Shown here: positions 1 to 50,552 of the stretch, piece by piece | Position numbering within the stretch: position 1 is the first letter of the stretch | Layout of the letters: every line of letters begins with the position of its first letter | Origin: Clostridia bacterium | GTDB taxonomy: Bacteria > Bacillota > Clostridia > Christensenellales > CAG-917 | Assembly (NCBI GenBank): GCA_028710495.1 | Contig: JAQUST010000001.1 | Location: 169,853-220,404 of the forward strand | Length of the DNA: 50,552 nt | Direction of reading: 5' to 3' | The notes under the pieces: generated by a model | Told to the model about the DNA's origin: nothing | Databases searched by the model: none | Seen by the model: only the letters and a program-made list of their open reading frames with translations | Translations under genes and position numbers: made by a program

Positions 1-30
1 CAAGTAAACAAGTAAACAAGTAAACAAGTA
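1..30. repeat. Short tandem repeat, unit caagtaaa (about 3.75 copies), truncated by window edge
   Basis: Direct reading: caagtaaacaagtaaacaagtaaacaagta. Confidence 0.9.
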
Positions 31-107
31 ATATTTTAATTTTGTTTTAAATTTATTACAAATTATTTATAAAAGAAATTTTAAAAGTTAAAAAATTATT
101 TTCCAGT

Positions 108-140
108 AAAAAAGGACGAGCACATGCTCGTCCTTTTTTA
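108..140 (-). terminator. Intrinsic terminator (potentially bidirectional) at end of phage late operon
   Basis: aaaggacgagcacatgctcgtccttt inverted repeat flanked by A and T runs. Confidence 0.85.
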
Positions 141-204
141 CTTATATCTTCGTGATAAAATTTTACTAATCTATCTCAACAAAACTATTTCTATTGTCTA
201 TATA

Positions 205-546
205 TTATTTTGCTTCATCACTTTTGCTTGTGTCTTCAGCTTCAACATCTTTTTTCTCTTCAGCATTTTTTTCCTTTTCAACATCTTCTTTTGTTCCTAC
301 CACCTCATCTGACAAATCGATTATCTCATCTGCAAGATCGGTTATTTTGTCTATTGTTTCTGTAGAAGAACCGTTGTCGTTGAAAATTCCAAACACAACC
401 AGAATCCCACAAACCGCATTTATAACCGCTTCAGTAGTTCCATCGCCCATTTCCACACCGAACGCGCGAAGCATAATAACAATTGCTGCGCCGATTGCCG
501 TCCAGAAACTCGCGCTCCTAAGTTTCGTTTTCCAGTTCATTTTCAT
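205..546 (-). CDS. Phage holin, phi LC3-like family
   Basis: MNWKTKLRSASFWTAIGAAIVIMLRAFGV...GILVVFGIFND pattern typical of phi LC3-type holins; RBS aaggaggtaa before ATG. Confidence 0.8.
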   Translation of the reverse strand: MKMNWKTKLRSASFWTAIGAAIVIMLRAFGVEMGDGTTEAVINAVCGILVVFGIFNDNGSSTETIDKITDLADEIIDLSDEVVGTKEDVEKEKNAEEKKDVEAEDTSKSDEAK

Positions 547-811
547 TTACCTCCTTGAATTTGACTGTAGCAGATTTTCTCACTCTTTTGCTTTCCATAA
601 CACATCGCAACCCTTGCAATGATTGGCAAACTTCTTTGACATCATCACGAATATCGAGCACTACATTCAGACTCTGCGATAGTCTTCGAACGGTTTCCTG
701 ATATTTTTCTTCTCTTCGTTTGCCGTCTTTTAATATGAACACCAAAAGTGCAACAAACAATAGAGCCCACAAGCCATTTGCGGCGGCTTGTCTCAACGCT
801 TCTTCCCACAT
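518..811 (-). CDS. BhlA/UviB-like holin-like peptide
   Basis: N-terminal TM segment (WEEALRQAAANGLWALLFVALLVFILKDGKRREEKYQ) followed by coiled coil; RBS aaggag before the internal ATG. Confidence 0.7.
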   Translation of the reverse strand: MWEEALRQAAANGLWALLFVALLVFILKDGKRREEKYQETVRRLSQSLNVVLDIRDDVKEVCQSLQGLRCVMESKRVRKSATVKFKEVNENELENET

Positions 812-974
812 AACCTTCTCCTTCACATTATGCATATAACATTTTTATGTTTAATAGATGTGACAAGGATTTCAAGTGTATAAAAAGCTTTACTTTGTTT
901 AGCTGATTGACGGATATCCTTATAACAGCTCCACAATAATTAAACTTTTTGCCACTTGAAATCTGTCCCGGTTT

Positions 975-1997
975 TCAATAATATCTATTTGTTGATGAAC
1001 TTTTTGCCTTAAGCACGCTCATAAGTTTATCGTAATAGTTGCCAAGATAAAACTTCATATTTGGACTTGCAGCTAGCGCATCAGCAGATATATCGGGCGA
1101 AAGTGAATTGTAGAAGTCGAGCGCCAAAGTATAGCGCTCTGCATAATTTTTTTGTTTGTCTCCCGTGTAACCATAGGTTTCCTCTGCTTCTCGTTGCGCT
1201 TTGTTCTGTTCAGACTTTTCGGTTTCAAGTTCCGCAAGATATTCTTTTATGCTTTTGGCGCGCTCTGATGAATACGCTGTTTCTTGCTTTGAAATATCAT
1301 CATTGTACTTTTGATACTGCAACGCTGTCGCATCTCTTTCCTTTTGCAATTTTGCAATTTTTGTCGCAACTTCGCTTGCGTGAGTCAAATCAAGTTCATT
1401 TAATGCGCTATCTTTTTCGGCTTCAAGGTCAATCAATTTCTGGTTTACATCAGCGATTTGGTCAAGAAGTTCGGAATGCACAACAGTTGCCGAAGAAGTT
1501 TGTTTTTCATCGTATTCACCAATTTGTGAAGTAATGACCGATGAACGACCAAGCCCGCGTTTCAATGCATTTTTTTCTGCTTTATCCTTTAGACTTGAAT
1601 AAAGCTCATCAAGCTCAGCAAGACTATTTTCCGCATCTTGCGTCAATGTGTCTTTTGAAGCAGAAACATTGTCTTTCTGCGTTGATATCTCTTTTTGAAT
1701 CGCACTTTTTTGATTTTCTAGCGATGACATCAATTCTGCTTCAGCCTGCTGTTTAAGCTCCTCATCAGATTTTGCGTCATAATCTATTTTGCTTAATCCA
1801 AGTGAAGATGGAAAAAGGCTTTCAAGGTCAACTTCGCTACTCTTCGGCAAACTTGACTGATATTGTTTTTCAAGTTCTTGTAGTTTGCTTGTCAGTGAAC
1901 TTTCGTTTTTTATGGCATCGTTGATTTTGTTCGCCTTCTCTTCCTCGCGCTGTTGATTTGTTTGAAACAATTTTTTGAATTCATCCCAAAATGACAT
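975..1997 (-). CDS. Phage coiled-coil structural protein (unknown role; tail/needle/ejection candidate)
   Basis: 340-aa ORF, long coiled coil, ALKRGLGRSS motif, in the phage operon after the connector genes. Confidence 0.5.
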   Translation of the reverse strand: MSFWDEFKKLFQTNQQREEEKANKINDAIKNESSLTSKLQELEKQYQSSLPKSSEVDLESLFPSSLGLSKIDYDAKSDEELKQQAEAELMSSLENQKSAIQKEISTQKDNVSASKDTLTQDAENSLAELDELYSSLKDKAEKNALKRGLGRSSVITSQIGEYDEKQTSSATVVHSELLDQIADVNQKLIDLEAEKDSALNELDLTHASEVATKIAKLQKERDATALQYQKYNDDISKQETAYSSERAKSIKEYLAELETEKSEQNKAQREAEETYGYTGDKQKNYAERYTLALDFYNSLSPDISADALAASPNMKFYLGNYYDKLMSVLKAKSSSTNRYY

Positions 1998-2005
1998 ATT
2001 TCCTC

Positions 2006-2155
2006 CTACTGCAGTTCTGCCAAAACAAGTTCTATTGCATCAATTTCAGCAGACATAGACGTTATGGCGATTTGCATTTGATTGATTTTGAGTTCAAGCG
2101 TCAAAATCCTTTTGTTTAGTTGTTCTATAAGTGTCAAAAATTCTTTCGGATTCAT
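2006..2155 (-). CDS. Small coiled-coil phage protein (49 aa)
   Basis: MNPKEFLTLIEQLNKRILTLELKINQMQIAITSMSAEIDAIELVLAELQ; fills the gap between neighbouring late genes; below the supplied ORF length cutoff. Confidence 0.5.
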   Translation of the reverse strand: MNPKEFLTLIEQLNKRILTLELKINQMQIAITSMSAEIDAIELVLAELQ

Positions 2156-2163
2156 ATCACACC

Positions 2164-3615
2164 TCACAAAATTAAATCGAGTATAACTATAGGTGGTGTC
2201 AACTCGATGTCTTCTGCGGTGCTATTGATATAAAATCCAATAGAATATCCCGCCTTGCCCACAATGACTTTTTGAGGAAGAGTCGAACCTTCAACTTCAT
2301 ACTCAAAGCTCTGACCATCAACTATCACTCCAATCACAATATTAGCAGATGTTGTAAGTTGCATCTCACGCACCACTTTTTTACGCTCTGAAGTTAGATC
2401 GTTCACAGGACTTTCCCAATGCTTTGAAGTTGGATTTGTAAGTATTTTCCCTTTCGTATCAACTGAACCCATAAATCTTGTCGCCCCGCTGCCAAATACA
2501 GCTAAAACTCCAACATTGTGATGTACATTGACTGAAATCAGATGCACGATATCTGCACCCAACAAAATCGAAAACATCTTTGTCGAAGTGTCATATTCAA
2601 CGAGTGCGTTATTTATGCAACTGGTATTAGTTTCTGTGACATAATCCGAGATGCGACACGCGAGGTAGTATTTGCCCAAGCTGCAAGTGCCAACTGCTTT
2701 GCTTTTCTGCTCAAGTTCAGGCAAATCAGTCACAATCCTTGCGACATCGTAGCCGTCAAAAATGTAAAGTCCGTCATCAGCCATGAAAATGATTTTATCG
2801 CCATATTGAGCTATTGTGTTTCCAAAAATTTTACCCGTGTCAACATACACCTTTGACAAACTAAACTCAGTTTGATCGGCATATGCTATAAGTCTGAAAA
2901 TTCCGTGTTCACGAAAAACATAAACATAATCTAAAAAACTTACCACTTTCAAAACATCGCCGCACTCATCGGCAAAAGTAATGAAACCGCCATTTTCCAG
3001 ACTTACATCCCAATTTGTCGGATTAAAATCATCTGAGAACCAAACCGAATTTTTCCTCGTGCTGTCCGTTGCGAAAATGCGCTCATAATGAACACACATT
3101 GACGAAAACCGCGGTGCAGAGGGCACTGTCGAAATGCTTGCATCGTTTATTATCACTAAATCATTATTTGGTGAACATAGAAGCAAGCAGTCGTTGCTGT
3201 TGTAGTTATAATTCACTGCACAGCCTTTGCCTGAAAAGCTGACATCATTGACAACCGCCCATCCGTCATTTGTGAACATCTTTGTTTGATAAAGCAAATT
3301 CTCGTCGGTCTGAGCAATAATTCTGTCATCATAGCTTCCATCTTCGTTTGTGCGGTTGTAAACATATGCGTTCACAATGTTCACCCCCGAAGGCATTGGT
3401 TGGTAAGCATGTCTAAGATCGTTTTCAACCGAATAGCAGGAATCACCATAACGAAGCCCTAAATCTGATTTGAGAATTCCTCCTCGAAACGCGAAACCAT
3501 AGCAATTTGGAGAATAAGCAAATGATAACAGTTTGTCGTTCTCGGTGTTCTTTATGCCATTGAAAGCGGTCTTAAGACGGGTACGACTAGTGGGTATACT
3601 TTTTGCCTTACTCAC
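2164..3615 (-). CDS. Phage beta-propeller-like connector/DNA-stabilisation protein (P22 gp10-like position)
   Basis: Repeated beta-rich segments (YGDKIIFMADDGLYIFDGYDV, VYVFREHGIFRLI); GTG start overlaps the upstream stop (ATGTGA) with RBS aaaggaggtgg. Confidence 0.6.
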   Translation of the reverse strand: MSKAKSIPTSRTRLKTAFNGIKNTENDKLLSFAYSPNCYGFAFRGGILKSDLGLRYGDSCYSVENDLRHAYQPMPSGVNIVNAYVYNRTNEDGSYDDRIIAQTDENLLYQTKMFTNDGWAVVNDVSFSGKGCAVNYNYNSNDCLLLCSPNNDLVIINDASISTVPSAPRFSSMCVHYERIFATDSTRKNSVWFSDDFNPTNWDVSLENGGFITFADECGDVLKVVSFLDYVYVFREHGIFRLIAYADQTEFSLSKVYVDTGKIFGNTIAQYGDKIIFMADDGLYIFDGYDVARIVTDLPELEQKSKAVGTCSLGKYYLACRISDYVTETNTSCINNALVEYDTSTKMFSILLGADIVHLISVNVHHNVGVLAVFGSGATRFMGSVDTKGKILTNPTSKHWESPVNDLTSERKKVVREMQLTTSANIVIGVIVDGQSFEYEVEGSTLPQKVIVGKAGYSIGFYINSTAEDIELTPPIVILDLIL

Positions 3616-4157
3616 ATTCCCCACCTCCTTTCTTTGACTTTTATTTCTCTGCCTTTGGTCGAAACCCACGATAAGTCTTTTCGAAATTTTGTATCATAGG
3701 CAGCAGCCAAATCAAAAACGCTGTCTAAAAAATAATATTCTCCGATAACTCCATCCGAGAGTAGTCCACCTGTCAAACGGTAGTCATCAATAGATGATGA
3801 AATATTTAATGTTGCAGGAAGATAGTTGTAGGTGAGAGTTGCCTCACCAATAAAATCACTTTCGATTCCAGATGGTAAAGTGACAAAAACTATGTTTTTT
3901 CCATTATTTTCAAGAGAAATAGGTTTGATAAGACGATTTGAAAGTGTAGAATAATTCAACACCGCACCATCAAGCGTAACGCTCTCAGAAAAAGTCAATG
4001 GAAAATAATCACTTGCTACTTCTTGATAAATTAGGTTAAGACAATCTAGCAAGCGACTCACCAGCGCATTTTGCACTGAGGTATAAGTTGCTTCATCCAA
4101 AAAATCGGCGATACTCAGCTTTTTCAAGCAATCGCGCAATATATCTTTCACTTGCAT
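3612..4157 (-). CDS. Phage head-tail connector/adaptor-like protein (P22 gp4-like position)
   Basis: 181 aa; position between capsid and beta-propeller protein. Confidence 0.5.
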   Translation of the reverse strand: MQVKDILRDCLKKLSIADFLDEATYTSVQNALVSRLLDCLNLIYQEVASDYFPLTFSESVTLDGAVLNYSTLSNRLIKPISLENNGKNIVFVTLPSGIESDFIGEATLTYNYLPATLNISSSIDDYRLTGGLLSDGVIGEYYFLDSVFDLAAAYDTKFRKDLSWVSTKGREIKVKERRWGM

Positions 4158-4462
4158 ATTTGTTCCTCATAGGCAATGAGTGCCTTCTCAATGATTTTTT
4201 GTCGTTGTTCTTCCTCAATTCTTGCATTTGTATTTTCGATTTCCTCAATTAGTTGCTTTCTGTTTGACAAGCGTGTCTTTCTGACATGCACAAGTGTTCT
4301 CACATCTAAAAAAGTATACGGAACAACGACTTCAAGACCGGCTCGCGAATAAATTTCATAGCGTTTATGGTCTGTGTTGAAAAATAGCCTGTAATTTTCA
4401 TCGATTTCTCGAAGTCGACAGGCTATATCAAATACATCTTCTTTTATTTCTATCAAATTCAT
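4148..4462 (-). CDS. Hypothetical phage protein
   Basis: 104-aa ORF in phage operon, charged C-terminal helix. Confidence 0.6.
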   Translation of the reverse strand: MNLIEIKEDVFDIACRLREIDENYRLFFNTDHKRYEIYSRAGLEVVVPYTFLDVRTLVHVRKTRLSNRKQLIEEIENTNARIEEEQRQKIIEKALIAYEEQICK

Positions 4463-4473
4463 ATTTTCCTATT

Positions 4474-4505
4474 AAAAGACCTGCAAGGAAATCTTGCAAG
4501 TCTTA
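4474..4505 (-). terminator. Hairpin/attenuating terminator downstream of capsid gene
   Basis: Minus strand aagacttgcaagatttccttgcaggtcttttaa stem-loop plus T-run, between capsid gene and downstream late genes. Confidence 0.6.
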
Positions 4506-4610
4506 GATTTTAGTCAAAAACAGTGCGGCAAACTCAAAATCAGAATTTGCCGCTTTTCCGTTTTATTTAATTAAAAAACCGCGAAAGTTCAAATTTTTCT
4601 TACAGAAAAC

Positions 4611-5999
4611 TTAACCTTCTACCCATACTGCTGTGAGCGTAACATCTGCATTGATAGTGCGTGTTAAGAAGTTGAAGTTTGCTCCGTTTTGATACCATTC
4701 AACAAATGTAAAGCCTGACTTTACAGGTGTGACAGGTTTTGTTGCAAGTTTACCCGCTTCGACTATTTGGCTTGCGATTTCAGTTCCGCCATCTGTATCA
4801 AATGTAACAATATAGTTTTCAGATGTAGTCAAATTATCAAATGTAAGCTTTGCTTGTCCCATTGGACGCTCACAAAGTAAATCGGCATATTTGACAAGTG
4901 TTGCGGTGTAAACAGGTTTATCTGCAACCTGATGCAATACAGTGCCACCTTCGCCCTCAAGCCAACGCCAGTCACAAAGCTGATGGAATTTGAAGTCTTG
5001 TGAATTGAGAAGGTACATTGTTTTGTCAGCAACAAATCTGTCTGCAACAAACGGAATACCAGAGTATGATATAGCCTTAAATCCGCCGTCAAGATTCATA
5101 TAATCAAGGTTTGTGCGATTTGCGCCAAGGTTGTCAATGTATGCGCGTCTGACATCATATGATGAAACAATAAAGTCAACAACACTACCTGCGACTTCTT
5201 CAATATTGTCAATGGCATTTTGAATCGCGTTGCCATAAACGCCGGAGGTAATTGACTTGCTGTATGGTGTCAAGAATGAATAATCCGTTCTTGTCAATCC
5301 GTAAATGCTTGAACTGTCTCCAAACAAAGCTTCAAGACCGGTCATTTCATTTCCCTTTGAACCTTGAATGTAAATCACATAGCCTTCACCAAGTGCAGAA
5401 GCGGCTGCTGCCGAGAACTTAATCACGTTGGTTGTGCGATTGATTGATACGATTTTGACGCCAGTCAAGTTGGTTACGATTGTACCGTCGCTTGCATACA
5501 CATCAACAATCATACCTTCCATAAGGTTGCGAACGCTGTCAACAGTCAGTTCGTAGAAAGAAGCGCTGACATTTTCAACTGAAGTTGCAAGCAAGCCTGT
5601 GCCGTCACCGTAAAGCATTCTTCCAAAATTGAATTTACTCGCTTTGAGCAATCCGTCCATTTCAGCATTCAAAAGGTTGACAAATGCTCCCGCTGAATTT
5701 TGAGAAGCACGCACCGCCTTATCTGAAATTTCGATTTTTCCAAAAAAGTTCTTGAGATCAAGTTTGAATTGCGCATAGTTGTTTCCTGCACAAGCCGGGA
5801 GCACACCGTCTTCTGTTCCTGACCCAACCCCACCATTCATTCCATATGGAGCAAGCTTGACTATTTCCTTTCCCCATACATCTGCTGTGGTATGTTGTAT
5901 TTTTGCCAACAATGGATTGATACCAATGTTTAGTTGCTCTGCCAAAACACCAAGATATAAGGTTTTTAGCGCTTTATCAGCTGTTGTAAAATTTACCAT
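4611..5999 (-). CDS. Phage major capsid protein with C-terminal InlB-B/Flg_new-type repeat domain
   Basis: 462 aa; position after scaffold; C-terminus YIVTFDTDGGTEIASQIVEAGKLATKPVTPVKSGFTFVEWYQNGANFNFLTRTINADVTLTAVW matches the Listeria-Bacteroides repeat consensus. Confidence 0.75.
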   Translation of the reverse strand: MVNFTTADKALKTLYLGVLAEQLNIGINPLLAKIQHTTADVWGKEIVKLAPYGMNGGVGSGTEDGVLPACAGNNYAQFKLDLKNFFGKIEISDKAVRASQNSAGAFVNLLNAEMDGLLKASKFNFGRMLYGDGTGLLATSVENVSASFYELTVDSVRNLMEGMIVDVYASDGTIVTNLTGVKIVSINRTTNVIKFSAAAASALGEGYVIYIQGSKGNEMTGLEALFGDSSSIYGLTRTDYSFLTPYSKSITSGVYGNAIQNAIDNIEEVAGSVVDFIVSSYDVRRAYIDNLGANRTNLDYMNLDGGFKAISYSGIPFVADRFVADKTMYLLNSQDFKFHQLCDWRWLEGEGGTVLHQVADKPVYTATLVKYADLLCERPMGQAKLTFDNLTTSENYIVTFDTDGGTEIASQIVEAGKLATKPVTPVKSGFTFVEWYQNGANFNFLTRTINADVTLTAVWVEG

Positions 6000-6013
6000 A
6001 AATTTTTCTCCTA

Positions 6014-6934
6014 TTATTTATTATCTCTGACAAACATCCATCCTGCTTCTTGCAAAGACTTCGGTCTAGATGGCGGTGTCAGCGTTGTTACACCCGAACT
6101 TTTTATTGTCGCAGGCGTTTTTTTCTGGCTCAAACCAGTGAGATAATCCTCAATTACTCGAGACTTTATTTCCTCATTTGAAAACACATATTTCGATAAA
6201 AACTCATCGTTTTGCGCAAGCTCATTCGGCGACTTATAACTCTTGACCAAAAATCTCGAAAAAGCTATTTCAAGACCGTTTTTGTCATTTTTGAGGCTGT
6301 CATCCGAAATCATTTCGCGCGCGATTTGTTTTGCAAATGGTTGAGCTTTGGGGTTCAGTAAAAAGAACTTATCCACTTTCTCTTTCCATTCGCTTTCATC
6401 TGTATTTATTGGATTTTGAGTTTCAATGTCCGTATCGTCTTCGCAACAACTTTCGTTTTCACAAATACTTTCGTATTCGCTGCTACTTTCGTTTTTACTC
6501 GAGCTTATATCGGCATTGTTTTCTTCACTTTCCGCGTTTTCATCAAAAGTAATCTCGCTTAGCTCAAATTTTTTCTCTTGAGTATTCAGAATTTCTTCAA
6601 AATCAGATTTATTTTCATAGGTAGCCTGTGCGTCGAATGCAGAGATTGCATCTTGATTAGTGTTTGGTTGTTCGGTTTTCTTTCCGTCAATCTCTCCTGA
6701 ACTGTTATCAAAAGTTTTTTCACCTTCCTCACTATGGCTCTTTTTATCGGCAGCTTGATTGCTCCGTTTTTCCATATCGGCGAGTCTTTGTGAGCGCCTG
6801 GTGAATTCCGCTTCCAATGCATTGTAGGCTTTGAGAAGTTCTTCTGCGTTTTTGAATTTTCCTATCTCTACGGTTGATTTATTGTCTTCCCTTATTGCTG
6901 ACAGGGTTTGGACATCCAGTACTTTTTCTTCCAT
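6014..6934 (-). CDS. Phage scaffolding protein (acidic)
   Basis: Between portal and capsid; highly acidic Glu/Ser-rich centre; start KNAEELLKAYNALEAEFTRRSQRL typical of capsid assembly scaffolds. Confidence 0.65.
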   Translation of the reverse strand: MEEKVLDVQTLSAIREDNKSTVEIGKFKNAEELLKAYNALEAEFTRRSQRLADMEKRSNQAADKKSHSEEGEKTFDNSSGEIDGKKTEQPNTNQDAISAFDAQATYENKSDFEEILNTQEKKFELSEITFDENAESEENNADISSSKNESSSEYESICENESCCEDDTDIETQNPINTDESEWKEKVDKFFLLNPKAQPFAKQIAREMISDDSLKNDKNGLEIAFSRFLVKSYKSPNELAQNDEFLSKYVFSNEEIKSRVIEDYLTGLSQKKTPATIKSSGVTTLTPPSRPKSLQEAGWMFVRDNK

Positions 6935-6946
6935 AACACTCCTTCA

Positions 6947-8818
6947 CTATTTGATAGAGTCCATTTTTTCTTCCAAACTCAACATTTGCGTGCTGAGATT
7001 TTGAAGTTCCTTGTGACTGTTTATATGTTCAAGCACTCTTGCTTTCAATTTGGCGTTTTCGCTCACGGACTTTGTTATGAGCATTTTTGTGTGTTCATCA
7101 ATATGTAATGAGTGCTTATCCACCGAATCAGGAACAACTGATTTCTTGATGAGGTCATTGTTTTCTCTCTGAGCTTTTTTCAAATGAAGCTCATCGATGT
7201 CACGGCTGTCTTCCCAGTTCCCGAATCCCAAGAGGTCAAATATTCTAGTTTTTGTTCGTGCGGTCAACATACCGTTGTCATCAGACAACAATCCCATATT
7301 CAAAAGTTCTAAAAGCATAGATTTGCGTCCTGCAGTTGTGTCTTCAAGCTCATTTGCAGTATCAAACACGAGATCATCATTGGTGAGGTCATTCGCACAG
7401 AATGCCCTCATTTCAACATCGCCGTTTTCACCCGCAATACGCTTTATGCGTGTTGATGTAGCAAACTGCTTGTACAATCTGAGAATATGTCTGCCCACTT
7501 CACGAACACACGCACGAAGACTGTCTGAAGTCAACGAAATTCTTGTATCGTCCTGCTCAAGTAAAAGCGATATTGCCGAACCACTTGACACATTTGACGG
7601 AACTTGAGAGTAAGTTGTGACCTCACTAACTCCGCTTATCATTATAAATTCAGATAGAAGGCGTTCTTCTTCAATATGGAAATCTGACGGAACTTGCCCG
7701 GCATTAAGCATCATTGGAGGTGTTGAACCTTGTCTATAAATCAATACCTTTCCGGGTGAGAGTCCCTCTTCTTCAAGATTGTCCGTATCGACAGAGCCAT
7801 CTTCAACAGCAAGCACACCCATAGCAATGCGGTTCATAAATTCGTGTTTACGGTTTTTTACGGTATTGTAAGCTCGCTGAACAGGTATAATTCGCTCAAT
7901 AATACTAGTACCGAAAAATCCACCAATAGTATCAAGGCACACCTGTTTGCAAAATGGATATCCTCGTTTTTCGTTTTCACTGTTCATATATGGTAAATCG
8001 CCTTCATACAGCAATTCATCCCCGCCAATAATAATCAACCTGCCATTCGGATATTCAGTTGTTGGCAATTCATATTTTTCTATGACCACAACTGCATCGT
8101 CTTTTTGCTCCGAGTTGACCTCAGGAACAGTTGCGTTGTATCCCAGACCTCCTGCAACAGTCGCATTGTCAAGAGAGAAAACGCTTACACTTGTTCCTTT
8201 GACATCTTTGCCCCAGAATCTTTTTACTTCATCCGTCGAATAAGCTTTCGCATGAATGATAGAACTTTGGGCATGCAATTCAGAAACAGCGAGATTTTCA
8301 GGGAAAAATTCAAAAGGCGGAATAACTGATATAGAAACATCCCCTTCATGCACGGTATTTTGCGAATCCAAAACACGCCCTTTTTCGCTGTCCCAAACAA
8401 TTTTGTAAAACACTGTGCCTGTCGCCTCACTCCACATATTGGCTTGAGTCATAAGCTCATTCCATTTGTTTTCTGCGCAAATAGATTCAAGCAATGCTGT
8501 CGAAAATTTGGCTGATGCTACATCAATATCGTCAGAAGTTGACGGTCTGACACTCACCTTTGCCTTGACTCTCGCCAGCTTAGACAGCCTTGTTTCAATA
8601 ATTGGTGCAATGTGATTGTAAACTTCTCGCTGTTGCCAAAAATACTGTTTACCGTCCTCTTCAATGTCACCGCGGTTTGAAATTGAGCAATATTGGTTTC
8701 CCACAAGAAAATTCATATTCAATCGCCACGACAACTCAAGCGGTCGGCGAGCTTCTCTTCGTCGCTCAAAATCCTCCTTCACACTTGCAACAAGTTCTTC
8801 AGCAATCTTTTGATTCAT
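6947..8818 (-). CDS. Phage portal protein (P22-like)
   Basis: 623 aa; NFLVGNQY...REVYNHIAPIIETRLSKLARVKAKVSVRPS and IPVQRAYNTVKNRKHEFMNRI segments typical of P22-like portals. Confidence 0.8.
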   Translation of the reverse strand: MNQKIAEELVASVKEDFERRREARRPLELSWRLNMNFLVGNQYCSISNRGDIEEDGKQYFWQQREVYNHIAPIIETRLSKLARVKAKVSVRPSTSDDIDVASAKFSTALLESICAENKWNELMTQANMWSEATGTVFYKIVWDSEKGRVLDSQNTVHEGDVSISVIPPFEFFPENLAVSELHAQSSIIHAKAYSTDEVKRFWGKDVKGTSVSVFSLDNATVAGGLGYNATVPEVNSEQKDDAVVVIEKYELPTTEYPNGRLIIIGGDELLYEGDLPYMNSENEKRGYPFCKQVCLDTIGGFFGTSIIERIIPVQRAYNTVKNRKHEFMNRIAMGVLAVEDGSVDTDNLEEEGLSPGKVLIYRQGSTPPMMLNAGQVPSDFHIEEERLLSEFIMISGVSEVTTYSQVPSNVSSGSAISLLLEQDDTRISLTSDSLRACVREVGRHILRLYKQFATSTRIKRIAGENGDVEMRAFCANDLTNDDLVFDTANELEDTTAGRKSMLLELLNMGLLSDDNGMLTARTKTRIFDLLGFGNWEDSRDIDELHLKKAQRENNDLIKKSVVPDSVDKHSLHIDEHTKMLITKSVSENAKLKARVLEHINSHKELQNLSTQMLSLEEKMDSIK

Positions 8819-9135
8819 TTTCTACCTCTCTTTGTTCGAAAACTCGAACGCTTGATTATTGGACTCTCGACATTTTTTTTGTTCTGTTGGTCAAAATCTA
8901 CAGACTTATCTTCATTTTGAATTTGAAAGTCTTCAATTCTTTTTATCGTGCTGTTGTTTGTCGCACGCATTATCATATTTGGAATCCCTTTTGGAACAAG
9001 CAATCGCCCAATTTTCTGATACAATTCTTTTGTGCAATGTTCACACATAAGCAGCGTTTCATCGTGGACTTTCACCATATAATCAAAACCCTCATCACAA
9101 AAATCGCATGAATCACTGTGACTTCCATTTTTCAT
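8815..9135 (-). CDS. Small zinc-ribbon phage protein
   Basis: Paired CxxC motifs (CDFC...CEHC) in a 106-aa ORF inside phage cluster. Confidence 0.6.
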   Translation of the reverse strand: MKNGSHSDSCDFCDEGFDYMVKVHDETLLMCEHCTKELYQKIGRLLVPKGIPNMIMRATNNSTIKRIEDFQIQNEDKSVDFDQQNKKNVESPIIKRSSFRTKRGRK

Positions 9136-9158
9136 TTCGCATCTCCTTTCTTTGCAAA

Positions 9159-9479
9159 CTAGCTATGTTTTTTTGTATTCGCCGCCTTGTCAGGTTCTTT
9201 TGCTTTGCGTTTTTTTGCTTCATTTTTCTTTAATTGTTCCAGTAATCGGCATTTTTCTTTTTCTAATTCTTCATCGGTTAGTCCACATACATCATTGTTT
9301 TGCGACAACTCCATATAGGATTTGAGAGCGCTGCTGTCGGGTGGATAGTGTTTCGTGGTTACTTTCCTCTTTGCCAATTCTGCAACACCATCTTCTTTAA
9401 CAATAAATTCCTCCACCACCTCATCAAAGGTATATCCAGTTGCCTTTTTAAGCAGTGTTTTCATAATTTCTTCGTCCAT
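9159..9479 (-). CDS. Short terminase-small-subunit-like protein, apparently without the N-terminal HTH
   Basis: LLKKATGYTFDEVVEEFI...KRKVTTKHYPPDSSALKSYMEL resembles the conserved C-terminal region of many Firmicutes TerS proteins; RBS aaggtgg before ATG at 9479. Confidence 0.5.
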   Translation of the reverse strand: MDEEIMKTLLKKATGYTFDEVVEEFIVKEDGVAELAKRKVTTKHYPPDSSALKSYMELSQNNDVCGLTDEELEKEKCRLLEQLKKNEAKKRKAKEPDKAANTKKHS

Positions 9480-9607
9480 AATCACCACCTTGCCATGTTG
9501 TTGCTATTCATATAAATTGACTTATTAGAAATTCCGTTGTACAAATTGAAAAAAACTTTATTTTTTGTTCTTATCTCGCCTTATCATTTTGCAAGTAAAT
9601 TCTTTTT

Positions 9608-11032
9608 CTAATTAAAATTTCGCCTCAACTCGCGAAAGAGTTTTTCCTTGTCACGGGCAATTGCACTTTTTTCTAGTGTTTTCGCCTTTGCTGCTTCTGG
9701 TTGTGACATAACAAAATATCTAAATTCATCAAGTGAATGGTCATCAGCTTTTTTGGGTCTATCTCCATCTCCCCACCAATAGCTTTTTAGCTCGCGAATA
9801 AGGTTTACGCAGTTTTTGAAGATGAATATTTTTTGCGGTGACGCATTAAATAGTTCTTTTATTCTTGCAATACCGCTGAACATATCCTTGTTTACTCTTG
9901 TGTTAACCAAAATTCCTTTCGAACAAAAGAGTTCGGAAACGCTTTTTGAGCTTGCAAGCGTACGCTGTGAAGCCGCCGAATCAATAAGTGCGTGCAGTCG
10001 CCCACTGCTGTCGCGGTGCCAGCCCAATTTGTCTGCAAGCTCAAAAATCCTTTCCGAGTGCCAGTCAACATCCTTACCTTTGGCATAGTGTTCGCCAACC
10101 ACATATATATTTCCATCAAAATCCACAGCATAAAAATGACAGCTTGTCGGGTTATTCAGTCCGGGGTCAATAGAAATATTTGATTGCCATTCAAATGGAA
10201 TATCAAAAGGTTCAATAATATGTTTTGCAGGGTCAAATTCCGGATACACAAGCCCGGTATTTTCGTGAAACCGTCCGAATCTTCTTGTTTCTTGAGAATC
10301 TTCTGAAGTCGACTTCAGTAAAAGCTCGATTTCATCCTTTGGAAGATACGGGTTGTCCGCCCATTCAATATGTTCACACCAAACCTCAGGATTGTCGAAG
10401 CAGTTGAGCTCAATCTCGTCATAAACCCAGCTCAAACCCTTAAGAGGCGTCATTGTTCCAAAAATATTGCCCGCCTTGTCAAAAACGCGCATTCTGCATT
10501 CATCGTAAATATCCTTTGGCGGTTCTTCATCAAACCAAACAAAATCGAGCGAAGCTCCTTGAAACTTTTCGCGTCCTTGGTCAGCTGATTTGAAACCGAT
10601 TTTAGACAAACCGCCAAAAGAGTTTTTTACGATAATGTGGTCAATAATACCGTATTCAGGCGAACCTTTGCGACCACTTTGCATTACGATATCTTCAATA
10701 TACCGTGGAGAGAGATACTTTAAGATTTTTGCTTGTGCAACATCCCGTTGCACCTCATATGTCACACTGACAATCCAGCCAAAAACATTATCTCGGTTTT
10801 CTCGAAAAGGATGAACTCCTCTTGCCATCCAAACCGCTTCCACCGCTCCGCATTCTGTTTTTCCGCTTCGGTTTCCACCAAACACCCAACGATTGCGAAA
10901 TTTTGATTGATGAAAAAGCATTTGCTTTTCGTGGACAATCGTACGATTGTAGCAAAAAAGCGCATCATGTGTGCGCTTCTTCTGCTCTGCTTCAATATTC
11001 AAAATTTTAGTTATTGTCTCTTTTTCATCCAT
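9608..11032 (-). CDS. Phage terminase large subunit (ORF can extend to 11062)
   Basis: NRWVFGGNRSGKTECGAVEAVWMA Walker A; LDFVWFDEEPP Walker B; nuclease-domain segment DPGLNNPTSCHFYAVD. Confidence 0.9.
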   Translation of the reverse strand: MDEKETITKILNIEAEQKKRTHDALFCYNRTIVHEKQMLFHQSKFRNRWVFGGNRSGKTECGAVEAVWMARGVHPFRENRDNVFGWIVSVTYEVQRDVAQAKILKYLSPRYIEDIVMQSGRKGSPEYGIIDHIIVKNSFGGLSKIGFKSADQGREKFQGASLDFVWFDEEPPKDIYDECRMRVFDKAGNIFGTMTPLKGLSWVYDEIELNCFDNPEVWCEHIEWADNPYLPKDEIELLLKSTSEDSQETRRFGRFHENTGLVYPEFDPAKHIIEPFDIPFEWQSNISIDPGLNNPTSCHFYAVDFDGNIYVVGEHYAKGKDVDWHSERIFELADKLGWHRDSSGRLHALIDSAASQRTLASSKSVSELFCSKGILVNTRVNKDMFSGIARIKELFNASPQKIFIFKNCVNLIRELKSYWWGDGDRPKKADDHSLDEFRYFVMSQPEAAKAKTLEKSAIARDKEKLFRELRRNFN

Positions 11033-11093
11033 TGCCAACACAATAGCATCATAAAAACGCAAACCGCATACAATTATGACAAAAACATATCAT

Positions 11094-11127
11094 AAAAAAA
11101 GACACGCTATTTGCGTGTCTTTTTTTG
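11094..11127. terminator. Intrinsic terminator, bidirectional in appearance
   Basis: aaaaaaagacacgctatttgcgtgtcttttttt. Confidence 0.85.
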
Positions 11128-11154
11128 ATTAGTTTATGTTCTTTCAAATGTTGA

Positions 11155-12102
11155 TTATCTGTCTTCATCACGGTAATCGCGCGGTCGATAGCCGTCATCA
11201 CGATCTCGACGGTTGTCGTTTCTGCCATAATCATTTGCATATCGCGGGTCATCATAGCGATTTCCGCTCCTATATGAATTGTCGTATCTCGATGATTCGG
11301 TCATTCTACGCGAACGGTTGTCATAAGTGTCGGGACGCTTCCGTGGCTTAAACAATAAAATTATGATAAGAACTGCAGGAACTATAATGCCTATTATAAG
11401 AATAGTTTTAACAATCGAATCATTTCCAAACGGTGAAATGCTTGGCACAACGCCATCGGCGACATCGCCTTCGTTCAATGCGGCTTGCGCATTCAAAGTC
11501 ACTTGATGAAGCGGTATTGTGAAAGCTGCCACATTGGATTTCAAAATTTCGCCGTAAACTGTTTCATCAGCCTTCGCACATTTAACAAATACTTTTGTAG
11601 TGTCTATTACTCCGTTTGAGTCGCAAACTTCACCCATATAGTTTATTGCCCATGAGCTGTCAACACTGCTATTTGAAATACTTGAAGCCGTGCTACCGAC
11701 ATAAGTCAATGCAAGCGCAGGAGCTTCACCAACAGTGTCAATAGTTGCATTTTCAGTGATTGCGGGAGCTGTTTCAAAATCTGAAACAAACACATATCCA
11801 TTTAGGCCATTGTAGCTGACAGGGTAACTGTCGCCCAATCTGACAGACAACTTTTTCTCACCCGTAACTTTCAAATAGTATGTTGTTGGCAAATAAAATA
11901 TCGGGTCAAAGCTTGCTCCGTCACAAAATGGAATTGCAGAAACCGACGCACTAGTCAGGCTTGAAAGTTCTGTTTCGTCGGGGATTTCAATATAAGTGTT
12001 TGCATCAGCAAGAGCAACATCATTTGTAGCAAAAGACAGCACTCCAAATGAGAGTGTGAGTGTTATAGCTATTAAAATTGAAAATGTGAGTAGTTTTTTC
12101 AT
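11155..12102 (-). CDS. Secreted/membrane-anchored protein with cytoplasmic Arg/Tyr/Asp/Asn low-complexity tail
   Basis: N-terminal signal peptide, single TM (TILIIGIIVPAVLIIILLF), tail PRKRPDTYDNRSRRM...GYRPRDYRDEDR. Confidence 0.75.
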   Translation of the reverse strand: MKKLLTFSILIAITLTLSFGVLSFATNDVALADANTYIEIPDETELSSLTSASVSAIPFCDGASFDPIFYLPTTYYLKVTGEKKLSVRLGDSYPVSYNGLNGYVFVSDFETAPAITENATIDTVGEAPALALTYVGSTASSISNSSVDSSWAINYMGEVCDSNGVIDTTKVFVKCAKADETVYGEILKSNVAAFTIPLHQVTLNAQAALNEGDVADGVVPSISPFGNDSIVKTILIIGIIVPAVLIIILLFKPRKRPDTYDNRSRRMTESSRYDNSYRSGNRYDDPRYANDYGRNDNRRDRDDGYRPRDYRDEDR

Positions 12103-12244
12103 TGTAATTATTATACACTAATTATATTGGTTATAAAAGTCTTTAATAACAGTATTTGACTAAAAAAATTGAAATCCGCTTCAATTCATTTTCAAAATTT
12201 GCTTTGCTGCTGGTTTATTGCAAATTAAAAAATCTGTTAACTTA

Positions 12245-13105
12245 TCAAATTCCAATAAGCTTTATCGGGCATGTCAAAGGTGCAACTTCAATCAAAAACT
12301 TCCCTTCAACAATTTGTGCTTCGCCATCAAAACAAAATGTTTGCGGAGTTTCAAGCGAAACTTTTGCCGTCGAAATCGGAACAAAAACTATATTTTTAGT
12401 AGTTTTTGCCTTGCTGATTCCCATAAAGAATACTCGAAACATAGGGAAGAATATTTTAATTTTTGCGAGCAATCCACTTCCCTTTGGAGCTTTTATCAAT
12501 AACATATGGAGTTTTCCGTCATTAGGTTCAAATAGCCTATTAAAACTAAATCCAAAACAACGGTTTGAATCTATAAACATAGCCAAAGTATACACATCTT
12601 CGAAAATTCCGTTGTCGGTTTCAAATTTTGCCGCAATGTGCGCCACCTTATAGCACCTTAGCACATCACCAAAATATGCTACCAACTTAAAGCGTTTTTT
12701 GAGTTCGGGAGAAGTTTTGACACCGATTGAAGTGAAAGTTCCTGTTGCGGCAACATAAGCAAAGCGATTGCCTGCCAACACACCGGTTTCAGTCAGCATC
12801 AGTTTTTTGTTATATTTTTTTTTAAGGGTTTTGCCAACCTCATTTAGTGTCCCGCTTGGGCAATAAAATATTTCAATATCTTTTCCTGCAACTTTTCTGA
12901 GCACACTATTCAAAGTGCCGTCACCGCCATAAACCGCAACTGCATCAGCGCCGCATATATCAAATGTATCCGCTTTATTCTTGATATGGCATACTCGAAG
13001 AATTTCATATTCATTGGACAAATTGCCGATAACTTTTTTCTCGTCGACTCTGCCAGCGTTCCCGCTAAGAATATTCAAAACCACCACAATTCTTTTCTTC
13101 TGCAT
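12245..13105 (-). CDS. Diacylglycerol kinase/YegS-BmrU family lipid kinase
   Basis: AVYGGDGTLNSVLRKV and CPSGTLNEVGKTL motifs of the DAGK catalytic domain. Confidence 0.85.
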   Translation of the reverse strand: MQKKRIVVVLNILSGNAGRVDEKKVIGNLSNEYEILRVCHIKNKADTFDICGADAVAVYGGDGTLNSVLRKVAGKDIEIFYCPSGTLNEVGKTLKKKYNKKLMLTETGVLAGNRFAYVAATGTFTSIGVKTSPELKKRFKLVAYFGDVLRCYKVAHIAAKFETDNGIFEDVYTLAMFIDSNRCFGFSFNRLFEPNDGKLHMLLIKAPKGSGLLAKIKIFFPMFRVFFMGISKAKTTKNIVFVPISTAKVSLETPQTFCFDGEAQIVEGKFLIEVAPLTCPIKLIGI

Positions 13106-13218
13106 ATTTTAATATTTTACCACAATACTCCAGTTTAGACAATAGTCTTTTAAATTTCAATTCTGAAAAATCGATTTTTCCAAAAAAACTTGCTACCCTG
13201 TCAACCCACGCTCAATTC

Positions 13219-13266
13219 ATTTGTTTGGCAAATACCTTTCGCATCTAATTCATTTGTTTGACAAAT
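13219..13266. promoter_or_regulatory. Two tandem operator-like palindromes upstream of ABC transporter
   Basis: ATTTGT-TTG-GCAAAT (13219-13233) and ATTTGT-TTG-ACAAAT (13252-13266), 33 bp apart, within 26-bp direct repeats. Confidence 0.5.
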
Positions 13267-13337
13267 ACCTTATTAGTGTTATCATAGTATAATAATATAT
13301 ATGTAAATTTATAATCAAAGCTAAAAATGGAGCATTT

Positions 13338-14069
13338 ATGCCACAAACTGTCGTAAAAATAGACAATCTATCCAAGAAATACAGTTCAAAATCAGACTAT
13401 GCAATACAAAACTTGTCATTCGAATTCAATGAAGGCGAAGTTGTTGGAGTTCTCGGGCACAACGGTGCCGGGAAATCAACCACGCTTAAATGTATGACAG
13501 GAATGTTGCCATTTGACAAAGGCGAAATTGAGATATGCGGATATTCACTCAAAACAAACCCTATTGAAGCAAAACAGAATTTTGGATTTGTAAGCGACAA
13601 CCACGCAGTGTTTGAGAGAATGACAGGTCGTGAGTATTTGAATTTTATGGCAGACATTTATTATGTAGAGCCGAATCTCCGTGATGAAAGAATTCAACAG
13701 TTTCAAGAAATTTTTAATCTTGGCAAGTCAATAAATTATATTATAAACTCCTATTCTCATGGAATGAAACAAAAAATTTGCCTTATGGGTTCACTTATTC
13801 ATCAACCGAAACTTTGGATTTTGGATGAACCATTGACTGGACTTGATGCTAAAGTCTCAATGTCACTTCGCAATTATATTTTATCTTACCGTGATTTGGG
13901 CAACACAGTAATTTTTTCGACTCACAATCTTGATATTGTGGAAAAAGTCTGCACGCGGGCAATAATAATTAGTAATGGAAAATTAATACACGATGTTTCG
14001 CTTGCTGATTTCAAAAAATCTAACGATATATCTTTTGAAGAATTTGCGCTTGCCAACATTGGGGGTTAG
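13338..14069 (+). CDS. ABC transporter ATP-binding protein
   Basis: Walker A GHNGAGKST, signature YSHGMKQK, Walker B LWILDEP. Confidence 0.95.
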   Translation: MPQTVVKIDNLSKKYSSKSDYAIQNLSFEFNEGEVVGVLGHNGAGKSTTLKCMTGMLPFDKGEIEICGYSLKTNPIEAKQNFGFVSDNHAVFERMTGREYLNFMADIYYVEPNLRDERIQQFQEIFNLGKSINYIINSYSHGMKQKICLMGSLIHQPKLWILDEPLTGLDAKVSMSLRNYILSYRDLGNTVIFSTHNLDIVEKVCTRAIIISNGKLIHDVSLADFKKSNDISFEEFALANIGG

Positions 14070-15746
14070 ATGAAAGGACACTTTCTTACTCTTATGAAAA
14101 AACAGCTTTTTGAGGATTTTGCCTTTACGAAGCGGAAAAAAAGAATTGACATTCTCGGCATATTCTTATCACTTTTTTTGGCTGCCTTCTTTGTCGGTGT
14201 AGTTGGTTATGTTTTTTCAAAATTCATTCCAGTCTATTCTTCAATAAATTTTAATCATATATATGATCCGAACGCACGCGAATTTGAAATTCTTACAGTT
14301 GTTTATTCAGCAGTTTTATTAACAGGTGTTTTGTCTGCAATTAGGAATATCAACAACAGCATTTTTGAGAGTGATGACATCAAAGTGTTGGTCTATCTTC
14401 CCATAAAGCCCGCCGCCCTTCTTGCCACAAAACTTGTAGGCGCATATATAAAATCGCTTATAACAACAGTCTTGATTGTAGTTCCTGTCAATATCACATT
14501 TGCCGTAGTCAGCGGAGCGCCATTCTATTATGGCTTTATGACTATTATCATTTGCTTAATTCTACCATTACTAAATATTGCCTTTGCTACAATTTTTGCT
14601 CTTCCCGCTTATTATTTGAAACGCATTTTGGGAAGTCAATATCTAATTACCCTTATTCTGCTTGTTGCACTTTTGGCTGTCATATTTTGGGCATACTCGG
14701 CAATTTTGACAACACTCAAAACACTACTTGAAAACCGCGACCTCACTCTATTTTTCAATCATGATAATATGTCTGCTATTATCACGACAACAAAATTTTT
14801 GTTTCCTGCAAATCTAGTTGCAAACATTTTGCTTCGCCGTGACTTGCTTTTTAGCTCTATCATTTTGATTGGAATTATTGCAATCAGCAGTGGTATAGGT
14901 TTTATCTTTGTAAAAGTTCTGCTTTCAAATGCTATGCAACAACGCTATCAAAGCAATATCCGCTTTGTTTACCATAAGCGTGAGCGCCAAGCACGCAAAA
15001 GCAATGTATTTTTTGCGCTGTCACGAAAAGAGTTTTTGAGTGTACTCCGTGTCCCAAGTTATGCTTTCCAATATTTCGCTATGGCAATCATTATGCCTCT
15101 TATGGTATATTTTTCATTATCGTTGCTCGTATCGCTCGTAAAAAATCTTATGTTTATTGATTGTTCATTTGAACTTTGCATTTTTGTTATTATTATCTTT
15201 AGTGTATTGACAAACACTTTTTGCGCAACAAATATAAGCCGTGACGGACAAATGTTTTTTGTTTCAAAGACATTGCCATTCACTCACCGTCAAATTGTGT
15301 TCACTAAAATATTCTTCTGTGCAATTGTCTCAGTTATTTCTCTGCTAGCCTGCGCTATATTAGTTAGCATATTAGGTTATGTATCAGCTTGGCAAGCAGT
15401 ATTTATTTTCTTTGTAACCTTGTGCTTATCGTTTGCACAAATTGCGTTTGCAACAAGATTGGATTTCAACCATCCGCATTTTTCGAGTGAAGAAGACGGA
15501 GAAATAAAAGAAAGCAATTCCACAATCTCCACAATAATAGTGCTAGGACTTTTATTTGCTGTTATTATCGGAGGTCTTTCACTTTTCCTGTCATTATTCT
15601 TGAAACTAAAATATATAGATTTTGTTGGCAACCTTCCGACCTACTTTATAGTTGGGTTTTGTGCTATTATTATGTTGGGTAGTGGAATTTACTATCTTTT
15701 AAGAGGTCTTGACAAAAAATATTATGAGGAGGAACAAACAAAATGA
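14070..15746 (+). CDS. ABC transporter permease (multi-TM exporter type)
   Basis: 558 aa, many TM segments, directly follows the ATPase gene. Confidence 0.85.
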   Translation: MKGHFLTLMKKQLFEDFAFTKRKKRIDILGIFLSLFLAAFFVGVVGYVFSKFIPVYSSINFNHIYDPNAREFEILTVVYSAVLLTGVLSAIRNINNSIFESDDIKVLVYLPIKPAALLATKLVGAYIKSLITTVLIVVPVNITFAVVSGAPFYYGFMTIIICLILPLLNIAFATIFALPAYYLKRILGSQYLITLILLVALLAVIFWAYSAILTTLKTLLENRDLTLFFNHDNMSAIITTTKFLFPANLVANILLRRDLLFSSIILIGIIAISSGIGFIFVKVLLSNAMQQRYQSNIRFVYHKRERQARKSNVFFALSRKEFLSVLRVPSYAFQYFAMAIIMPLMVYFSLSLLVSLVKNLMFIDCSFELCIFVIIIFSVLTNTFCATNISRDGQMFFVSKTLPFTHRQIVFTKIFFCAIVSVISLLACAILVSILGYVSAWQAVFIFFVTLCLSFAQIAFATRLDFNHPHFSSEEDGEIKESNSTISTIIVLGLLFAVIIGGLSLFLSLFLKLKYIDFVGNLPTYFIVGFCAIIMLGSGIYYLLRGLDKKYYEEEQTK

Positions 15747-18700
15747 AAAAGAAAATTGTTGCTCTTATGGCAGTTATTCCACTCATTTTGCTGTTCACCG
15801 TATTTTCTGTAAGCGGGGCTGTTTCGCTTGCAATAAGCATTCCCGTTTCATCAATAACTATAGAAAACAAAAATAATGGCATTATCACATTGGACAATGC
15901 AAGCTATGATGACAGCTTGAAACTATCTGTCCACGTCAATCCGTTGAATGCGGCAAACAAAGGATACATCAAAACGCTAGAACTTCTCGATGATGCGGAA
16001 GGCGATGCAAACGATGTATTGTCAGTTTCATCAGATGGACGCTTGACGCTAGGAAATAAAATTGGAAGAGTGAAGCTCACCTACACTTCGAATGATGGTG
16101 GCTACTCCGATAGTGTGATTTTGATTGCAACCAGCTCAAAAGTTATGAGTTTGTCAGCAACTGCAACCTCTCTTGAAAGTACTGTTCCCATTGAAAAAAT
16201 GACAAGTGGAGACAATTTTCGAATGCGAGCTGATGTATATCCACTAACAGCTATTGACCAAGATGTTGTTTGGTCATCATCTGATGAAAGCATTGTTTCT
16301 GTCAACAGCGTAACTGGTTTCGCAACTGCTCTGACTTCAGGAGTTGCCACACTGGTTGCAACTTGCTCAGATGGATGCAACGGGACTTTGACTTCATCCA
16401 CCACAATCACAGTTGAACAATTGACAACGCTCTCACAAATCACTGTGAACGGCAAAAACGAACACACTATTTCCGTTCTAAATAAACCACAAAATATAAC
16501 GCTATATCTTGAAGTCCCGACCAATACAGAATTGAATACGCAAACAACAAGTATTGATAAAATTTCTGACATAATAACTAATGAGCTTGGCAGCGGGAAC
16601 ACGGTTTCAACAAAACGATTGAAGTTGACTGTTCCTGTTGTGTCACAAGATTTAGAACCAAATGAACAACTCACTTTAACTTTTTCAAATGGAGAATTTG
16701 GCACTCCATATGATTTGACAATTGAGTTTGTAGAGGCAATTTCATTTGTTGCTTCAACTTCGACAAATGAAGTCGCAAATGACAGCGAAAATTATTTGGA
16801 GCTTTCACGAAAAAAGACTTTTGCAATTTTTGCCTCTCCAGCCATAGACGGACTTTCTTATGTTTGGAATTCAAGCAATATAAATGCAATTTCATTGGCT
16901 CCCTCACAAAATGGAGAAAGTTGCAAACTTATTAGTTCAAGCGAAGTTGGCGAAAGTATTCTTACTGTTTCGGCATACCTCAACGGTATACTTTATAAAA
17001 CTGAAAATGACTGTGATTTTATCTCTTCTTTTACCGTTATAACAAAACAGTCCTACACTGACTTTGTCTTGAAAGAAAACTCCTCAACTTGGGGAATAGC
17101 AAATCAATTTTCTGCAGGTGACAAATTTGTTTCAGATGACTCAACAGATTATACGGACGCAGATTATGATAATTATGAATACAAGTTTGAACTTTCAGCG
17201 CGCAATAATTTGACAGTTTTTGAAACAAATCAAATTGATACTACGGTTTTGGAATGGACCTCAAGTGATAATTCAATAGCAACTGTAATTATGCGAGAAA
17301 ATCAAGGACACTTCTTAAATATTGTTTCAAGCGGAGAAGTCACTCTCACTGTAACATGGAAAGACGGGATATATTTCGACAAAACTATTTCTGAAAGTAT
17401 AACAATGTATTGCGTTAAAGACGGAGTCAATGTCTACGACTATTTTGACCTTCGCTCGGCAACGGAAGACGGTTACAAAGTTGTTTTGATGGATGATATT
17501 ATGGTCGGGAAAAATCTTACAGGTTTATCCTCAGATAAGTCATTAAGTGAACTCAAGTCAGAAGTTAGTTCAATGCCCACCACTGCAGATGACAGTTACT
17601 ATATGTCAATTTACGGTGAACACCCCACAGTCAACTATTGCGTAGAATTCAAAAATGATGCATTTGGAAACGGTTACTTCTTAAATGCAAACAACATTAC
17701 AAACTACAATGATGGCTCGGTATGCTTATCAAATTCAGTGTTTGGCGGACCTCTCAATATGGTCGACCTCGTTGGTATTGCTAGCGTAAAAGCACAAGAC
17801 AATATCGTATATCTTGTGCGCACTGCCGATGTCACGCTCAACAACATAGAATTTATGGGATGCAGTGATGTGTCGGATTTATCAACTCTAAATAATGTTG
17901 GCACAACGCTTGAAGTTTTATCAAGTGGCGTTAACCTTATAAATAGCCGCGTAAAAAATGGTCGAACTGTTTTGCGATATTTCGGCAAGGCATATGACAA
18001 TAATGCAACTGCCGATCAACTCAAACAAAGAGAGCTTGACATATTGAGAATTGAAAGTTGCACGCTTTCTTGTGCGCGTGAATTTATTCTCAAAATCGGC
18101 ACAAACGCCACTATAAAAAACAATTCGGAAATTTATGATTGGAACACACCTGAAAGTCAAAACAACTATGAAGCATTTGCGCCGAAACTTACAGACGCAG
18201 ATGGCATAACTGAATTCAACCCACGCGAAAATTCAAATCTTGATTACGCATACTTTGTTGACAATTATATCAAAACACAAGTCATTTTGAAAAATTCCGT
18301 ACTTGCAACTTCCGGATTGTTTTCGATAGGTATGGAAAGTAAATTCGCAGGTCCTTTGCTTTTTGGTTACAAAATGATAGGGATTGAGCTTGAAGGCTGG
18401 TCGGGGCTTGCGGGAACAAGCTTTAGCTCGTTATTGAAGCTTGAAGGCGATGTCCGTTTGTATGACTGGAAAAATCTGAATAATATCGATAGCTCATCGC
18501 TTATTGAAGTGGAAAACGGCATTTCAGATAATTATGCTGCCCTATCAATGTTCAATCTAGACATAGGACAAATGGTACTGGATGTTTCATCACAATATGA
18601 AGAATATCAACAGCTTTTGCTTACTGACGGTGACACAAAATATGCGCACGGCGGCATAGCATTTTATGGCGGCGGCTACAATTATAGTATTGTCGACACG

Positions 18701-18901
18701 AGCGAATTTACTGGCGCAGAGCTAAAATCAGTTAGCATAGATATGGAAACAAATGAGACTCTTTCTACATTGAAAATTGCTGCAGGCAATCAGCCTTTCC
18801 ATTTTCTTATGTACGGAAATGATAGTTCATTCAATCTTGCAACACAACTTTCCGACTTTTCAAACGGCACAGCTTACTCTTGGATACCTCCCTGCAAATA
18901 A
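15743..18901 (+). CDS. Large secreted protein with bacterial Ig-like (BIG2-type) domains
   Basis: Signal peptide; DVVWSSSDESIVSVNSVTGFATALTSGVATLVATC and VLEWTSSDNSIATV...SSGEVTLTVTW BIG2-like repeats; ATGA overlap with permease. Confidence 0.8.
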   Translation: MKKKIVALMAVIPLILLFTVFSVSGAVSLAISIPVSSITIENKNNGIITLDNASYDDSLKLSVHVNPLNAANKGYIKTLELLDDAEGDANDVLSVSSDGRLTLGNKIGRVKLTYTSNDGGYSDSVILIATSSKVMSLSATATSLESTVPIEKMTSGDNFRMRADVYPLTAIDQDVVWSSSDESIVSVNSVTGFATALTSGVATLVATCSDGCNGTLTSSTTITVEQLTTLSQITVNGKNEHTISVLNKPQNITLYLEVPTNTELNTQTTSIDKISDIITNELGSGNTVSTKRLKLTVPVVSQDLEPNEQLTLTFSNGEFGTPYDLTIEFVEAISFVASTSTNEVANDSENYLELSRKKTFAIFASPAIDGLSYVWNSSNINAISLAPSQNGESCKLISSSEVGESILTVSAYLNGILYKTENDCDFISSFTVITKQSYTDFVLKENSSTWGIANQFSAGDKFVSDDSTDYTDADYDNYEYKFELSARNNLTVFETNQIDTTVLEWTSSDNSIATVIMRENQGHFLNIVSSGEVTLTVTWKDGIYFDKTISESITMYCVKDGVNVYDYFDLRSATEDGYKVVLMDDIMVGKNLTGLSSDKSLSELKSEVSSMPTTADDSYYMSIYGEHPTVNYCVEFKNDAFGNGYFLNANNITNYNDGSVCLSNSVFGGPLNMVDLVGIASVKAQDNIVYLVRTADVTLNNIEFMGCSDVSDLSTLNNVGTTLEVLSSGVNLINSRVKNGRTVLRYFGKAYDNNATADQLKQRELDILRIESCTLSCAREFILKIGTNATIKNNSEIYDWNTPESQNNYEAFAPKLTDADGITEFNPRENSNLDYAYFVDNYIKTQVILKNSVLATSGLFSIGMESKFAGPLLFGYKMIGIELEGWSGLAGTSFSSLLKLEGDVRLYDWKNLNNIDSSSLIEVENGISDNYAALSMFNLDIGQMVLDVSSQYEEYQQLLLTDGDTKYAHGGIAFYGGGYNYSIVDTSEFTGAELKSVSIDMETNETLSTLKIAAGNQPFHFLMYGNDSSFNLATQLSDFSNGTAYSWIPPCK

Positions 18902-19125
18902 TTGATCTCCAGAATTATATTCAATTTGAATTTGTAGCTTGTCAGCAAAAATCTGTTGCTCATTAGCGCATTTTGTGCTATTATAATACATTAGTTGGAT
19001 ATATTTAATATTTACCATATTGACGGTTTACACAATCAAATTGGCAACTAAAACTGCGATTGTAAAATTTCTAATATGATTAACTACAAAAAAATAAAAC
19101 AAAAAATCATAAATGAGGTAAATTT

Positions 19126-19614
19126 ATGGAAAAACTCAAAAAAGACTTACTGGCATTACTTCAAGAAGATGCTCGTTTTTCTTACGAGAAGCTTGCAAAA
19201 ATGACTTCAACAACAAAAGAACAAGTTGAAGATGCAGTTGCCGCGCTGGAAGCCGACGGTATTATTGTCGGTTACACCACAGTTTTGAATTCTGATTTAT
19301 TGGAAGAAGAAAAAGTGCAAGCGCTTATCGAAGTGAGAGTTACTCCTCAGCGAAACAAAGGCTTTGATGCTATTGCAGAAGAAGTCATCAAATTTGATGA
19401 GGTCGAAAGTGTTTATCTTATGAGCGGCGGTTATGACCTGACAGTAGTAGTAAATGGAAAAAACCTTAAAGAAGTTGCGATGTTTGTATCAGAACGCTTA
19501 TCAACTTTGGACGATGTTATCAGCACAACAACCCACTTCATATTAAAGAAGTACAAACTAAACGGAAAGTTGCTCGAAGAAAAAATCGACAACAGAATAG
19601 TGGTGAACCCATAA
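19126..19614 (+). CDS. Lrp/AsnC family transcriptional regulator
   Basis: N-terminal HTH (LLALLQEDARFSYEKLAKMT) and C-terminal RAM/AsnC ligand domain (VESVYLMSGGYDLTVVV). Confidence 0.9.
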   Translation: MEKLKKDLLALLQEDARFSYEKLAKMTSTTKEQVEDAVAALEADGIIVGYTTVLNSDLLEEEKVQALIEVRVTPQRNKGFDAIAEEVIKFDEVESVYLMSGGYDLTVVVNGKNLKEVAMFVSERLSTLDDVISTTTHFILKKYKLNGKLLEEKIDNRIVVNP

Positions 19615-20801
19615 TGATTGATTACAAAAGATTTATCAGCCAAAAGGCATCAAGCCTTCAACCCTCAGGAATCCGCAAGTTTTTTGATGTGGCAAACGAA
19701 ATAAAAGGTGTTATCTCGCTCGGCGTAGGTGAACCCGATTTTGTTACTCCCTGGAGCGTGCGCGATGCGGCGATAAAAAGCATACATAAAGGACGGACAC
19801 AATACACCTCGAACGCAGGTATTATTGAACTTAGACATTCGATTGCGCGCTATATTAACCAAACGCTAAATCTTGATTATAATCCTGAAAATGAAATTAT
19901 TGTGACAGTTGGTGCAAGCGAAGCGATTGATGTTTCTTTGCGCGCAATAATAAATGATGGCGATGAAATTTTACTTCCTGAGCCTTCCTATGTGTCATAT
20001 GCACCGTGTATAACGCTTGCAGGCGGAGTTGCAAAAAGCATTTGTTCAACTGTTGAAAACGAATTTAGAATTAAGCCAGAAGACTTAGAACGTGCTATCA
20101 CTTCAAAAACTAAGGCACTCATATTGCCCTACCCAAACAATCCAACAGGCGCAATAATGGAAAAAGCTGACTTGGAAGCCTTAATCCCCGTGATAAAAAA
20201 ACACAATTTGCTTGTGATTTCTGATGAGATATATAGTGAATTGACTTACGGTAGCACAACACATTGTTCTATCGCTTCATTTGAAGATATGCGTGAACGC
20301 ACTATTGTAATAAACGGTTTTTCAAAAGCTTTTGCTATGACAGGCTGGAGAATTGGTTACATACTTGCGCCAGAGCCACTTGCTTATGCAATGCTAAAAA
20401 TTCATCAATATGTAATAATGTGCGCACCAACAGCAAGTCAGTATGCTGCGCTGACCGCTCTTGAGGATGGATTTAAGGATAACTTCAGTGTGGTCGCAGA
20501 AATGCGTGAACAATATGATATGCGTCGCAATTTTGTAATAAAACGCTTGGATGAAATGGGATTAAAATGCTTTGAACCAAAGGGAGCTTTTTATGTTTTC
20601 CCCTGTGTATCAAGCACAGGACTTGATGGTGAAGAATTTTCGATGCGTCTTTTGAGTGAACAAAAAGTCGCAGTTGTTCCGGGTTCAGCTTTTGGAAACT
20701 GCGGTAATGATTTTATTCGCATATCATATGCTTATTCACTCAAGTCATTAGATGAAGCCCTACAACGTATAGAAAAATTTGTAAAATCTCTCAAAAACTA
20801 A
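19614..20801 (+). CDS. Class I/II PLP-dependent aminotransferase
   Basis: LPYPNNPTGA, SDEIYSELTY, NGFSKAFAMTGWRIGY. Confidence 0.9.
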   Translation: MIDYKRFISQKASSLQPSGIRKFFDVANEIKGVISLGVGEPDFVTPWSVRDAAIKSIHKGRTQYTSNAGIIELRHSIARYINQTLNLDYNPENEIIVTVGASEAIDVSLRAIINDGDEILLPEPSYVSYAPCITLAGGVAKSICSTVENEFRIKPEDLERAITSKTKALILPYPNNPTGAIMEKADLEALIPVIKKHNLLVISDEIYSELTYGSTTHCSIASFEDMRERTIVINGFSKAFAMTGWRIGYILAPEPLAYAMLKIHQYVIMCAPTASQYAALTALEDGFKDNFSVVAEMREQYDMRRNFVIKRLDEMGLKCFEPKGAFYVFPCVSSTGLDGEEFSMRLLSEQKVAVVPGSAFGNCGNDFIRISYAYSLKSLDEALQRIEKFVKSLKN

Positions 20802-21017
20802 AGCATACGTAAAATGACTCTAAAACATAAATGATTGCAAATTCGCTCTACCATAAGGAATTTGCAAAGTGGCTTAAAATTTAGCTTGCTTAAAATTAAG
20901 ATATCAATTTATTGAAAAATAGATATGAATATGTCAAAGTAAATATATAATCCTGTCTTTCAGTCAAATTTACAACTCGATAGTTATAAAATTCAAAACA
21001 AATAGTAAATCGTAAAA

Positions 21018-21050
21018 CAAAGAACCATACATTGTATAGTTCTTTTTGTT
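21018..21050 (+). terminator. Intrinsic terminator
   Basis: aaagaaccatacattgtatagttctttttgttt. Confidence 0.75.
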
Positions 21051-21295
21051 TTATTTACATTTTATATCTATATTGTTTAATTTATGTTGCCGTATCTACT
21101 TTACCGTATCTACTTTATTGTATTTATGTTGTTGTACAAATTTTATTGATAATTTACATAGTTTTAATTCAAGTATTTGATTCGTTCTCTGCAAAACTAA
21201 GTTTTTCTAACAAACACAAAATAAAAAACAAAAAATAAACCTTATTGAACCATATACAAACAGACCTTTCTAAAAATCTATATTTTTTGAAAACC

Positions 21296-21328
21296 AAAAA
21301 AACCGTACAATTTCTTGTACGGTTTTTC
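21296..21328 (-). terminator. Intrinsic terminator downstream of cold shock gene
   Basis: aaaaaaccgtacaatttcttgtacggtttttc. Confidence 0.85.
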
Positions 21329-21348
21329 TCTTTGTTCTTACCAGCTAA

Positions 21349-21561
21349 TTAAAGTGGTTTAACATCGATGGCTCTCATTCTATTGGCATTACGCTTGTCA
21401 GCTTCCATGTCGAATGTAACCTTTTGTCCATCAGTCAATGACTTGTAGCCATCTCCTGTGATTGCAGAGTAATGCACGAATACATCTTCCCCACCTTCGT
21501 CATTGGCGATAAAACCAAATCCTTTGCTTGCATTGAACCACTTTACTGTACCTTTATACAT
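21349..21561 (-). CDS. Cold shock protein (CSD family)
   Basis: [34 protein letters not shown]; true start at 21561 behind a ggaggt RBS. Confidence 0.95.
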
Positions 21562-21730
21562 TAAAGATACCTCCAAAAATAAATATTTATCTAGATTAAT
21601 AAAAAATGCCCCCGCGAGTGTTTGTACTTTCGCGAACGCAAATATTACCAACTTCGACACTTGAATTCTAACACACTAATTTTATTATGTCTAGTATTTA
21701 TAAAAAAAATTACAAAAATTTCAAAAAAAG

Positions 21731-22669
21731 TCAAGAAACGACATTTTTTGGTTTACCTTCAATAAAATTTTTCAAATTCTCTACCGTAACAGTCAACAGC
21801 CTTTGCCTTGCTTCAAAAGACATCCAAGCGATATGAGGTGTAATAAGACAATTTTTTGCTGTTAACAAAGGATTATCAGCTTTGGGCGGCTCAACAGACA
21901 AAACATCCAGACCAGCTCCTGCAATCTTTCCAGAATTGAGTGCATCAGCAAGCGCTTCCTCATCAATTAGCCCGCCTCTTGATGTATTCAAAAGAAATGC
22001 GGTTGGTTTCATAAGAGTGATTGTTTTTGCATTTATAAACTTTTCGTTGTCTTTTGATAAAGCGCAATGAAGCGAAACAAAATCAGAGTTTTTCAAAACT
22101 TCTTCCAAAGAAACAGTGTTTTCTTTTGGAGTACGGTTGTAAGCAAGCACCTTCATACCAAATGCCCGCGCAATTTTTGCCACAGCATTCCCAATATTGC
22201 CATAGCCTACTATTCCCATAGTTTTACCATATAGTTCGGTTATCGGAGACGTCGCAAAACAAAAGTCCTGACAGTTCACCCATTCTCCGCTGTGAACAGC
22301 TTTATTGTGTGCGCCAACATTTGAACATAATTCCAAAAGCAGAGCAAACGTCAATTGCGCTACACTATTTGTGCTATATGCGGGGACATTGCAAACTACA
22401 ATGCCCCTCGCCTTTGCTTCAACAACATCAACAACATTATAGCCTGTGGCGTTTATGCCCACAAATTTCAAGTTTGGGCAATTTTCCATAACTACTTTGT
22501 CAATAACCACTTTGTTTACAAAAATTGCTTCTGCAAGACCGATGCGTTCTATTGTGTCTTCTCGTTTTGTACGAGTATAGACAGTCACATCGCCATAAAT
22601 TGACAATGCTTTTTCAAACGATAAATCATCTTGCTCCACACTGCGAGCGTCCAATACTACGATTTTTAT
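21731..22669 (-). CDS. D-2-hydroxyacid dehydrogenase, apparent ATA start codon
   Basis: GIVGYGNIGNAVAKIARAFGMKVLAY NAD-binding motif; NTSRGGLIDEEAL; family-typical N-terminus (M)KIVVLD lies at ATA codon 22669-22667 with GGAGG 7 nt upstream. Confidence 0.85.
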   Translation of the reverse strand: MKIVVLDARSVEQDDLSFEKALSIYGDVTVYTRTKREDTIERIGLAEAIFVNKVVIDKVVMENCPNLKFVGINATGYNVVDVVEAKARGIVVCNVPAYSTNSVAQLTFALLLELCSNVGAHNKAVHSGEWVNCQDFCFATSPITELYGKTMGIVGYGNIGNAVAKIARAFGMKVLAYNRTPKENTVSLEEVLKNSDFVSLHCALSKDNEKFINAKTITLMKPTAFLLNTSRGGLIDEEALADALNSGKIAGAGLDVLSVEPPKADNPLLTAKNCLITPHIAWMSFEARQRLLTVTVENLKNFIEGKPKNVVS

Positions 22670-22925
22670 AATTCTTCCTCCACTTCTAATCAGCGAAAAA
22701 CTAATATTATGCCTATATACTTTGTTCAAAATCATAATATCATTACTCTCAAAAAAAAGCAATTCAAGTATCCGAAAAAATTAGTTCGATTTCAACTTAT
22801 CCAAGTATTATCTTAGTTGCTATCCATTGATTGCTATCGACAAATTTTAGACTTATAAACTATTTTTTCAGAATAATGACTATTGTTCTCAATTTCTATC
22901 TGTCATTATGTATTTCATAAACCGT

Positions 22926-23765
22926 TTAATTCAGCTTATCCAAATATTCACCTTGCGCAAAGTAAGCAACACCGAACATAAGATTCCCAAGAGCGCCACC
23001 GAATTCAGGAGCACCCTCAATATTGAGAAATCCTTGTTCAATATAGGGTATCATTTCTGCTTTTGACATAAGGATATCCAGCGCATGTTGCGGAGAATCC
23101 CAACGCATTGTCAAGAAAGGACGACATCTTTTATATTCGCCTCTTCCAGCCTTCGAGTTTCCAGCCTTAATACGCAACCAGGATTGAAGTTCAGGATATC
23201 CGCTGACCGCAAAAGCATACGCCCTGTCAGGGCTAGGCTCAGTAAATGCCTTAAATTCTGGATAACCCAATTTATTAAGCTGACTGATACCGCTTGGCAG
23301 CAAATAGAAATATAATTTGACAAGCATAATCTGATCTTCTAGTTTTTGTGGAACATCTTTGCATTGCAGCAATCCTGCCATACGCAAAAGCGTCATAAGG
23401 ATTGAAACCAAAATTCCAAGTTTACCCCAACCCTTAATTTTGGGCAACGGCATGCCTTTCCCTGAGAAAAAGATATTGAAGTCACGCAGATTTGGAAAAA
23501 TAAACTCAACATCAGGATTTTCGTGGAGCTTCCCAACATTTACTGTCCAGTTCCCGTCCTCGACAACAAAATGAGTGCCCATAGCACCACCCTCTGCCTC
23601 GGAATATTTTGCGCTCACTTGGAAAACGAAAGATTTTCCAGCAAACTTTTTGCCATATTTTTCTTCACTCTCTGCGATGACACGAAGCAACGGCAATGCG
23701 GAATATAAAAATATTCGTGCCGCGTAGACATCGTCTTGAGTGATAATTGGTGATTGTTTTGCCAT
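22926..23765 (-). CDS. SCP2-like lipid/sterol-carrier fold protein, uncharacterised
   Basis: KFAGKSFVFQVSAKY...WTVNVGKLHENPDVEFIFPNLRDF; C-terminal DILMSKAEMIPYIEQGFLNIEGAPEFGGALGNLM resembles SCP2 C-terminus. Confidence 0.5.
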   Translation of the reverse strand: MAKQSPIITQDDVYAARIFLYSALPLLRVIAESEEKYGKKFAGKSFVFQVSAKYSEAEGGAMGTHFVVEDGNWTVNVGKLHENPDVEFIFPNLRDFNIFFSGKGMPLPKIKGWGKLGILVSILMTLLRMAGLLQCKDVPQKLEDQIMLVKLYFYLLPSGISQLNKLGYPEFKAFTEPSPDRAYAFAVSGYPELQSWLRIKAGNSKAGRGEYKRCRPFLTMRWDSPQHALDILMSKAEMIPYIEQGFLNIEGAPEFGGALGNLMFGVAYFAQGEYLDKLN

Positions 23766-23766
23766 A

Positions 23767-24777
23767 TTACACCTCGTCGCCCCAATCTTCGTCAGCCTCG
23801 AAGTCTGCTTTCATAACTTCAAGCACATTCTTGACGATACCCTCTGAATCAATTTCATACATTGCCATTAAGTCCTCGTGAAGTCCTATTGCTGAAAAGT
23901 GGTCTTGAAGTCCAAGCTTTCTGAATGCGCAGGCCTTTCCACCTTCAACAACAACCTCAGCAACTGCGCTACCAAGACCTCCAATAACTGTGTGGTCTTC
24001 AACTGTAACGATACGACGGGTTTCTTTGACAGCTTTCAACACTGCCTCACGGTCTATTGGCTTTATGGTGTGCATATTCAAAACTTTAGCCGAAATTTTA
24101 TAATCGTTCTTCAATATCGACGCTGCTTGAACCGCTTGATAAACGCAAGAACCACACGCAATAATCGTGATGTCTGTTCCATCGCACATTTCGACTGCTT
24201 TTCCAACTTCAAAGTCATAATCATCTGTGCTGTAAACTGTTTGATCAAATCCGCGATTGATTCGAATATAGAACGGTCCTTTTGTTGCGGCAGCGGCTTT
24301 GACTGCAAGCCCTGTTTCGATGCCGTCTGCGGGACAAATTAGTGTCATATTGACAAGACTACGGATAATAGCAAAATCTTCAATAGCGTGGTGAGTGCTT
24401 CCTGCCTGTCCAAAGGATGTTCCGCCGTGCGTGCCAATAATTTTGACGTTCAGATTTTGATAGCAGATGTCGGTATGCACTTGATCAAGAGCTCGCATTG
24501 AAGCGAAAACGGAAAATGAGGATGCAAAAGGAGTAAGTCCACATTTCGCAAGTCCTGCTGAAATTCCATAAAGGTTTTGCTCCGCAATGCCGACGTTGAT
24601 AAATCTATCGGGGAATTTCTTTTGGAAATCACCGATTTTGGTTGAGCCTGCAAGGTCCGCGGTAAGTGCCACAATGGTCGGGTCCTTTTCGCCTAGCTCA
24701 CACAATGTTTTGCCAAATATTTCTGCTGTGGCGAGCTTTGTGCTCTCGACAGCTGTAAAAACGAGTCCGCCTGCCAT
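23767..24777 (-). CDS. Transketolase C-terminal subunit (split transketolase)
   Basis: PDRFINVGIAEQNLYGISAGLAKCGLTPFASSFSVFASMRALDQ and VEDHTVIGGLGSAVAEV. Confidence 0.9.
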   Translation of the reverse strand: MAGGLVFTAVESTKLATAEIFGKTLCELGEKDPTIVALTADLAGSTKIGDFQKKFPDRFINVGIAEQNLYGISAGLAKCGLTPFASSFSVFASMRALDQVHTDICYQNLNVKIIGTHGGTSFGQAGSTHHAIEDFAIIRSLVNMTLICPADGIETGLAVKAAAATKGPFYIRINRGFDQTVYSTDDYDFEVGKAVEMCDGTDITIIACGSCVYQAVQAASILKNDYKISAKVLNMHTIKPIDREAVLKAVKETRRIVTVEDHTVIGGLGSAVAEVVVEGGKACAFRKLGLQDHFSAIGLHEDLMAMYEIDSEGIVKNVLEVMKADFEADEDWGDEV

Positions 24778-24778
24778 A

Positions 24779-25648
24779 TTACTTACCCTCCTTTTCAGCT
24801 ACTTCAAGTCTTTGCTTGAGATAATTTGCAAGGTCTTCATTTGCCAAATTGAATTTTGCTTCATCTATTGCGCCATAGTGCCACTTATAGTTTCCAGCCA
24901 TATAACTTACGCCTGCGCCCTTTACGGTGTCACAGATGATGCACACGGGCTTTGTTTTGGCACTCTGCGCGTATTCAATAGCTTCACACAATTCGTCAAA
25001 ACGATGACCATTGACAACTTTCACATCAAATCCGAATGCTGTCCATTTGTCAGCAAACGGTTCAAGCGCCATAACATCTTCAGTGTTACCGTCAATCATA
25101 TTGTGGTTACGGTCAACAAAAGTGATAAGATTTGAAGCCTTGAAATTAGCTGTCGCCATCGCCGCTTCCCAAACTGAACCCTCATCGCATTCGCCATCGC
25201 CGAGCAATAAGTATGTTTTGTATGTTTTCTTATTGATGCGAGCTGCAAGTGCCATTCCAAGAGCCATTGCTGAGCCGTGACCAAGTGACCCTGTTGAAGC
25301 GTCCAAACCCTTAACTTTGTTTGAATCTAAATGCATGCCAAGCTTACTGCCTGTAAGATTGAATGTTTTAAGTTCTTCCTTTTCAATTAGTCCCAAATCA
25401 GAAAACATAGATGCAAGAGCAATGCCAATGTGTCCTTTTGAAACTACGCAACGGTCGCGATCTGGGTCATCAGTGTTTTTCGGGTCGAAATTTAAGTACT
25501 TATAATATAGTGCGGTAAGAATATCTATCGAACTAAAGCTGCCGCCTATATGACCGCTACCCGCCCAAAATGTTGTTTGCAATGTCAAAGCTCTAAGGTC
25601 ATTAGCCTTTTTTTCAAGCCTTGCCCACTCTTTTTTCGTCAAACTCAT
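24779..25648 (-). CDS. Transketolase N-terminal subunit (split transketolase)
   Basis: GSGHIGGSFSSIDILTALYY; GDGECDEGSVWEAAMAT TPP motif. Confidence 0.92.
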   Translation of the reverse strand: MSLTKKEWARLEKKANDLRALTLQTTFWAGSGHIGGSFSSIDILTALYYKYLNFDPKNTDDPDRDRCVVSKGHIGIALASMFSDLGLIEKEELKTFNLTGSKLGMHLDSNKVKGLDASTGSLGHGSAMALGMALAARINKKTYKTYLLLGDGECDEGSVWEAAMATANFKASNLITFVDRNHNMIDGNTEDVMALEPFADKWTAFGFDVKVVNGHRFDELCEAIEYAQSAKTKPVCIICDTVKGAGVSYMAGNYKWHYGAIDEAKFNLANEDLANYLKQRLEVAEKEGK

Positions 25649-25749
25649 ATTTATTCCTCCATCATATTATTTCGTTCAAAACAGTTCAGATTTTAAAATA
25701 TCAAAACAGACTTGTATTTTGAAAATTCAATTTGAAATTTGCGATAAAG

Positions 25750-27009
25750 TTATTTGATATTATGAATTTTCGCTACAACTTTGTATGCTTCGTCTGCAAT
25801 ATCCAATGTAAATTGTATATCTTCATCCGAAAGCGAGGAATTGATAAATTGATTGTGATGTGAGGTCATAAACACTCCCCGTTTGACCATTTCAGCAACC
25901 CACTCTTGATGAATCATTGATGAATAGTCATTTTTGAGTCGCATAAACCACATTGAAGGTTCTCCTGAAACTATAAGTTCAAACCCGTTCGCTTTTGCAA
26001 CTTCCACCAATCCGCTTTCAAGTTTCTCACCTTTTGCTCTGACAACTTTGTGAATTTCCATTTCACGCATTTTTTTTATTGACGCAATACCCGCAGCAAA
26101 CGGAACAGCTGACAGCCAATAACTTCCTGTATAATAGACATCGGTTGCAGTGCCACGAAGTGAATCAATTCCCGCAAGCGCGCTAACGTTGTAACCGTTC
26201 GCAATTGCCTTGCAGAAGCATTCTAAATCTGCCTTTATTCCATAATGATAGTCACTACCCTTGACATCAAGTCGGAAACCGCAACGAATATCATCAAAAA
26301 TAAGCACAATACCTTCTTTAGTACAAATATCACGAACAGTTTTGTACCAGTCTGCATTTGGGAGTTCATTGTCTTCAAAAACAGGATGCGAATATGGTGT
26401 TGTAATGAAACAGGCAATTTCCCCCTTGTTTTCAGCAACAACACGCTTGAAATCTTCTAAATCATTGAATTTGCAATAAAGATTGTTGGTGACTTCTTCT
26501 TCCAAAATGCCCCCGCATCCAAGTTTTTGAGTCCAGGGTGCGACGCCGTGATACGAGCCCTTGAGCATCAATATCTTCTTGCGTGAAGTGGCTTGCCTTG
26601 CAATCATAATAGAAAACGAAGTGACATCGCCGCCATTCTTTGCGAAGAATACCCAGTCTGCCATATCAACCGTGTCACAAAACAGCTCTGCGAAGTCAAC
26701 AAGAACTTTTGAAGGACTTGTCACACAGTTACCTAGTTTGATTTGCTCAATAGCTGCCGCATCAACGTCATCATCATTGTATCCCATAATATTAGGACCG
26801 TAGGCACACATATAGTCAATGAAACGGTTCCCGTCTACATCCCAAAAATATGAGCCTTTCGCGTGATCAGAAAATATAGGGAATGCCGTAATTGGAATTG
26901 CGCAGCCTTCAGATGGACCTTGATGCCCGTAGACACCGCCCGGAATAACTTTTAATGCACGTTGGAACAACTCACCATTTTTTGTGTAATCATTTATTTT
27001 GAATTTCAT
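25750..27009 (-). CDS. Class III PLP-dependent aminotransferase (glutamate-1-semialdehyde aminomutase-like)
   Basis: VIPGGVYGHQGP, FAKNGGDVTSFSIMIARQATSRKKILMLKGSYHG, IFDDIRCGFRL, CFCKAIANGYNVSALAG. Confidence 0.85.
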   Translation of the reverse strand: MKFKINDYTKNGELFQRALKVIPGGVYGHQGPSEGCAIPITAFPIFSDHAKGSYFWDVDGNRFIDYMCAYGPNIMGYNDDDVDAAAIEQIKLGNCVTSPSKVLVDFAELFCDTVDMADWVFFAKNGGDVTSFSIMIARQATSRKKILMLKGSYHGVAPWTQKLGCGGILEEEVTNNLYCKFNDLEDFKRVVAENKGEIACFITTPYSHPVFEDNELPNADWYKTVRDICTKEGIVLIFDDIRCGFRLDVKGSDYHYGIKADLECFCKAIANGYNVSALAGIDSLRGTATDVYYTGSYWLSAVPFAAGIASIKKMREMEIHKVVRAKGEKLESGLVEVAKANGFELIVSGEPSMWFMRLKNDYSSMIHQEWVAEMVKRGVFMTSHHNQFINSSLSDEDIQFTLDIADEAYKVVAKIHNIK

Positions 27010-27019
27010 AATTTCACCT

Positions 27020-27775
27020 CTATGCCAAATATTTGCTCACAAAAGCAAGCAGTTTACTCATATTGTCGAGCATTGGAAGAAAGCCTTTGATGAGGAATTT
27101 ACCAGCACCAAGGCAACTATAAATATCTGTTTTACCATTGAGAATATCGCTCGCAGTTTGAAGATTTGAAAACTGCATAAGTGCGCGTGGCTCGTCGATT
27201 GCGCCTTTCCTAACAGACATACTGTGCGTTTCATCAATATTGATGACCATTTCGGGACCTTCAACCACACGAAGCTGAATGTCGCCTTGAGGAATTCTCG
27301 AAGCAATCAATTTGCCAATACGGTCGCTATTGCCGATTTCGCAAAGAGCAAAAAATGCAGTGTACGCAGTGAGATATGTATTTATTTTGAAATATTCAGG
27401 ATCTGCCAACAACTCAGATGTTGGCTTCAAAAAATACGACAATCTTGCTGCGAGTTTTGTGAATGTGTCAAGCAAGAATCCCGCTTTGAATATATTAATA
27501 AAAATAGGAATTGTTTTTTCGCCATCAACAAGCTTATTAAAATGTTCTGGCGATGTAAACGAAAGCTTCAAATTCGCTTTTGCTTTTCCACGAATGAATG
27601 CACATTTGCCTTCCACAAATTTTAAGGTTGCATTTCCGACTTTTGGAACATTGAATTGAACTGATATTTTCTGATTTTTGATGATTTCCTGCGCAACCGG
27701 GTCCATAGCACACAAATCTTGAATATTGCGTAAAACGGCAAAAAGATTGATTTTTGCCTTTGTGATATTGTCCAT
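27020..27775 (-). CDS. SCP2-like lipid/sterol-carrier fold protein, uncharacterised
   Basis: KISVQFNVPKVGNATLKFVEGKCAFIRGKAKANLKLSFTSPEHFNKLVDG; second SCP2-like segment ALMQFSNLQTASDILNGKTDIYSCLGAGKFLIKGFLPMLDNMSKLL. Confidence 0.5.
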   Translation of the reverse strand: MDNITKAKINLFAVLRNIQDLCAMDPVAQEIIKNQKISVQFNVPKVGNATLKFVEGKCAFIRGKAKANLKLSFTSPEHFNKLVDGEKTIPIFINIFKAGFLLDTFTKLAARLSYFLKPTSELLADPEYFKINTYLTAYTAFFALCEIGNSDRIGKLIASRIPQGDIQLRVVEGPEMVINIDETHSMSVRKGAIDEPRALMQFSNLQTASDILNGKTDIYSCLGAGKFLIKGFLPMLDNMSKLLAFVSKYLA

Positions 27776-28068
27776 ATTTCCCCTCCCAATAAAGATATTT
27801 CACAAACTAATATACAAAATAAATTAAGTAATTACTAAAAGCGTAACATAATAAAAAATTTATTTCAATACCCAAATTTCTCAATACAGTTCCATTATCT
27901 GAAAAAATTGTCGCATTATAAGGAAGAATAAAAAATACATACTTTTTTTATAGATATATAAAGTGAAAAAAAAGAGTTAATATTTTCTTACTTCGATACT
28001 TTTTACCAAATTTTCATGACTTGATGCAGCTTCTGCGATTTTGTGTAAATTAATTGTCAAATATTAGA

Positions 28069-28097
28069 TTGACAACACAACAGTTTAATGATATTCT
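28069..28097 (+). promoter_or_regulatory. Sigma-A-type promoter driving FMN riboswitch
   Basis: TTGACA - 17 nt - TATTCT just upstream of the riboswitch. Confidence 0.7.
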
Positions 28098-28115
28098 CGT
28101 TTTATTAAAATATTC

Positions 28116-28239
28116 TTTGGGCAGGGTTGAATACCCGACCGGTGGTGATGCCGTTTTATACGGACAAGTCCAACAGCCCCAACAGCCGATGCGGTTAGAA
28201 TCCGCAACCGCCTGTAAAGTCAGCATGGGAGAGAGTAGC
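28116..28239 (+). ncRNA. FMN riboswitch (RFN element)
   Basis: gggcagggttgaataCCCGACCGGTGGTgatgcc...agccgatgcggttagaatccgcaaccgcc...agcatgggagagagta matches the RFN consensus blocks. Confidence 0.93.
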
Positions 28240-28264
28240 ATTATTGCACAACAGTGCTTTTTTT
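28236..28264 (+). terminator. Riboswitch expression-platform terminator 1
   Basis: agcattattgcacaacagtgct followed by ttttttt. Confidence 0.6.
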
Positions 28265-28273
28265 GCGTACTAG

Positions 28274-28308
28274 CGACCATTCTCATATGAGAATGTCGTT
28301 TTATTTTT
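28274..28308 (+). terminator. Second terminator-like hairpin in leader
   Basis: cgaccattctcatatgagaatgtcg followed by ttttattttt. Confidence 0.7.
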
Positions 28309-28341
28309 CCATCTATCTTGTCCAAGAAAAAGGATAGCAGG

Positions 28342-28938
28342 ATGAAAATTCAAACAAGAACAATAGCATTTACCGCACTTATGACAGCGCTTGTCACCAT
28401 TTCGACAGCATTTTTGGGCGTAAATATGGGCACAACTTACACAAATCTAGGCGATACTATGATTTTTGTGACCGCTGCCCTTTTTGGACCAGTTCCAGCA
28501 ATGATAGCAGGTGGATTAGGTTCTTTTATTGCAGATATGATGGTTTTCCCAATGACGATGTGGTTCACTCTTGTCATTAAAGGCATTGAAGGACTAATTT
28601 GCGGATTTCTTATTCGCATATTTTCGAAACTGAATTTCAAAAAACCAATAGGAATTATATTGAATTTTATCGCTATGATAGCAGCGGGCATCTGGATGAT
28701 GGCAGGCTATTTTCTTGCAGAGAGTTTATTGTACGGGACACTTGCAGCCGCTGTTTTTGCACTTTCAGCAAATGCGGTGCAAGCAACATTATCAATAACA
28801 TGCGCTTTGATTTTGGTTTACGGTTTTAAGCTCTGCAAGATGAGCATTGATCTCAAAGTTTTCAAATCCACTCATTCTAAAAGCACCAAAACGAACTCGA
28901 GAGATACAAGTACCGAAACACCGCCGACAATAGAATAA
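28342..28938 (+). CDS. ECF transporter S component (probable flavin/precursor uptake, under FMN riboswitch)
   Basis: TYTNLGDTMIFVTAALFGPVPAMIAGGLGSFIADM typical of NLGD-type ECF S components; RBS aagga before ATG at 28342. Confidence 0.85.
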   Translation: MKIQTRTIAFTALMTALVTISTAFLGVNMGTTYTNLGDTMIFVTAALFGPVPAMIAGGLGSFIADMMVFPMTMWFTLVIKGIEGLICGFLIRIFSKLNFKKPIGIILNFIAMIAAGIWMMAGYFLAESLLYGTLAAAVFALSANAVQATLSITCALILVYGFKLCKMSIDLKVFKSTHSKSTKTNSRDTSTETPPTIE

Positions 28939-29008
28939 ATGAAGATTAAAGCATAATTTCTTCTGCTTTCAAAAAAAATTAACAAAGCGACAACATAGTT
29001 GACTTTTT

Positions 29009-29314
29009 TGGAGCTGTTACCGGGATTTGCTCCGTTTCGCTTTGCTTCACTATCACGCCGGGGCTACGACCCTTCTTCTGCCACTGGCAGCGGGTCTTGC
29101 CCGTTCAAATCCCTTTTTACCTTAGAAACAAAAATAGTCCCCACTTGGGGACTATTTTGGTTGGAGCTGTTACCGGGATTTGCTCCGTTTCGCTTTGCTT
29201 CACTATCACGCCGGGGCTACGACCCTTCTTCTGCCACTGGCAGCGGGTCTTGCCCGTTCAAATCCCTTTTTACCTTAGAAACAAAAATAGTCCCCACTTG
29301 GGGACTATTTTGGT
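29009..29314 (-). repeat. Two 153-bp tandem units downstream of tRNA-Thr, each with a copy of the tRNA 3' end plus a terminator
   Basis: tggagctgttaccgggattt at 29009, 29162 and 29315 (the real tRNA); identical spacer and aaaatagtccccacttggggactatttt terminator in each unit. Confidence 0.95.
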
Positions 29315-29390
29315 TGGAGCTGTTACCGGGATTTGAACCCGGGACCTCGTCCTTACCAAGGACGTGCTCTACCGACTGAGCCATAACAGC
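29315..29390 (-). tRNA. tRNA-Thr(GGT), CCA encoded
   Basis: GCTGTTATGGCTCAGTCGGTAGAGCACGTCCTTGGTAAGGACGAGGTCCCGGGTTCAAATCCCGGTAACAGCTCCA; cloverleaf, anticodon loop TTGGTAA. Confidence 0.97.
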
Positions 29391-29524
29391 AAGGCTGAAA
29401 ATGACGGGATTTATCGCAAGTGTTAATGCAAAAGTTTCCTATCTTCAACCAGCACAGCAGTAAGATTATATTTTATAGTGCGAAATTTGTCAAACATTTT
29501 TGCAAACAATACATTTATTATATG

Positions 29525-29550
29525 AAAAAAGCCCTGAAATCAGAGCTTTT
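29525..29550 (-). terminator. Intrinsic terminator downstream of aminotransferase
   Basis: aaaaaagccctgaaatcagagctttt. Confidence 0.75.
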
Positions 29551-29651
29551 GCAGTAAGAAAATATTATTTTATTTATAAAAAAATTTGCGTTTCACTACT
29601 TCAATTTGCTTTGTATAAAATCAATAATTTCTTATGTTTGCAAGTTTTTGT

Positions 29652-30932
29652 CTAGTTACTAAAACATTTTTCTAAAACAAGTTCCATTCTTGCAATTTTT
29701 ATTGCGCTTACCAAAATATCCATTGCTACATTAAGTTCATCAACAGTAGGGACTGTAGGCGCAATTCGTATATTCTGATTGTGGTCATCAAGTTTGTATG
29801 GGAAAGTTGCTCCAGCCCCGGTAAACTTAACTCCAGCTTCATTCGCAAGTTCAACAATTCTCTTTGCACAGCTTTTGATATTGAGTGAGATGAAATAACC
29901 GCCATTTGGTTTTGACCATTTCACATATTCATCATCTGTAAATGCCTCTGCTAATTTCGCTTCAACAGCTTCAAACTTGGGTCTAATAATATCTGCGTGT
30001 TGCTTCATAATTTTGGCAGTGTTCTCACGATTTTTCATATAAAGTACATGCGCAAGTTGAACTGTCTTGTTTGGTCCTATAGTTTTAAAGAAATATTTGC
30101 TCTTGATATCAGCAATGTTTGTTTCTGAAGCCATAAATGCAGCGATACCTGCACTCGCCAAAGTAATCTTTGAAGTTGATGCAAATTGATATACCCTGTC
30201 CAGTGTTCCTGCTTTTCTTGCAACATCAAATATGTTTTTTAGCTTAACATCGTTTTCATAAAGTGTATGCATTGCATAAGCATTATCCCAAAAAATACGA
30301 AAATCAGAAGCCGCAGTCTGCATTGTCGCAAGTCTTTCAACAACCTTGTCGCTATATGTAATTCCTGTTGGATTGCTATATTTTGGAATGCACCAAATAC
30401 CTTTCACACTTTCATCGCCCTTGACCAACGCTTCAACCATATCCATATCAGGACCATCGTCGAGCATCGGAATGGTAATCATTTCTATTCCAAGCACCTC
30501 ACATATTGAGAAGTGTCTGTCATATCCAGGAGCTGGGCAGATAAATTTTACTTTTGGAAGCTTATTCCACGGAGTGCTTCCCATGACACCAAATTGCTTT
30601 GCAAACTGCAACAAGTCATACATTATTGACAAGCTGGAGTTATCGGCAACCAAAACTTCTTCTATTCTGACATCATAAATACTTGCAAACATCTCTCTTG
30701 CTTCTTTCAAGCCATCAGGCATACCGTAATTGCGGATATCACCTGCTGCTGTCTGAAAATTCGCATCCACAAGCAATTGGAACATTGGAATCGCCAAATC
30801 AAGCTGTTCTTTGCAAGGACGGCCACGGGTCATATCAATTGAGCGGCCAGTTTTTTGCAGTTTTTTGAAAACTTTGCGTTCTGAAGCAAGTGTTTCTTCG
30901 AGCTGTTGCTTTCCTAATACCTTATAGTCCAT
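29652..30932 (-). CDS. Aspartate aminotransferase-like class I/II PLP enzyme (type Ic-like)
   Basis: DMTRGRPCKEQLDLA, WCIPKYSNPTGITYSD, FASTSKITLASAGIA; RBS-preceded ATG at 30932. Confidence 0.85.
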   Translation of the reverse strand: MDYKVLGKQQLEETLASERKVFKKLQKTGRSIDMTRGRPCKEQLDLAIPMFQLLVDANFQTAAGDIRNYGMPDGLKEAREMFASIYDVRIEEVLVADNSSLSIMYDLLQFAKQFGVMGSTPWNKLPKVKFICPAPGYDRHFSICEVLGIEMITIPMLDDGPDMDMVEALVKGDESVKGIWCIPKYSNPTGITYSDKVVERLATMQTAASDFRIFWDNAYAMHTLYENDVKLKNIFDVARKAGTLDRVYQFASTSKITLASAGIAAFMASETNIADIKSKYFFKTIGPNKTVQLAHVLYMKNRENTAKIMKQHADIIRPKFEAVEAKLAEAFTDDEYVKWSKPNGGYFISLNIKSCAKRIVELANEAGVKFTGAGATFPYKLDDHNQNIRIAPTVPTVDELNVAMDILVSAIKIARMELVLEKCFSN

Positions 30933-31110
30933 ATAATTATCTCCTGTAAGCATTATCTAAGATATCATAAATCTTTTATGTCTTCAACTATTTTTAATCT
31001 AATGATACAAATATAATTTTATTTCCGTTTCGCTAAATAATGATAGTATCATAAAATTAAGTGCTTAAACTACAAATAAATTATGCTTTACCGCTTTCTA
31101 AAACTTCGCA

Positions 31111-32433
31111 TTAGTCTCTTTTATCAATATTTTTGCGGATAATCAATCGTATTGGCGTTCCCTCAAAATCAAAACTTTTTCTAAGTGCATTTTCAAGATA
31201 TCGTTTGTATGAAAAGTGCAAAATTTCAGGGTCATTCACCTTTATGACAAAGGTCGGGGGTGCAGTCGCAACCTGAGTTATATACAATATCTTGAGCTTT
31301 CTGCCATTCTTTGCAGGCGGTTCACTGATACGGATTGCATCTGCTAGCACTTCATTCAAAAGTCCTGTTGTTATGCGCTTGTTTGAATTATCGTAAACTT
31401 TTTTGACATAGTTGAGAATAGTGTCAATTCTTTGCCCTGTCTTTGCAGAAACAAAAAGAGGTTTAACATAATCCATAAACTTCAAATCACCTTGCAGTTG
31501 CTTTTTGAAAACATTGATAGTATTAGTGTCTTTTTCAACCAAGTCCCATTTGTTCATAACGATGATTGAAGGTTTGCCTTCTTCATGCACGAAACCGGCA
31601 ATTTTGACATCTTGTTCTGTCATGCCTTCATTGGCGTCGCAAACTATAAGCACAACATCCGCTCTACGCACAGCGACCAATGCTCTCACAACACTATAAT
31701 GTTCAAGGTCTTCTGATATTCCTCTTTTGCGGCGCAAACCTGCCGTGTCAATAATTGTAAACTTGTCTTCGTTTTTTTCTAAATCAGTATCAATCGCATC
31801 CCTTGTTGTGCCTGCTATTTCACTCACTATAACACGCGCATATCCTAGCAATTGGTTTGTTATTGAACTTTTTCCTGCATTAGGTTTGCCAACTATGGCT
31901 ATTTTAATTTTATCACCGATTTCCTCTGCAGGAATAGTTGGTATACTTTCTACCATTCTATCAAGCAAATCGCCAAGCCCTTTCCCCTGCTCAGCGGAAA
32001 CACTCATAGGTTCACCAAAGCCTAGCGAGTAAAAGCTGTACAAGTCTCCGTCATTGTAATTATCAAGTTTATTGACAGCAAGAACGATAGGAGCTGTTGC
32101 TTTTCTAAGATATGCAGCAATAATTTCATCATCCAATGTCAAGCCCGTTTTGCCGTCAACCACATAAACAATGACGTCTGCATTGTCGATTGCAATTTGT
32201 GCTTGTTCTTTGATATTTACCCACATTTCATCATCACTTTTGAGTTCAAGTCCGCCGGTATCGACCAAAGTAAAATTTTTGCCACACCATTCGGCATCAG
32301 AATAGACCCTGTCACGAGTCACGCCGGGAGTATCTTCAACGATAGAAATGCGTGTGCCAACCAACTTGTTAAACAGAGTTGATTTGCCCACATTCGGTCT
32401 TCCAACAATTGCAATCAATGGTTTCTTTGCCAT
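31111..32433 (-). CDS. der: Ribosome biogenesis GTPase Der (EngA)
   Basis: Two G domains: IVGRPNVGKSTLFNKL and IVGKPNAGKSSITNQLL; NKLD and NKWD; C-terminal KH-like domain. Confidence 0.97.
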   Translation of the reverse strand: MAKKPLIAIVGRPNVGKSTLFNKLVGTRISIVEDTPGVTRDRVYSDAEWCGKNFTLVDTGGLELKSDDEMWVNIKEQAQIAIDNADVIVYVVDGKTGLTLDDEIIAAYLRKATAPIVLAVNKLDNYNDGDLYSFYSLGFGEPMSVSAEQGKGLGDLLDRMVESIPTIPAEEIGDKIKIAIVGKPNAGKSSITNQLLGYARVIVSEIAGTTRDAIDTDLEKNEDKFTIIDTAGLRRKRGISEDLEHYSVVRALVAVRRADVVLIVCDANEGMTEQDVKIAGFVHEEGKPSIIVMNKWDLVEKDTNTINVFKKQLQGDLKFMDYVKPLFVSAKTGQRIDTILNYVKKVYDNSNKRITTGLLNEVLADAIRISEPPAKNGRKLKILYITQVATAPPTFVIKVNDPEILHFSYKRYLENALRKSFDFEGTPIRLIIRKNIDKRD

Positions 32434-32440
32434 ATATCTC

Positions 32441-33703
32441 CTATAATTCAACTATCTTCTGCAACAAGTCACTTCCTGACTCATTTGCAACAAGCACTTT
32501 CTTGCCAAGCCCTTTTTCAAGGTCGTCAAGTGAAATGTTGTCGAGAAAAACTGTTGAAAATTCTTTTAGCATATTTGACGGAACAATAAATCCGTCCATA
32601 TCATTTGTTTTTATTTGAGCAAGAATATCACCTGCTGTCACAAGCCCTGCTACGGTGACGCTTTCGCCAAAAAATTTATTTTTTACAGTAAAAATTTCAA
32701 TTTCCACTCCCAATTTTTTTTCGATTTCTTTTGCGCATTCTTTAAGCAACGGTGCAAAAGAAACGCCTGTGATAAACCCGACTTTTTTCCCTAAGTTTTG
32801 AATTTCGGTTTCACTCATCACATAGTCAATATTGGATTTGAAATCCGCAACAAGTCCCACACCGTTTTCAATTTGGTCAAATGCTCCATAGTATTCAAAA
32901 CTCGGAATAGGACGATTTGCCCGCAGATAAAATTCATCGGAACACCAGCAAAATCCATCGAATTCTATATGCAATTTTTCAACGATATCAATAGTTTCAA
33001 TCGCTTTCGCTTCATCAACCTGCTTGAGTTCAGCCAATCCTTTGCGATGCTTTGTCAATCCAACAGGAACAACGGCGCAAGTCTCAACTCCCTTCATTTC
33101 GTGAAGTTTTCTGATGCTTTCTTCCAAAATTTTGTTATCGTTTATTTCGGGAACCATAACAATTTGCGTATGCATTTTTATTCCGCCCTCACCCAATATT
33201 TTCATATTGTTTATGAGGTTTTTGGTTTTTGGATTTGAAACAAGCATAAGTCTTATATCATCATCAAATGCGTGCACGGAAATATATATCGGAGACAGCT
33301 TAAGTCTTATTATTCTTTCAATTTCTTCACTCGTAATGTTTGTCAAAGTGACATAGCTCCCGCTAATGAATGAATAGCGATAATCATCGTCTTTGACATA
33401 AAGCATATCTCGCATACCTTTTGGCAACTGATCAATGAAGCAAAATTTACATTTATTTTTGCAACGGATTGGCGCCAATTCTTCGTCAATTTCAATTCCT
33501 AAAGGAGTATCGGCATTTTTCTTTACTTTCACAGTCTTTGTTTTGCCATTCCTGACTATATCAACTGAAAACTTTTCCTGAGCATCATAAAAAATACAAT
33601 CCAAAATATCGCAAAAAGTATGACCGTCAAATGCGATAAGTTCATCCCCTGTTTTGAAACCTTGATGTTTTGCTATTTTGGACAGCTCGGAAATTTTTGC
33701 CAT
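32441..33703 (-). CDS. DUF512 family radical-SAM/PDZ-like protein
   Basis: N-terminal PDZ-like GFKTGDELIAFDG; CKNKCKFCFIDQLPKGMRDMLYVKDDDYRYSFISGSYVTLTN; adjacent to der as is common in Clostridia. Confidence 0.92.
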   Translation of the reverse strand: MAKISELSKIAKHQGFKTGDELIAFDGHTFCDILDCIFYDAQEKFSVDIVRNGKTKTVKVKKNADTPLGIEIDEELAPIRCKNKCKFCFIDQLPKGMRDMLYVKDDDYRYSFISGSYVTLTNITSEEIERIIRLKLSPIYISVHAFDDDIRLMLVSNPKTKNLINNMKILGEGGIKMHTQIVMVPEINDNKILEESIRKLHEMKGVETCAVVPVGLTKHRKGLAELKQVDEAKAIETIDIVEKLHIEFDGFCWCSDEFYLRANRPIPSFEYYGAFDQIENGVGLVADFKSNIDYVMSETEIQNLGKKVGFITGVSFAPLLKECAKEIEKKLGVEIEIFTVKNKFFGESVTVAGLVTAGDILAQIKTNDMDGFIVPSNMLKEFSTVFLDNISLDDLEKGLGKKVLVANESGSDLLQKIVEL

Positions 33704-33730
33704 TCTTATGTATTCCTTATTTATGACCCG

Positions 33731-33912
33731 TTCGATTATCCAACTTTTCTGTGTTTTGGAACTTTCTTTAATTCTTAATTCTTTCGGTTACCTACTATTT
33801 TGCGTATTCCAATTTTCTTGTGTTTTATTCTTTCGGTTTTCCAACTTTCTTGTGTTCTTCATTTTTTCGGTTTTCCAACTATTTTCGTATTCCAATTTAC
33901 TTGCGTTTTCAC
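33731..33912. repeat. Degenerate pyrimidine-rich tandem repeat (ttcggttttccaactttcttgtgtt-like units)
   Basis: Several imperfect copies of ctttcggtt(tt)ccaac/tccaattttcttgtgttt. Confidence 0.65.
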
Positions 33913-33928
33913 AATTAAATTCCAGTCT

Positions 33929-35011
33929 TTATTTACCGAAACCTGCAATAAACTCCGCTATATCTGAAATATTATTGTCAATCTTGCGTTCTGATATATT
34001 CTTGACCATATCGGCAGACAGGTCAGTTTGTATCAATTTATAAAGTCCCATAATAATATCTTTTGCATCTTTTGCGCAATAAATAAGATTGCGTTTGGCA
34101 AGATAATTCAAATCTTTTGTTGCCATATCGCCCTTTGGAGGAAAAGTAATAATTGCGCGACCCAAAAGAAATGACTTATAGATTGCAGCGATACTGTAAT
34201 ATGTTATCACTATATCACTTGCAGACAAATACTCGTCAAAGTTTGCTTTCTTGTCAAACAACAAAACATTGTCTGATGATTTCAATTCAACCAACTTGCG
34301 CAATTCACTGAATGTATCCGCCTTTGGACAATAAGCCACAATATTGATTATATCGCCCTGGTCAAGAAGCATATCAAACATCTCGGTGCAATCATTTTTG
34401 TCGCGGCAGTTCAAAAATACCGTTGTTGACTTAGACAAACCAATTTCTTGCTTGAGCGACGCTCTTCCATCATCTGAAAGCGGTTCAATTTCAATCGGTA
34501 AACCCATAGCCACAACCGAACGCGCAGGAAGCCCCATTCTCACGACTTCAGCTTTCACATCGGCATTTTCGACTATAAACGCATCAGTTGCGAGGTCAAA
34601 AAACGCTTTATCAGCAGTAAAGCTAGGCATAAGCGCCAGTATCGGTGTTTCAAAGCCAGTCTTCTTTCTTGAATCAAGGGCTATACAATGTGAGTAAGCA
34701 GACAAACAAACGATACAAGAAGGCTTAAAGCGTAAGACTGCATTTCGAATGCGGTTAGTGCGACCTTTTTGTTCTTTTTTCTTTTGGTTTTCACTTTTTA
34801 TTCCGTTCTTTTCACGCTTCTTCATATAGTTCATTTTCAACCATTGAAGCTGTTCAGCGCTACTGAATTTCAACTTGCTTTCATAGTGACTTTCATCAAA
34901 AACAACGACATAATGCTCTCCCAACGCCTCAATACTTTGCTTGAGTTGCTTTGGAATTTGTTCACTAACATCGTTTGAAGTCAAAATTAAAATAACGGGT
35001 TTCATCTTCAT
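33929..35011 (-). CDS. Putative glycosyltransferase (GT28/UgtP-like fold)
   Basis: VVVFDESHYESKLKFSS...NADVKAEVVRMGLPARSVVAMGLPIE...ASDIVITYYSIAAIYKSFLLGRAIITFPP resembles processive glycolipid glycosyltransferases. Confidence 0.5.
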   Translation of the reverse strand: MKMKPVILILTSNDVSEQIPKQLKQSIEALGEHYVVVFDESHYESKLKFSSAEQLQWLKMNYMKKREKNGIKSENQKKKEQKGRTNRIRNAVLRFKPSCIVCLSAYSHCIALDSRKKTGFETPILALMPSFTADKAFFDLATDAFIVENADVKAEVVRMGLPARSVVAMGLPIEIEPLSDDGRASLKQEIGLSKSTTVFLNCRDKNDCTEMFDMLLDQGDIINIVAYCPKADTFSELRKLVELKSSDNVLLFDKKANFDEYLSASDIVITYYSIAAIYKSFLLGRAIITFPPKGDMATKDLNYLAKRNLIYCAKDAKDIIMGLYKLIQTDLSADMVKNISERKIDNNISDIAEFIAGFGK

Positions 35012-35037
35012 ATTTATATCCGCCCCAAAATTTAGTT

Positions 35038-36684
35038 TTATGCTTCGTAAATGATTGGCATAATCATCGGGAAATGCCTGTCTTTTACAAATTGTCTTTT
35101 AAGCGATTTTCTTATAGCTTGTGTAATACGGCTTCTATCGATAACTTCACCAACAAAGTCTAGTGTTGCTATTGCATTTTCAACAATACCCTTTGCACTT
35201 TCAAGCGCCTCGGGAGACATACTCATACCACGCACCAACAAATCCGGCGGAGAAAGCAATATGCCGTTTTTCATATCAACGCTGACAATAACAATCAAAA
35301 ATCCATTTTCAGACAAGCTCTTTCTGTCACGAATAATATTGCTGCCCTCATCCAAAACTGTTCCGTCAATATAGACATTCCCGGCAGTAACGTTGGATTG
35401 ACGTTTCATAGTTTTTTGGTTCACACCATACACCGCTCCGATTTCAGGTATTGCGATATTCAAAGGATTGACACCACATTTTTCTGCCATTTTTGAATGC
35501 AGATATTGATGTCTGTATTCGCCGTGAACAGGCATAAAAAATTTAGGTTTAACAAGTGTAAGCATCAACTTCAATTCCTCAGCATAAGCGTGTCCGGATA
35601 CATGCACATCATTCATACTTTCATAAATAACTTCAGCGCCTCTCTTGAACAATTTGTTGATGACATTGTAAACTGATTTTTCGTTTCCTGGTATCGGAGA
35701 TGAGGACAAAACGACCACATCGTCTGATCCTATATTGATTTTCCCAAATTCGCCCTCGCTCATTCTTGTAAGCGCGCTCATTGGTTCACCTTGAGTACCA
35801 GTTGCAAGCACAATTTGTTTTGCAAACGGAAGTTTCCCGGGGCTTTCAACAATAATATCATTTGGAACGGTCAACTCGCCAACTTTTGAACCCATTTCAA
35901 CAATACCTTTCATACTGCGTCCTGAAAGTATAACCTTTCTACCGTACTTAGAAGCTATATTAAGAATTTGCTGCACTCTGTAGTTGCTAGAAGCAAATGT
36001 CGCGATAATAAGTCTTTGTTCGCGGTGGGAAGCAAAAATGTTTTCAATGCCAACTCCCGCAACTCTTTCAGAATCAGAATGACCTTTGCGCTCAACATTT
36101 GTCGATTCGCCAAGCATAAGCATAACGCCTTTTGATCCGATTTCTGCAATGCGTTGCAAATTTGTCGGTTTGTTGTCTATTGGTGTAGCATCAAGTTTGA
36201 AATCTCCAGAGTGATAGATAACACCAATAGGTGTGGTGATTGCGAATGCGCAAGCGCCTGCCAATGAGTGAGTAACTTTTATAAATTCAACTTTGAAGCA
36301 TCCCGCTATCGCTGTTTCGCCCTCTTGTACGGTGCGTGCATCAACAATAATATGTCTTTCAACTAATTTTCTATCAAGCATCGCCAGTGTCATCGGAGTT
36401 CCAAAAATAGGAACGTTCAAATCTTCAATAACATATTGAATTGCACCTATATGGTCCTCGTGACCGTGTGTCAAAAATATTCCGCGAACTTTGTCACGGT
36501 TTTCTGTCAGATATGTTATGTCAGGAATTATTGCATCAATGCCCGGGCTTTCCTCGTCCGGGAAGTCCACACCACAATCAATGATTATTATATCATCGCC
36601 ATATTCTATTGCTGTCATATTTTTCCCGATTTGCCCTACACCACCGAGAAAAATAACTTTTACGCTTTTTTGCTGTTTAGCCAA
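35038..36684 (-). CDS. Ribonuclease J
   Basis: Beta-CASP metallo-beta-lactamase: LTHGHEDHIGAIQYV, HSGDFKLD, GESTNVERKGHSDSE, VSGHAYAEELKLMLTLVKPKFFMPVHGEYRH. Confidence 0.96.
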   Translation of the reverse strand: MAKQQKSVKVIFLGGVGQIGKNMTAIEYGDDIIIIDCGVDFPDEESPGIDAIIPDITYLTENRDKVRGIFLTHGHEDHIGAIQYVIEDLNVPIFGTPMTLAMLDRKLVERHIIVDARTVQEGETAIAGCFKVEFIKVTHSLAGACAFAITTPIGVIYHSGDFKLDATPIDNKPTNLQRIAEIGSKGVMLMLGESTNVERKGHSDSERVAGVGIENIFASHREQRLIIATFASSNYRVQQILNIASKYGRKVILSGRSMKGIVEMGSKVGELTVPNDIIVESPGKLPFAKQIVLATGTQGEPMSALTRMSEGEFGKINIGSDDVVVLSSSPIPGNEKSVYNVINKLFKRGAEVIYESMNDVHVSGHAYAEELKLMLTLVKPKFFMPVHGEYRHQYLHSKMAEKCGVNPLNIAIPEIGAVYGVNQKTMKRQSNVTAGNVYIDGTVLDEGSNIIRDRKSLSENGFLIVIVSVDMKNGILLSPPDLLVRGMSMSPEALESAKGIVENAIATLDFVGEVIDRSRITQAIRKSLKRQFVKDRHFPMIMPIIYEA

Positions 36685-36814
36685 TTTCTAGCCTCCATTA
36701 CTTTCAATATTTAATAATTATATACTAATATTGAATTTTAATCAACACAATAGCATCTCCACGTAAAAAATATTACGCAAAAAAACAAATATCTGTCTAG
36801 AGAATTATTTTCAA

Positions 36815-36878
36815 TCCTCGACTTAAACAAACCTCGACTTAATCAAACCTTGACTTAATCAAATTTGACTTAATCAAA
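36815..36878. repeat. Tandem repeat, about 4 copies of a 16-17-bp unit (cctcgacttaatcaaa)
   Basis: cctcgacttaaacaaa/cctcgacttaaatcaaa/ccttgacttaatcaaa/tttgacttaatcaaa. Confidence 0.8.
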
Positions 36879-36893
36879 CTTAGTTTGTTTGTT

Positions 36894-36927
36894 ATAAAAA
36901 AACGCAACTTTCTAAAAGTGCGTTTTC
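36894..36927 (-). terminator. Intrinsic terminator downstream of nucleotidyltransferase
   Basis: aaaaaaacgcaactttctaaaagtgcgtttt. Confidence 0.7.
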
Positions 36928-36968
36928 CAATCGAAACGAATATATAGTTTAAGGGGAAAAAATATTTT

Positions 36969-37742
36969 CTAAACAAAAAAATCTTGATAGTTTTCAAAGT
37001 TGTCGACAACGTATGAATTTGTTGCATAATAGCTCCGCAAAGTTCCGATATCCGACCAATACGCATCTGTATTGAAAGCGTAAAGTTGGAACTTATCACG
37101 GTTCCAGCCTCCATTTTCGCCGAATTTTTCTTTTTCTTTTTTCACTCCTTCCAAAAGACGCGGAAAAAGATTTTTTGCAAAGTCATAATTGCATTTTGGA
37201 ATATATTTTAACACCGATTTCTTAAACGCATAAATACCGAGATTAACCGTGTTTTTCGTGGGGTTTTCTGGCTTTTCTTGAAATCCTACTATGCGATTTT
37301 CTTCATCTATATCAATAATTCCAAAGCCTTTCGGGTCAGCTACATTTTTTACGGCGATAGTGCCTATTCCACCCCTATTTTGATGAAATACAATAAAGGT
37401 GTCAAGATTCAAGTCGCAAAATGCATCTCCAGAAACAACTAAAAAATCATCATCTAAAAACTCTTCCGCATTTTTGACACATCCCGCAGTTCCAAGGGGA
37501 GCTTCTTCCAAAAAGTGACTGAGCTTCACGCCAAGACGTCTTCCATCACCAAAATAATCCATAATATCATCAGCTTTGTAGCCTAAAGTAAGTGCGATTT
37601 CGCTTATACCATACGATTTCAACCATAAGATGATATATTCTAGTACTGGCTTTCCAATTATAGGAACCATTGGTTTTGGCATTTTGTTTGTTATAGGCTT
37701 AAGACGTTCACCGCGTCCGCCTGCTAATATGATTGCTTTCAT
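36969..37742 (-). CDS. Sugar-phosphate nucleotidyltransferase (NTP_transferase family)
   Basis: MKAIILAGGRGERLKPITNKMPKPMVPIIGKPVLEYII; VSGDAFCDLNL. Confidence 0.92.
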   Translation of the reverse strand: MKAIILAGGRGERLKPITNKMPKPMVPIIGKPVLEYIILWLKSYGISEIALTLGYKADDIMDYFGDGRRLGVKLSHFLEEAPLGTAGCVKNAEEFLDDDFLVVSGDAFCDLNLDTFIVFHQNRGGIGTIAVKNVADPKGFGIIDIDEENRIVGFQEKPENPTKNTVNLGIYAFKKSVLKYIPKCNYDFAKNLFPRLLEGVKKEKEKFGENGGWNRDKFQLYAFNTDAYWSDIGTLRSYYATNSYVVDNFENYQDFFV

Positions 37743-37784
37743 AATGTTAGTGTAAAATTATTTTGAAAAACTATTCGTATTTGT

Positions 37785-37813
37785 TTTACTAAAAAATTTA
37801 ATTGCGGTATAAT
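37785..37813 (+). promoter_or_regulatory. Putative sigma-A promoter upstream of serC
   Basis: tttact - 17 nt - TATAAT. Confidence 0.5.
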
Positions 37814-38003
37814 TTTAGCGAATTAAGGAAGCTAACAACTTCCTATATTTATTTAGTTGGCTAAAGAAAGCTCTCTATATAGCAGATTTTAACAGGCTTT
37901 CTTCAAGTTTGTAACATTCTTCCAAACAGCTTTTCGGGATTTTGCAGCGTAGCCACTAATTCTTCCACTTTGTATTAAAATTTTTTATATATAAGGAGCA
38001 CCA

Positions 38004-39077
38004 ATGAGAGTTTACAATTTTGCAGCAGGTCCATCTATGCTTCCACTCGAGGTTTTGGAAGAGGCACAAAGAAGTTTGACAGACTATAATAACTCAGGAA
38101 TGAGTATTATGGAATGCACACACCGTGGCAAAGTCTACGAGCCGGTACATAGTGAATGCATCTCACTTATCAAAGAGCTTATGGGAATTTCAGACGAATA
38201 TGAAGTTCTTTTGCTTCAGGGTGGCGCATCAACTCAGTTCGATGCAGTTCCGCTCAATCTTATGAAAACTGGAAAGGCCGACTATGCAGTCACTGGCAAT
38301 TTTTCTTCCAAAGCGTACAAAGAAGCAAAAAAATACGGTGATGCCCGTCTTGCAGGTTCTTCTGAAGATAAAAACTTCACTTACATACCAACTCAATCTG
38401 AACTTAAGTTTAGCGATGATGCAGACTATTTCCACTACACTGCAAACAACACTATATTCGGTTCAAAATGGGGATATATTCCACAAACAAGTGCGCCACT
38501 CGTTTGCGATATGTCATCAAATATTATGAGCGAAGTTGTTGATGTCAACAAATTCGGCTTGATTTATGCGGGCGCACAAAAGAATTTGGGACCAGCGGGC
38601 GTAACTCTTGTTATTGTTAGAAAGGACTTAATCGGCAATCAAATGGAAATTTGTCCAACAATGCTCAAATATTCTATTCACGCAAAAAACAATAGCCTCT
38701 ACAACACACCTCCAACATTTGCAATCTATATGATGATGTTGAATTTGCGTCGCGTTAAGGCTCTTGGCGGTATTGTCGAAATGGAAAAAGTCAACAAAGC
38801 AAAAGCACAGCTTCTTTACGATTTTCTTGACAATAGCACTTTCTACACAAACCCTGTTCGTAAAGACAGCCGTTCAATAATGAATGTCACTTTCACAACT
38901 CCAAACGCTGATTTGGATGATGCATGCGTCAAAGGTGCAACCGCAGCTGGACTTTGCAATCTTAAAGGTCACCGTTTAGTTGGTGGTATGCGTGCTTCAA
39001 TCTACAATTCAATGCCAACAGAAGGGGTTCAAGCACTAGTTGATTTCCTCGCTAAGTTCGAACAGGCAAATAAGTAA
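38004..39077 (+). CDS. serC: Phosphoserine aminotransferase
   Basis: MRVYNFAAGPSMLPLEVLEEAQ, GMSIMECTHRGK, YAGAQKNLGPAGVTLVIVRKDLIG. Confidence 0.97.
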   Translation: MRVYNFAAGPSMLPLEVLEEAQRSLTDYNNSGMSIMECTHRGKVYEPVHSECISLIKELMGISDEYEVLLLQGGASTQFDAVPLNLMKTGKADYAVTGNFSSKAYKEAKKYGDARLAGSSEDKNFTYIPTQSELKFSDDADYFHYTANNTIFGSKWGYIPQTSAPLVCDMSSNIMSEVVDVNKFGLIYAGAQKNLGPAGVTLVIVRKDLIGNQMEICPTMLKYSIHAKNNSLYNTPPTFAIYMMMLNLRRVKALGGIVEMEKVNKAKAQLLYDFLDNSTFYTNPVRKDSRSIMNVTFTTPNADLDDACVKGATAAGLCNLKGHRLVGGMRASIYNSMPTEGVQALVDFLAKFEQANK

Positions 39078-39222
39078 CAATGTATTCACATTCAACACGA
39101 ATATAAGTCCGCACTGTTTCAATGCAAGAACGACAAATAAGTAACAATGTATTTACATTCAACCACTAATGAAACAACTGCGTTGACTATGTCAAGCAGT
39201 TTGTCTAAAAAGGAGAAGTAAA

Positions 39223-40323
39223 ATGAATAATGTTTTGAAACTCAATTCGATATCAAGTCTCGCAATAAAAACTCTCGGAACAAACTACACCGTCACCGAT
39301 GATTGCTCAAATCCACAAGCTGTTCTAGTTCGCAGTGCGGTTATGCAAGATTGGGATGTACCATCATCACTTCTTTGTGTTGCACGTGCAGGAGCAGGTG
39401 TCAACAATATTCCATTCGAAGATTATGCTACAAAAGGCATTATAGTTTTCAACACCCCTGGCGCAAACGCAAATGCAGTCAAGGAATTGGTTGTTGCTTC
39501 ATTGATTATGGCATCAAGAAATCTTATCGCAGGCGCAAAATGGGCACAAAGACTTGTAGGAGATGACGTCAAAAAACAGGTAGAAAAAGGCAAGTCACAA
39601 TTTGCTGGCACTGAAATTTCAGGAAAAACAATCGGCATCTTGGGACTTGGCGCAATCGGTAGAAAAGTCGCTACTGCAGCTGACGCTCTCGGAATGAAAG
39701 TTGTAGGCTATGACCCGTTTGTTTGCGAAGCCGCCAAAGCACTTGATTTTGTGACTATTTATGACACAATGGAAGAAGTATTTGCAACTTCTGACTATAT
39801 AACAATTCATATTCCATATTCAAAAGCAACGCATCACTTTATCAATGCCGATTCAATCGCAAAAATGAAAGATGGAGTTATCATCATAAACGCAGCTCGT
39901 GGCGAACTTGTTTCAACTGATTCCATCAAATCTGGAATTGAAGAAAAAAAAGTCAGATGCTATGTTACTGACTTTCCAGATGCTGACTGCCTAAATTATG
40001 ATGGTATAATTGCACTACCACATCTTGGAGCGTCAAGTGCTGAAGCAGAAGAAAATTGCGCTGAAATGGCAGCACAAGAAATCAAATTGTTTGTTGAAGA
40101 AGGCACAATCAAGAATTCTGTGAATATGCCAAATATTACTGTCGCAAAGAACAAAGCACATCGTGCTTCAGTTATTTTTTCGGGAGAAATTGCAATAAAT
40201 GTGACAGCGGAAGTAACAAACAAAGCAGGAATAAGTTATGCGATTATTGAAAGCGACAGCGTCATTGATGCCGATGCGCTTGAAAAAACCGCAGGTGTGA
40301 TAAAGGCTCGCAACATATTCTAA
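39223..40323 (+). CDS. serA: D-3-phosphoglycerate dehydrogenase
   Basis: GKTIGILGLGAIGRKVATAADALGMKVVGYDPF; INAARGELVSTDSI; follows serC. Confidence 0.92.
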   Translation: MNNVLKLNSISSLAIKTLGTNYTVTDDCSNPQAVLVRSAVMQDWDVPSSLLCVARAGAGVNNIPFEDYATKGIIVFNTPGANANAVKELVVASLIMASRNLIAGAKWAQRLVGDDVKKQVEKGKSQFAGTEISGKTIGILGLGAIGRKVATAADALGMKVVGYDPFVCEAAKALDFVTIYDTMEEVFATSDYITIHIPYSKATHHFINADSIAKMKDGVIIINAARGELVSTDSIKSGIEEKKVRCYVTDFPDADCLNYDGIIALPHLGASSAEAEENCAEMAAQEIKLFVEEGTIKNSVNMPNITVAKNKAHRASVIFSGEIAINVTAEVTNKAGISYAIIESDSVIDADALEKTAGVIKARNIF

Positions 40324-40606
40324 AGCTTATATTGCTTGAACTAAGAGAAGCTAGAATTTCAAATTAAAGATTGATTGCAACACAAATAGGCAAAATAAAT
40401 TAATGATTTGCATTTTAATTGCATATTTATCTTGCATTTGTATTGTATATATTAGAATATATTGTCTTCAATAATTTTTGAATATAATAGATTTTTGAAA
40501 GCTAATATTATAAAAAATGAATGGCTCTCGACAGTTAATATTTTAGAAATATGAATGACTCACGACAAACAATATCTTGAAATACTTAAACATTTATAAA
40601 ATATCA

Positions 40607-40635
40607 AAATGCACTCATTTATGAGTGCATTTTCT
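40607..40635 (+). terminator. Intrinsic terminator
   Basis: aaaatgcactcatttatgagtgcatttt. Confidence 0.85.
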
Positions 40636-40842
40636 TTTATATTGATTCCGCCAATTATGCTAAATATTTCGTTATATTTACTAATTACTAATTTTTTATT
40701 TAGACACTAAATTATTTTGTTGACCTCTTATTTTGACATCAAAATCCTCTCGTAAAAATCTTCATTGTTTCTCTTTTTTTGTTATAAATTGTTTCTAATG
40801 TGTAATCTGTCTTTTCTTGCATACAATATACACGAGGTGATT

Positions 40843-41565
40843 ATGTGGTCTTGTGAGATAAGTATAGATAAAGAGTTTGCGAGAGAGTTCAATTATCTCG
40901 AGTCGAGAATAAAACAATGCAAAAATCTATCCTTTGCGCTTGAGGAAAGCAAAGAGCGCAACTTCATATATATTGCAACACTTTGCGACAATCGCGAAGA
41001 AGTTCAAAAGCTCATTGAAGAAGCAATATGTGAAGTTTATTTGACATATCTGAAACTTTCATTCTTTCTTGACAAAATTGAATATGCCACGCTGTCACAC
41101 AGTCTCGTAGCTCTTTTGAGTTCGCTCGTATTTTTTGACCGCTCTTTCGAAGAAAGCGTAATAATGAAAACCATTCACGAAGTAGCTTCTTACAATATTG
41201 ATGGTATTTTGAACTTCAGATTGAAGTCATTGACCACAAATTGGACAGAACTCTCAGGTCTAGCAAACAATCTTTTGAAAGTTGCCACAACTCCTGATGA
41301 TATTTTCAATGTTGCTACATTTCTTGCTTCCTCAGAAGGTGGCAAAAATCAGCTTTTGTTCGTAAAAAACACTGATTTATCCGTATTTAACACCACTGAA
41401 AATAGAACAGTTCAAATTGAAAATATTTTCGATGAGCCTGAACTAGACCTAATTTTAGCGACTGTCAGAGAATGTCCCAGTGAAATAATTTTGCGGAACG
41501 TAGATTTTTCAGACCCTATGCAAAACACTCTGCGAAAACTAGCACATGTGCAAATTGAAAAATAA
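40843..41565 (+). CDS. YtxC-like (sporulation-associated family) protein
   Basis: NIDGILNFRLKSLTTNWTEL motif and C-terminal ATVRECPSEIILRN segment recall YtxC; RBS gaggtg before ATG at 40843. Confidence 0.55.
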   Translation: MWSCEISIDKEFAREFNYLESRIKQCKNLSFALEESKERNFIYIATLCDNREEVQKLIEEAICEVYLTYLKLSFFLDKIEYATLSHSLVALLSSLVFFDRSFEESVIMKTIHEVASYNIDGILNFRLKSLTTNWTELSGLANNLLKVATTPDDIFNVATFLASSEGGKNQLLFVKNTDLSVFNTTENRTVQIENIFDEPELDLILATVRECPSEIILRNVDFSDPMQNTLRKLAHVQIEK

Positions 41566-41905
41566 AGTTTTAATTATTCCAAACAGCTTGTCTTTATTGT
41601 TTTTTTACAAAAATTAAATACACTCCTTATCTTAAATTATTTGCATAACAATGCTTAATTTTAATTTTGAATTTGAATACTTATCCAAATCTATATAAAA
41701 CAATATACAATCGAACATAACACTTAATTTTTTAAGAAAAAAGTGTTGCTGAAATGTTGTATACAAAACTATATATAATCAAGCATAACACACTAAAATA
41801 TAGAGTGTTTATCATAATGTTCAAAAAATCAAATTTGTTCTTGCAGTTACATCCATTCTTTGGTATAATAAATATCGTATTATTAATATATTTTCGGAGG
41901 AATTT

Positions 41906-44341
41906 ATGGACAAAAACTTCAATGAAGTGCTATCCCAAATGACCCTTGAGGAAAAAGCCTCACTTTGCTCTGGTTTAACGTTCTGGCTGACAAAGCCAAT
42001 TGAGCGTCTGGATGTTCCATCTGTTATGATGACTGACGGCCCTCACGGACTTCGCAAAGAATTGGCATCGGCTGCCACAAACATAATGAAAGACAGTGCG
42101 CCATCAACTTGCTTTCCTCCTGCAGCAACAACTGCAAGCTCATGGGATCCCTCACTTGTTGAAGAAGTCGGAAATGCGATCGCTGATGAAGCAAAAGAGC
42201 AAGGAGTGACTACTGTTCTTGGTCCTGGAGTTAATATCAAGCGTTCACCTCTCTGTGGAAGAAACTTTGAATATTTTTCAGAAGACCCTTATCTTTCCGG
42301 AGAAATGGGCGCGGCATGGGTTCATGGTGTTCAAGAAAAAGGCATTGGCGTCAGCTTAAAACACTTTTGTGCCAACAATCAAGAACATATTCGCATGAGT
42401 GTTGATTCGAGAGTTGATGAAAGAGCACTAAGGGAAATTTATCTTCCAGCATTTGAAACGATAGTAAAGCGCGAACAACCGAGCACAATAATGTGTAGCT
42501 ACAATCGTTTGAACGGCACATATCTTTCCGACAATAAGCATTTGCTCACCGACATACTGCGTGACGAATGGGGATTTGATGGTATCGTTATGAGCGATTG
42601 GGGCGCAGTGAACGATAGAATAGAAGGTATCCGCGCAGGAATGGATCTCGAAATGCCAGGCAACGAGGGATTGAATGACCGCAATATCGTAAAAGCGGTC
42701 AAAAACGGAACTCTTGCTGAATCAGATTTAGACAAAGTTGTTCTCCGTATGTTGAAATTTGCAAATGACTGCAAAAATCATGAAATCGCAAACTACAAAA
42801 CTGATTACGATGCACATCACGAACTAGCGCGCAAGGTTGCCGCCCAATCAGCAGTATTATTAAAAAATGATGGCGCACTTCCGCTAAAAGAAGATGAAAG
42901 CATTGCAGTTATTGGCGCTTTAGCAGAAAAATTGCGCTATCAAGGTTCAGGCTCATCTCACATTCATCCAACAAAATTAGTTTCATTTATTGATCATCTC
43001 AATTCACTCAACAAAGAATATATTTATGCTGCGGGCTACAACTTCAAAGGCGACGGCTATTCAAAATCCCTTATCAAAAAAGCAGTTGAAGCAGCAAAAG
43101 GCAAAGACAAAGTTATTGTTTTTGTTGGCTTGACTGATGTTTACGAAAGCGAAGGATTTGACCGCAAGCATATCAATATGCCTTTGTCTCACAATGTTCT
43201 TATTGAAGAACTATTAAAAGTCAATCAAAACATTGTTGTTGTCCTAAATGGTGGCTCGCCTATCAAAGTTTCACTTTGGGCAAACAAAGTGCGCTCAATC
43301 CTTGATGTTTATCTCGGCGGACAAGCAGGCGGTTCTGCAACCTATGACTTACTTTATGGTATTGAAAACCCAAGCGGAAAACTGTCCGAAACTTTCCCGC
43401 TCCGCAACCACGATAATGTTGTCAGTCGCTACTTCCCTATGGGACCTCGAACCGTCGAATATCGTGAAAGTGTATTTGTCGGCTATCGGTTCTTTGATGC
43501 CGCAGAAAAGAAAGTTCAATACCCGTTCGGTTATGGTCTTTCTTATACCACTTTTGAATATTCCGACTTGAAACTGTCTAAAATAGAAATCAATCAAGGC
43601 GAAAAGCTGAAAGTTACATTCAAAGTCAAAAACACCGGTAATATCGCAGGCGCAGAAATTGCTCAGCTATATGTTGCTGATAAAGAAACGACATTATTCC
43701 GTCCCAAAAAAGAACTTAAAGCCTTCAAAAAAGTATTTTTGGAAGCAGGAAAAAGTGTGACGATTGAATTTGAATTAAATGACCGTTCATTTGCATACTA
43801 CAACACCGCAATTTCAGACTGGCATATAGAAAGCGGAGACTTCGACATTTTGGTCGGTGCATCAAGTCAGGACATAAAACTCTCAGCTACTGTCAATGTA
43901 ATATCAAATAATCCTGATGCTCAAATCCCTGATTATCATAATTGCTCACCTTACTATTACAATGTGTCTGAAACGGAAAACCCGCAAAAGCGCATACCAC
44001 ATGAACAGTTTGAATCAGTTTATGGAGGACCTATGGTTGAGAATACCCCATTTCAAAAGGGCGAGTTCACAATCAACAACACCGTTGAGCAAATAGCCGT
44101 AACAGGGCTTGGCAAGTTTATTTACAGAATAATTTATCACGGTAGCAAACTTTTCGCTGGCAACTCCGAGAACTCGTTAATGGTTCAAGAGTCATCAAAA
44201 GATATGCCTCTAAGGTCTTTCTCAGGCTTTACAGGTGGACTATTCTCTCAAATGACAGTGGAAGGTTTAGTCGACATGTTGAATGGCACTAAGGGCGGCT
44301 GGAAGAAATTTAGAAAAGGCTTTAAAAAAGAAAACAAATAG
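41906..44341 (+). CDS. Glycoside hydrolase family 3 beta-glucosidase with fibronectin III-like domain
   Basis: MTDGPHGLRKE, KHFCANNQEHIRMSVDSRVDERALREIYLPAFE, GIVMSDWGAVNDRIEGIRAGMDLEMPG. Confidence 0.95.
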   Translation: MDKNFNEVLSQMTLEEKASLCSGLTFWLTKPIERLDVPSVMMTDGPHGLRKELASAATNIMKDSAPSTCFPPAATTASSWDPSLVEEVGNAIADEAKEQGVTTVLGPGVNIKRSPLCGRNFEYFSEDPYLSGEMGAAWVHGVQEKGIGVSLKHFCANNQEHIRMSVDSRVDERALREIYLPAFETIVKREQPSTIMCSYNRLNGTYLSDNKHLLTDILRDEWGFDGIVMSDWGAVNDRIEGIRAGMDLEMPGNEGLNDRNIVKAVKNGTLAESDLDKVVLRMLKFANDCKNHEIANYKTDYDAHHELARKVAAQSAVLLKNDGALPLKEDESIAVIGALAEKLRYQGSGSSHIHPTKLVSFIDHLNSLNKEYIYAAGYNFKGDGYSKSLIKKAVEAAKGKDKVIVFVGLTDVYESEGFDRKHINMPLSHNVLIEELLKVNQNIVVVLNGGSPIKVSLWANKVRSILDVYLGGQAGGSATYDLLYGIENPSGKLSETFPLRNHDNVVSRYFPMGPRTVEYRESVFVGYRFFDAAEKKVQYPFGYGLSYTTFEYSDLKLSKIEINQGEKLKVTFKVKNTGNIAGAEIAQLYVADKETTLFRPKKELKAFKKVFLEAGKSVTIEFELNDRSFAYYNTAISDWHIESGDFDILVGASSQDIKLSATVNVISNNPDAQIPDYHNCSPYYYNVSETENPQKRIPHEQFESVYGGPMVENTPFQKGEFTINNTVEQIAVTGLGKFIYRIIYHGSKLFAGNSENSLMVQESSKDMPLRSFSGFTGGLFSQMTVEGLVDMLNGTKGGWKKFRKGFKKENK

Positions 44342-44431
44342 AAACGTAAATTTTACTTGATTTTCTGAACAAATATTTTCTGAACAAATTTAATTCAGAA
44401 CAAAAATAATAAAGTCAAAAAATTAAATATA

Positions 44432-44464
44432 AAAAAAGGGACGGCAACTGCCGTCCCTTTTTTA
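44432..44464. terminator. Bidirectional intrinsic terminator between convergent genes
   Basis: aaaaaaagggacggcaactgccgtcccttttttatt. Confidence 0.92.
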
Positions 44465-44503
44465 TTCAAACTTTCTTTCGCAAATTTACATTTTCAAATT
44501 ATT

Positions 44504-45901
44504 TCAGTTCGATTTTTTTTGCTTAATTTGGGGAAATGCCAAACCTTGTTTTTCATCTAAAGACTTTTCAGCTCCCAAACATAGGAACATCATAATTATA
44601 TAAGTATATGAATTGAAGAATACAATGTCTACCATTCCATATGCTTCCATCAATAATAACCCTGCCAAAACGGCGAGTTTTGCAGTTGACGGCTTGATAA
44701 GGAATGCACGATAACGGGCAAAAAAGAAATAAGCAAAACAAAGCACACCAAAAATCCCGAAGCTTGCAAGAATTTGAAATATTGTTGAATGAAACCAGTA
44801 AAACTGATATGTTCCCCAAATTCCAAAACCATAATCCAAACCTATACCAAAAATCGGAGCAGTCTTAAAAAGTGAAACCGCTTCACGATAAATATCAAAT
44901 CGACCATTATCACTCAAGCCGAGTTCAAGAAATCTTGCAAACAAATCTTGTATTGTATCTTTGAAAACAACTACAAAGGCAACGGCAAGTAAAATGCAAA
45001 TCCCAAATGAAATACCGACTTGCTTTCGGTTTTTTGCTTTTATGAAAACAAATACGGCAATAATTGGCAAAGCGACAGCAGTAAAAAGTATGGGACCTCG
45101 CGATGTTGTCAAAAGCATTATTGCGAACTCTAGGATAGCAAGAGCTATCGGAAAAATAGGTGTTTTTTTAAGCTTTGTCGCGTAGTACAAAGTCATTGGT
45201 ATTGACAACGCAAGAAGAATTGCAACATTATTCGGATGAGCCCAAGACAATGCAAATTGTCTTCTATCAATCACAATTTTTATTGCCTCGAGGCTTCCTG
45301 CTTTGAAAGCTATTGTCAGCATTTGGACACAAATTAGAGCACCCATAACCATAATTGTTCTAATAATGATTTTCAACATTTCATCTTTTTGACCATTGTT
45401 TGTTGTTGCATAAAAAAACAAATACATCAAACTGATTGCAATTGAACACAAAGCAATGGCAAAAAATACTATACCGTTTCTATTTGTCATAGTCACACCT
45501 CCAAGTGCGACTACTGGCAAAATCAAAAGCACCGCGAAAGTGTAACCCTTGATTTTGTTCGGTTTCAAAAATAAAAAACTTGGTTTGAATCTGATTAAGT
45601 GAATGATCATTCCAATAATAACAAGTGCAATACCACAACTCAACCAGATAATTCCTCCGGTAGTGAAATCACTAGCATTAATTTCAAAAACCATAAGCAT
45701 TGTTATCACAAGGTTTGGAGTTGTATCGCGACAAATGCAAAAAATAAAAGCAGAAAGAGATAAAATAATAAACATACCGACAAAAGTAAAGTTGGTAAGC
45801 CAAAAGATGTACACGACAAGCGCAAATATCCAACTGAAAGCATTACTATAAAAAAACGATGGTACATTTTTTATTGTTTTGGTCTGATTTTCTAGAAACA
45901 T
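44504..45901 (-). CDS. O-antigen ligase/polymerase-like (Wzy/WaaL) membrane protein
   Basis: Multi-TM; FALSWAHPNNVAILLALSIPMTLYY, TTSRGPILFTAVALPI, FGIGLDYGFGIWGTYQFYWFHSTIFQILASFGIFG. Confidence 0.8.
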   Translation of the reverse strand: MFLENQTKTIKNVPSFFYSNAFSWIFALVVYIFWLTNFTFVGMFIILSLSAFIFCICRDTTPNLVITMLMVFEINASDFTTGGIIWLSCGIALVIIGMIIHLIRFKPSFLFLKPNKIKGYTFAVLLILPVVALGGVTMTNRNGIVFFAIALCSIAISLMYLFFYATTNNGQKDEMLKIIIRTIMVMGALICVQMLTIAFKAGSLEAIKIVIDRRQFALSWAHPNNVAILLALSIPMTLYYATKLKKTPIFPIALAILEFAIMLLTTSRGPILFTAVALPIIAVFVFIKAKNRKQVGISFGICILLAVAFVVVFKDTIQDLFARFLELGLSDNGRFDIYREAVSLFKTAPIFGIGLDYGFGIWGTYQFYWFHSTIFQILASFGIFGVLCFAYFFFARYRAFLIKPSTAKLAVLAGLLLMEAYGMVDIVFFNSYTYIIMMFLCLGAEKSLDEKQGLAFPQIKQKKSN

Positions 45902-46197
45902 GGATTCATTCTATTCCTTATATTGAATTTGATAAATACTTATCATATAATAGTACTTAATTTATATGCCCGACACATATTAAACAAAAATTAACAAATT
46001 TTAGTTTTTCACAACATTTTATCTTATTATAATATTTTATCACAACATTTATAATAGAGTCAAACTATTAAGCGCTTTGCTCATATAATTAACTTGAAAA
46101 AAAGCTTGCTTAATAAGTAGTAAGAATGTATAATAATCAATGTGCGTTAAATAAACCACACCACTCAACAATAAATTTAACAAGGAAATCATATAAT

Positions 46198-47574
46198 ATG
46201 TTTTTTTTATTTAATCTTCAAACCGCATTCAGCACACCTCTTAATGGTTTTATTTATTGGTTTACAAATATTCTAGGTTTACTTTTCTTCTTCCTTTACC
46301 TACATCAATTTGTTTATCTCTTTGTAGGTGCATTCAAAGTCTCAAAAGTCAAGAAAACAGAATTTAACACACACAAATTTGCAATTGTCATTTCTGCGAG
46401 AAATGAAGAACTTGTTATAGCCCATCTTATTGACAGCATTAGAAAAAACGATTATCCTCAAGAATTGATTGACATCATTGTCATTGCCGACAACTGCACA
46501 GACAAAACAGCACAAATTTGTCGTGACCTTGGATGTCTTGTTTTTGAAAGAGAAGACCTTTCAAAAATTGGCAAAGGTTATGCACTCAATTTTATGTTCG
46601 AACAAATTCACAATCTTCCGGAGTATGCCGACCGTGATTATGAAGCATACATAGTACTTGATGCTGACAACATTCTGACAAAAAACTATATCACTGAAAT
46701 CAACAAGGTTTATGATAGCGGCTACAATATGGTAACAAGCTATCGCAATACAAAGAACTTCGGTGCAAACTGGATTGCTGATGGTTATGGCTATTGGTTT
46801 ATTCGTGAGGCAAGATATCTCAATAATCCACGTATGATTTTGCACACTAGTTGCGCAATCTCAGGAACTGGTTTTTTAGTTGACAAGCAAATAGTCAAAG
46901 AATATAACAACTGGTGCTTCTTCTGTCTAACTGAGGATGTTGAGTTTTCAGCCGAATATGCGCTTTCAAACAGAAAAATTGGTTATGCTCACAATGCAAT
47001 GTTTTATGATGAACAACCAACTTCATTCAAACAAGCTTGGCGCCAACGCGAGAGATGGTCAAAAGGTTTTTATCAGGTTTTCGGAACTAAGGCCGGCAGA
47101 CTGCTCAAAGGTATGTGGAAAAACTTTGCGTGCTGGGATATTCTCACGAATATCTTCCCTGCATTGCTTATATCATCTCTTATGATTATTGTTTTCCCGA
47201 CATGTATGATTATCGGAGCCGCTACAAACGACCCTATTGGTGTGACAACTGCAGCTCAAGGTCTTCTATTTATGATTGTAACACTTTATGCATCTATATT
47301 TGTCTTTGGGCTTTTTGATCTTATAACCGAATGGAAAAAAATAAAAATGCCTACATGGAAAAAGATTTGGCATTTGTTTACATTCCCGCTCTTTATGTTC
47401 ACCTATCTCCCTATTGCAGTTGCTGCCATATTCAAAAAAGTCGAATGGAAACCTATCTACCACAATGCACCAATATCAATGGCTGATTTGGGTCTTGACG
47501 AGACGGTGAACGCAATAACAGACGCAGAGAAAGAAACAATACAAGTTTCAAAAAAAGAAAAGGATGTCAAATAG
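46198..47574 (+). CDS. Membrane glycosyltransferase family 2
   Basis: FAIVISARNEELVIAHLIDSI, VIADNCTDKTAQI, YIVLDADNILT, RQRERWSKGFYQ (Q/RxxRW). Confidence 0.93.
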   Translation: MFFLFNLQTAFSTPLNGFIYWFTNILGLLFFFLYLHQFVYLFVGAFKVSKVKKTEFNTHKFAIVISARNEELVIAHLIDSIRKNDYPQELIDIIVIADNCTDKTAQICRDLGCLVFEREDLSKIGKGYALNFMFEQIHNLPEYADRDYEAYIVLDADNILTKNYITEINKVYDSGYNMVTSYRNTKNFGANWIADGYGYWFIREARYLNNPRMILHTSCAISGTGFLVDKQIVKEYNNWCFFCLTEDVEFSAEYALSNRKIGYAHNAMFYDEQPTSFKQAWRQRERWSKGFYQVFGTKAGRLLKGMWKNFACWDILTNIFPALLISSLMIIVFPTCMIIGAATNDPIGVTTAAQGLLFMIVTLYASIFVFGLFDLITEWKKIKMPTWKKIWHLFTFPLFMFTYLPIAVAAIFKKVEWKPIYHNAPISMADLGLDETVNAITDAEKETIQVSKKEKDVK

Positions 47575-47724
47575 TTTTTGAAATTCTTCAAAGTTTGTTG
47601 AGAACTCTGTAAAATTGTTGTCTTAAACTAAAATAATTGTTATCTATAAGTACTAATTTATTCTTTTCTAGAATGAAAGCATTGAACCAGATACCCCTTT
47701 ACAACGTCAACTATCTACAAAATA

Positions 47725-47752
47725 AAAAGCATCGCAATGGCGATGCTTTTAT
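47725..47752 (+). terminator. Intrinsic terminator
   Basis: aaaaagcatcgcaatggcgatgctttt. Confidence 0.85.
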
Positions 47753-48258
47753 TATTTTGTCTAATGAGATTTTTCAATGTATTGATTTATTTTCCCAAAT
47801 TTCGTTGCTTCTAATATTGATTTTAGTTTTAAAATAAATTTGTCAACGTGCTTGGATGAATTAGGTTTTAGCTATTTCTTCCCGTAATGATAAAACAGCT
47901 TGTTCATTTAATGTATTTCTAAATGCTTGATGATTTATGACTCTTTCGTAATGACTGAAGAGCTTATTCATATAATTTTAATAATAGCTTAAATGTGAAT
48001 TAACTTACTCAACAATATCTCATTTTGCAGTTTCAATTTGACACCTATTCTTGCTTCTCCGCATTTACAAATGATGATATATGATATGTTGCTCTAGTAT
48101 GAGATGATTTCATTAAATCATGAAGTACATTGCCTACATTGATAAAACTCATTGTTATATTTCAAGATATAACAGATGTTTACATCTAGCCAGTTGCAAA
48201 AAAATGAAAGCGGCACATTCCCAAGATATTTTCTTAATTATTGTGTATAATAATATTA

Positions 48259-49752
48259 CTAGTCATTCTTGCCATTTGTGCTTATTGTATCGTCATCAGC
48301 CGACATTTCTTCTATCGCTTCAAGAACTTCACTGCCAGCAGATTCTCCTGCCGCTGCTCGCCTTTCTGCGAGCTCAAGAATAATTTTCTTCTTTTCATTT
48401 CCAACCAATTTATAGAAGAAAATAGGAATCGCCGAAAGTAGACATCCAATTCCAGGTAATAATACAAATGCAGCATAAATTATGTTTTGAGTCTGCACAC
48501 TGAATGAAGTAGCGTTCGCGCTATAGCCTGATAAACCAACCATAATAAGCCCGACAGCAACAGTCAATGCCATAGGAACCTTTATTGAGAAACTCAGCAC
48601 TGCAAAGTGTGCTCCCTCCGTTCGCTTGCCGGTTTTCCACTCATAGTAATCTACACAATCCGCAACCATAATTAGAGGCAGGAAAGTATTTGGTCCGTAC
48701 ATAATTCCGACGAAGAACAACATAATGAGAATAGAAGCAAGAGACCTTATTCCCAGAACATAAATTAAATATGTGAATGTCGCAATAATAAAACCGTAAA
48801 TAGCCATGCCTATAAACACTTTCTTTTCACCAATTTTTTTTGTTAGTGCAGGCATAATTATCATACTTAATGCTACAGATATAGCGCTTGTCACACCCAA
48901 AATTATTATTGTGTTTTCGCCGCCTATCGCGATTCCGAACAAATTTATATCACCAATCAATGAATGTGCTGCTTGTGTTTGCACCACAAGCCCCATTGAC
49001 CTTGTAAAGCCTATAAATGCGGATAACAACAATAAAAACAAAGGTTTGTTGCCCTTCAACATAACAATCATATCTTTCATAGAAGATTTGTTGCTGGTAT
49101 ACGGTACACGCTCTCGATTTTTAAAAAATATCAGTGAAAACAATGAGCATCCCAAAACGGCAATAAGAACAGCTGAAATCAGATATTCACGCTGGCCTAT
49201 TGCCCCGCCCTCAGATTTCGATATGATACATACTAATGGAACAATAACATAAGGAAGTGAAGGTCCAACACCTTTTAAGAAGTTTGCAATTCCTGCAATC
49301 TTGTTTCGTTCAACAGGATTTGGAGTCAACATTGCAAGCATACCTTGCGATGGTATATCGGCAAGTGACATTGAAATCGACCATAAAAGAAAAGTGACAA
49401 AAATGTAACAATAAAGCCCAACGCCACGAAACGGCACAACAATAAATATAAGGATAGAAAGCATAAAGAAAGGCAGTATAGAAATTGCAATCCAAGGTCT
49501 CAATTTTCCGCTTTTGATATTGCTTCTATCAATGAGACTTCCTATAATCGGGTCTGCGAATGAACTTATGAGCTTTGCAGCAAGCATAATAATACCAATT
49601 ATTGCCATATCTGCCGCCATAGTTTTGTTGTAGAATTGCGCTTGATATGAATTCATATAACCTATAACGCATTGCAATCCCAACAAGCCCATAGAATACG
49701 TTAAAATTTCTCCCATCGAAATCCCTTTTTTCTTGTTTGAGAAATCACGCAT
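48259..49752 (-). CDS. MFS/GPH-family sugar:cation symporter
   Basis: 12-TM pattern; AKLISSFADPIIGSLIDRSNIKSGKLRPWIAISILPF, ADCVDYYEWKTGKRTEGAHFAVLSFSIKVPMALTVAVG. Confidence 0.9.
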   Translation of the reverse strand: MRDFSNKKKGISMGEILTYSMGLLGLQCVIGYMNSYQAQFYNKTMAADMAIIGIIMLAAKLISSFADPIIGSLIDRSNIKSGKLRPWIAISILPFFMLSILIFIVVPFRGVGLYCYIFVTFLLWSISMSLADIPSQGMLAMLTPNPVERNKIAGIANFLKGVGPSLPYVIVPLVCIISKSEGGAIGQREYLISAVLIAVLGCSLFSLIFFKNRERVPYTSNKSSMKDMIVMLKGNKPLFLLLLSAFIGFTRSMGLVVQTQAAHSLIGDINLFGIAIGGENTIIILGVTSAISVALSMIIMPALTKKIGEKKVFIGMAIYGFIIATFTYLIYVLGIRSLASILIMLFFVGIMYGPNTFLPLIMVADCVDYYEWKTGKRTEGAHFAVLSFSIKVPMALTVAVGLIMVGLSGYSANATSFSVQTQNIIYAAFVLLPGIGCLLSAIPIFFYKLVGNEKKKIILELAERRAAAGESAGSEVLEAIEEMSADDDTISTNGKND

Positions 49753-50099
49753 AAGTTTTCTTCCTTATATCCCAATTTAATAAAATAACAATAATATGAT
49801 ACACTATGATGAACATTTTGTACACTCAAATTTATTATGATATATTTATTAGTTATAAATAGATATTCGAAATCAAAAGCAAAACTTGTACGAACCATTT
49901 CAATTTTGAAGCATAGCTTAAAAACTGTGGCATTTTTAAGATTCCTATAAATATTAAGCCGAATATCATCAAGTTTGTTGACAAACCATAAAGGAATTTG
50001 ATATACTCATCTGCGTTGAATGTATGCATTTTGTATTGTTATTTATCTATTATTGTAATTTATCAAATCTACAATACTAAGTAAGGCAGTATAAAGTAA

Positions 50100-50260
50100 A
50101 AAACAATTTAATAGTTTGGAGGATTGGCTGGTGGCGCTTGCGACACTTCCGGTGACGGACTCCAACGCCTACCCTCAGGAGCGGTGTAACCGCGAAGCTT
50201 TCGTAGCTTGGTAACGCAATATAAAATAGAAAACAATTTAATAGTTTGGAGGATTGGCTG
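50100..50260 (+). repeat. Direct repeat (130-bp period) of tRNA-Ser upstream sequence plus tRNA 5' end
   Basis: aaacaatttaatagtttggaggattggctg at about 50101 and about 50231; only the second continues into the tRNA. Confidence 0.9.
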
Positions 50261-50335
50261 AGCGGTTTAAAGCGGCGGTCTTGAAAACCGTTGATGTGAA
50301 AGCATCCGCAGGTTCGAATCCTGTGTCCTCCGCCA
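50248..50335 (+). tRNA. tRNA-Ser(TGA), CCA encoded
   Basis: ggaggattggctgagcggtttaaagcggcggtcttgaaaaccgttgatgtgaaagcatccgcaggttcgaatcctgtgtcctccgcca; class II tRNA with variable arm, anticodon loop CTTGAAA. Confidence 0.95.
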
Positions 50336-50552
50336 AAACAAAACCCACAACATAGTTTGTGGGTTTCTTATTATTTTCGGACACAGGAAAACGAAATCGT
50401 GCACGCTCACTTTGTTCGCTGAGAACGAATCCTGTGTCCTCCGCCAAAACAAAACCCACAACATAGTTTGTGGGTTTCTTATTATTTTCGGACACAGGAA
50501 AACGAAATCGTGCACGCTCACTTTGTTCGCTGAGAACGAATCCTGTGTCCTC
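50315..50552 (+). repeat. 111-bp tandem repeat downstream of tRNA-Ser with tRNA 3' end copies and terminators; runs off the window
   Basis: cgaatcctgtgtcctc starts at 50315, 50426 and 50537; aaacccacaacatagtttgtgggttt terminator in each full unit. Confidence 0.95.

Follow-up and report, generated by a model that had tools for sequence, protein, structure and literature searches.

A conserved five-gene cluster pairing a FumI-type aminotransferase and a split transketolase with two predicted SCP2-fold carriers: a candidate route for sphingoid-type amines

The window analysed here is a 50,552 bp stretch of the genome of a Clostridia gut bacterium (GCA_028710495.1, contig JAQUST010000001.1, positions 169,853 to 220,404), and it contains a run of five minus-strand genes, SCPa–AT3–TKN–TKC–SCPb in order of transcription (27775–22926 in the ORF list), with intergenic gaps of 10, 101, 1, and 1 bp. 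The first gene, SCPa (27020–27775), codes for a predicted tandem SCP2-fold protein of 251 aa, AT3 (25750–27009) for a PLP-dependent class III aminotransferase, TKN (24779–25648) and TKC (23767–24777) for the two halves of a split transketolase, and SCPb (22926–23765) for a second predicted tandem SCP2-fold protein of 279 aa. The first-pass annotation had described this cluster, with short gaps except for one of about 100 bp before TKN, and the ORF coordinates agree with it; its extent for TKC ("24777-22767 region start 23767") should read 23767–24777, and its five-gene membership stands with the exception that it omitted the gene next door. That gene (21731–22762, minus strand) begins 163 bp downstream of SCPb and encodes a D-2-hydroxyacid dehydrogenase of the hydroxypyruvate/glycerate type by its Pfam and NCBIfam matches. 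It is a probable accessory gene, with an ortholog downstream of the cluster in several relatives (loci L045, L046, L047/L065, and L056); the listed start codon is a TTG, and the real start may be internal.

Neither SCPa nor SCPb of the window matches any Pfam or NCBIfam model at E<1. Among their relatives, the Pfam SCP2 model (PF02036) is matched at E≤0.1 by 36 of 54 for SCPa (best 1.2e-8) and by two of 45 for SCPb (best 9e-5), and hhalign shows the two proteins to be homologues (99%). The AlphaFold models of both have pLDDT values of 93–96 (93.5 for SCPa), and their top Foldseek matches are solved SCP2 structures (TMt about 0.5–0.68), those for SCPa including UbiJ, SCP-2L, and AF1534 with E values down to 2e-5. 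Both flanking proteins had been called SCP2-like from the letters of the DNA, with AlphaFold and Foldseek proposed as a check, and the relatives' Pfam matches and the structural comparisons agree on a predicted SCP2 fold for each. Two such predicted carriers point to a hydrophobic substrate. UbiJ serves soluble enzymes working on hydrophobic intermediates, and it and other SCP2-domain scaffolds have the fold in common with SCPa and SCPb; the latter differ in being tandem SCP2 units of 250–280 aa, with the window copies too divergent for Pfam.

AT3 matches Pfam Aminotran_3 (2.7e-33), with K267 as the predicted PLP lysine. Among solved structures, its nearest relative is the aminopentol aminotransferase FumI (PDB 6hbs/6hbv), with 39% identity and 319 bits, compared with 28% and 152 bits for glutamate-1-semialdehyde aminomutase (GSAM). 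Thirty-six of the AT3-invariant residues are common to FumI but not GSAM and 11 show the reverse, and the NCBIfam hemL equivalog scores 207.9 bits, short of its cut-off of 527. By sequence, AT3 is thus of the FumI type and not an ordinary GSAM. FumI acts on hydrolysed fumonisin, a sphingoid analogue of the 2-amino-3-hydroxy type, and passes its C2 amino group to pyruvate (PMC2933618). The two proteins share the class III PLP fold, the PLP-site context, and the stretches IDYMCAYGPN and GS[FY]W[FLM]SA; the level of identity to FumI (39%) was counted against the sphingoid scheme set out below. Unlike FumI, AT3 has an SCP2 carrier as its partner and usually a split transketolase as well, and the fumonisin catabolic cluster of FumI, including its carboxylesterase, is absent here. 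An earlier analogy with the hopanoid enzyme HpnO, also a class III aminotransferase working on a lipid as is proposed for AT3, is not borne out: the closest solved relative is FumI in a comparison where HpnO has no entry among the solved structures, and this genome (91% complete) has no match for squalene-hopene cyclase. The prodigiosin proteins PigD and PigE combine ThDP chemistry with class III transamination on lipid-derived aldehydes; PigE matches AT3 weakly (73 bits for the L131 protein), and PigD is not known as a transketolase.

TKN carries the thiamine-diphosphate (PP) domain (Pfam Transketolase_N, 1.4e-42), and TKC the pyrimidine-binding and C-terminal domains (Transket_pyr, 1.7e-38; Transketolase_C, 1e-28). 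The best solved relative of both is the Carboxydothermus hydrogenoformans split-gene transketolase (PDB 6yaj/6yak; 6yak for TKN), which has the same two-chain architecture and is not known to have an SCP2 or transaminase partner. The catalytic Glu (E66 of TKC) is kept in 52 of 52 operon TKCs. Of the sugar-phosphate-binding residues of E. coli transketolase, Asp469 is replaced by Ala in all 52, the window copy included, and Arg358 is lost in 50 (kept in two; Ala in the window TKC), whereas in the alignment 6yaj and human TKT have both residues. Changes of D469 in E. coli transketolase admit non-polar and aromatic aldehydes (PMC5073344). Stand-alone transketolases from the same order also lack the Asp, so the residue is not diagnostic and Asp469-to-Ala is weakened as a signature; that its loss is not operon-specific was counted against the sphingoid scheme.

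The retained catalytic residues would suit an ordinary housekeeping transketolase, and near relatives of TKN/TKC that stand alone, with no SCPb (genus g45 and two genomes of g63), may be just that in their own hosts. For the window pair such a role is highly improbable, given a second split transketolase in this genome (contig C4) and the ordered linkage over several phyla. The first-pass annotation had proposed a non-housekeeping enzyme unless it were the only transketolase of the genome, and the second copy, together with a DXS-like protein also encoded elsewhere, supports this. Another model, the split transketolase of ansamycin-type aminoDAHP pathways, was set aside, the partner here being class III and FumI-like and not a sugar aminotransferase. 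A further split transketolase is the steroid-17,20-desmolase DesAB of C. scindens, a proposed C2 side-chain cleaver of a hydrophobic ketol (PMC3735941). Its N- and C-halves are encoded by adjacent genes as in TKN/TKC; DesAB is reported as only 34% identical to other transketolases. The partners of DesAB are a hydroxysteroid dehydrogenase and a transporter and those of TKN/TKC a transaminase and SCP2 proteins; no hydroxysteroid dehydrogenase, transporter, or des-type neighbour is conserved in the 80 loci surveyed, which sets the cluster apart from the desABCD operon.

The neighbourhood survey covered the best 80 of at least 578 GTDB stretches with AT3 relatives. In 76 of these, SCPa is the gene directly 5′ of AT3, and the full five-gene order is present in 43, from Clostridia, Spirochaetes, and Actinomycetaceae. 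Among genomes of the order AT3 and TKC occur together (29/31 versus 14/266; Fisher p=2e-27), and the five proteins have distance matrices that correlate with r of 0.82–0.93 (null maximum 0.36). The grouping is far above chance, and the ordered linkage and co-occurrence rule out a local coincidence. The dedicated pathway suggested in the first-pass annotation depended on neighbours being conserved together in relatives, which they are, and the linkage and the second split transketolase support it. The annotation recognised no characterised operon of this composition, and we found no publication on one in the open-access literature, a search by which subscription papers could be missed.

The cluster consists of two separable modules. 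Several genomes have SCPa–AT3 and lack SCPb or an orthologous transketolase, and SCPa–AT3 and TKN–TKC–SCPb are sometimes alone or on separate contigs; SCPb accompanies TKN–TKC and is linked to TKC even where AT3 is elsewhere in the genome. Such separability would fit co-regulated, non-sequential enzymes acting on different molecules (e.g. a sugar transketolase and a separate amine transaminase), although this is quite unlikely: SCPa and SCPb give the two modules one member each of a single SCP2 family, and the modules show strong co-occurrence and covariation.

We tentatively favour a reading in which all five gene products work as a single metabolic unit on a hydrophobic vicinal amino-alcohol, breaking down or detoxifying sphingoid compounds. 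SCPa would hand an amphipathic amine to AT3, which would exchange its C2 amino group for a ketone with a 2-oxoacid as partner, yielding R-CH(OH)-CO-CH2OH (or -CH3). SCPb would pass this hydrophobic ketol to TKN/TKC, which would split the C2–C3 bond and move the C2 unit to a sugar-phosphate acceptor, and the long-chain aldehyde R-CHO so freed would be oxidised or reduced. We infer that both enzymes would act on one carbon skeleton; the likeliest natural substrates would be sphingoid bases (sphinganine, sphingosine, phytosphingosine), membrane-active amines that the unit would probably serve to break down or detoxify. The direction is probably catabolic or detoxifying, because SCPa–AT3 occurs without the transketolase module and TetR, ADH, and ALDH genes accompany the operon in relatives; SCPa–AT3 alone fits a first step, which can stand alone where the second should not. 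One genome (G135/L183) has TKN–TKC–SCPb with no AT3 detected, which was counted against the sphingoid scheme. The amino-polyol or amino-ketose product suggested earlier is not borne out, the evidence leaning to breakdown of an amphipathic amine over synthesis of an aminosugar-like head group. It is possible, and we say this with a little less confidence, that TKN/TKC is a natural lipid transketolase, with transamination and transketolation interconverting sphingoid-type 2-amino-1,3-diols and fatty aldehydes via a 1,3-dihydroxy-2-ketone on SCP2 carriers.

Genes for an ADH and a class-3-type ALDH continue the transketolase module in two Spirochaetes loci (L131 and L079), and an ALDH gene follows SCPb in L140, as is expected if the transketolase releases an aldehyde. 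An orthologous TetR is common to 13 loci in three phyla. Neutral ceramidase (PF04734) is present in one of 297 genomes and in none with AT3, and this lack of enrichment was counted against the sphingoid scheme, as was an APC permease (amino-acid/amine-type) that precedes SCPa–AT3 in Paenibacillus and points to a smaller or more polar amine in that genus. It is unlikely that another hydrophobic ketol or amine (a steroid/sterol-like amine, an aryl aminoalcohol, or a terpenoid) is processed in the same transaminase-then-transketolase order. Sterols as well as acyl chains are bound by SCP2 folds, DesAB offers a steroid precedent (PMC3735941), the ALDH of the relatives is nearest to the benzaldehyde dehydrogenase MdlD (NCBIfam), an OYE-like 755-aa enzyme is nearest to BaiCD, and the Paenibacillus permease would also fit. 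However, the OYE-like gene is in only four loci (L067, L069, L074, and L075), steroid-type neighbours are not conserved, and the known substrate of FumI, the relative of AT3, is a long-chain analogue of the sphingoid type.

The same chemistry could run forwards, as a synthesis of sphingoid-type lipids independent of serine palmitoyltransferase, which we regard as unlikely. A ketose phosphate or hydroxypyruvate would supply the C2 unit that the transketolase adds to a fatty aldehyde borne by SCPb, AT3 would aminate the SCPa-borne 1,3-dihydroxy-2-ketone to give a 2-amino-1,3-diol, and hydroxypyruvate would be fed or drained by the hydroxyacid dehydrogenase nearby. Transketolation is reversible, engineered cascades of transketolase and transaminase yielding 2-amino-1,3-diols are known, a hydroxypyruvate-type dehydrogenase lies downstream in the window and several relatives, and AT3 and SCPa also occur in free-living hosts (e.g. 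Oceanirhabdus, Lokiarchaeota). However, genomes with SCPa–AT3 and no transketolase or SCPb would have no source of the ketone, the TetR-type regulator and ADH/ALDH appear inducible and catabolic, and the neighbour survey shows no conserved lipid-assembly gene beside the cluster. The dehydrogenase of the window falls outside the steps of the preferred breakdown route, and was counted against it.

If the sphingoid reading is correct, the cluster would be a natural example of a transketolase that partners a transaminase in acting on a lipid, and would give gut, rumen, and termite-gut bacteria a new way of breaking down or making sphingoid-type lipids, independent of sphingosine-1-phosphate lyase if catabolic and of serine palmitoyltransferase if biosynthetic. 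Such lipids have a role in host signalling and kill bacteria. The route would be present in hundreds of gut and sediment bacteria, and the function would be widespread, since at least 578 candidate stretches in GTDB code for AT3 relatives. Aminodiol synthesis would also gain a pair of natural enzymes, and the five genes are accessible in culturable isolates (e.g. Oceanirhabdus, Lutispora).

Some other neighbours were set aside as pathway genes. NifS/NifU-like genes follow AT3 in some Treponema and are not conserved elsewhere. A giant surface protein and RmuC beside SCPa–AT3 in one family (L037–L041), and DegV/PRTase genes in another (L048, L051, L052, and L055), are lineage-local.

The five minus-strand open reading frames of the cluster lie where the first-pass annotation had placed them, in the order SCPa (27020-27775), AT3 (25750-27009), TKN (24779-25648), TKC (23767-24777) and SCPb (22926-23765), with successive gaps of 10, 101, 1 and 1 bp. 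The next gene, 163 bp beyond SCPb, encodes a D-2-hydroxyacid dehydrogenase (21731-22762). Pfam identifies AT3 as an aminotransferase and TKN and TKC as transketolase halves. Neither Pfam nor NCBIfam has a match to SCPa or SCPb of the window with E<1, and their assignment as SCP2-like proteins thus needed other evidence. Pfam SCP2 is matched by 36 of 54 SCPa relatives (best 1.2e-8) and by 2 of 45 SCPb relatives, and SCPa and SCPb are homologous over their full length (hhalign 99%). Both have confident AlphaFold models (pLDDT 93.5 and 95.6, respectively) with two alpha/beta units each, and the best PDB matches of both are SCP2 proteins or domains (AF1534, UbiJ, SCP-2L and alkylsulfatases). The relatives' matches and the models together uphold the SCP2-like identity of both proteins.

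The five genes are a single unit, and their joint conservation, on which the earlier proposal of a pathway depended, is borne out in relatives by co-occurrence, gene order and correlated distances. AT3 is found in 31 of 297 genomes of the same order (E<=1e-80), and ortholog-level TKC (E<=1e-110) is present in 29 of these 31 versus 14 of the 266 without AT3 (Fisher p 2.3e-27); of the two exceptions, G117 is incomplete (69% complete) and G083 is cut at a contig end. Where AT3 and transketolase are separated, TKN-TKC-SCPb remain joined. A GTDB scan yielded at least 578 candidate stretches encoding an AT3 relative, and the best 80 are from Clostridia, Spirochaetes, Paenibacillus, Arcanobacterium/Trueperella, one strain of Alteromonadaceae, and one bin each of Planctomycetaceae and Lokiarchaeota. 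Of these 80, 76 have SCPa as the immediate 5' neighbour of AT3 (median gap 13 bp), 55 have TKN and TKC, and 43 have the whole order intact. Pairwise distances of the five proteins across 45 loci are strongly correlated (r 0.82-0.93; permutation maximum 0.36), a result that rules out chance and agrees with the genes having been inherited or transferred together.

The closest solved relative of AT3 is the aminopentol aminotransferase FumI (6hbs; 319 bits), with glutamate-1-semialdehyde aminomutase (GSAM) far behind (152 bits), and profile comparison gives 390 versus 213. Thirty-six AT3-invariant residues are common to FumI and not GSAM, and 11 to GSAM and not FumI. Assignment as hemL was rejected, the score being far below the NCBIfam cut-off. 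The substrate of FumI is an analogue of sphingoid bases, hydrolysed fumonisin B1, from which the enzyme transfers the amino group at C2 onto pyruvate (PMC2933618). Both transketolase halves of the window are nearest to the split Carboxydothermus enzyme, and the catalytic glutamate is conserved in the operon transketolase. The equivalent of E. coli Arg358 is absent in 50 of 52 operon copies and that of Asp469 in all 52; both are present in the Carboxydothermus and human enzymes. E. coli transketolase with changes at Asp469 accepts non-polar and aromatic aldehydes (PMC5073344). The sequence change is consistent with a widened aldehyde range and is not diagnostic, because the Asp equivalent is missing from stand-alone transketolases of the same order as well. 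The window's genome encodes another split transketolase besides that of the operon, along with a DXS-like protein.

Transamination of a 2-amino-3-hydroxy amine gives an alpha-hydroxyketone, with the type of bond that transketolase makes or breaks. Such a head group occurs in sphingoid bases, which are plentiful in nature, and FumI, the nearest enzyme with a known substrate, works on an analogue of them. An SCP2-fold carrier beside each of the two enzymes suggests that the intermediates are hydrophobic. There is a precedent in Clostridium scindens steroid-17,20-desmolase (DesAB), a split transketolase proposed to cut a C2 ketol side chain off a hydrophobic molecule (PMC3735941). From this chemistry, the carriers, the sphingoid head group, the FumI substrate and DesAB, we propose a two-step pathway for which, by analogy, a sphingoid-type amine is the most likely substrate. 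SCPa would hold the amine and AT3 would convert it to a ketone, from which TKN/TKC with SCPb would pass C2 to a sugar phosphate and leave a long-chain aldehyde. The accessory genes fit this pathway. In Spirochaetes (L131 and L079) the transketolase module continues into genes for alcohol dehydrogenase and for an aldehyde dehydrogenase of class-3 type, and L140 has an orthologous aldehyde dehydrogenase after SCPb. Thirteen loci of three phyla share an orthologous TetR regulator, 12 loci encode a glyoxalase-fold protein, and four Clostridia loci have an OYE-like reductase downstream.

SCPa-AT3 also occurs without linked transketolase, in Paenibacillus, an Alteromonadaceae strain and Clostridium hydrogenum among others. 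Most such genomes lack an SCPb ortholog, and in these the best TKC match is at paralog level (36-48% identity) or there is none. The AT3 step could serve alone, deaminating a toxic amine, and the second step should not come before the first. This asymmetry, together with the TetR and alcohol and aldehyde dehydrogenase genes, leads us to favour breakdown or detoxification. Biosynthesis is the less likely direction; in its favour, the reaction is reversible and, were hydroxypyruvate the donor, the hydroxypyruvate-type dehydrogenase encoded close to the window's cluster could serve it.

Another hydrophobic amine or ketol (steroid or aryl) is a real rival to the sphingoid-type substrate in view of three observations. 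Neutral ceramidase is encoded in one of 297 genomes, and in none with AT3. All Paenibacillus loci examined have an amino-acid/amine-type APC permease ahead of SCPa-AT3, a hint that the substrate in that genus is smaller or more polar. Lastly, the 95%-complete genome G135 (locus L183) has TKN-TKC-SCPb and no detected AT3. Each part of the cluster has relatives already known; their combination is described in no paper found in the searchable library, and none of the named systems tested against it fits. We rate the cluster as a lipid-carrier-assisted PLP/ThDP pathway of undescribed composition, with a putative substrate.

Several loci have further neighbours. One family of the order (L048, L051, L052, L055, L066, L072 and L073) has genes for DegV (fatty-acid-binding type) and a phosphoribosyltransferase directly 5' of SCPa–AT3. 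In five Clostridia loci (L080, L087, L099, L108 and L109) the gene after SCPb encodes a 339-aa protein that resembles NAD-dependent epimerases and has no match in NCBIfam. In L067, L069, L074 and L075, SCPb is separated from a TetR regulator by a 755-aa flavoenzyme of OYE/BaiCD-like type and a glyoxalase-fold protein. In the AT3-bearing Paenibacillus genomes examined (L094, L117 and L211-L216) the order is APC permease–SCPa–AT3, and some of them also have a regulator close by, either large and MalT/LuxR-like or of TetR type. In the window, an FMN riboswitch (28108-28240, plus strand) immediately precedes the gene for an ECF riboflavin-type transporter S component (28318-28938, plus strand); the pair is divergent from the operon and represents ordinary riboflavin uptake. 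The segment 29008-29390 contains two perfect 153-bp tandem copies, overlain by a spurious open reading frame (28999-29379), and then a minus-strand tRNA gene (29318-29390).

Follow-up and report, generated by a model that had tools for sequence, protein, structure and literature searches.

Two identical repeat units behind tRNA-Thr

The window analyzed here, a 50,552-nt stretch of contig JAQUST010000001.1 from a Clostridia bacterium of the order Christensenellales, carries an intact tRNA-Thr(GGT) gene on the minus strand (29315..29390; ARAGORN; Rfam RF00005, 73.6 bits). Upstream of the gene lies a consensus sigma-70 promoter (29465..29493, minus strand; TTGACA-17 nt-TATAAT, 12/12 matches). Two tandem units of 153 nt each follow the tRNA, the promoter-proximal unit 1 at 29161..29313 and unit 2 at 29008..29160 (both minus strand), and their sequences are 100% identical. 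Tandem Repeats Finder reports a period of 153, 100% matches and a score of 656, far beyond chance. The repeat continues for another 22 nt (29314-29335) as a third, partial copy, which the intact tRNA-Thr(GGT) supplies with its own 3' end. The first-pass annotation of this DNA had described two exact 153-bp units, the recurrence of the last ~20 nt of tRNA-Thr at 29162 and 29009, the same terminator in each unit, and the intact tRNA, now seen to have a perfect promoter, as the third, promoter-proximal copy; all of this is borne out. Absent from it were an inverted copy of the tail in each Thr unit and a second array, behind tRNA-Ser(TGA).

Both Thr units consist of a terminator, an anti-tail, a three-way-junction core and a tail copy. 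The intrinsic terminator, a hairpin of 12 pairs (AAAATAGTCCCCAAGTGGGGACTATTTT), occupies the interval between tRNA-Thr and the core of unit 1 (29284..29311, minus strand) and, in the same form, that between tail copy 1 and the core of unit 2 (29131..29158, minus strand). The tail copies, AAATCCCGGTAACAGCTCCA, were located by a tail-copy scan at 29162..29181 and 29009..29028 (minus strand) and correspond to positions 57-76 of tRNA-Thr, their source. The anti-tail GGGATTTGAAC, read from the sequence at 29256..29266 in unit 1 and 29103..29113 in unit 2 (minus strand), is the reverse complement of the tRNA-Thr T-loop/T-stem, with a longest complement to its own tRNA of 11 nt, and provides the 5' strand of helix P1. 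Because this inverted tail copy pairs with the tail copy, each unit closes into a hairpin with a three-way junction. The core model R1, described below, matches both units at 71.5 bits (29170-29271 and 29017-29118, minus strand).

Elsewhere in the window, an FMN riboswitch (28108-28240, plus strand; 76.7 bits) lies upstream of a gene at 28318-28938 (plus strand) whose product has a weak match to an ECF-type vitamin transporter component; this is ordinary control of riboflavin uptake. An imperfect tandem repeat of 83 bp in 1.9 copies is found at 33753-33909. Matches of its proteins, which include RNase J and the ECF transporter component, together with the named organisms that carry the same element, suggest that the window's genome belongs to uncultured gut Clostridia.

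Arrays at other tRNA genes of the same genome

The second host gene of the window, tRNA-Ser(TGA) (50248..50335, plus strand; ARAGORN), is followed by 111-bp tandem units (50336..50552, plus strand; Tandem Repeats Finder) that contain a terminator, an anti-tail and a tail copy, as in the Thr array. The anti-tail GGACACAGGA lies at 50379-50388 and 50490-50499, and the tail copy at 50427-50446 (all plus strand). The array runs past the window end and through an N gap, and its unit core is unmatched by R1. At the other end of this gene, a 30-nt segment made of a promoter-proximal stretch plus the initial 12 nt of the tRNA (50230-50259, plus strand) is duplicated at 50100-50129 (plus strand), 130 bp upstream of the original, which gives the 3' repeats a counterpart at the 5' end. 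Like tRNA-Ser(TGA), tRNA-Pro(CGG) on contig C3 has its own 5' end copied, in 33-nt copies (L018).

Further tail copies in this genome follow tRNA-Leu(TAG), tRNA-Met(CAT) and tRNA-Ser(CGA), and a decayed unit lies behind tRNA-Leu(CAG). Within the portion of the genome read, about half, every tail copy sits behind its own tRNA only. At tRNA-Met(CAT) (L048, in the region of C11:53003), three units of ~96 bp carry Met tail copies and the anti-tail GATTTGAA, with a core unlike R1. The assembly is a draft of 1.57 Mb in 39 contigs with 40 tRNAs, and the genome-wide copy number of units is not certain, since other arrays have N gaps or reach contig ends. Among contigs C3, C4, C11, C17 and C23, several stop at a tRNA CCA or shortly behind it; the arrays therefore probably break the assembly.

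A conserved core with covarying helices

One core is common to the Thr, Leu and Ser(CGA) units: P1 (tail:anti-tail), hairpin P2, GGCGNGATAGYGAA, a variable P3 and GCGGAGC. Across the family, a unit runs from the host terminator/spacer through the anti-tail and core to a tail copy with a CCA end. The anti-tail is an inverted copy of the T-arm of the host gene and ends in GAAC, while the conserved order within the core is hairpin P2, GGCGTGATA, hairpin P3 and GGAG. P1, formed by anti-tail and tail copy, closes the three-way junction in the transcribed sense. A pattern search for this core matched 7 of 60 genomes, namely the window's own and six relatives, and the reversed control gave 0 matches. 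Two pattern matches in genome contigs (L110, L114), which fall in Proteobacteria protein-coding DNA, seem coincidental and were discarded.

The covariance model R1 was built from 12 units and contains 26 pairs with strong covariation. It matches 56 of the 297 genomes and 28 of the 125 genera of the order, so that the absence of such units from relatives, which the first-pass annotation had held would speak for a one-off event, is not what is seen. Matches outside the order are rarer (13/392 genomes of the class sample, 9/399 of the phylum sample), and the carriers in these two samples include four single-contig genomes. In an alignment of 53 distinct units, standard pairs fill 94.0% of the P1 and P2 cells, vs 74.3% in shuffles, and the covariation score of the two helices is 0.484, vs 0.142 when shuffled (0/500 shuffles), with slid controls at 0.05-0.09. 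In P1 plus P2, G-U outnumbers A-C mismatches by 70 to 35 among units that were chosen by score, which itself favours G-U; this excess hints modestly at selection on the sense transcript. The unpaired letters of the core are conserved as well.

An Rfam search of the core, at the gathering threshold and at E<=1, matched no family. Hammerhead and other small ribozyme cores, inspected by eye, did not fit. Neither the scan of viral contigs with the exact pattern nor blastn against phages and plasmids returned units.

Units lie downstream of tRNA and tmRNA genes and carry the ends of their hosts

If any tRNA or tmRNA that precedes a unit within 700 nt on its strand is counted as a host, 83 of the 106 studied units have one (80 tRNA, 3 tmRNA). 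The rest comprise 14 units at contig edges and 9 with neither gene, several of the latter being later units of arrays or lying behind truncated tRNA 3' halves; the opposite orientation was found in 0 cases. Hosts include the tRNAs for Leu, Ser, Arg, Asn, Gly, Glu, Thr, Ala, Val, Lys, His and Asp, as well as tmRNA. The first unit starts 17-77 nt past the CCA, and the spacer in front of it holds a terminator-like T-run at 49 of 57 loci. In some Clostridia, a unit is located inside a tRNA operon with no terminator (Ser-X-Arg, L240; Ser-X-Ser, L215), and another lies within the operon His-X-Gln-Leu (L246). At L229, L242, L249 and L253, the same terminator/spacer stands after the tRNA and after the last tail copy, as expected if tail and terminator were duplicated around the core.

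tmRNA (ssrA) genes also precede R1-type units at L132, L180, L205 and L245. The units at L120 and L210 lie behind truncated tRNA 3' halves (Ala and Leu, respectively), as if an integrated island had taken them along to its distal end.

The 3' tail copy extends from T-loop position 56 or 57 to the CCA of its own host gene, and in 40 of the 50 complete tail copies positions 57-76 of the host tRNA are reproduced without change. The longest tail match averages 14.8 nt to the unit's own tRNA vs 5.6 nt to other tRNAs; for the anti-tail the corresponding means are 11.6 and 6.5 nt. Non-cognate or tail-less units occur at L121 (second unit), L181, L193 and L214, and may represent decay or may contradict the copying of ends from the target. 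Pairing in P1 reaches acceptor position 72 in 0/50 complete units, and the CCA end is single-stranded.

Related cores at different tRNA genes

Closely related cores occur behind different tRNAs of one genome. The Gly and Ser cores of G205 are 93% identical over 108 nt and differ in their cognate arms; the Ser and Leu cores of G178 are 89% identical over 87 nt, and their arms show 4 and 2 differences; and the Leu and Ser cores of G189, with different cognate arms, are 88% identical. Such near-identical cores with different cognate arms suggest that cores were copied recently and their ends replaced. A core tree, computed from 84 columns and with few well-supported forks, clusters by genome (41 changes vs a shuffled mean of 49.4; as low in 0/200 shuffles).

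In an empty-site test at tRNA-Asn in genus g4, the sister species were not empty and carried another unit type, and the flanks were too diverged; no clean pair of empty and filled sites was found. This second unit type (L150, L151, L153 and L154, at tRNA-Asn in the sister species) has the core CGACACTTC..GAAGTGGACGC and occupies the place held by the R1 type in other species of the genus. Its tail copy extends further into the T-stem in some cases.

Comparison with rtT and other repeats

So far, the rtT repeats, whose role is uncertain, have been regarded as an oddity of a single E. coli operon. The choice of the E. coli tyrT rtT repeat as the precedent in the first-pass annotation proves apt. 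At tyrV-rttR, the tail AATCCTTCCCCCACCACCA occurs three times, 178 bp apart, each unit holds the anti-tail GGGGAAGGAT, a partial reverse complement of the tail, and the rttR unit folds with the GGGGAAGGAT:tail stem closed. Like RtT (RF00391), the clostridial repeats are tandem units behind a tRNA whose 3' end is copied exactly at the end of each unit, and in every unit an inverted tail copy closes a stem around a structured core. In contrast to the E. coli units, which are found at tRNA-Tyr, the clostridial ones occur with cognate ends at many tRNAs and at tmRNA, and they usually have a terminator between the tRNA and the unit. The RF00391 model gave no match in the window or the tested loci at the gathering score, none in L115 at E<=1, and none in 40 relatives' genomes (0/40), while the E. 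coli control scored; R1 in turn reaches 4.1 bits at most on E. coli. Given a shared architecture with no cross-match of the models, the clostridial units are built like rtT and are not members of RF00391. E. coli rtT has been described as yielding an RNA that is freed from the tyrT transcript and may take part in the stringent response (PMC2965389, PMC4986893), and a set of enterobacterial BIME-type elements is reported to resemble rtT (PMC2965389). In the open-licence literature, we found no such units described outside rtT. A 2017 study reportedly lists 224 candidate RNAs. The clostridial units are a real and widespread variant of the rtT kind, apparently not yet described.

Three other systems share features with these units. 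Similar to the attL and attR sites of genomic islands and prophages, they duplicate the stretch between T-loop and CCA at the tRNA 3' end, and direct repeats of this 3' end flank each core at both boundaries. They differ in being gene-less and ~110-235 bp long, in having an inverted arm, and in the conserved hairpins of their core, and their carriers need no dedicated integrase. Integron attC cassettes are also short tandem units closed by imperfect inverted ends; whereas attC sites have R'/R'' boxes (GTTRRRY/RYYYAAC), the consensus ends of the clostridial units are GGGACTCGAAC and GGAGCGAGTCCC, and the ends vary by locus and follow the tRNA. REP/BIME elements with Y1 (RAYT) transposases are likewise dispersed, hairpin-forming and intergenic, but the clostridial units lie strictly 3' of tRNA or tmRNA, and Y1 transposase is absent from 12 of 16 carriers, the window's genome (G000) among them.

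Reverse transcriptase is absent from 11 of the 16 carriers, again including the window's genome, and neither enzyme is found in G000, G007, G011, G085, G123, G154, G178 and G288. G007 and G123, which hold 3 and 6 units, have one tyrosine recombinase each, and the window's genome has one plus a fragment. Carriers that lack both Y1 transposase and reverse transcriptase, and have a single tyrosine recombinase, indicate that no dedicated enzyme of these three classes is common to them. No enzyme known to us would generate an inverted end by copying the target.

Discussion

We give about an even chance to the reading that the Thr units belong to a widespread, rtT-like family of dispersed structured repeats at tRNA and tmRNA 3' ends, which move by host machinery, copy their ends from the target and expand in tandem. 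The anatomy of the units, their covariation, the rule of position and orientation, the cognate ends and the recent dispersal of near-identical cores among tRNA genes of one genome are established by the data above; the mode of movement is inferred. The T-arm sequence GTTCRANYCC is universal, and short homology within it would allow the core to move from tRNA to tRNA. The route would probably be host replication or recombination, with foldback template switching and gene conversion. If both ends are copied from the new target, the tRNA would remain intact, and extra units could then arise by unequal crossing-over between the identical tails. The unit would behave like a tolerated, perhaps selfish, passenger; alternatively, the strong conservation of the core could reflect a host function. 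Against this reading as a whole stands the fact that no movement has been observed. Only tentatively do we extend this reading to a gene-less mobile element whose direct and inverted ends are both copied from the target at each move by host machinery alone, with E. coli rtT as an old, fixed relative.

The main rival of the dispersing repeat is a functional small RNA, transcribed with the tRNA as part of an operon or by read-through, released during processing and acting in trans, whose P1 is maintained by compensatory selection and whose tail is kept by gene conversion with the tRNA. The architecture is that of the E. coli rtT locus, for which a role in trans was proposed; the orientation is always sense, some units lie within tRNA operons, G-U exceeds A-C, and the unpaired core letters are conserved. 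However, with a terminator-like T-run before 49 of 57 first units, most transcription should stop ahead of the core. The distribution is also patchy, with most genomes free of the units and the host tRNA varying freely, and several simultaneous arm differences on near-identical cores are hard to obtain by stepwise compensation. On balance we regard such a role as rather unlikely.

A mini integrative element or integron-like cassette, in which a recombinase recognizes the T-arm or the folded hairpin, inserts circles and restores the tRNA 3' end, is improbable. Tyrosine recombinase att sites typically show such a T-loop-to-CCA duplication and lie in tRNA or tmRNA genes; the direct tail repeats around each core and the units behind truncated tRNA 3' halves, which resemble attR, agree with such an origin. 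To this extent the alternative suggested by the first-pass annotation, duplicated att-like sequence, holds for the duplication of the tRNA 3' end; it does not account for the inverted arm or the conserved core, and carriers such as G007 and G123 have a single tyrosine recombinase. Moreover, a circle that integrated would carry in a foreign tail instead of the target's own, the inverted end lacks the GTTRRRY form of an attC R-box, the units hold no gene, and the searches of viral contigs, phages and plasmids gave none.

The same annotation had suggested a sponge or decoy in which tRNA 3'-end mimics occupy maturation enzymes. The exact copying of positions 57-76 with the CCA in 40 of 50 complete units would suit this role, yet the T-stem part of the tail is locked with the anti-tail, P1 stops short of position 72 in all 50 units, and no acceptor-like helix presents the CCA. 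Weakened by this unpaired CCA end and by the terminator before most units, and leaving the conserved core unexplained, the decoy idea is very improbable. A one-off duplication or assembly artefact, which might be suspected in a draft genome where some of these arrays contain N gaps or reach contig ends, has next to no probability and is refuted as an explanation of the whole family by the occurrence of the same family, with covariation, in many independent assemblies that include single-contig genomes.

Whatever their origin, copies of a tRNA tail are no proof of an integrated island, and these arrays offer a reason why draft assemblies of such genomes break at tRNA 3' ends. The recurrence of its architecture, with a conserved core of its own, at tRNA genes of many isotypes and at tmRNA in Clostridia turns rtT into a comparative problem, in which one can ask what maintains the core, by what route the ends are matched to each tRNA, and whether an RNA is made.

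Follow-up and report, generated by a model that had tools for sequence, protein, structure and literature searches.

The window analysed here (the whole stretch of 50,552 nucleotides, G000:C35:169853-220404) contains two tRNA genes that are each followed by tandem copies of their own 3′ end. This raises the question of whether chance, a recurrent process or a function placed these copies there, and of how two different tRNA genes came to carry arrays of the same plan. The source gut-Clostridia MAG spans 1.57 Mb in 39 contigs and is 91% complete. For one protein of the window, the nearest named matches were uncultured gut Clostridia such as Candidatus Faecicola pullistercoris (46% protein identity).

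Tandem copies of tRNA 3′ ends in the source genome

The tRNA-Ser(UGA) gene occupies positions 50248–50335 on the plus strand (ARAGORN; RF00005, 53.7 bits). TRF detected a tandem array at 50315–50552, with a period of 111 bp, 2.1 copies and 100% matches, exactly where the preliminary description had placed it. Comparison of flank repeats showed that the repeated tRNA 3′ end, CGAATCCTGTGTCCTCCGCCA, is 21 nt long and runs from C56 to A76 (50315–50335, plus strand, inside the gene), so the tRNA-Ser 3′ end had been recognised correctly, but slightly too short. A first extra copy follows at 50426–50446 (plus strand, offset 91) and a second at 50537–50552 (plus strand), where a 100-N scaffold gap truncates it. 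The array does extend past position 50552, as had been stated, but the end of the window is the last base before this gap (G000:C35:220404) and not the end of the contig.

Every full unit bears one intrinsic terminator, in agreement with the earlier claim. It consists of ACCCACAA...TTGTGGGT followed by TTTCTT, and is identical in unit 1 (50341–50369, plus strand; sequence and inverted repeat) and unit 2 (50452–50480, plus strand; sequence and TRF). The preliminary description overlooked that each spacer also contains GGACACAGGA, which is exactly reverse-complementary to TCCTGTGTCC of the tRNA 3′ end. This forms the antisense arm of a helix, P1, at 50379–50388 in unit 1, where, among 25 in the swap test described below, its best fit was to its own tRNA, and at 50490–50499 in unit 2, where it was located as an inverted repeat (both plus strand). 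The scaffold gap (G000:C35:220405–220504) falls within the array, which continues beyond it to approximately position 1360 of L006, with 111-bp units alternating with a 68-bp unit (period 179), and stops approximately 235 bp ahead of a 958-aa ORF. The interleaved 68-bp unit (L006 1023–1090 and 1202–1269) has a second, different terminator, GAAGCACC..GGTGCTTC, and its 3′ end consists of CCGCCA only. At least four extra 21-nt copies are visible, three complete and one truncated by the gap, which masks the real total.

The minus-strand tRNA-Thr(GGU) gene (29315–29390; ARAGORN) is followed by an array at 29008–29335 with a period of 153. Its first module (29162–29314, minus strand) contains a terminator, the antisense arm GGGATTTG, a core GGCGTGATAGTGAAGC..AAACGGAG and the 21-nt copy of the tRNA 3′ end at 29162–29182. 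The second (29009–29161, minus strand) is identical to it (TRF). The R3 model introduced below matched module 1 at 29162–29282, and both modules scored 75.7 bits, with the Thr unit itself being part of the R3 training set. An FMN riboswitch (RF00050) lies close to this array, at 28108–28240 of the window.

We located all 40 tRNA genes of the source MAG and examined their flanks. Six of them carry modules: the tRNA 3′ end is copied downstream, in direct orientation, at Ser(UGA), Thr(GGU), Leu(UAG), Ser(CGA) and Met(CAU), and a decayed copy is present at Leu(CAG). Contigs C3, C4, C11, C17 and C23 run out no more than 51 nt from a tRNA 3′ end (Arg-ACG, Pro-CGG, Leu-GAG, Ala-GGC and Glu-UUC), presumably because further arrays broke the assembly there. 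Such arrays probably fragment assemblies where tRNA genes end, and in practical terms they also look like att sites when islands are searched for.

A rarer 5′ counterpart of these 3′ modules is formed by duplicated leaders. In the window, the promoter/leader and nucleotides 1–13 of tRNA-Ser(UGA) (50220–50260) are duplicated 130 bp upstream, at 50090–50130 on the plus strand, which the preliminary description had overlooked as well. Across all fetched loci, the leader and tRNA 5′ end were copied upstream in 5 of 311 tRNAs, with the break at nucleotides 13–21 in the D-loop region. These were Ser-UGA in three genomes, Pro-CGG and Ala-CGC (window 50090–50130, L055, L061, L070 and L090).

Module anatomy and distribution among relatives

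Among 166 tRNAs from several genomes, 18 of 29 copied blocks were exactly 21 nt long, from C56 to A76, while the lengths of the remaining 11 are due to substitutions or chance matches. Units share a fixed order: an optional terminator, a strand antisense to the T-arm/acceptor of their own tRNA, internal hairpins and the sense 21 nt with CCA. Directly after the terminator comes this antisense strand, or arm, which base-pairs with the tail copied from the tRNA. When the tails of 25 units were swapped, the summed arm–tail score fell from the observed 196 to 142.5 ± 6.5, and none of 50,000 permutations reached the observed value. The antisense arm is tailored to its own tRNA. Neighbouring units in one array can differ in terminator and spacer (L071, L165), and the terminator of a unit can differ from the one after the last copy (L078, L067), neither of which is expected from plain duplication. 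An array at L181 (1300–1500) lies 3′ of an apparent tRNA-Ser without a 5′ half. Gut-1 RNA, which is known from metagenomes, was found directly beyond the tRNA-Ser(GCU) module of L067 (1068–1142, minus strand; RF01706, 78 bits).

The modules are widely distributed. In the relative G006, they occur at approximately 12 genes, including Thr-CGU, Ala-CGC, Ala-GGC, Ser-GGA, Tyr, Trp, Leu-UAG, Val and the 3′ end of tmRNA. None were seen in G024, which belongs to another family. We searched more widely with three covariance models trained on a few modules (R1–R3). R1, applied to 292 genomes of the class, identified modules at tRNA-Ala, tRNA-Leu and tRNA-Ser in two further families, besides a false positive at L175, and R2, applied to 399 genomes of the phylum, found a compact module type. 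R3 detected modules in 11 of 399 genomes of the phylum and in 30 of the 85 genomes of the class to which G530 belongs, both lower bounds because the filters were strict and the models cover some module types only. Nearly all strong R3 matches lay 3′ of tRNA-Ser, -His, -Leu, -Gly, -Pro, -Thr or tmRNA. The core was found at most 450 nt 3′ of a same-strand tRNA or tmRNA at 37 of 49 loci; of the 12 exceptions, four or more are contig edges.

Modules also follow the tmRNA (ssrA) genes of two distant genomes (L164 878–1213; L206 1440–1924, minus strand), where the arms match the tmRNA 3′ end. They are present in the single-contig genomes G530, G684, G702, G715 and G760, and their number varies from 2 to 9 between congeners. 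In G530, a 128-nt stretch with one 21-nt block separates tRNA-Leu(GAG) from tRNA-Ser(GCU), and its congeners G577 and G506 have the same operon with neither this stretch nor a scar.

These results bear on two claims of the preliminary description. Having compared only the Ser and Thr arrays, it argued against chance and for a process that recurs or a function. The genome-wide pattern search strongly upholds this, since the same plan is found at six tRNAs here, at approximately 12 tRNA and tmRNA genes of G006 and beyond its family elsewhere in the phylum, and the arrays are not confined to just two tRNAs. The view that the two arrays were independently built holds only in part: the Thr and tRNA-Leu(UAG) units have a core common to modules in other families, although the Ser(UGA) unit stands apart as a reduced module, which agrees in plan, lacks the conserved core and is not matched by R1–R3. 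No family in Rfam 15 covers the clostridial modules, and the open-licence papers searched do not describe such modules outside rtT, which are the two sources against which we judged novelty.

Conserved core and possible explanations

To what kind of molecule does the core belong? Alignment of the compact type with the Thr and Leu units of the source genome revealed near-invariant GAACGG, GGCGUGAUAG and CGGAGC. For six units of one core family, RNAalifold on an unfitted MAFFT alignment (A1) identified compensatory changes in 21 of 42 pairs. In an extended alignment that was fitted to the covariance model (A3), both sides had changed in 29 of 42 pairs, and covariation was 0.452, versus 0.156 for shuffled and 0.075–0.106 for slid alignments. 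Together, the core GGCGUGAUAG...CGGAG and the compensatory changes indicate a structured nucleic acid, which, judging from sequence, is most likely an RNA transcribed together with the tRNA. The case for RNA over folded single-stranded DNA, while short of proof, draws on the conserved core, the placement in tRNA operons, the terminal CCA, the precedent set by RtT and a modest excess of G-U, which does not appear in every set. Among variable pairs, G-U exceeded A-C by 12:2 in one set and 16:4 in another, with the reservation that RNA folding and the models favour G-U. A mixed set of 25 P1 helices showed no such excess (10 G-U/U-G versus 9 A-C/C-A).

Members of one core family lie at Ser, Ala and tmRNA targets, and their arms match the respective target. 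Median core identity was 0.77 within a genome at different tRNAs, 0.76 at the same tRNA in different genera and 0.68 where neither was shared; therefore, concerted evolution is not strong, and within-genome homogenisation of cores was rejected. When type A units were considered as a reverse-oriented core, the sole match was a weak one of 14 bits at L162 on the minus strand.

On balance, we favour the explanation that these are RtT-like 'tRNA-tail' modules, i.e., short genes for a structured RNA that would be made from the tRNA promoter. The RNA would be transcribed as a 3′ extension of the tRNA, either directly or via terminator read-through. It would start with the strand antisense to the T-arm/acceptor 3′ strand of its own tRNA, continue with two or more hairpins and close on the copy of nucleotides 56–76, ending in the CCA tail of the tRNA. 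Processing at both CCA ends, as described for the rtT RNA of E. coli tyrT, could then release a stable tRNA-like RNA, produced in step with its tRNA, for which regulation or decoy activity seems the likeliest role. Copy number would shift through recombination between identical 21-nt blocks. In two operons (L187, L207), a module lies within the tRNA operon with no evident terminator ahead, and co-transcription is therefore likely. Most modules in the source genome have a terminator between the tRNA and the RNA part, which counts against an RNA explanation as these modules would only be present in read-through transcripts. Two further points against it are that the Ser(UGA) unit lacks the core and that many copies are decayed (L162, L183, L044), so that selection at individual loci may not be strongly purifying.

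A possible but doubtful alternative is that the units are site-specific mobile cassettes without RNA function. Here, a recombinase would insert ORF-less cassettes at T-loop position 55|56, each bringing a 21-nt tRNA 3′ end and a terminator, with the imperfect palindrome serving as a folded recombination site like the attC of integrons. The boundary indeed lies exactly at 55|56, T-loop-to-CCA is the usual identity block of tRNA-integrating elements, and it would fit that successive units differ in terminator, that cores at different tRNAs and at tmRNA are homologous and that module number varies between congeners. The exact empty site within one genus would fit too, but precise insertion and loss through recombination between 21-nt repeats predict such a clean site equally. 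The modules contain no ORF, however, and the conservation of their core is RNA-like. A PF00589 search returned one full-length tyrosine recombinase each in the source genome (Xer-like), G006, G007 and G011, and we rejected a tyrosine integrase as the mover since only Xer-like genes were seen. A phage link was rejected as well: scanning viral contigs for the core pattern yielded six matches, none of them close to a tRNA, which we consider chance matches. It seems rather unlikely that the conserved hairpin core is itself a self-retargeting element, one that would move from one tRNA or tmRNA gene to another, insert exactly at 55|56, restore the 3′ end and terminator of its target and gain a target-matched arm. 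If the core does move between tRNA genes, it would be an unrecognised kind of tRNA-parasitic element.

Could the arrays have arisen without any function or mobility? Slippage or unequal crossing-over might copy the tRNA 3′ end, terminator and downstream sequence, after which the arrays would drift. The Ser and Thr units are identical or nearly so within their arrays, so duplication surely amplifies existing units, and the 175-bp rtT VNTR varies among Salmonella serovars (PMC2658671). Yet plain duplication does not account for the fixed break at nucleotide 56 in many tRNAs, unlike terminators within one array, tRNA-matched arms, compensatory changes, or a core common to non-homologous tRNAs in different families. 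Given the swap test and the A3 covariation, it is disfavoured as the sole cause, and we consider it improbable. An artefact of metagenome-bin assembly is hardly credible. The window does stop at a scaffold gap within an array, and the 3′ end of a tRNA is where several contigs stop, but neighbouring units differ in sequence, and genomes assembled as a single contig have modules, as does E. coli K-12. For the feature class, an artefact is excluded, and the issue bears on the copy number at the Ser locus only.

Comparison with known systems

Like tRNA-integrating islands, the modules have a T-loop-to-CCA identity block that leaves the tRNA intact, and an exact empty site. Unlike islands, their inserts measure approximately 75–310 bp, lack an ORF and a detected dedicated integrase, and have an internal antisense arm and a conserved core. 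They resemble integron cassette arrays in being short units in series at a single site, with an imperfect palindrome in every unit. Unlike these arrays, they have no cassette genes, and their site is the tRNA T-loop. Among the PF00589 genes inspected, which were Xer-like only and came from incomplete MAGs, no integron integrase was seen.

The closest parallel, which the preliminary description did not name, is the RtT RNA (rttR) of the E. coli tyrT operon (Bosl and Kersten 1991, as cited in PMC2965389). Published work regards this RNA as a by-product of tyrT that may take part in the stringent response (PMC2965389) and as structured, on the support of covariation (PMC7657543, PMC8250186). Its copy number varies between strains (PMC2658671). 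At tyrT/tyrV of E. coli K-12, we found four RtT units (RF00391, 133–138 bits), in which 19 nt of the tRNA-Tyr 3′ end are copied and P1 is GGGGAAGGAU. At the curated cut-off, RF00391 matched neither the source genome nor 40 relatives, with E. coli as a positive control, and it did not match the modules at E ≤ 5 or E ≤ 1; a 21.6-bit match at L177 was a false positive. Unlike RtT, the clostridial modules occur at many tRNAs and tmRNA with arms tailored to each tRNA, many follow an intrinsic terminator, and their core differs (GGCGUGAUAG...CGGAG). The rtT RNA has so far been regarded as a peculiarity of one E. coli operon, long known but unexplained. As an rtT-like plan is found at many tRNAs and tmRNA in distant relatives, the puzzle may be general and open to comparative tests, and covariance models for finding modules are now available. 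The clostridial modules are RtT-like in plan, while not being members of RF00391 by model: both follow a tRNA gene directly, frequently as tandem copies, both end in a tRNA 3′ terminus with CCA (19 nt in E. coli, 21 nt here), and in both a closing helix P1, formed by an antisense strand and the copied tail, encloses hairpins.

Follow-up and report, generated by a model that had tools for sequence, protein, structure and literature searches.

Probable tRNA-linked repeats with a closing stem matched to the local tRNA in a Christensenellales-like lineage of Clostridia

Two tRNA genes in a 50,552-nucleotide stretch of a Clostridia genome (the window; G000:C35:169853-220404, in a genome of 1.57 Mb in 39 contigs) are followed by tandem repeats that each end in a copy of the tRNA 3' end and carry the inverted complement of that end ahead of it. 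This raises the question of what these units are: an RNA switch acting on the tRNA, a mobile element, a by-product of duplication, or a known kind of tRNA-associated repeat. We consider them, with a probability of about 0.65, to be tRNA-linked repeats (TLRs) undescribed from this lineage, that is, closing-helix modules kept matched to the local tRNA that would be transcribed as a read-through trailer.

The first array follows tRNA-Ser(TGA), called at 50248-50335 on the plus strand, whose tail from C56 in the T-loop to the CCA (CGAATCCTGTGTCCTCCGCCA) occupies 50315-50335. The stretch 50315-50552 repeats with a period of 111 and 100% matches. Unit 1 (50336-50446, 111 bp) is made up of a terminator-like hairpin, T1 (50341-50366), the anti-tail GGACACAGGA (50379-50388), which is the complement of TCCTGTGTCC, a core, and a closing copy of the tRNA-Ser tail (50426-50446). 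Unit 2 (50447-50552) repeats the hairpin at 50452-50477 and the anti-tail at 50490-50499, and is interrupted by a 100-N scaffold gap that lies within the array and forms the window's end. The array runs on past the window with 179-bp composite and degenerate units; there are at least four tandem units plus the degenerate ones, and TLR loci elsewhere have one to five. The pairing that the earlier note had read from this locus is exact: ggacacagga at 50379-50388 complements tcctgtgtcc both in the tRNA (50319-50328) and in the next copy (50430-50439). The 5' side of the same gene is also duplicated. A 31-nucleotide segment at 50100-50130 (plus strand) is identical to 50230-50260, which comprises the tRNA-Ser 5' flank and the first 13 nucleotides of the tRNA, and lies 130 bp upstream of it. 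At another locus (L019), tRNA-Pro(CGG) has similar head copies at distances of 152 and 304 bp on its upstream side, and these head copies appear to be the 5'-side counterpart of the 3' repeats.

The second array lies on the minus strand behind tRNA-Thr(GGT) (29315-29390 by tRNA call; tail 29315-29335). It spans 29008-29335 with a period of 153 and 100% matches and holds two units of 153 bp. Unit 1 (29162-29314) has its terminator-like hairpin at 29284-29311, its anti-tail GGGATTTGAAC at 29256-29266 and its tail copy at 29162-29182; in unit 2 (29009-29161) the same parts lie at 29131-29158, 29103-29113 and 29009-29029. The segments gggatttg (29022-29029) and caaatccc (29106-29113), also pointed out in the earlier note, are present and complementary, and the anti-tail extends to 11 nucleotides. 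Because the tRNA is on the minus strand, its tail reads as the reverse complement of gggatttg.

Both arrays, followed in the tRNA's direction, have the same order of parts: intrinsic terminator, anti-tail, hairpin-rich core and a 21-nucleotide tail copy spanning C56 to CCA. An intrinsic terminator stands ahead of every window unit, and a search of these units revealed no promoter-like site; hence any unit RNA would stem from read-through. The folds computed for single units are more stable than those of shuffled sequence (z -3.2 to -6.7). The helix between the tRNA-derived piece and the anti-segment that the earlier note had envisaged can form, and this closing-stem design recurs at many tRNAs. 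With anti-tail and tail copy paired as a closing helix, the module would amount to one self-contained hairpin unit. Elsewhere in this genome, tail copies of at least 13 nucleotides are found behind Leu-tag, Ser-cga and one Met tRNA besides Thr-ggt and Ser-tga, that is, behind 5 of the 35 tRNAs with enough downstream sequence, from 40 tRNAs in all; anti-tails are also seen at Leu-tag (GGACTCGAAC) and Ser-cga (AAGAGGTGGGATTCGAAC, 18 nucleotides). Several tRNAs of this genome lie at the edge of a contig, which is what repeats of this sort would produce by interrupting assembly.

Unit DNA of the window, searched in 30 relatives, gave matches confined to its own genome, and the class A pattern likewise matched only its own genome among 40. 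Three class A matches in viral contigs look like chance, with no tRNA there. In an Rfam scan of the window, only tRNA and an FMN riboswitch reached threshold, and weaker matches were judged to be chance. The riboswitch (28108-28240) precedes an ORF for a small membrane protein (28318-28938). At 975-11062 the window has ORFs that resemble phage genes for the head and for packaging (portal, capsid and terminase-like), probably a prophage as judged by eye.

The same layout recurs in related Clostridia, in Christensenellales-like assemblies that are MAGs of uncultured gut bacteria and contain gaps. Tail copies follow 9 of 37 and 5 of 39 tRNAs in two genomes from the family to which the window's genome belongs, 5 of 70 tRNAs in other families of the order, and none of 102 in a phylum-wide sample, the order and phylum samples being the best-scoring tRNAs and not random ones. 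The relatives have another core type in common, class B, seen at many different tRNAs and composed of TGACGC, hairpin 1, GCTATTCCGTC, hairpin 2 and TCCTTACGA, followed by the tail. A pattern for it gave 40 exact matches in 17 of 248 genomes (a reversed control pattern gave none), 91 stretches in a genome collection, nearly all from Clostridia or Christensenellaceae MAGs, and no match in viral contigs. With a covariance model, class B was detected in 24 of the 40 genomes of the family, at most 12 times in one genome, and in none of 150 genomes across the phylum under stricter filters; the model matches neither the window nor the E. coli TLRs. Neither pattern nor covariance-model searches found class B in the window's genome, so that class B lends support to the design and not to the window's cores. 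We dropped the notion of class A as an inverted class B, since the order of the hairpins does not fit. A third core type, beginning CTCGGCGTCCGCAAATGCTCC, is seen in the second unit behind Arg-ccg (L071, L105), with a tail copy of only 11 nucleotides.

These relatives allow one to ask whether both ends of the unit follow the tRNA beside which they lie. The tail copies of class B units agree with the local tRNA at a mean of 17.1 of 20 nucleotides and with other tRNAs at 5.3, and in 67 of 73 the agreement exceeds that of the best among 30 controls. As for the anti-tail, in 94 tail-copy units (all fetched loci, partly gathered by the class B pattern) the longest exact complement to the unit's own tRNA tail averages 7.5 nucleotides, against 5.5 for foreign tails (Wilcoxon p = 1.8e-10). 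In the Ser units, none of 60 tails from other tRNAs reached the value of the own tail. The duplex energy of the anti-tail is -14.8 with its own tail and -11.8 when swapped (p = 2.7e-6); by this measure no more than 24 of 86 class B units rank in the best 5%, and about two thirds have no clear advantage over foreign tails. The earlier note had suggested looking for compensatory change, and anti-tail and tail do change together. With a fixed register and no optimisation, the class B closing stem has 232 paired cells versus 180.6 for 1000 shuffles (181 +/- 6; sd 6.4), none of which exceeded 206, and the covariation score of 0.383 falls to 0.149 on shuffling and does not exceed 0.182 on sliding, for 22 sequences with hairpin loops removed and shuffles that ignore relatedness. 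Individual tRNAs compared between species illustrate this, both sides having changed in Thr-ggt (GGGATTTG/CAAATCCC versus GCTGCTAACCGG/CCGGTTAGCAGC), Tyr (GGGGTGGATTC versus GTGGGAAGTGGTGGA), Ser-tga (GGACACAGGA versus TGAGGGA) and also Leu-tag. Within the core, the HP2 hairpins are still Watson-Crick paired at 220 of 276 positions despite sequence change.

This anatomy has a close parallel in E. coli, one that the earlier note does not name. TLRs have been known there since 1978 (Egan and Landy 1978; Rudd 1999, as cited in PMC8144298), with no agreement on what they do. There are 22 of them at ten loci, the 3' 18-19 bp of each unit being equal to the end of the upstream tRNA or 5S RNA, and no function had been assigned until RrA, RrB and RrF were found to bind Hfq and CsrA; RrB sits between two terminators and is produced by read-through (PMC8144298). 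At MG1655 loci selected for comparison, we find tail copies of 18-19 nucleotides behind Tyr, Arg, Lys and Pro tRNAs and 5S, with anti-tails to the local tRNA at Tyr (GGGGAAGGAT), argV (GGGAGGAT) and lysT (GTGAAGGAT); the comparison labelled tyr1 is left out of account. Like the window units, the E. coli TLRs lie directly 3' of the tRNA, end as it does (18-19 bp there, about 20-21 here), occur as one to several tandem units, and combine a hairpin core with an anti-tail (there at Tyr, Arg and Lys). They differ in belonging to another phylum and in having cores unrelated at the level tested, E. coli TLR and window-type cores aligning poorly. Moreover, a terminator precedes every window unit but only some E. 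coli TLRs, and the anti-tail here is often longer and tRNA-specific. In RrA, RrB and RrF, which lie between the dual rRNA terminators, the copy is that of the 5S end, and no anti-tail was found at the 5S-linked copies of E. coli.

These known TLRs include the RtT RNA (RF00391; RttR of the tyrT operon), whose consensus structure includes a closing helix of anti-tail and tail copy, found here too. Its 3' end is at the tRNA-like CCA, and the RttR annotation likewise stops at the unit's CCA. Since RF00391 already includes this helix, the layout itself is known. The RF00391 covariance model left both the window and the Leu-tag locus (L049) unmatched up to E = 10, with E. coli controls at 133-138 bits. 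In the literature searched, we found no account of such repeats in Clostridia. What appears to be new here, on these comparisons, is the occurrence in a Christensenellales-like lineage, the unrelated cores, and the tracking of the tRNA by the anti-tail, tRNA by tRNA.

A stem selected as RNA tolerates G-U pairs and not A-C mismatches. The counts of G-U versus A-C are 21 versus 15 in the two hairpins, 1 versus 3 in all closing stems, and 2 versus 5 in the well-paired class B closing stems, these being small numbers. Without an excess of G-U over A-C, selection at the RNA level is not indicated, which leaves open that the units may be maintained at the DNA level. The suggestion that tRNA maturation is controlled by an anti-tail pairing in turn with the copy and with the tail of the tRNA itself draws on equilibrium folding of 24 precursors extending past T1: the mean probability of own-tail pairing is 0.46, against 0.09 for a shuffled anti-tail. 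The same folding, however, loses the native cloverleaf and acceptor stem even with shuffled anti-tails, so that its prediction of own-tail pairing is weak and decides nothing; and the anti-tail lies behind the terminator, where it would be made after the tRNA could fold. Hence, we regard such a switch, which the earlier note had proposed, as very improbable in general and as not supported for the window units. Equilibrium folding also gives no support to the anti-tail as a guard of the tRNA against misfolding. A PBS-like role for it in tRNA-primed reverse transcription was dropped because the last 7 nucleotides of the Ser tail (TCCGCCA) are unpaired and the 3' end could not prime.

Two further accounts were weighed. 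One is that the core is a non-autonomous mobile element of REP- or MITE-like kind that settles behind tRNAs and elsewhere, its ends being rebuilt from the target. The simpler form of this in the earlier note, a MITE with constant tRNA-derived ends, is unsupported: the ends vary from tRNA to tRNA and copy whichever is adjacent, and within the window's genome we found units only behind tRNAs, with the Ser unit confined to its own array. For class B there are points in favour of mobility. In two relatives, cores lie in dispersed repeats for which no neighbouring tRNA was found (G281 L294-L300, G006 L302-L304), the repeats of G281 being about 330 bp long with copies 77-99% identical; cores at least 75% alike lie at different tRNAs, each with a local stem; and in G185 a unit with its Arg tail kept and a core identical to the Arg-cct unit of L100 lies behind Glu-ctc (L114), which from its sequence appears to be a recent relocation. 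The lack of a G-U excess fits as well. Against this, orientation to the tRNA is constant in the units examined, viral contigs gave no class B matches, and the eight downstream genes scanned, a limited sample, belong to ordinary host families with no recombinase or integrase. The IS200/RAYT transposase (Y1, PF01797), carried by 8 of the 16 genomes that have three or more class B matches and by 4 of the other 24, was considered as the mover and is not supported, the association being confounded by genus and the enzyme not found in the unit carriers G000, G007, G034, G281 and G006. We therefore keep mobility as a rival on account of the dispersed cores away from tRNAs, while holding it to be unlikely. 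That class B in particular is a dispersing DNA module, both of whose ends would be rewritten from the tRNA behind which it arrives (the tail direct, the anti-tail inverted), seems more doubtful still; if true, it would be a mobile element with a terminal stem copied from its target.

The other account needs no function: tandem duplication of the tRNA tail and its flank would yield the repeats, and palindrome-correcting template switching would match the anti-tail. Variable copy number, assembly breaks at tRNA 3' ends, the degenerate 179-bp composite units, the many units that lack a good anti-tail and the missing wobble bias are all consistent with it. It accounts poorly for a class B core conserved across families strongly enough to give the exact matches noted above, for HP2 pairing kept through sequence change, and for a layout shared with E. 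coli; we find it somewhat unlikely, though it is the foremost of the alternatives.

The preferred reading, that of TLRs with a closing helix, is thus of a module behind the tRNA's own terminator that has an anti-tail, a structured core and the exact tRNA 3' end with its CCA, often in tandem. Its tail copies would be kept identical to the adjacent tRNA, most likely via unequal crossing-over or gene conversion between direct repeats, and the anti-tail would then follow, either by selection for a closed stem or by hairpin-templated correction. Unit RNA would be made only when the polymerase reads through the first terminator, and would presumably fold in the cell into a trailer with a tRNA-like 3' end; by analogy, this could resemble RttR and RrA/B/F of E. 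coli. As to its role, our best guess is a stable trailer RNA whose effect is minor, in preference to a switch. That this layout is found again in a distant phylum, where the cores are of several unrelated types but a copy of the local tRNA end is always present and a matching anti-tail often so, suggests that the shared element is the frame of tail and anti-tail. Beyond the possibility that such repeats may explain contig breaks at tRNA 3' ends in these MAGs, this would turn the frame from a local curiosity into a comparative system for testing function or concerted evolution.
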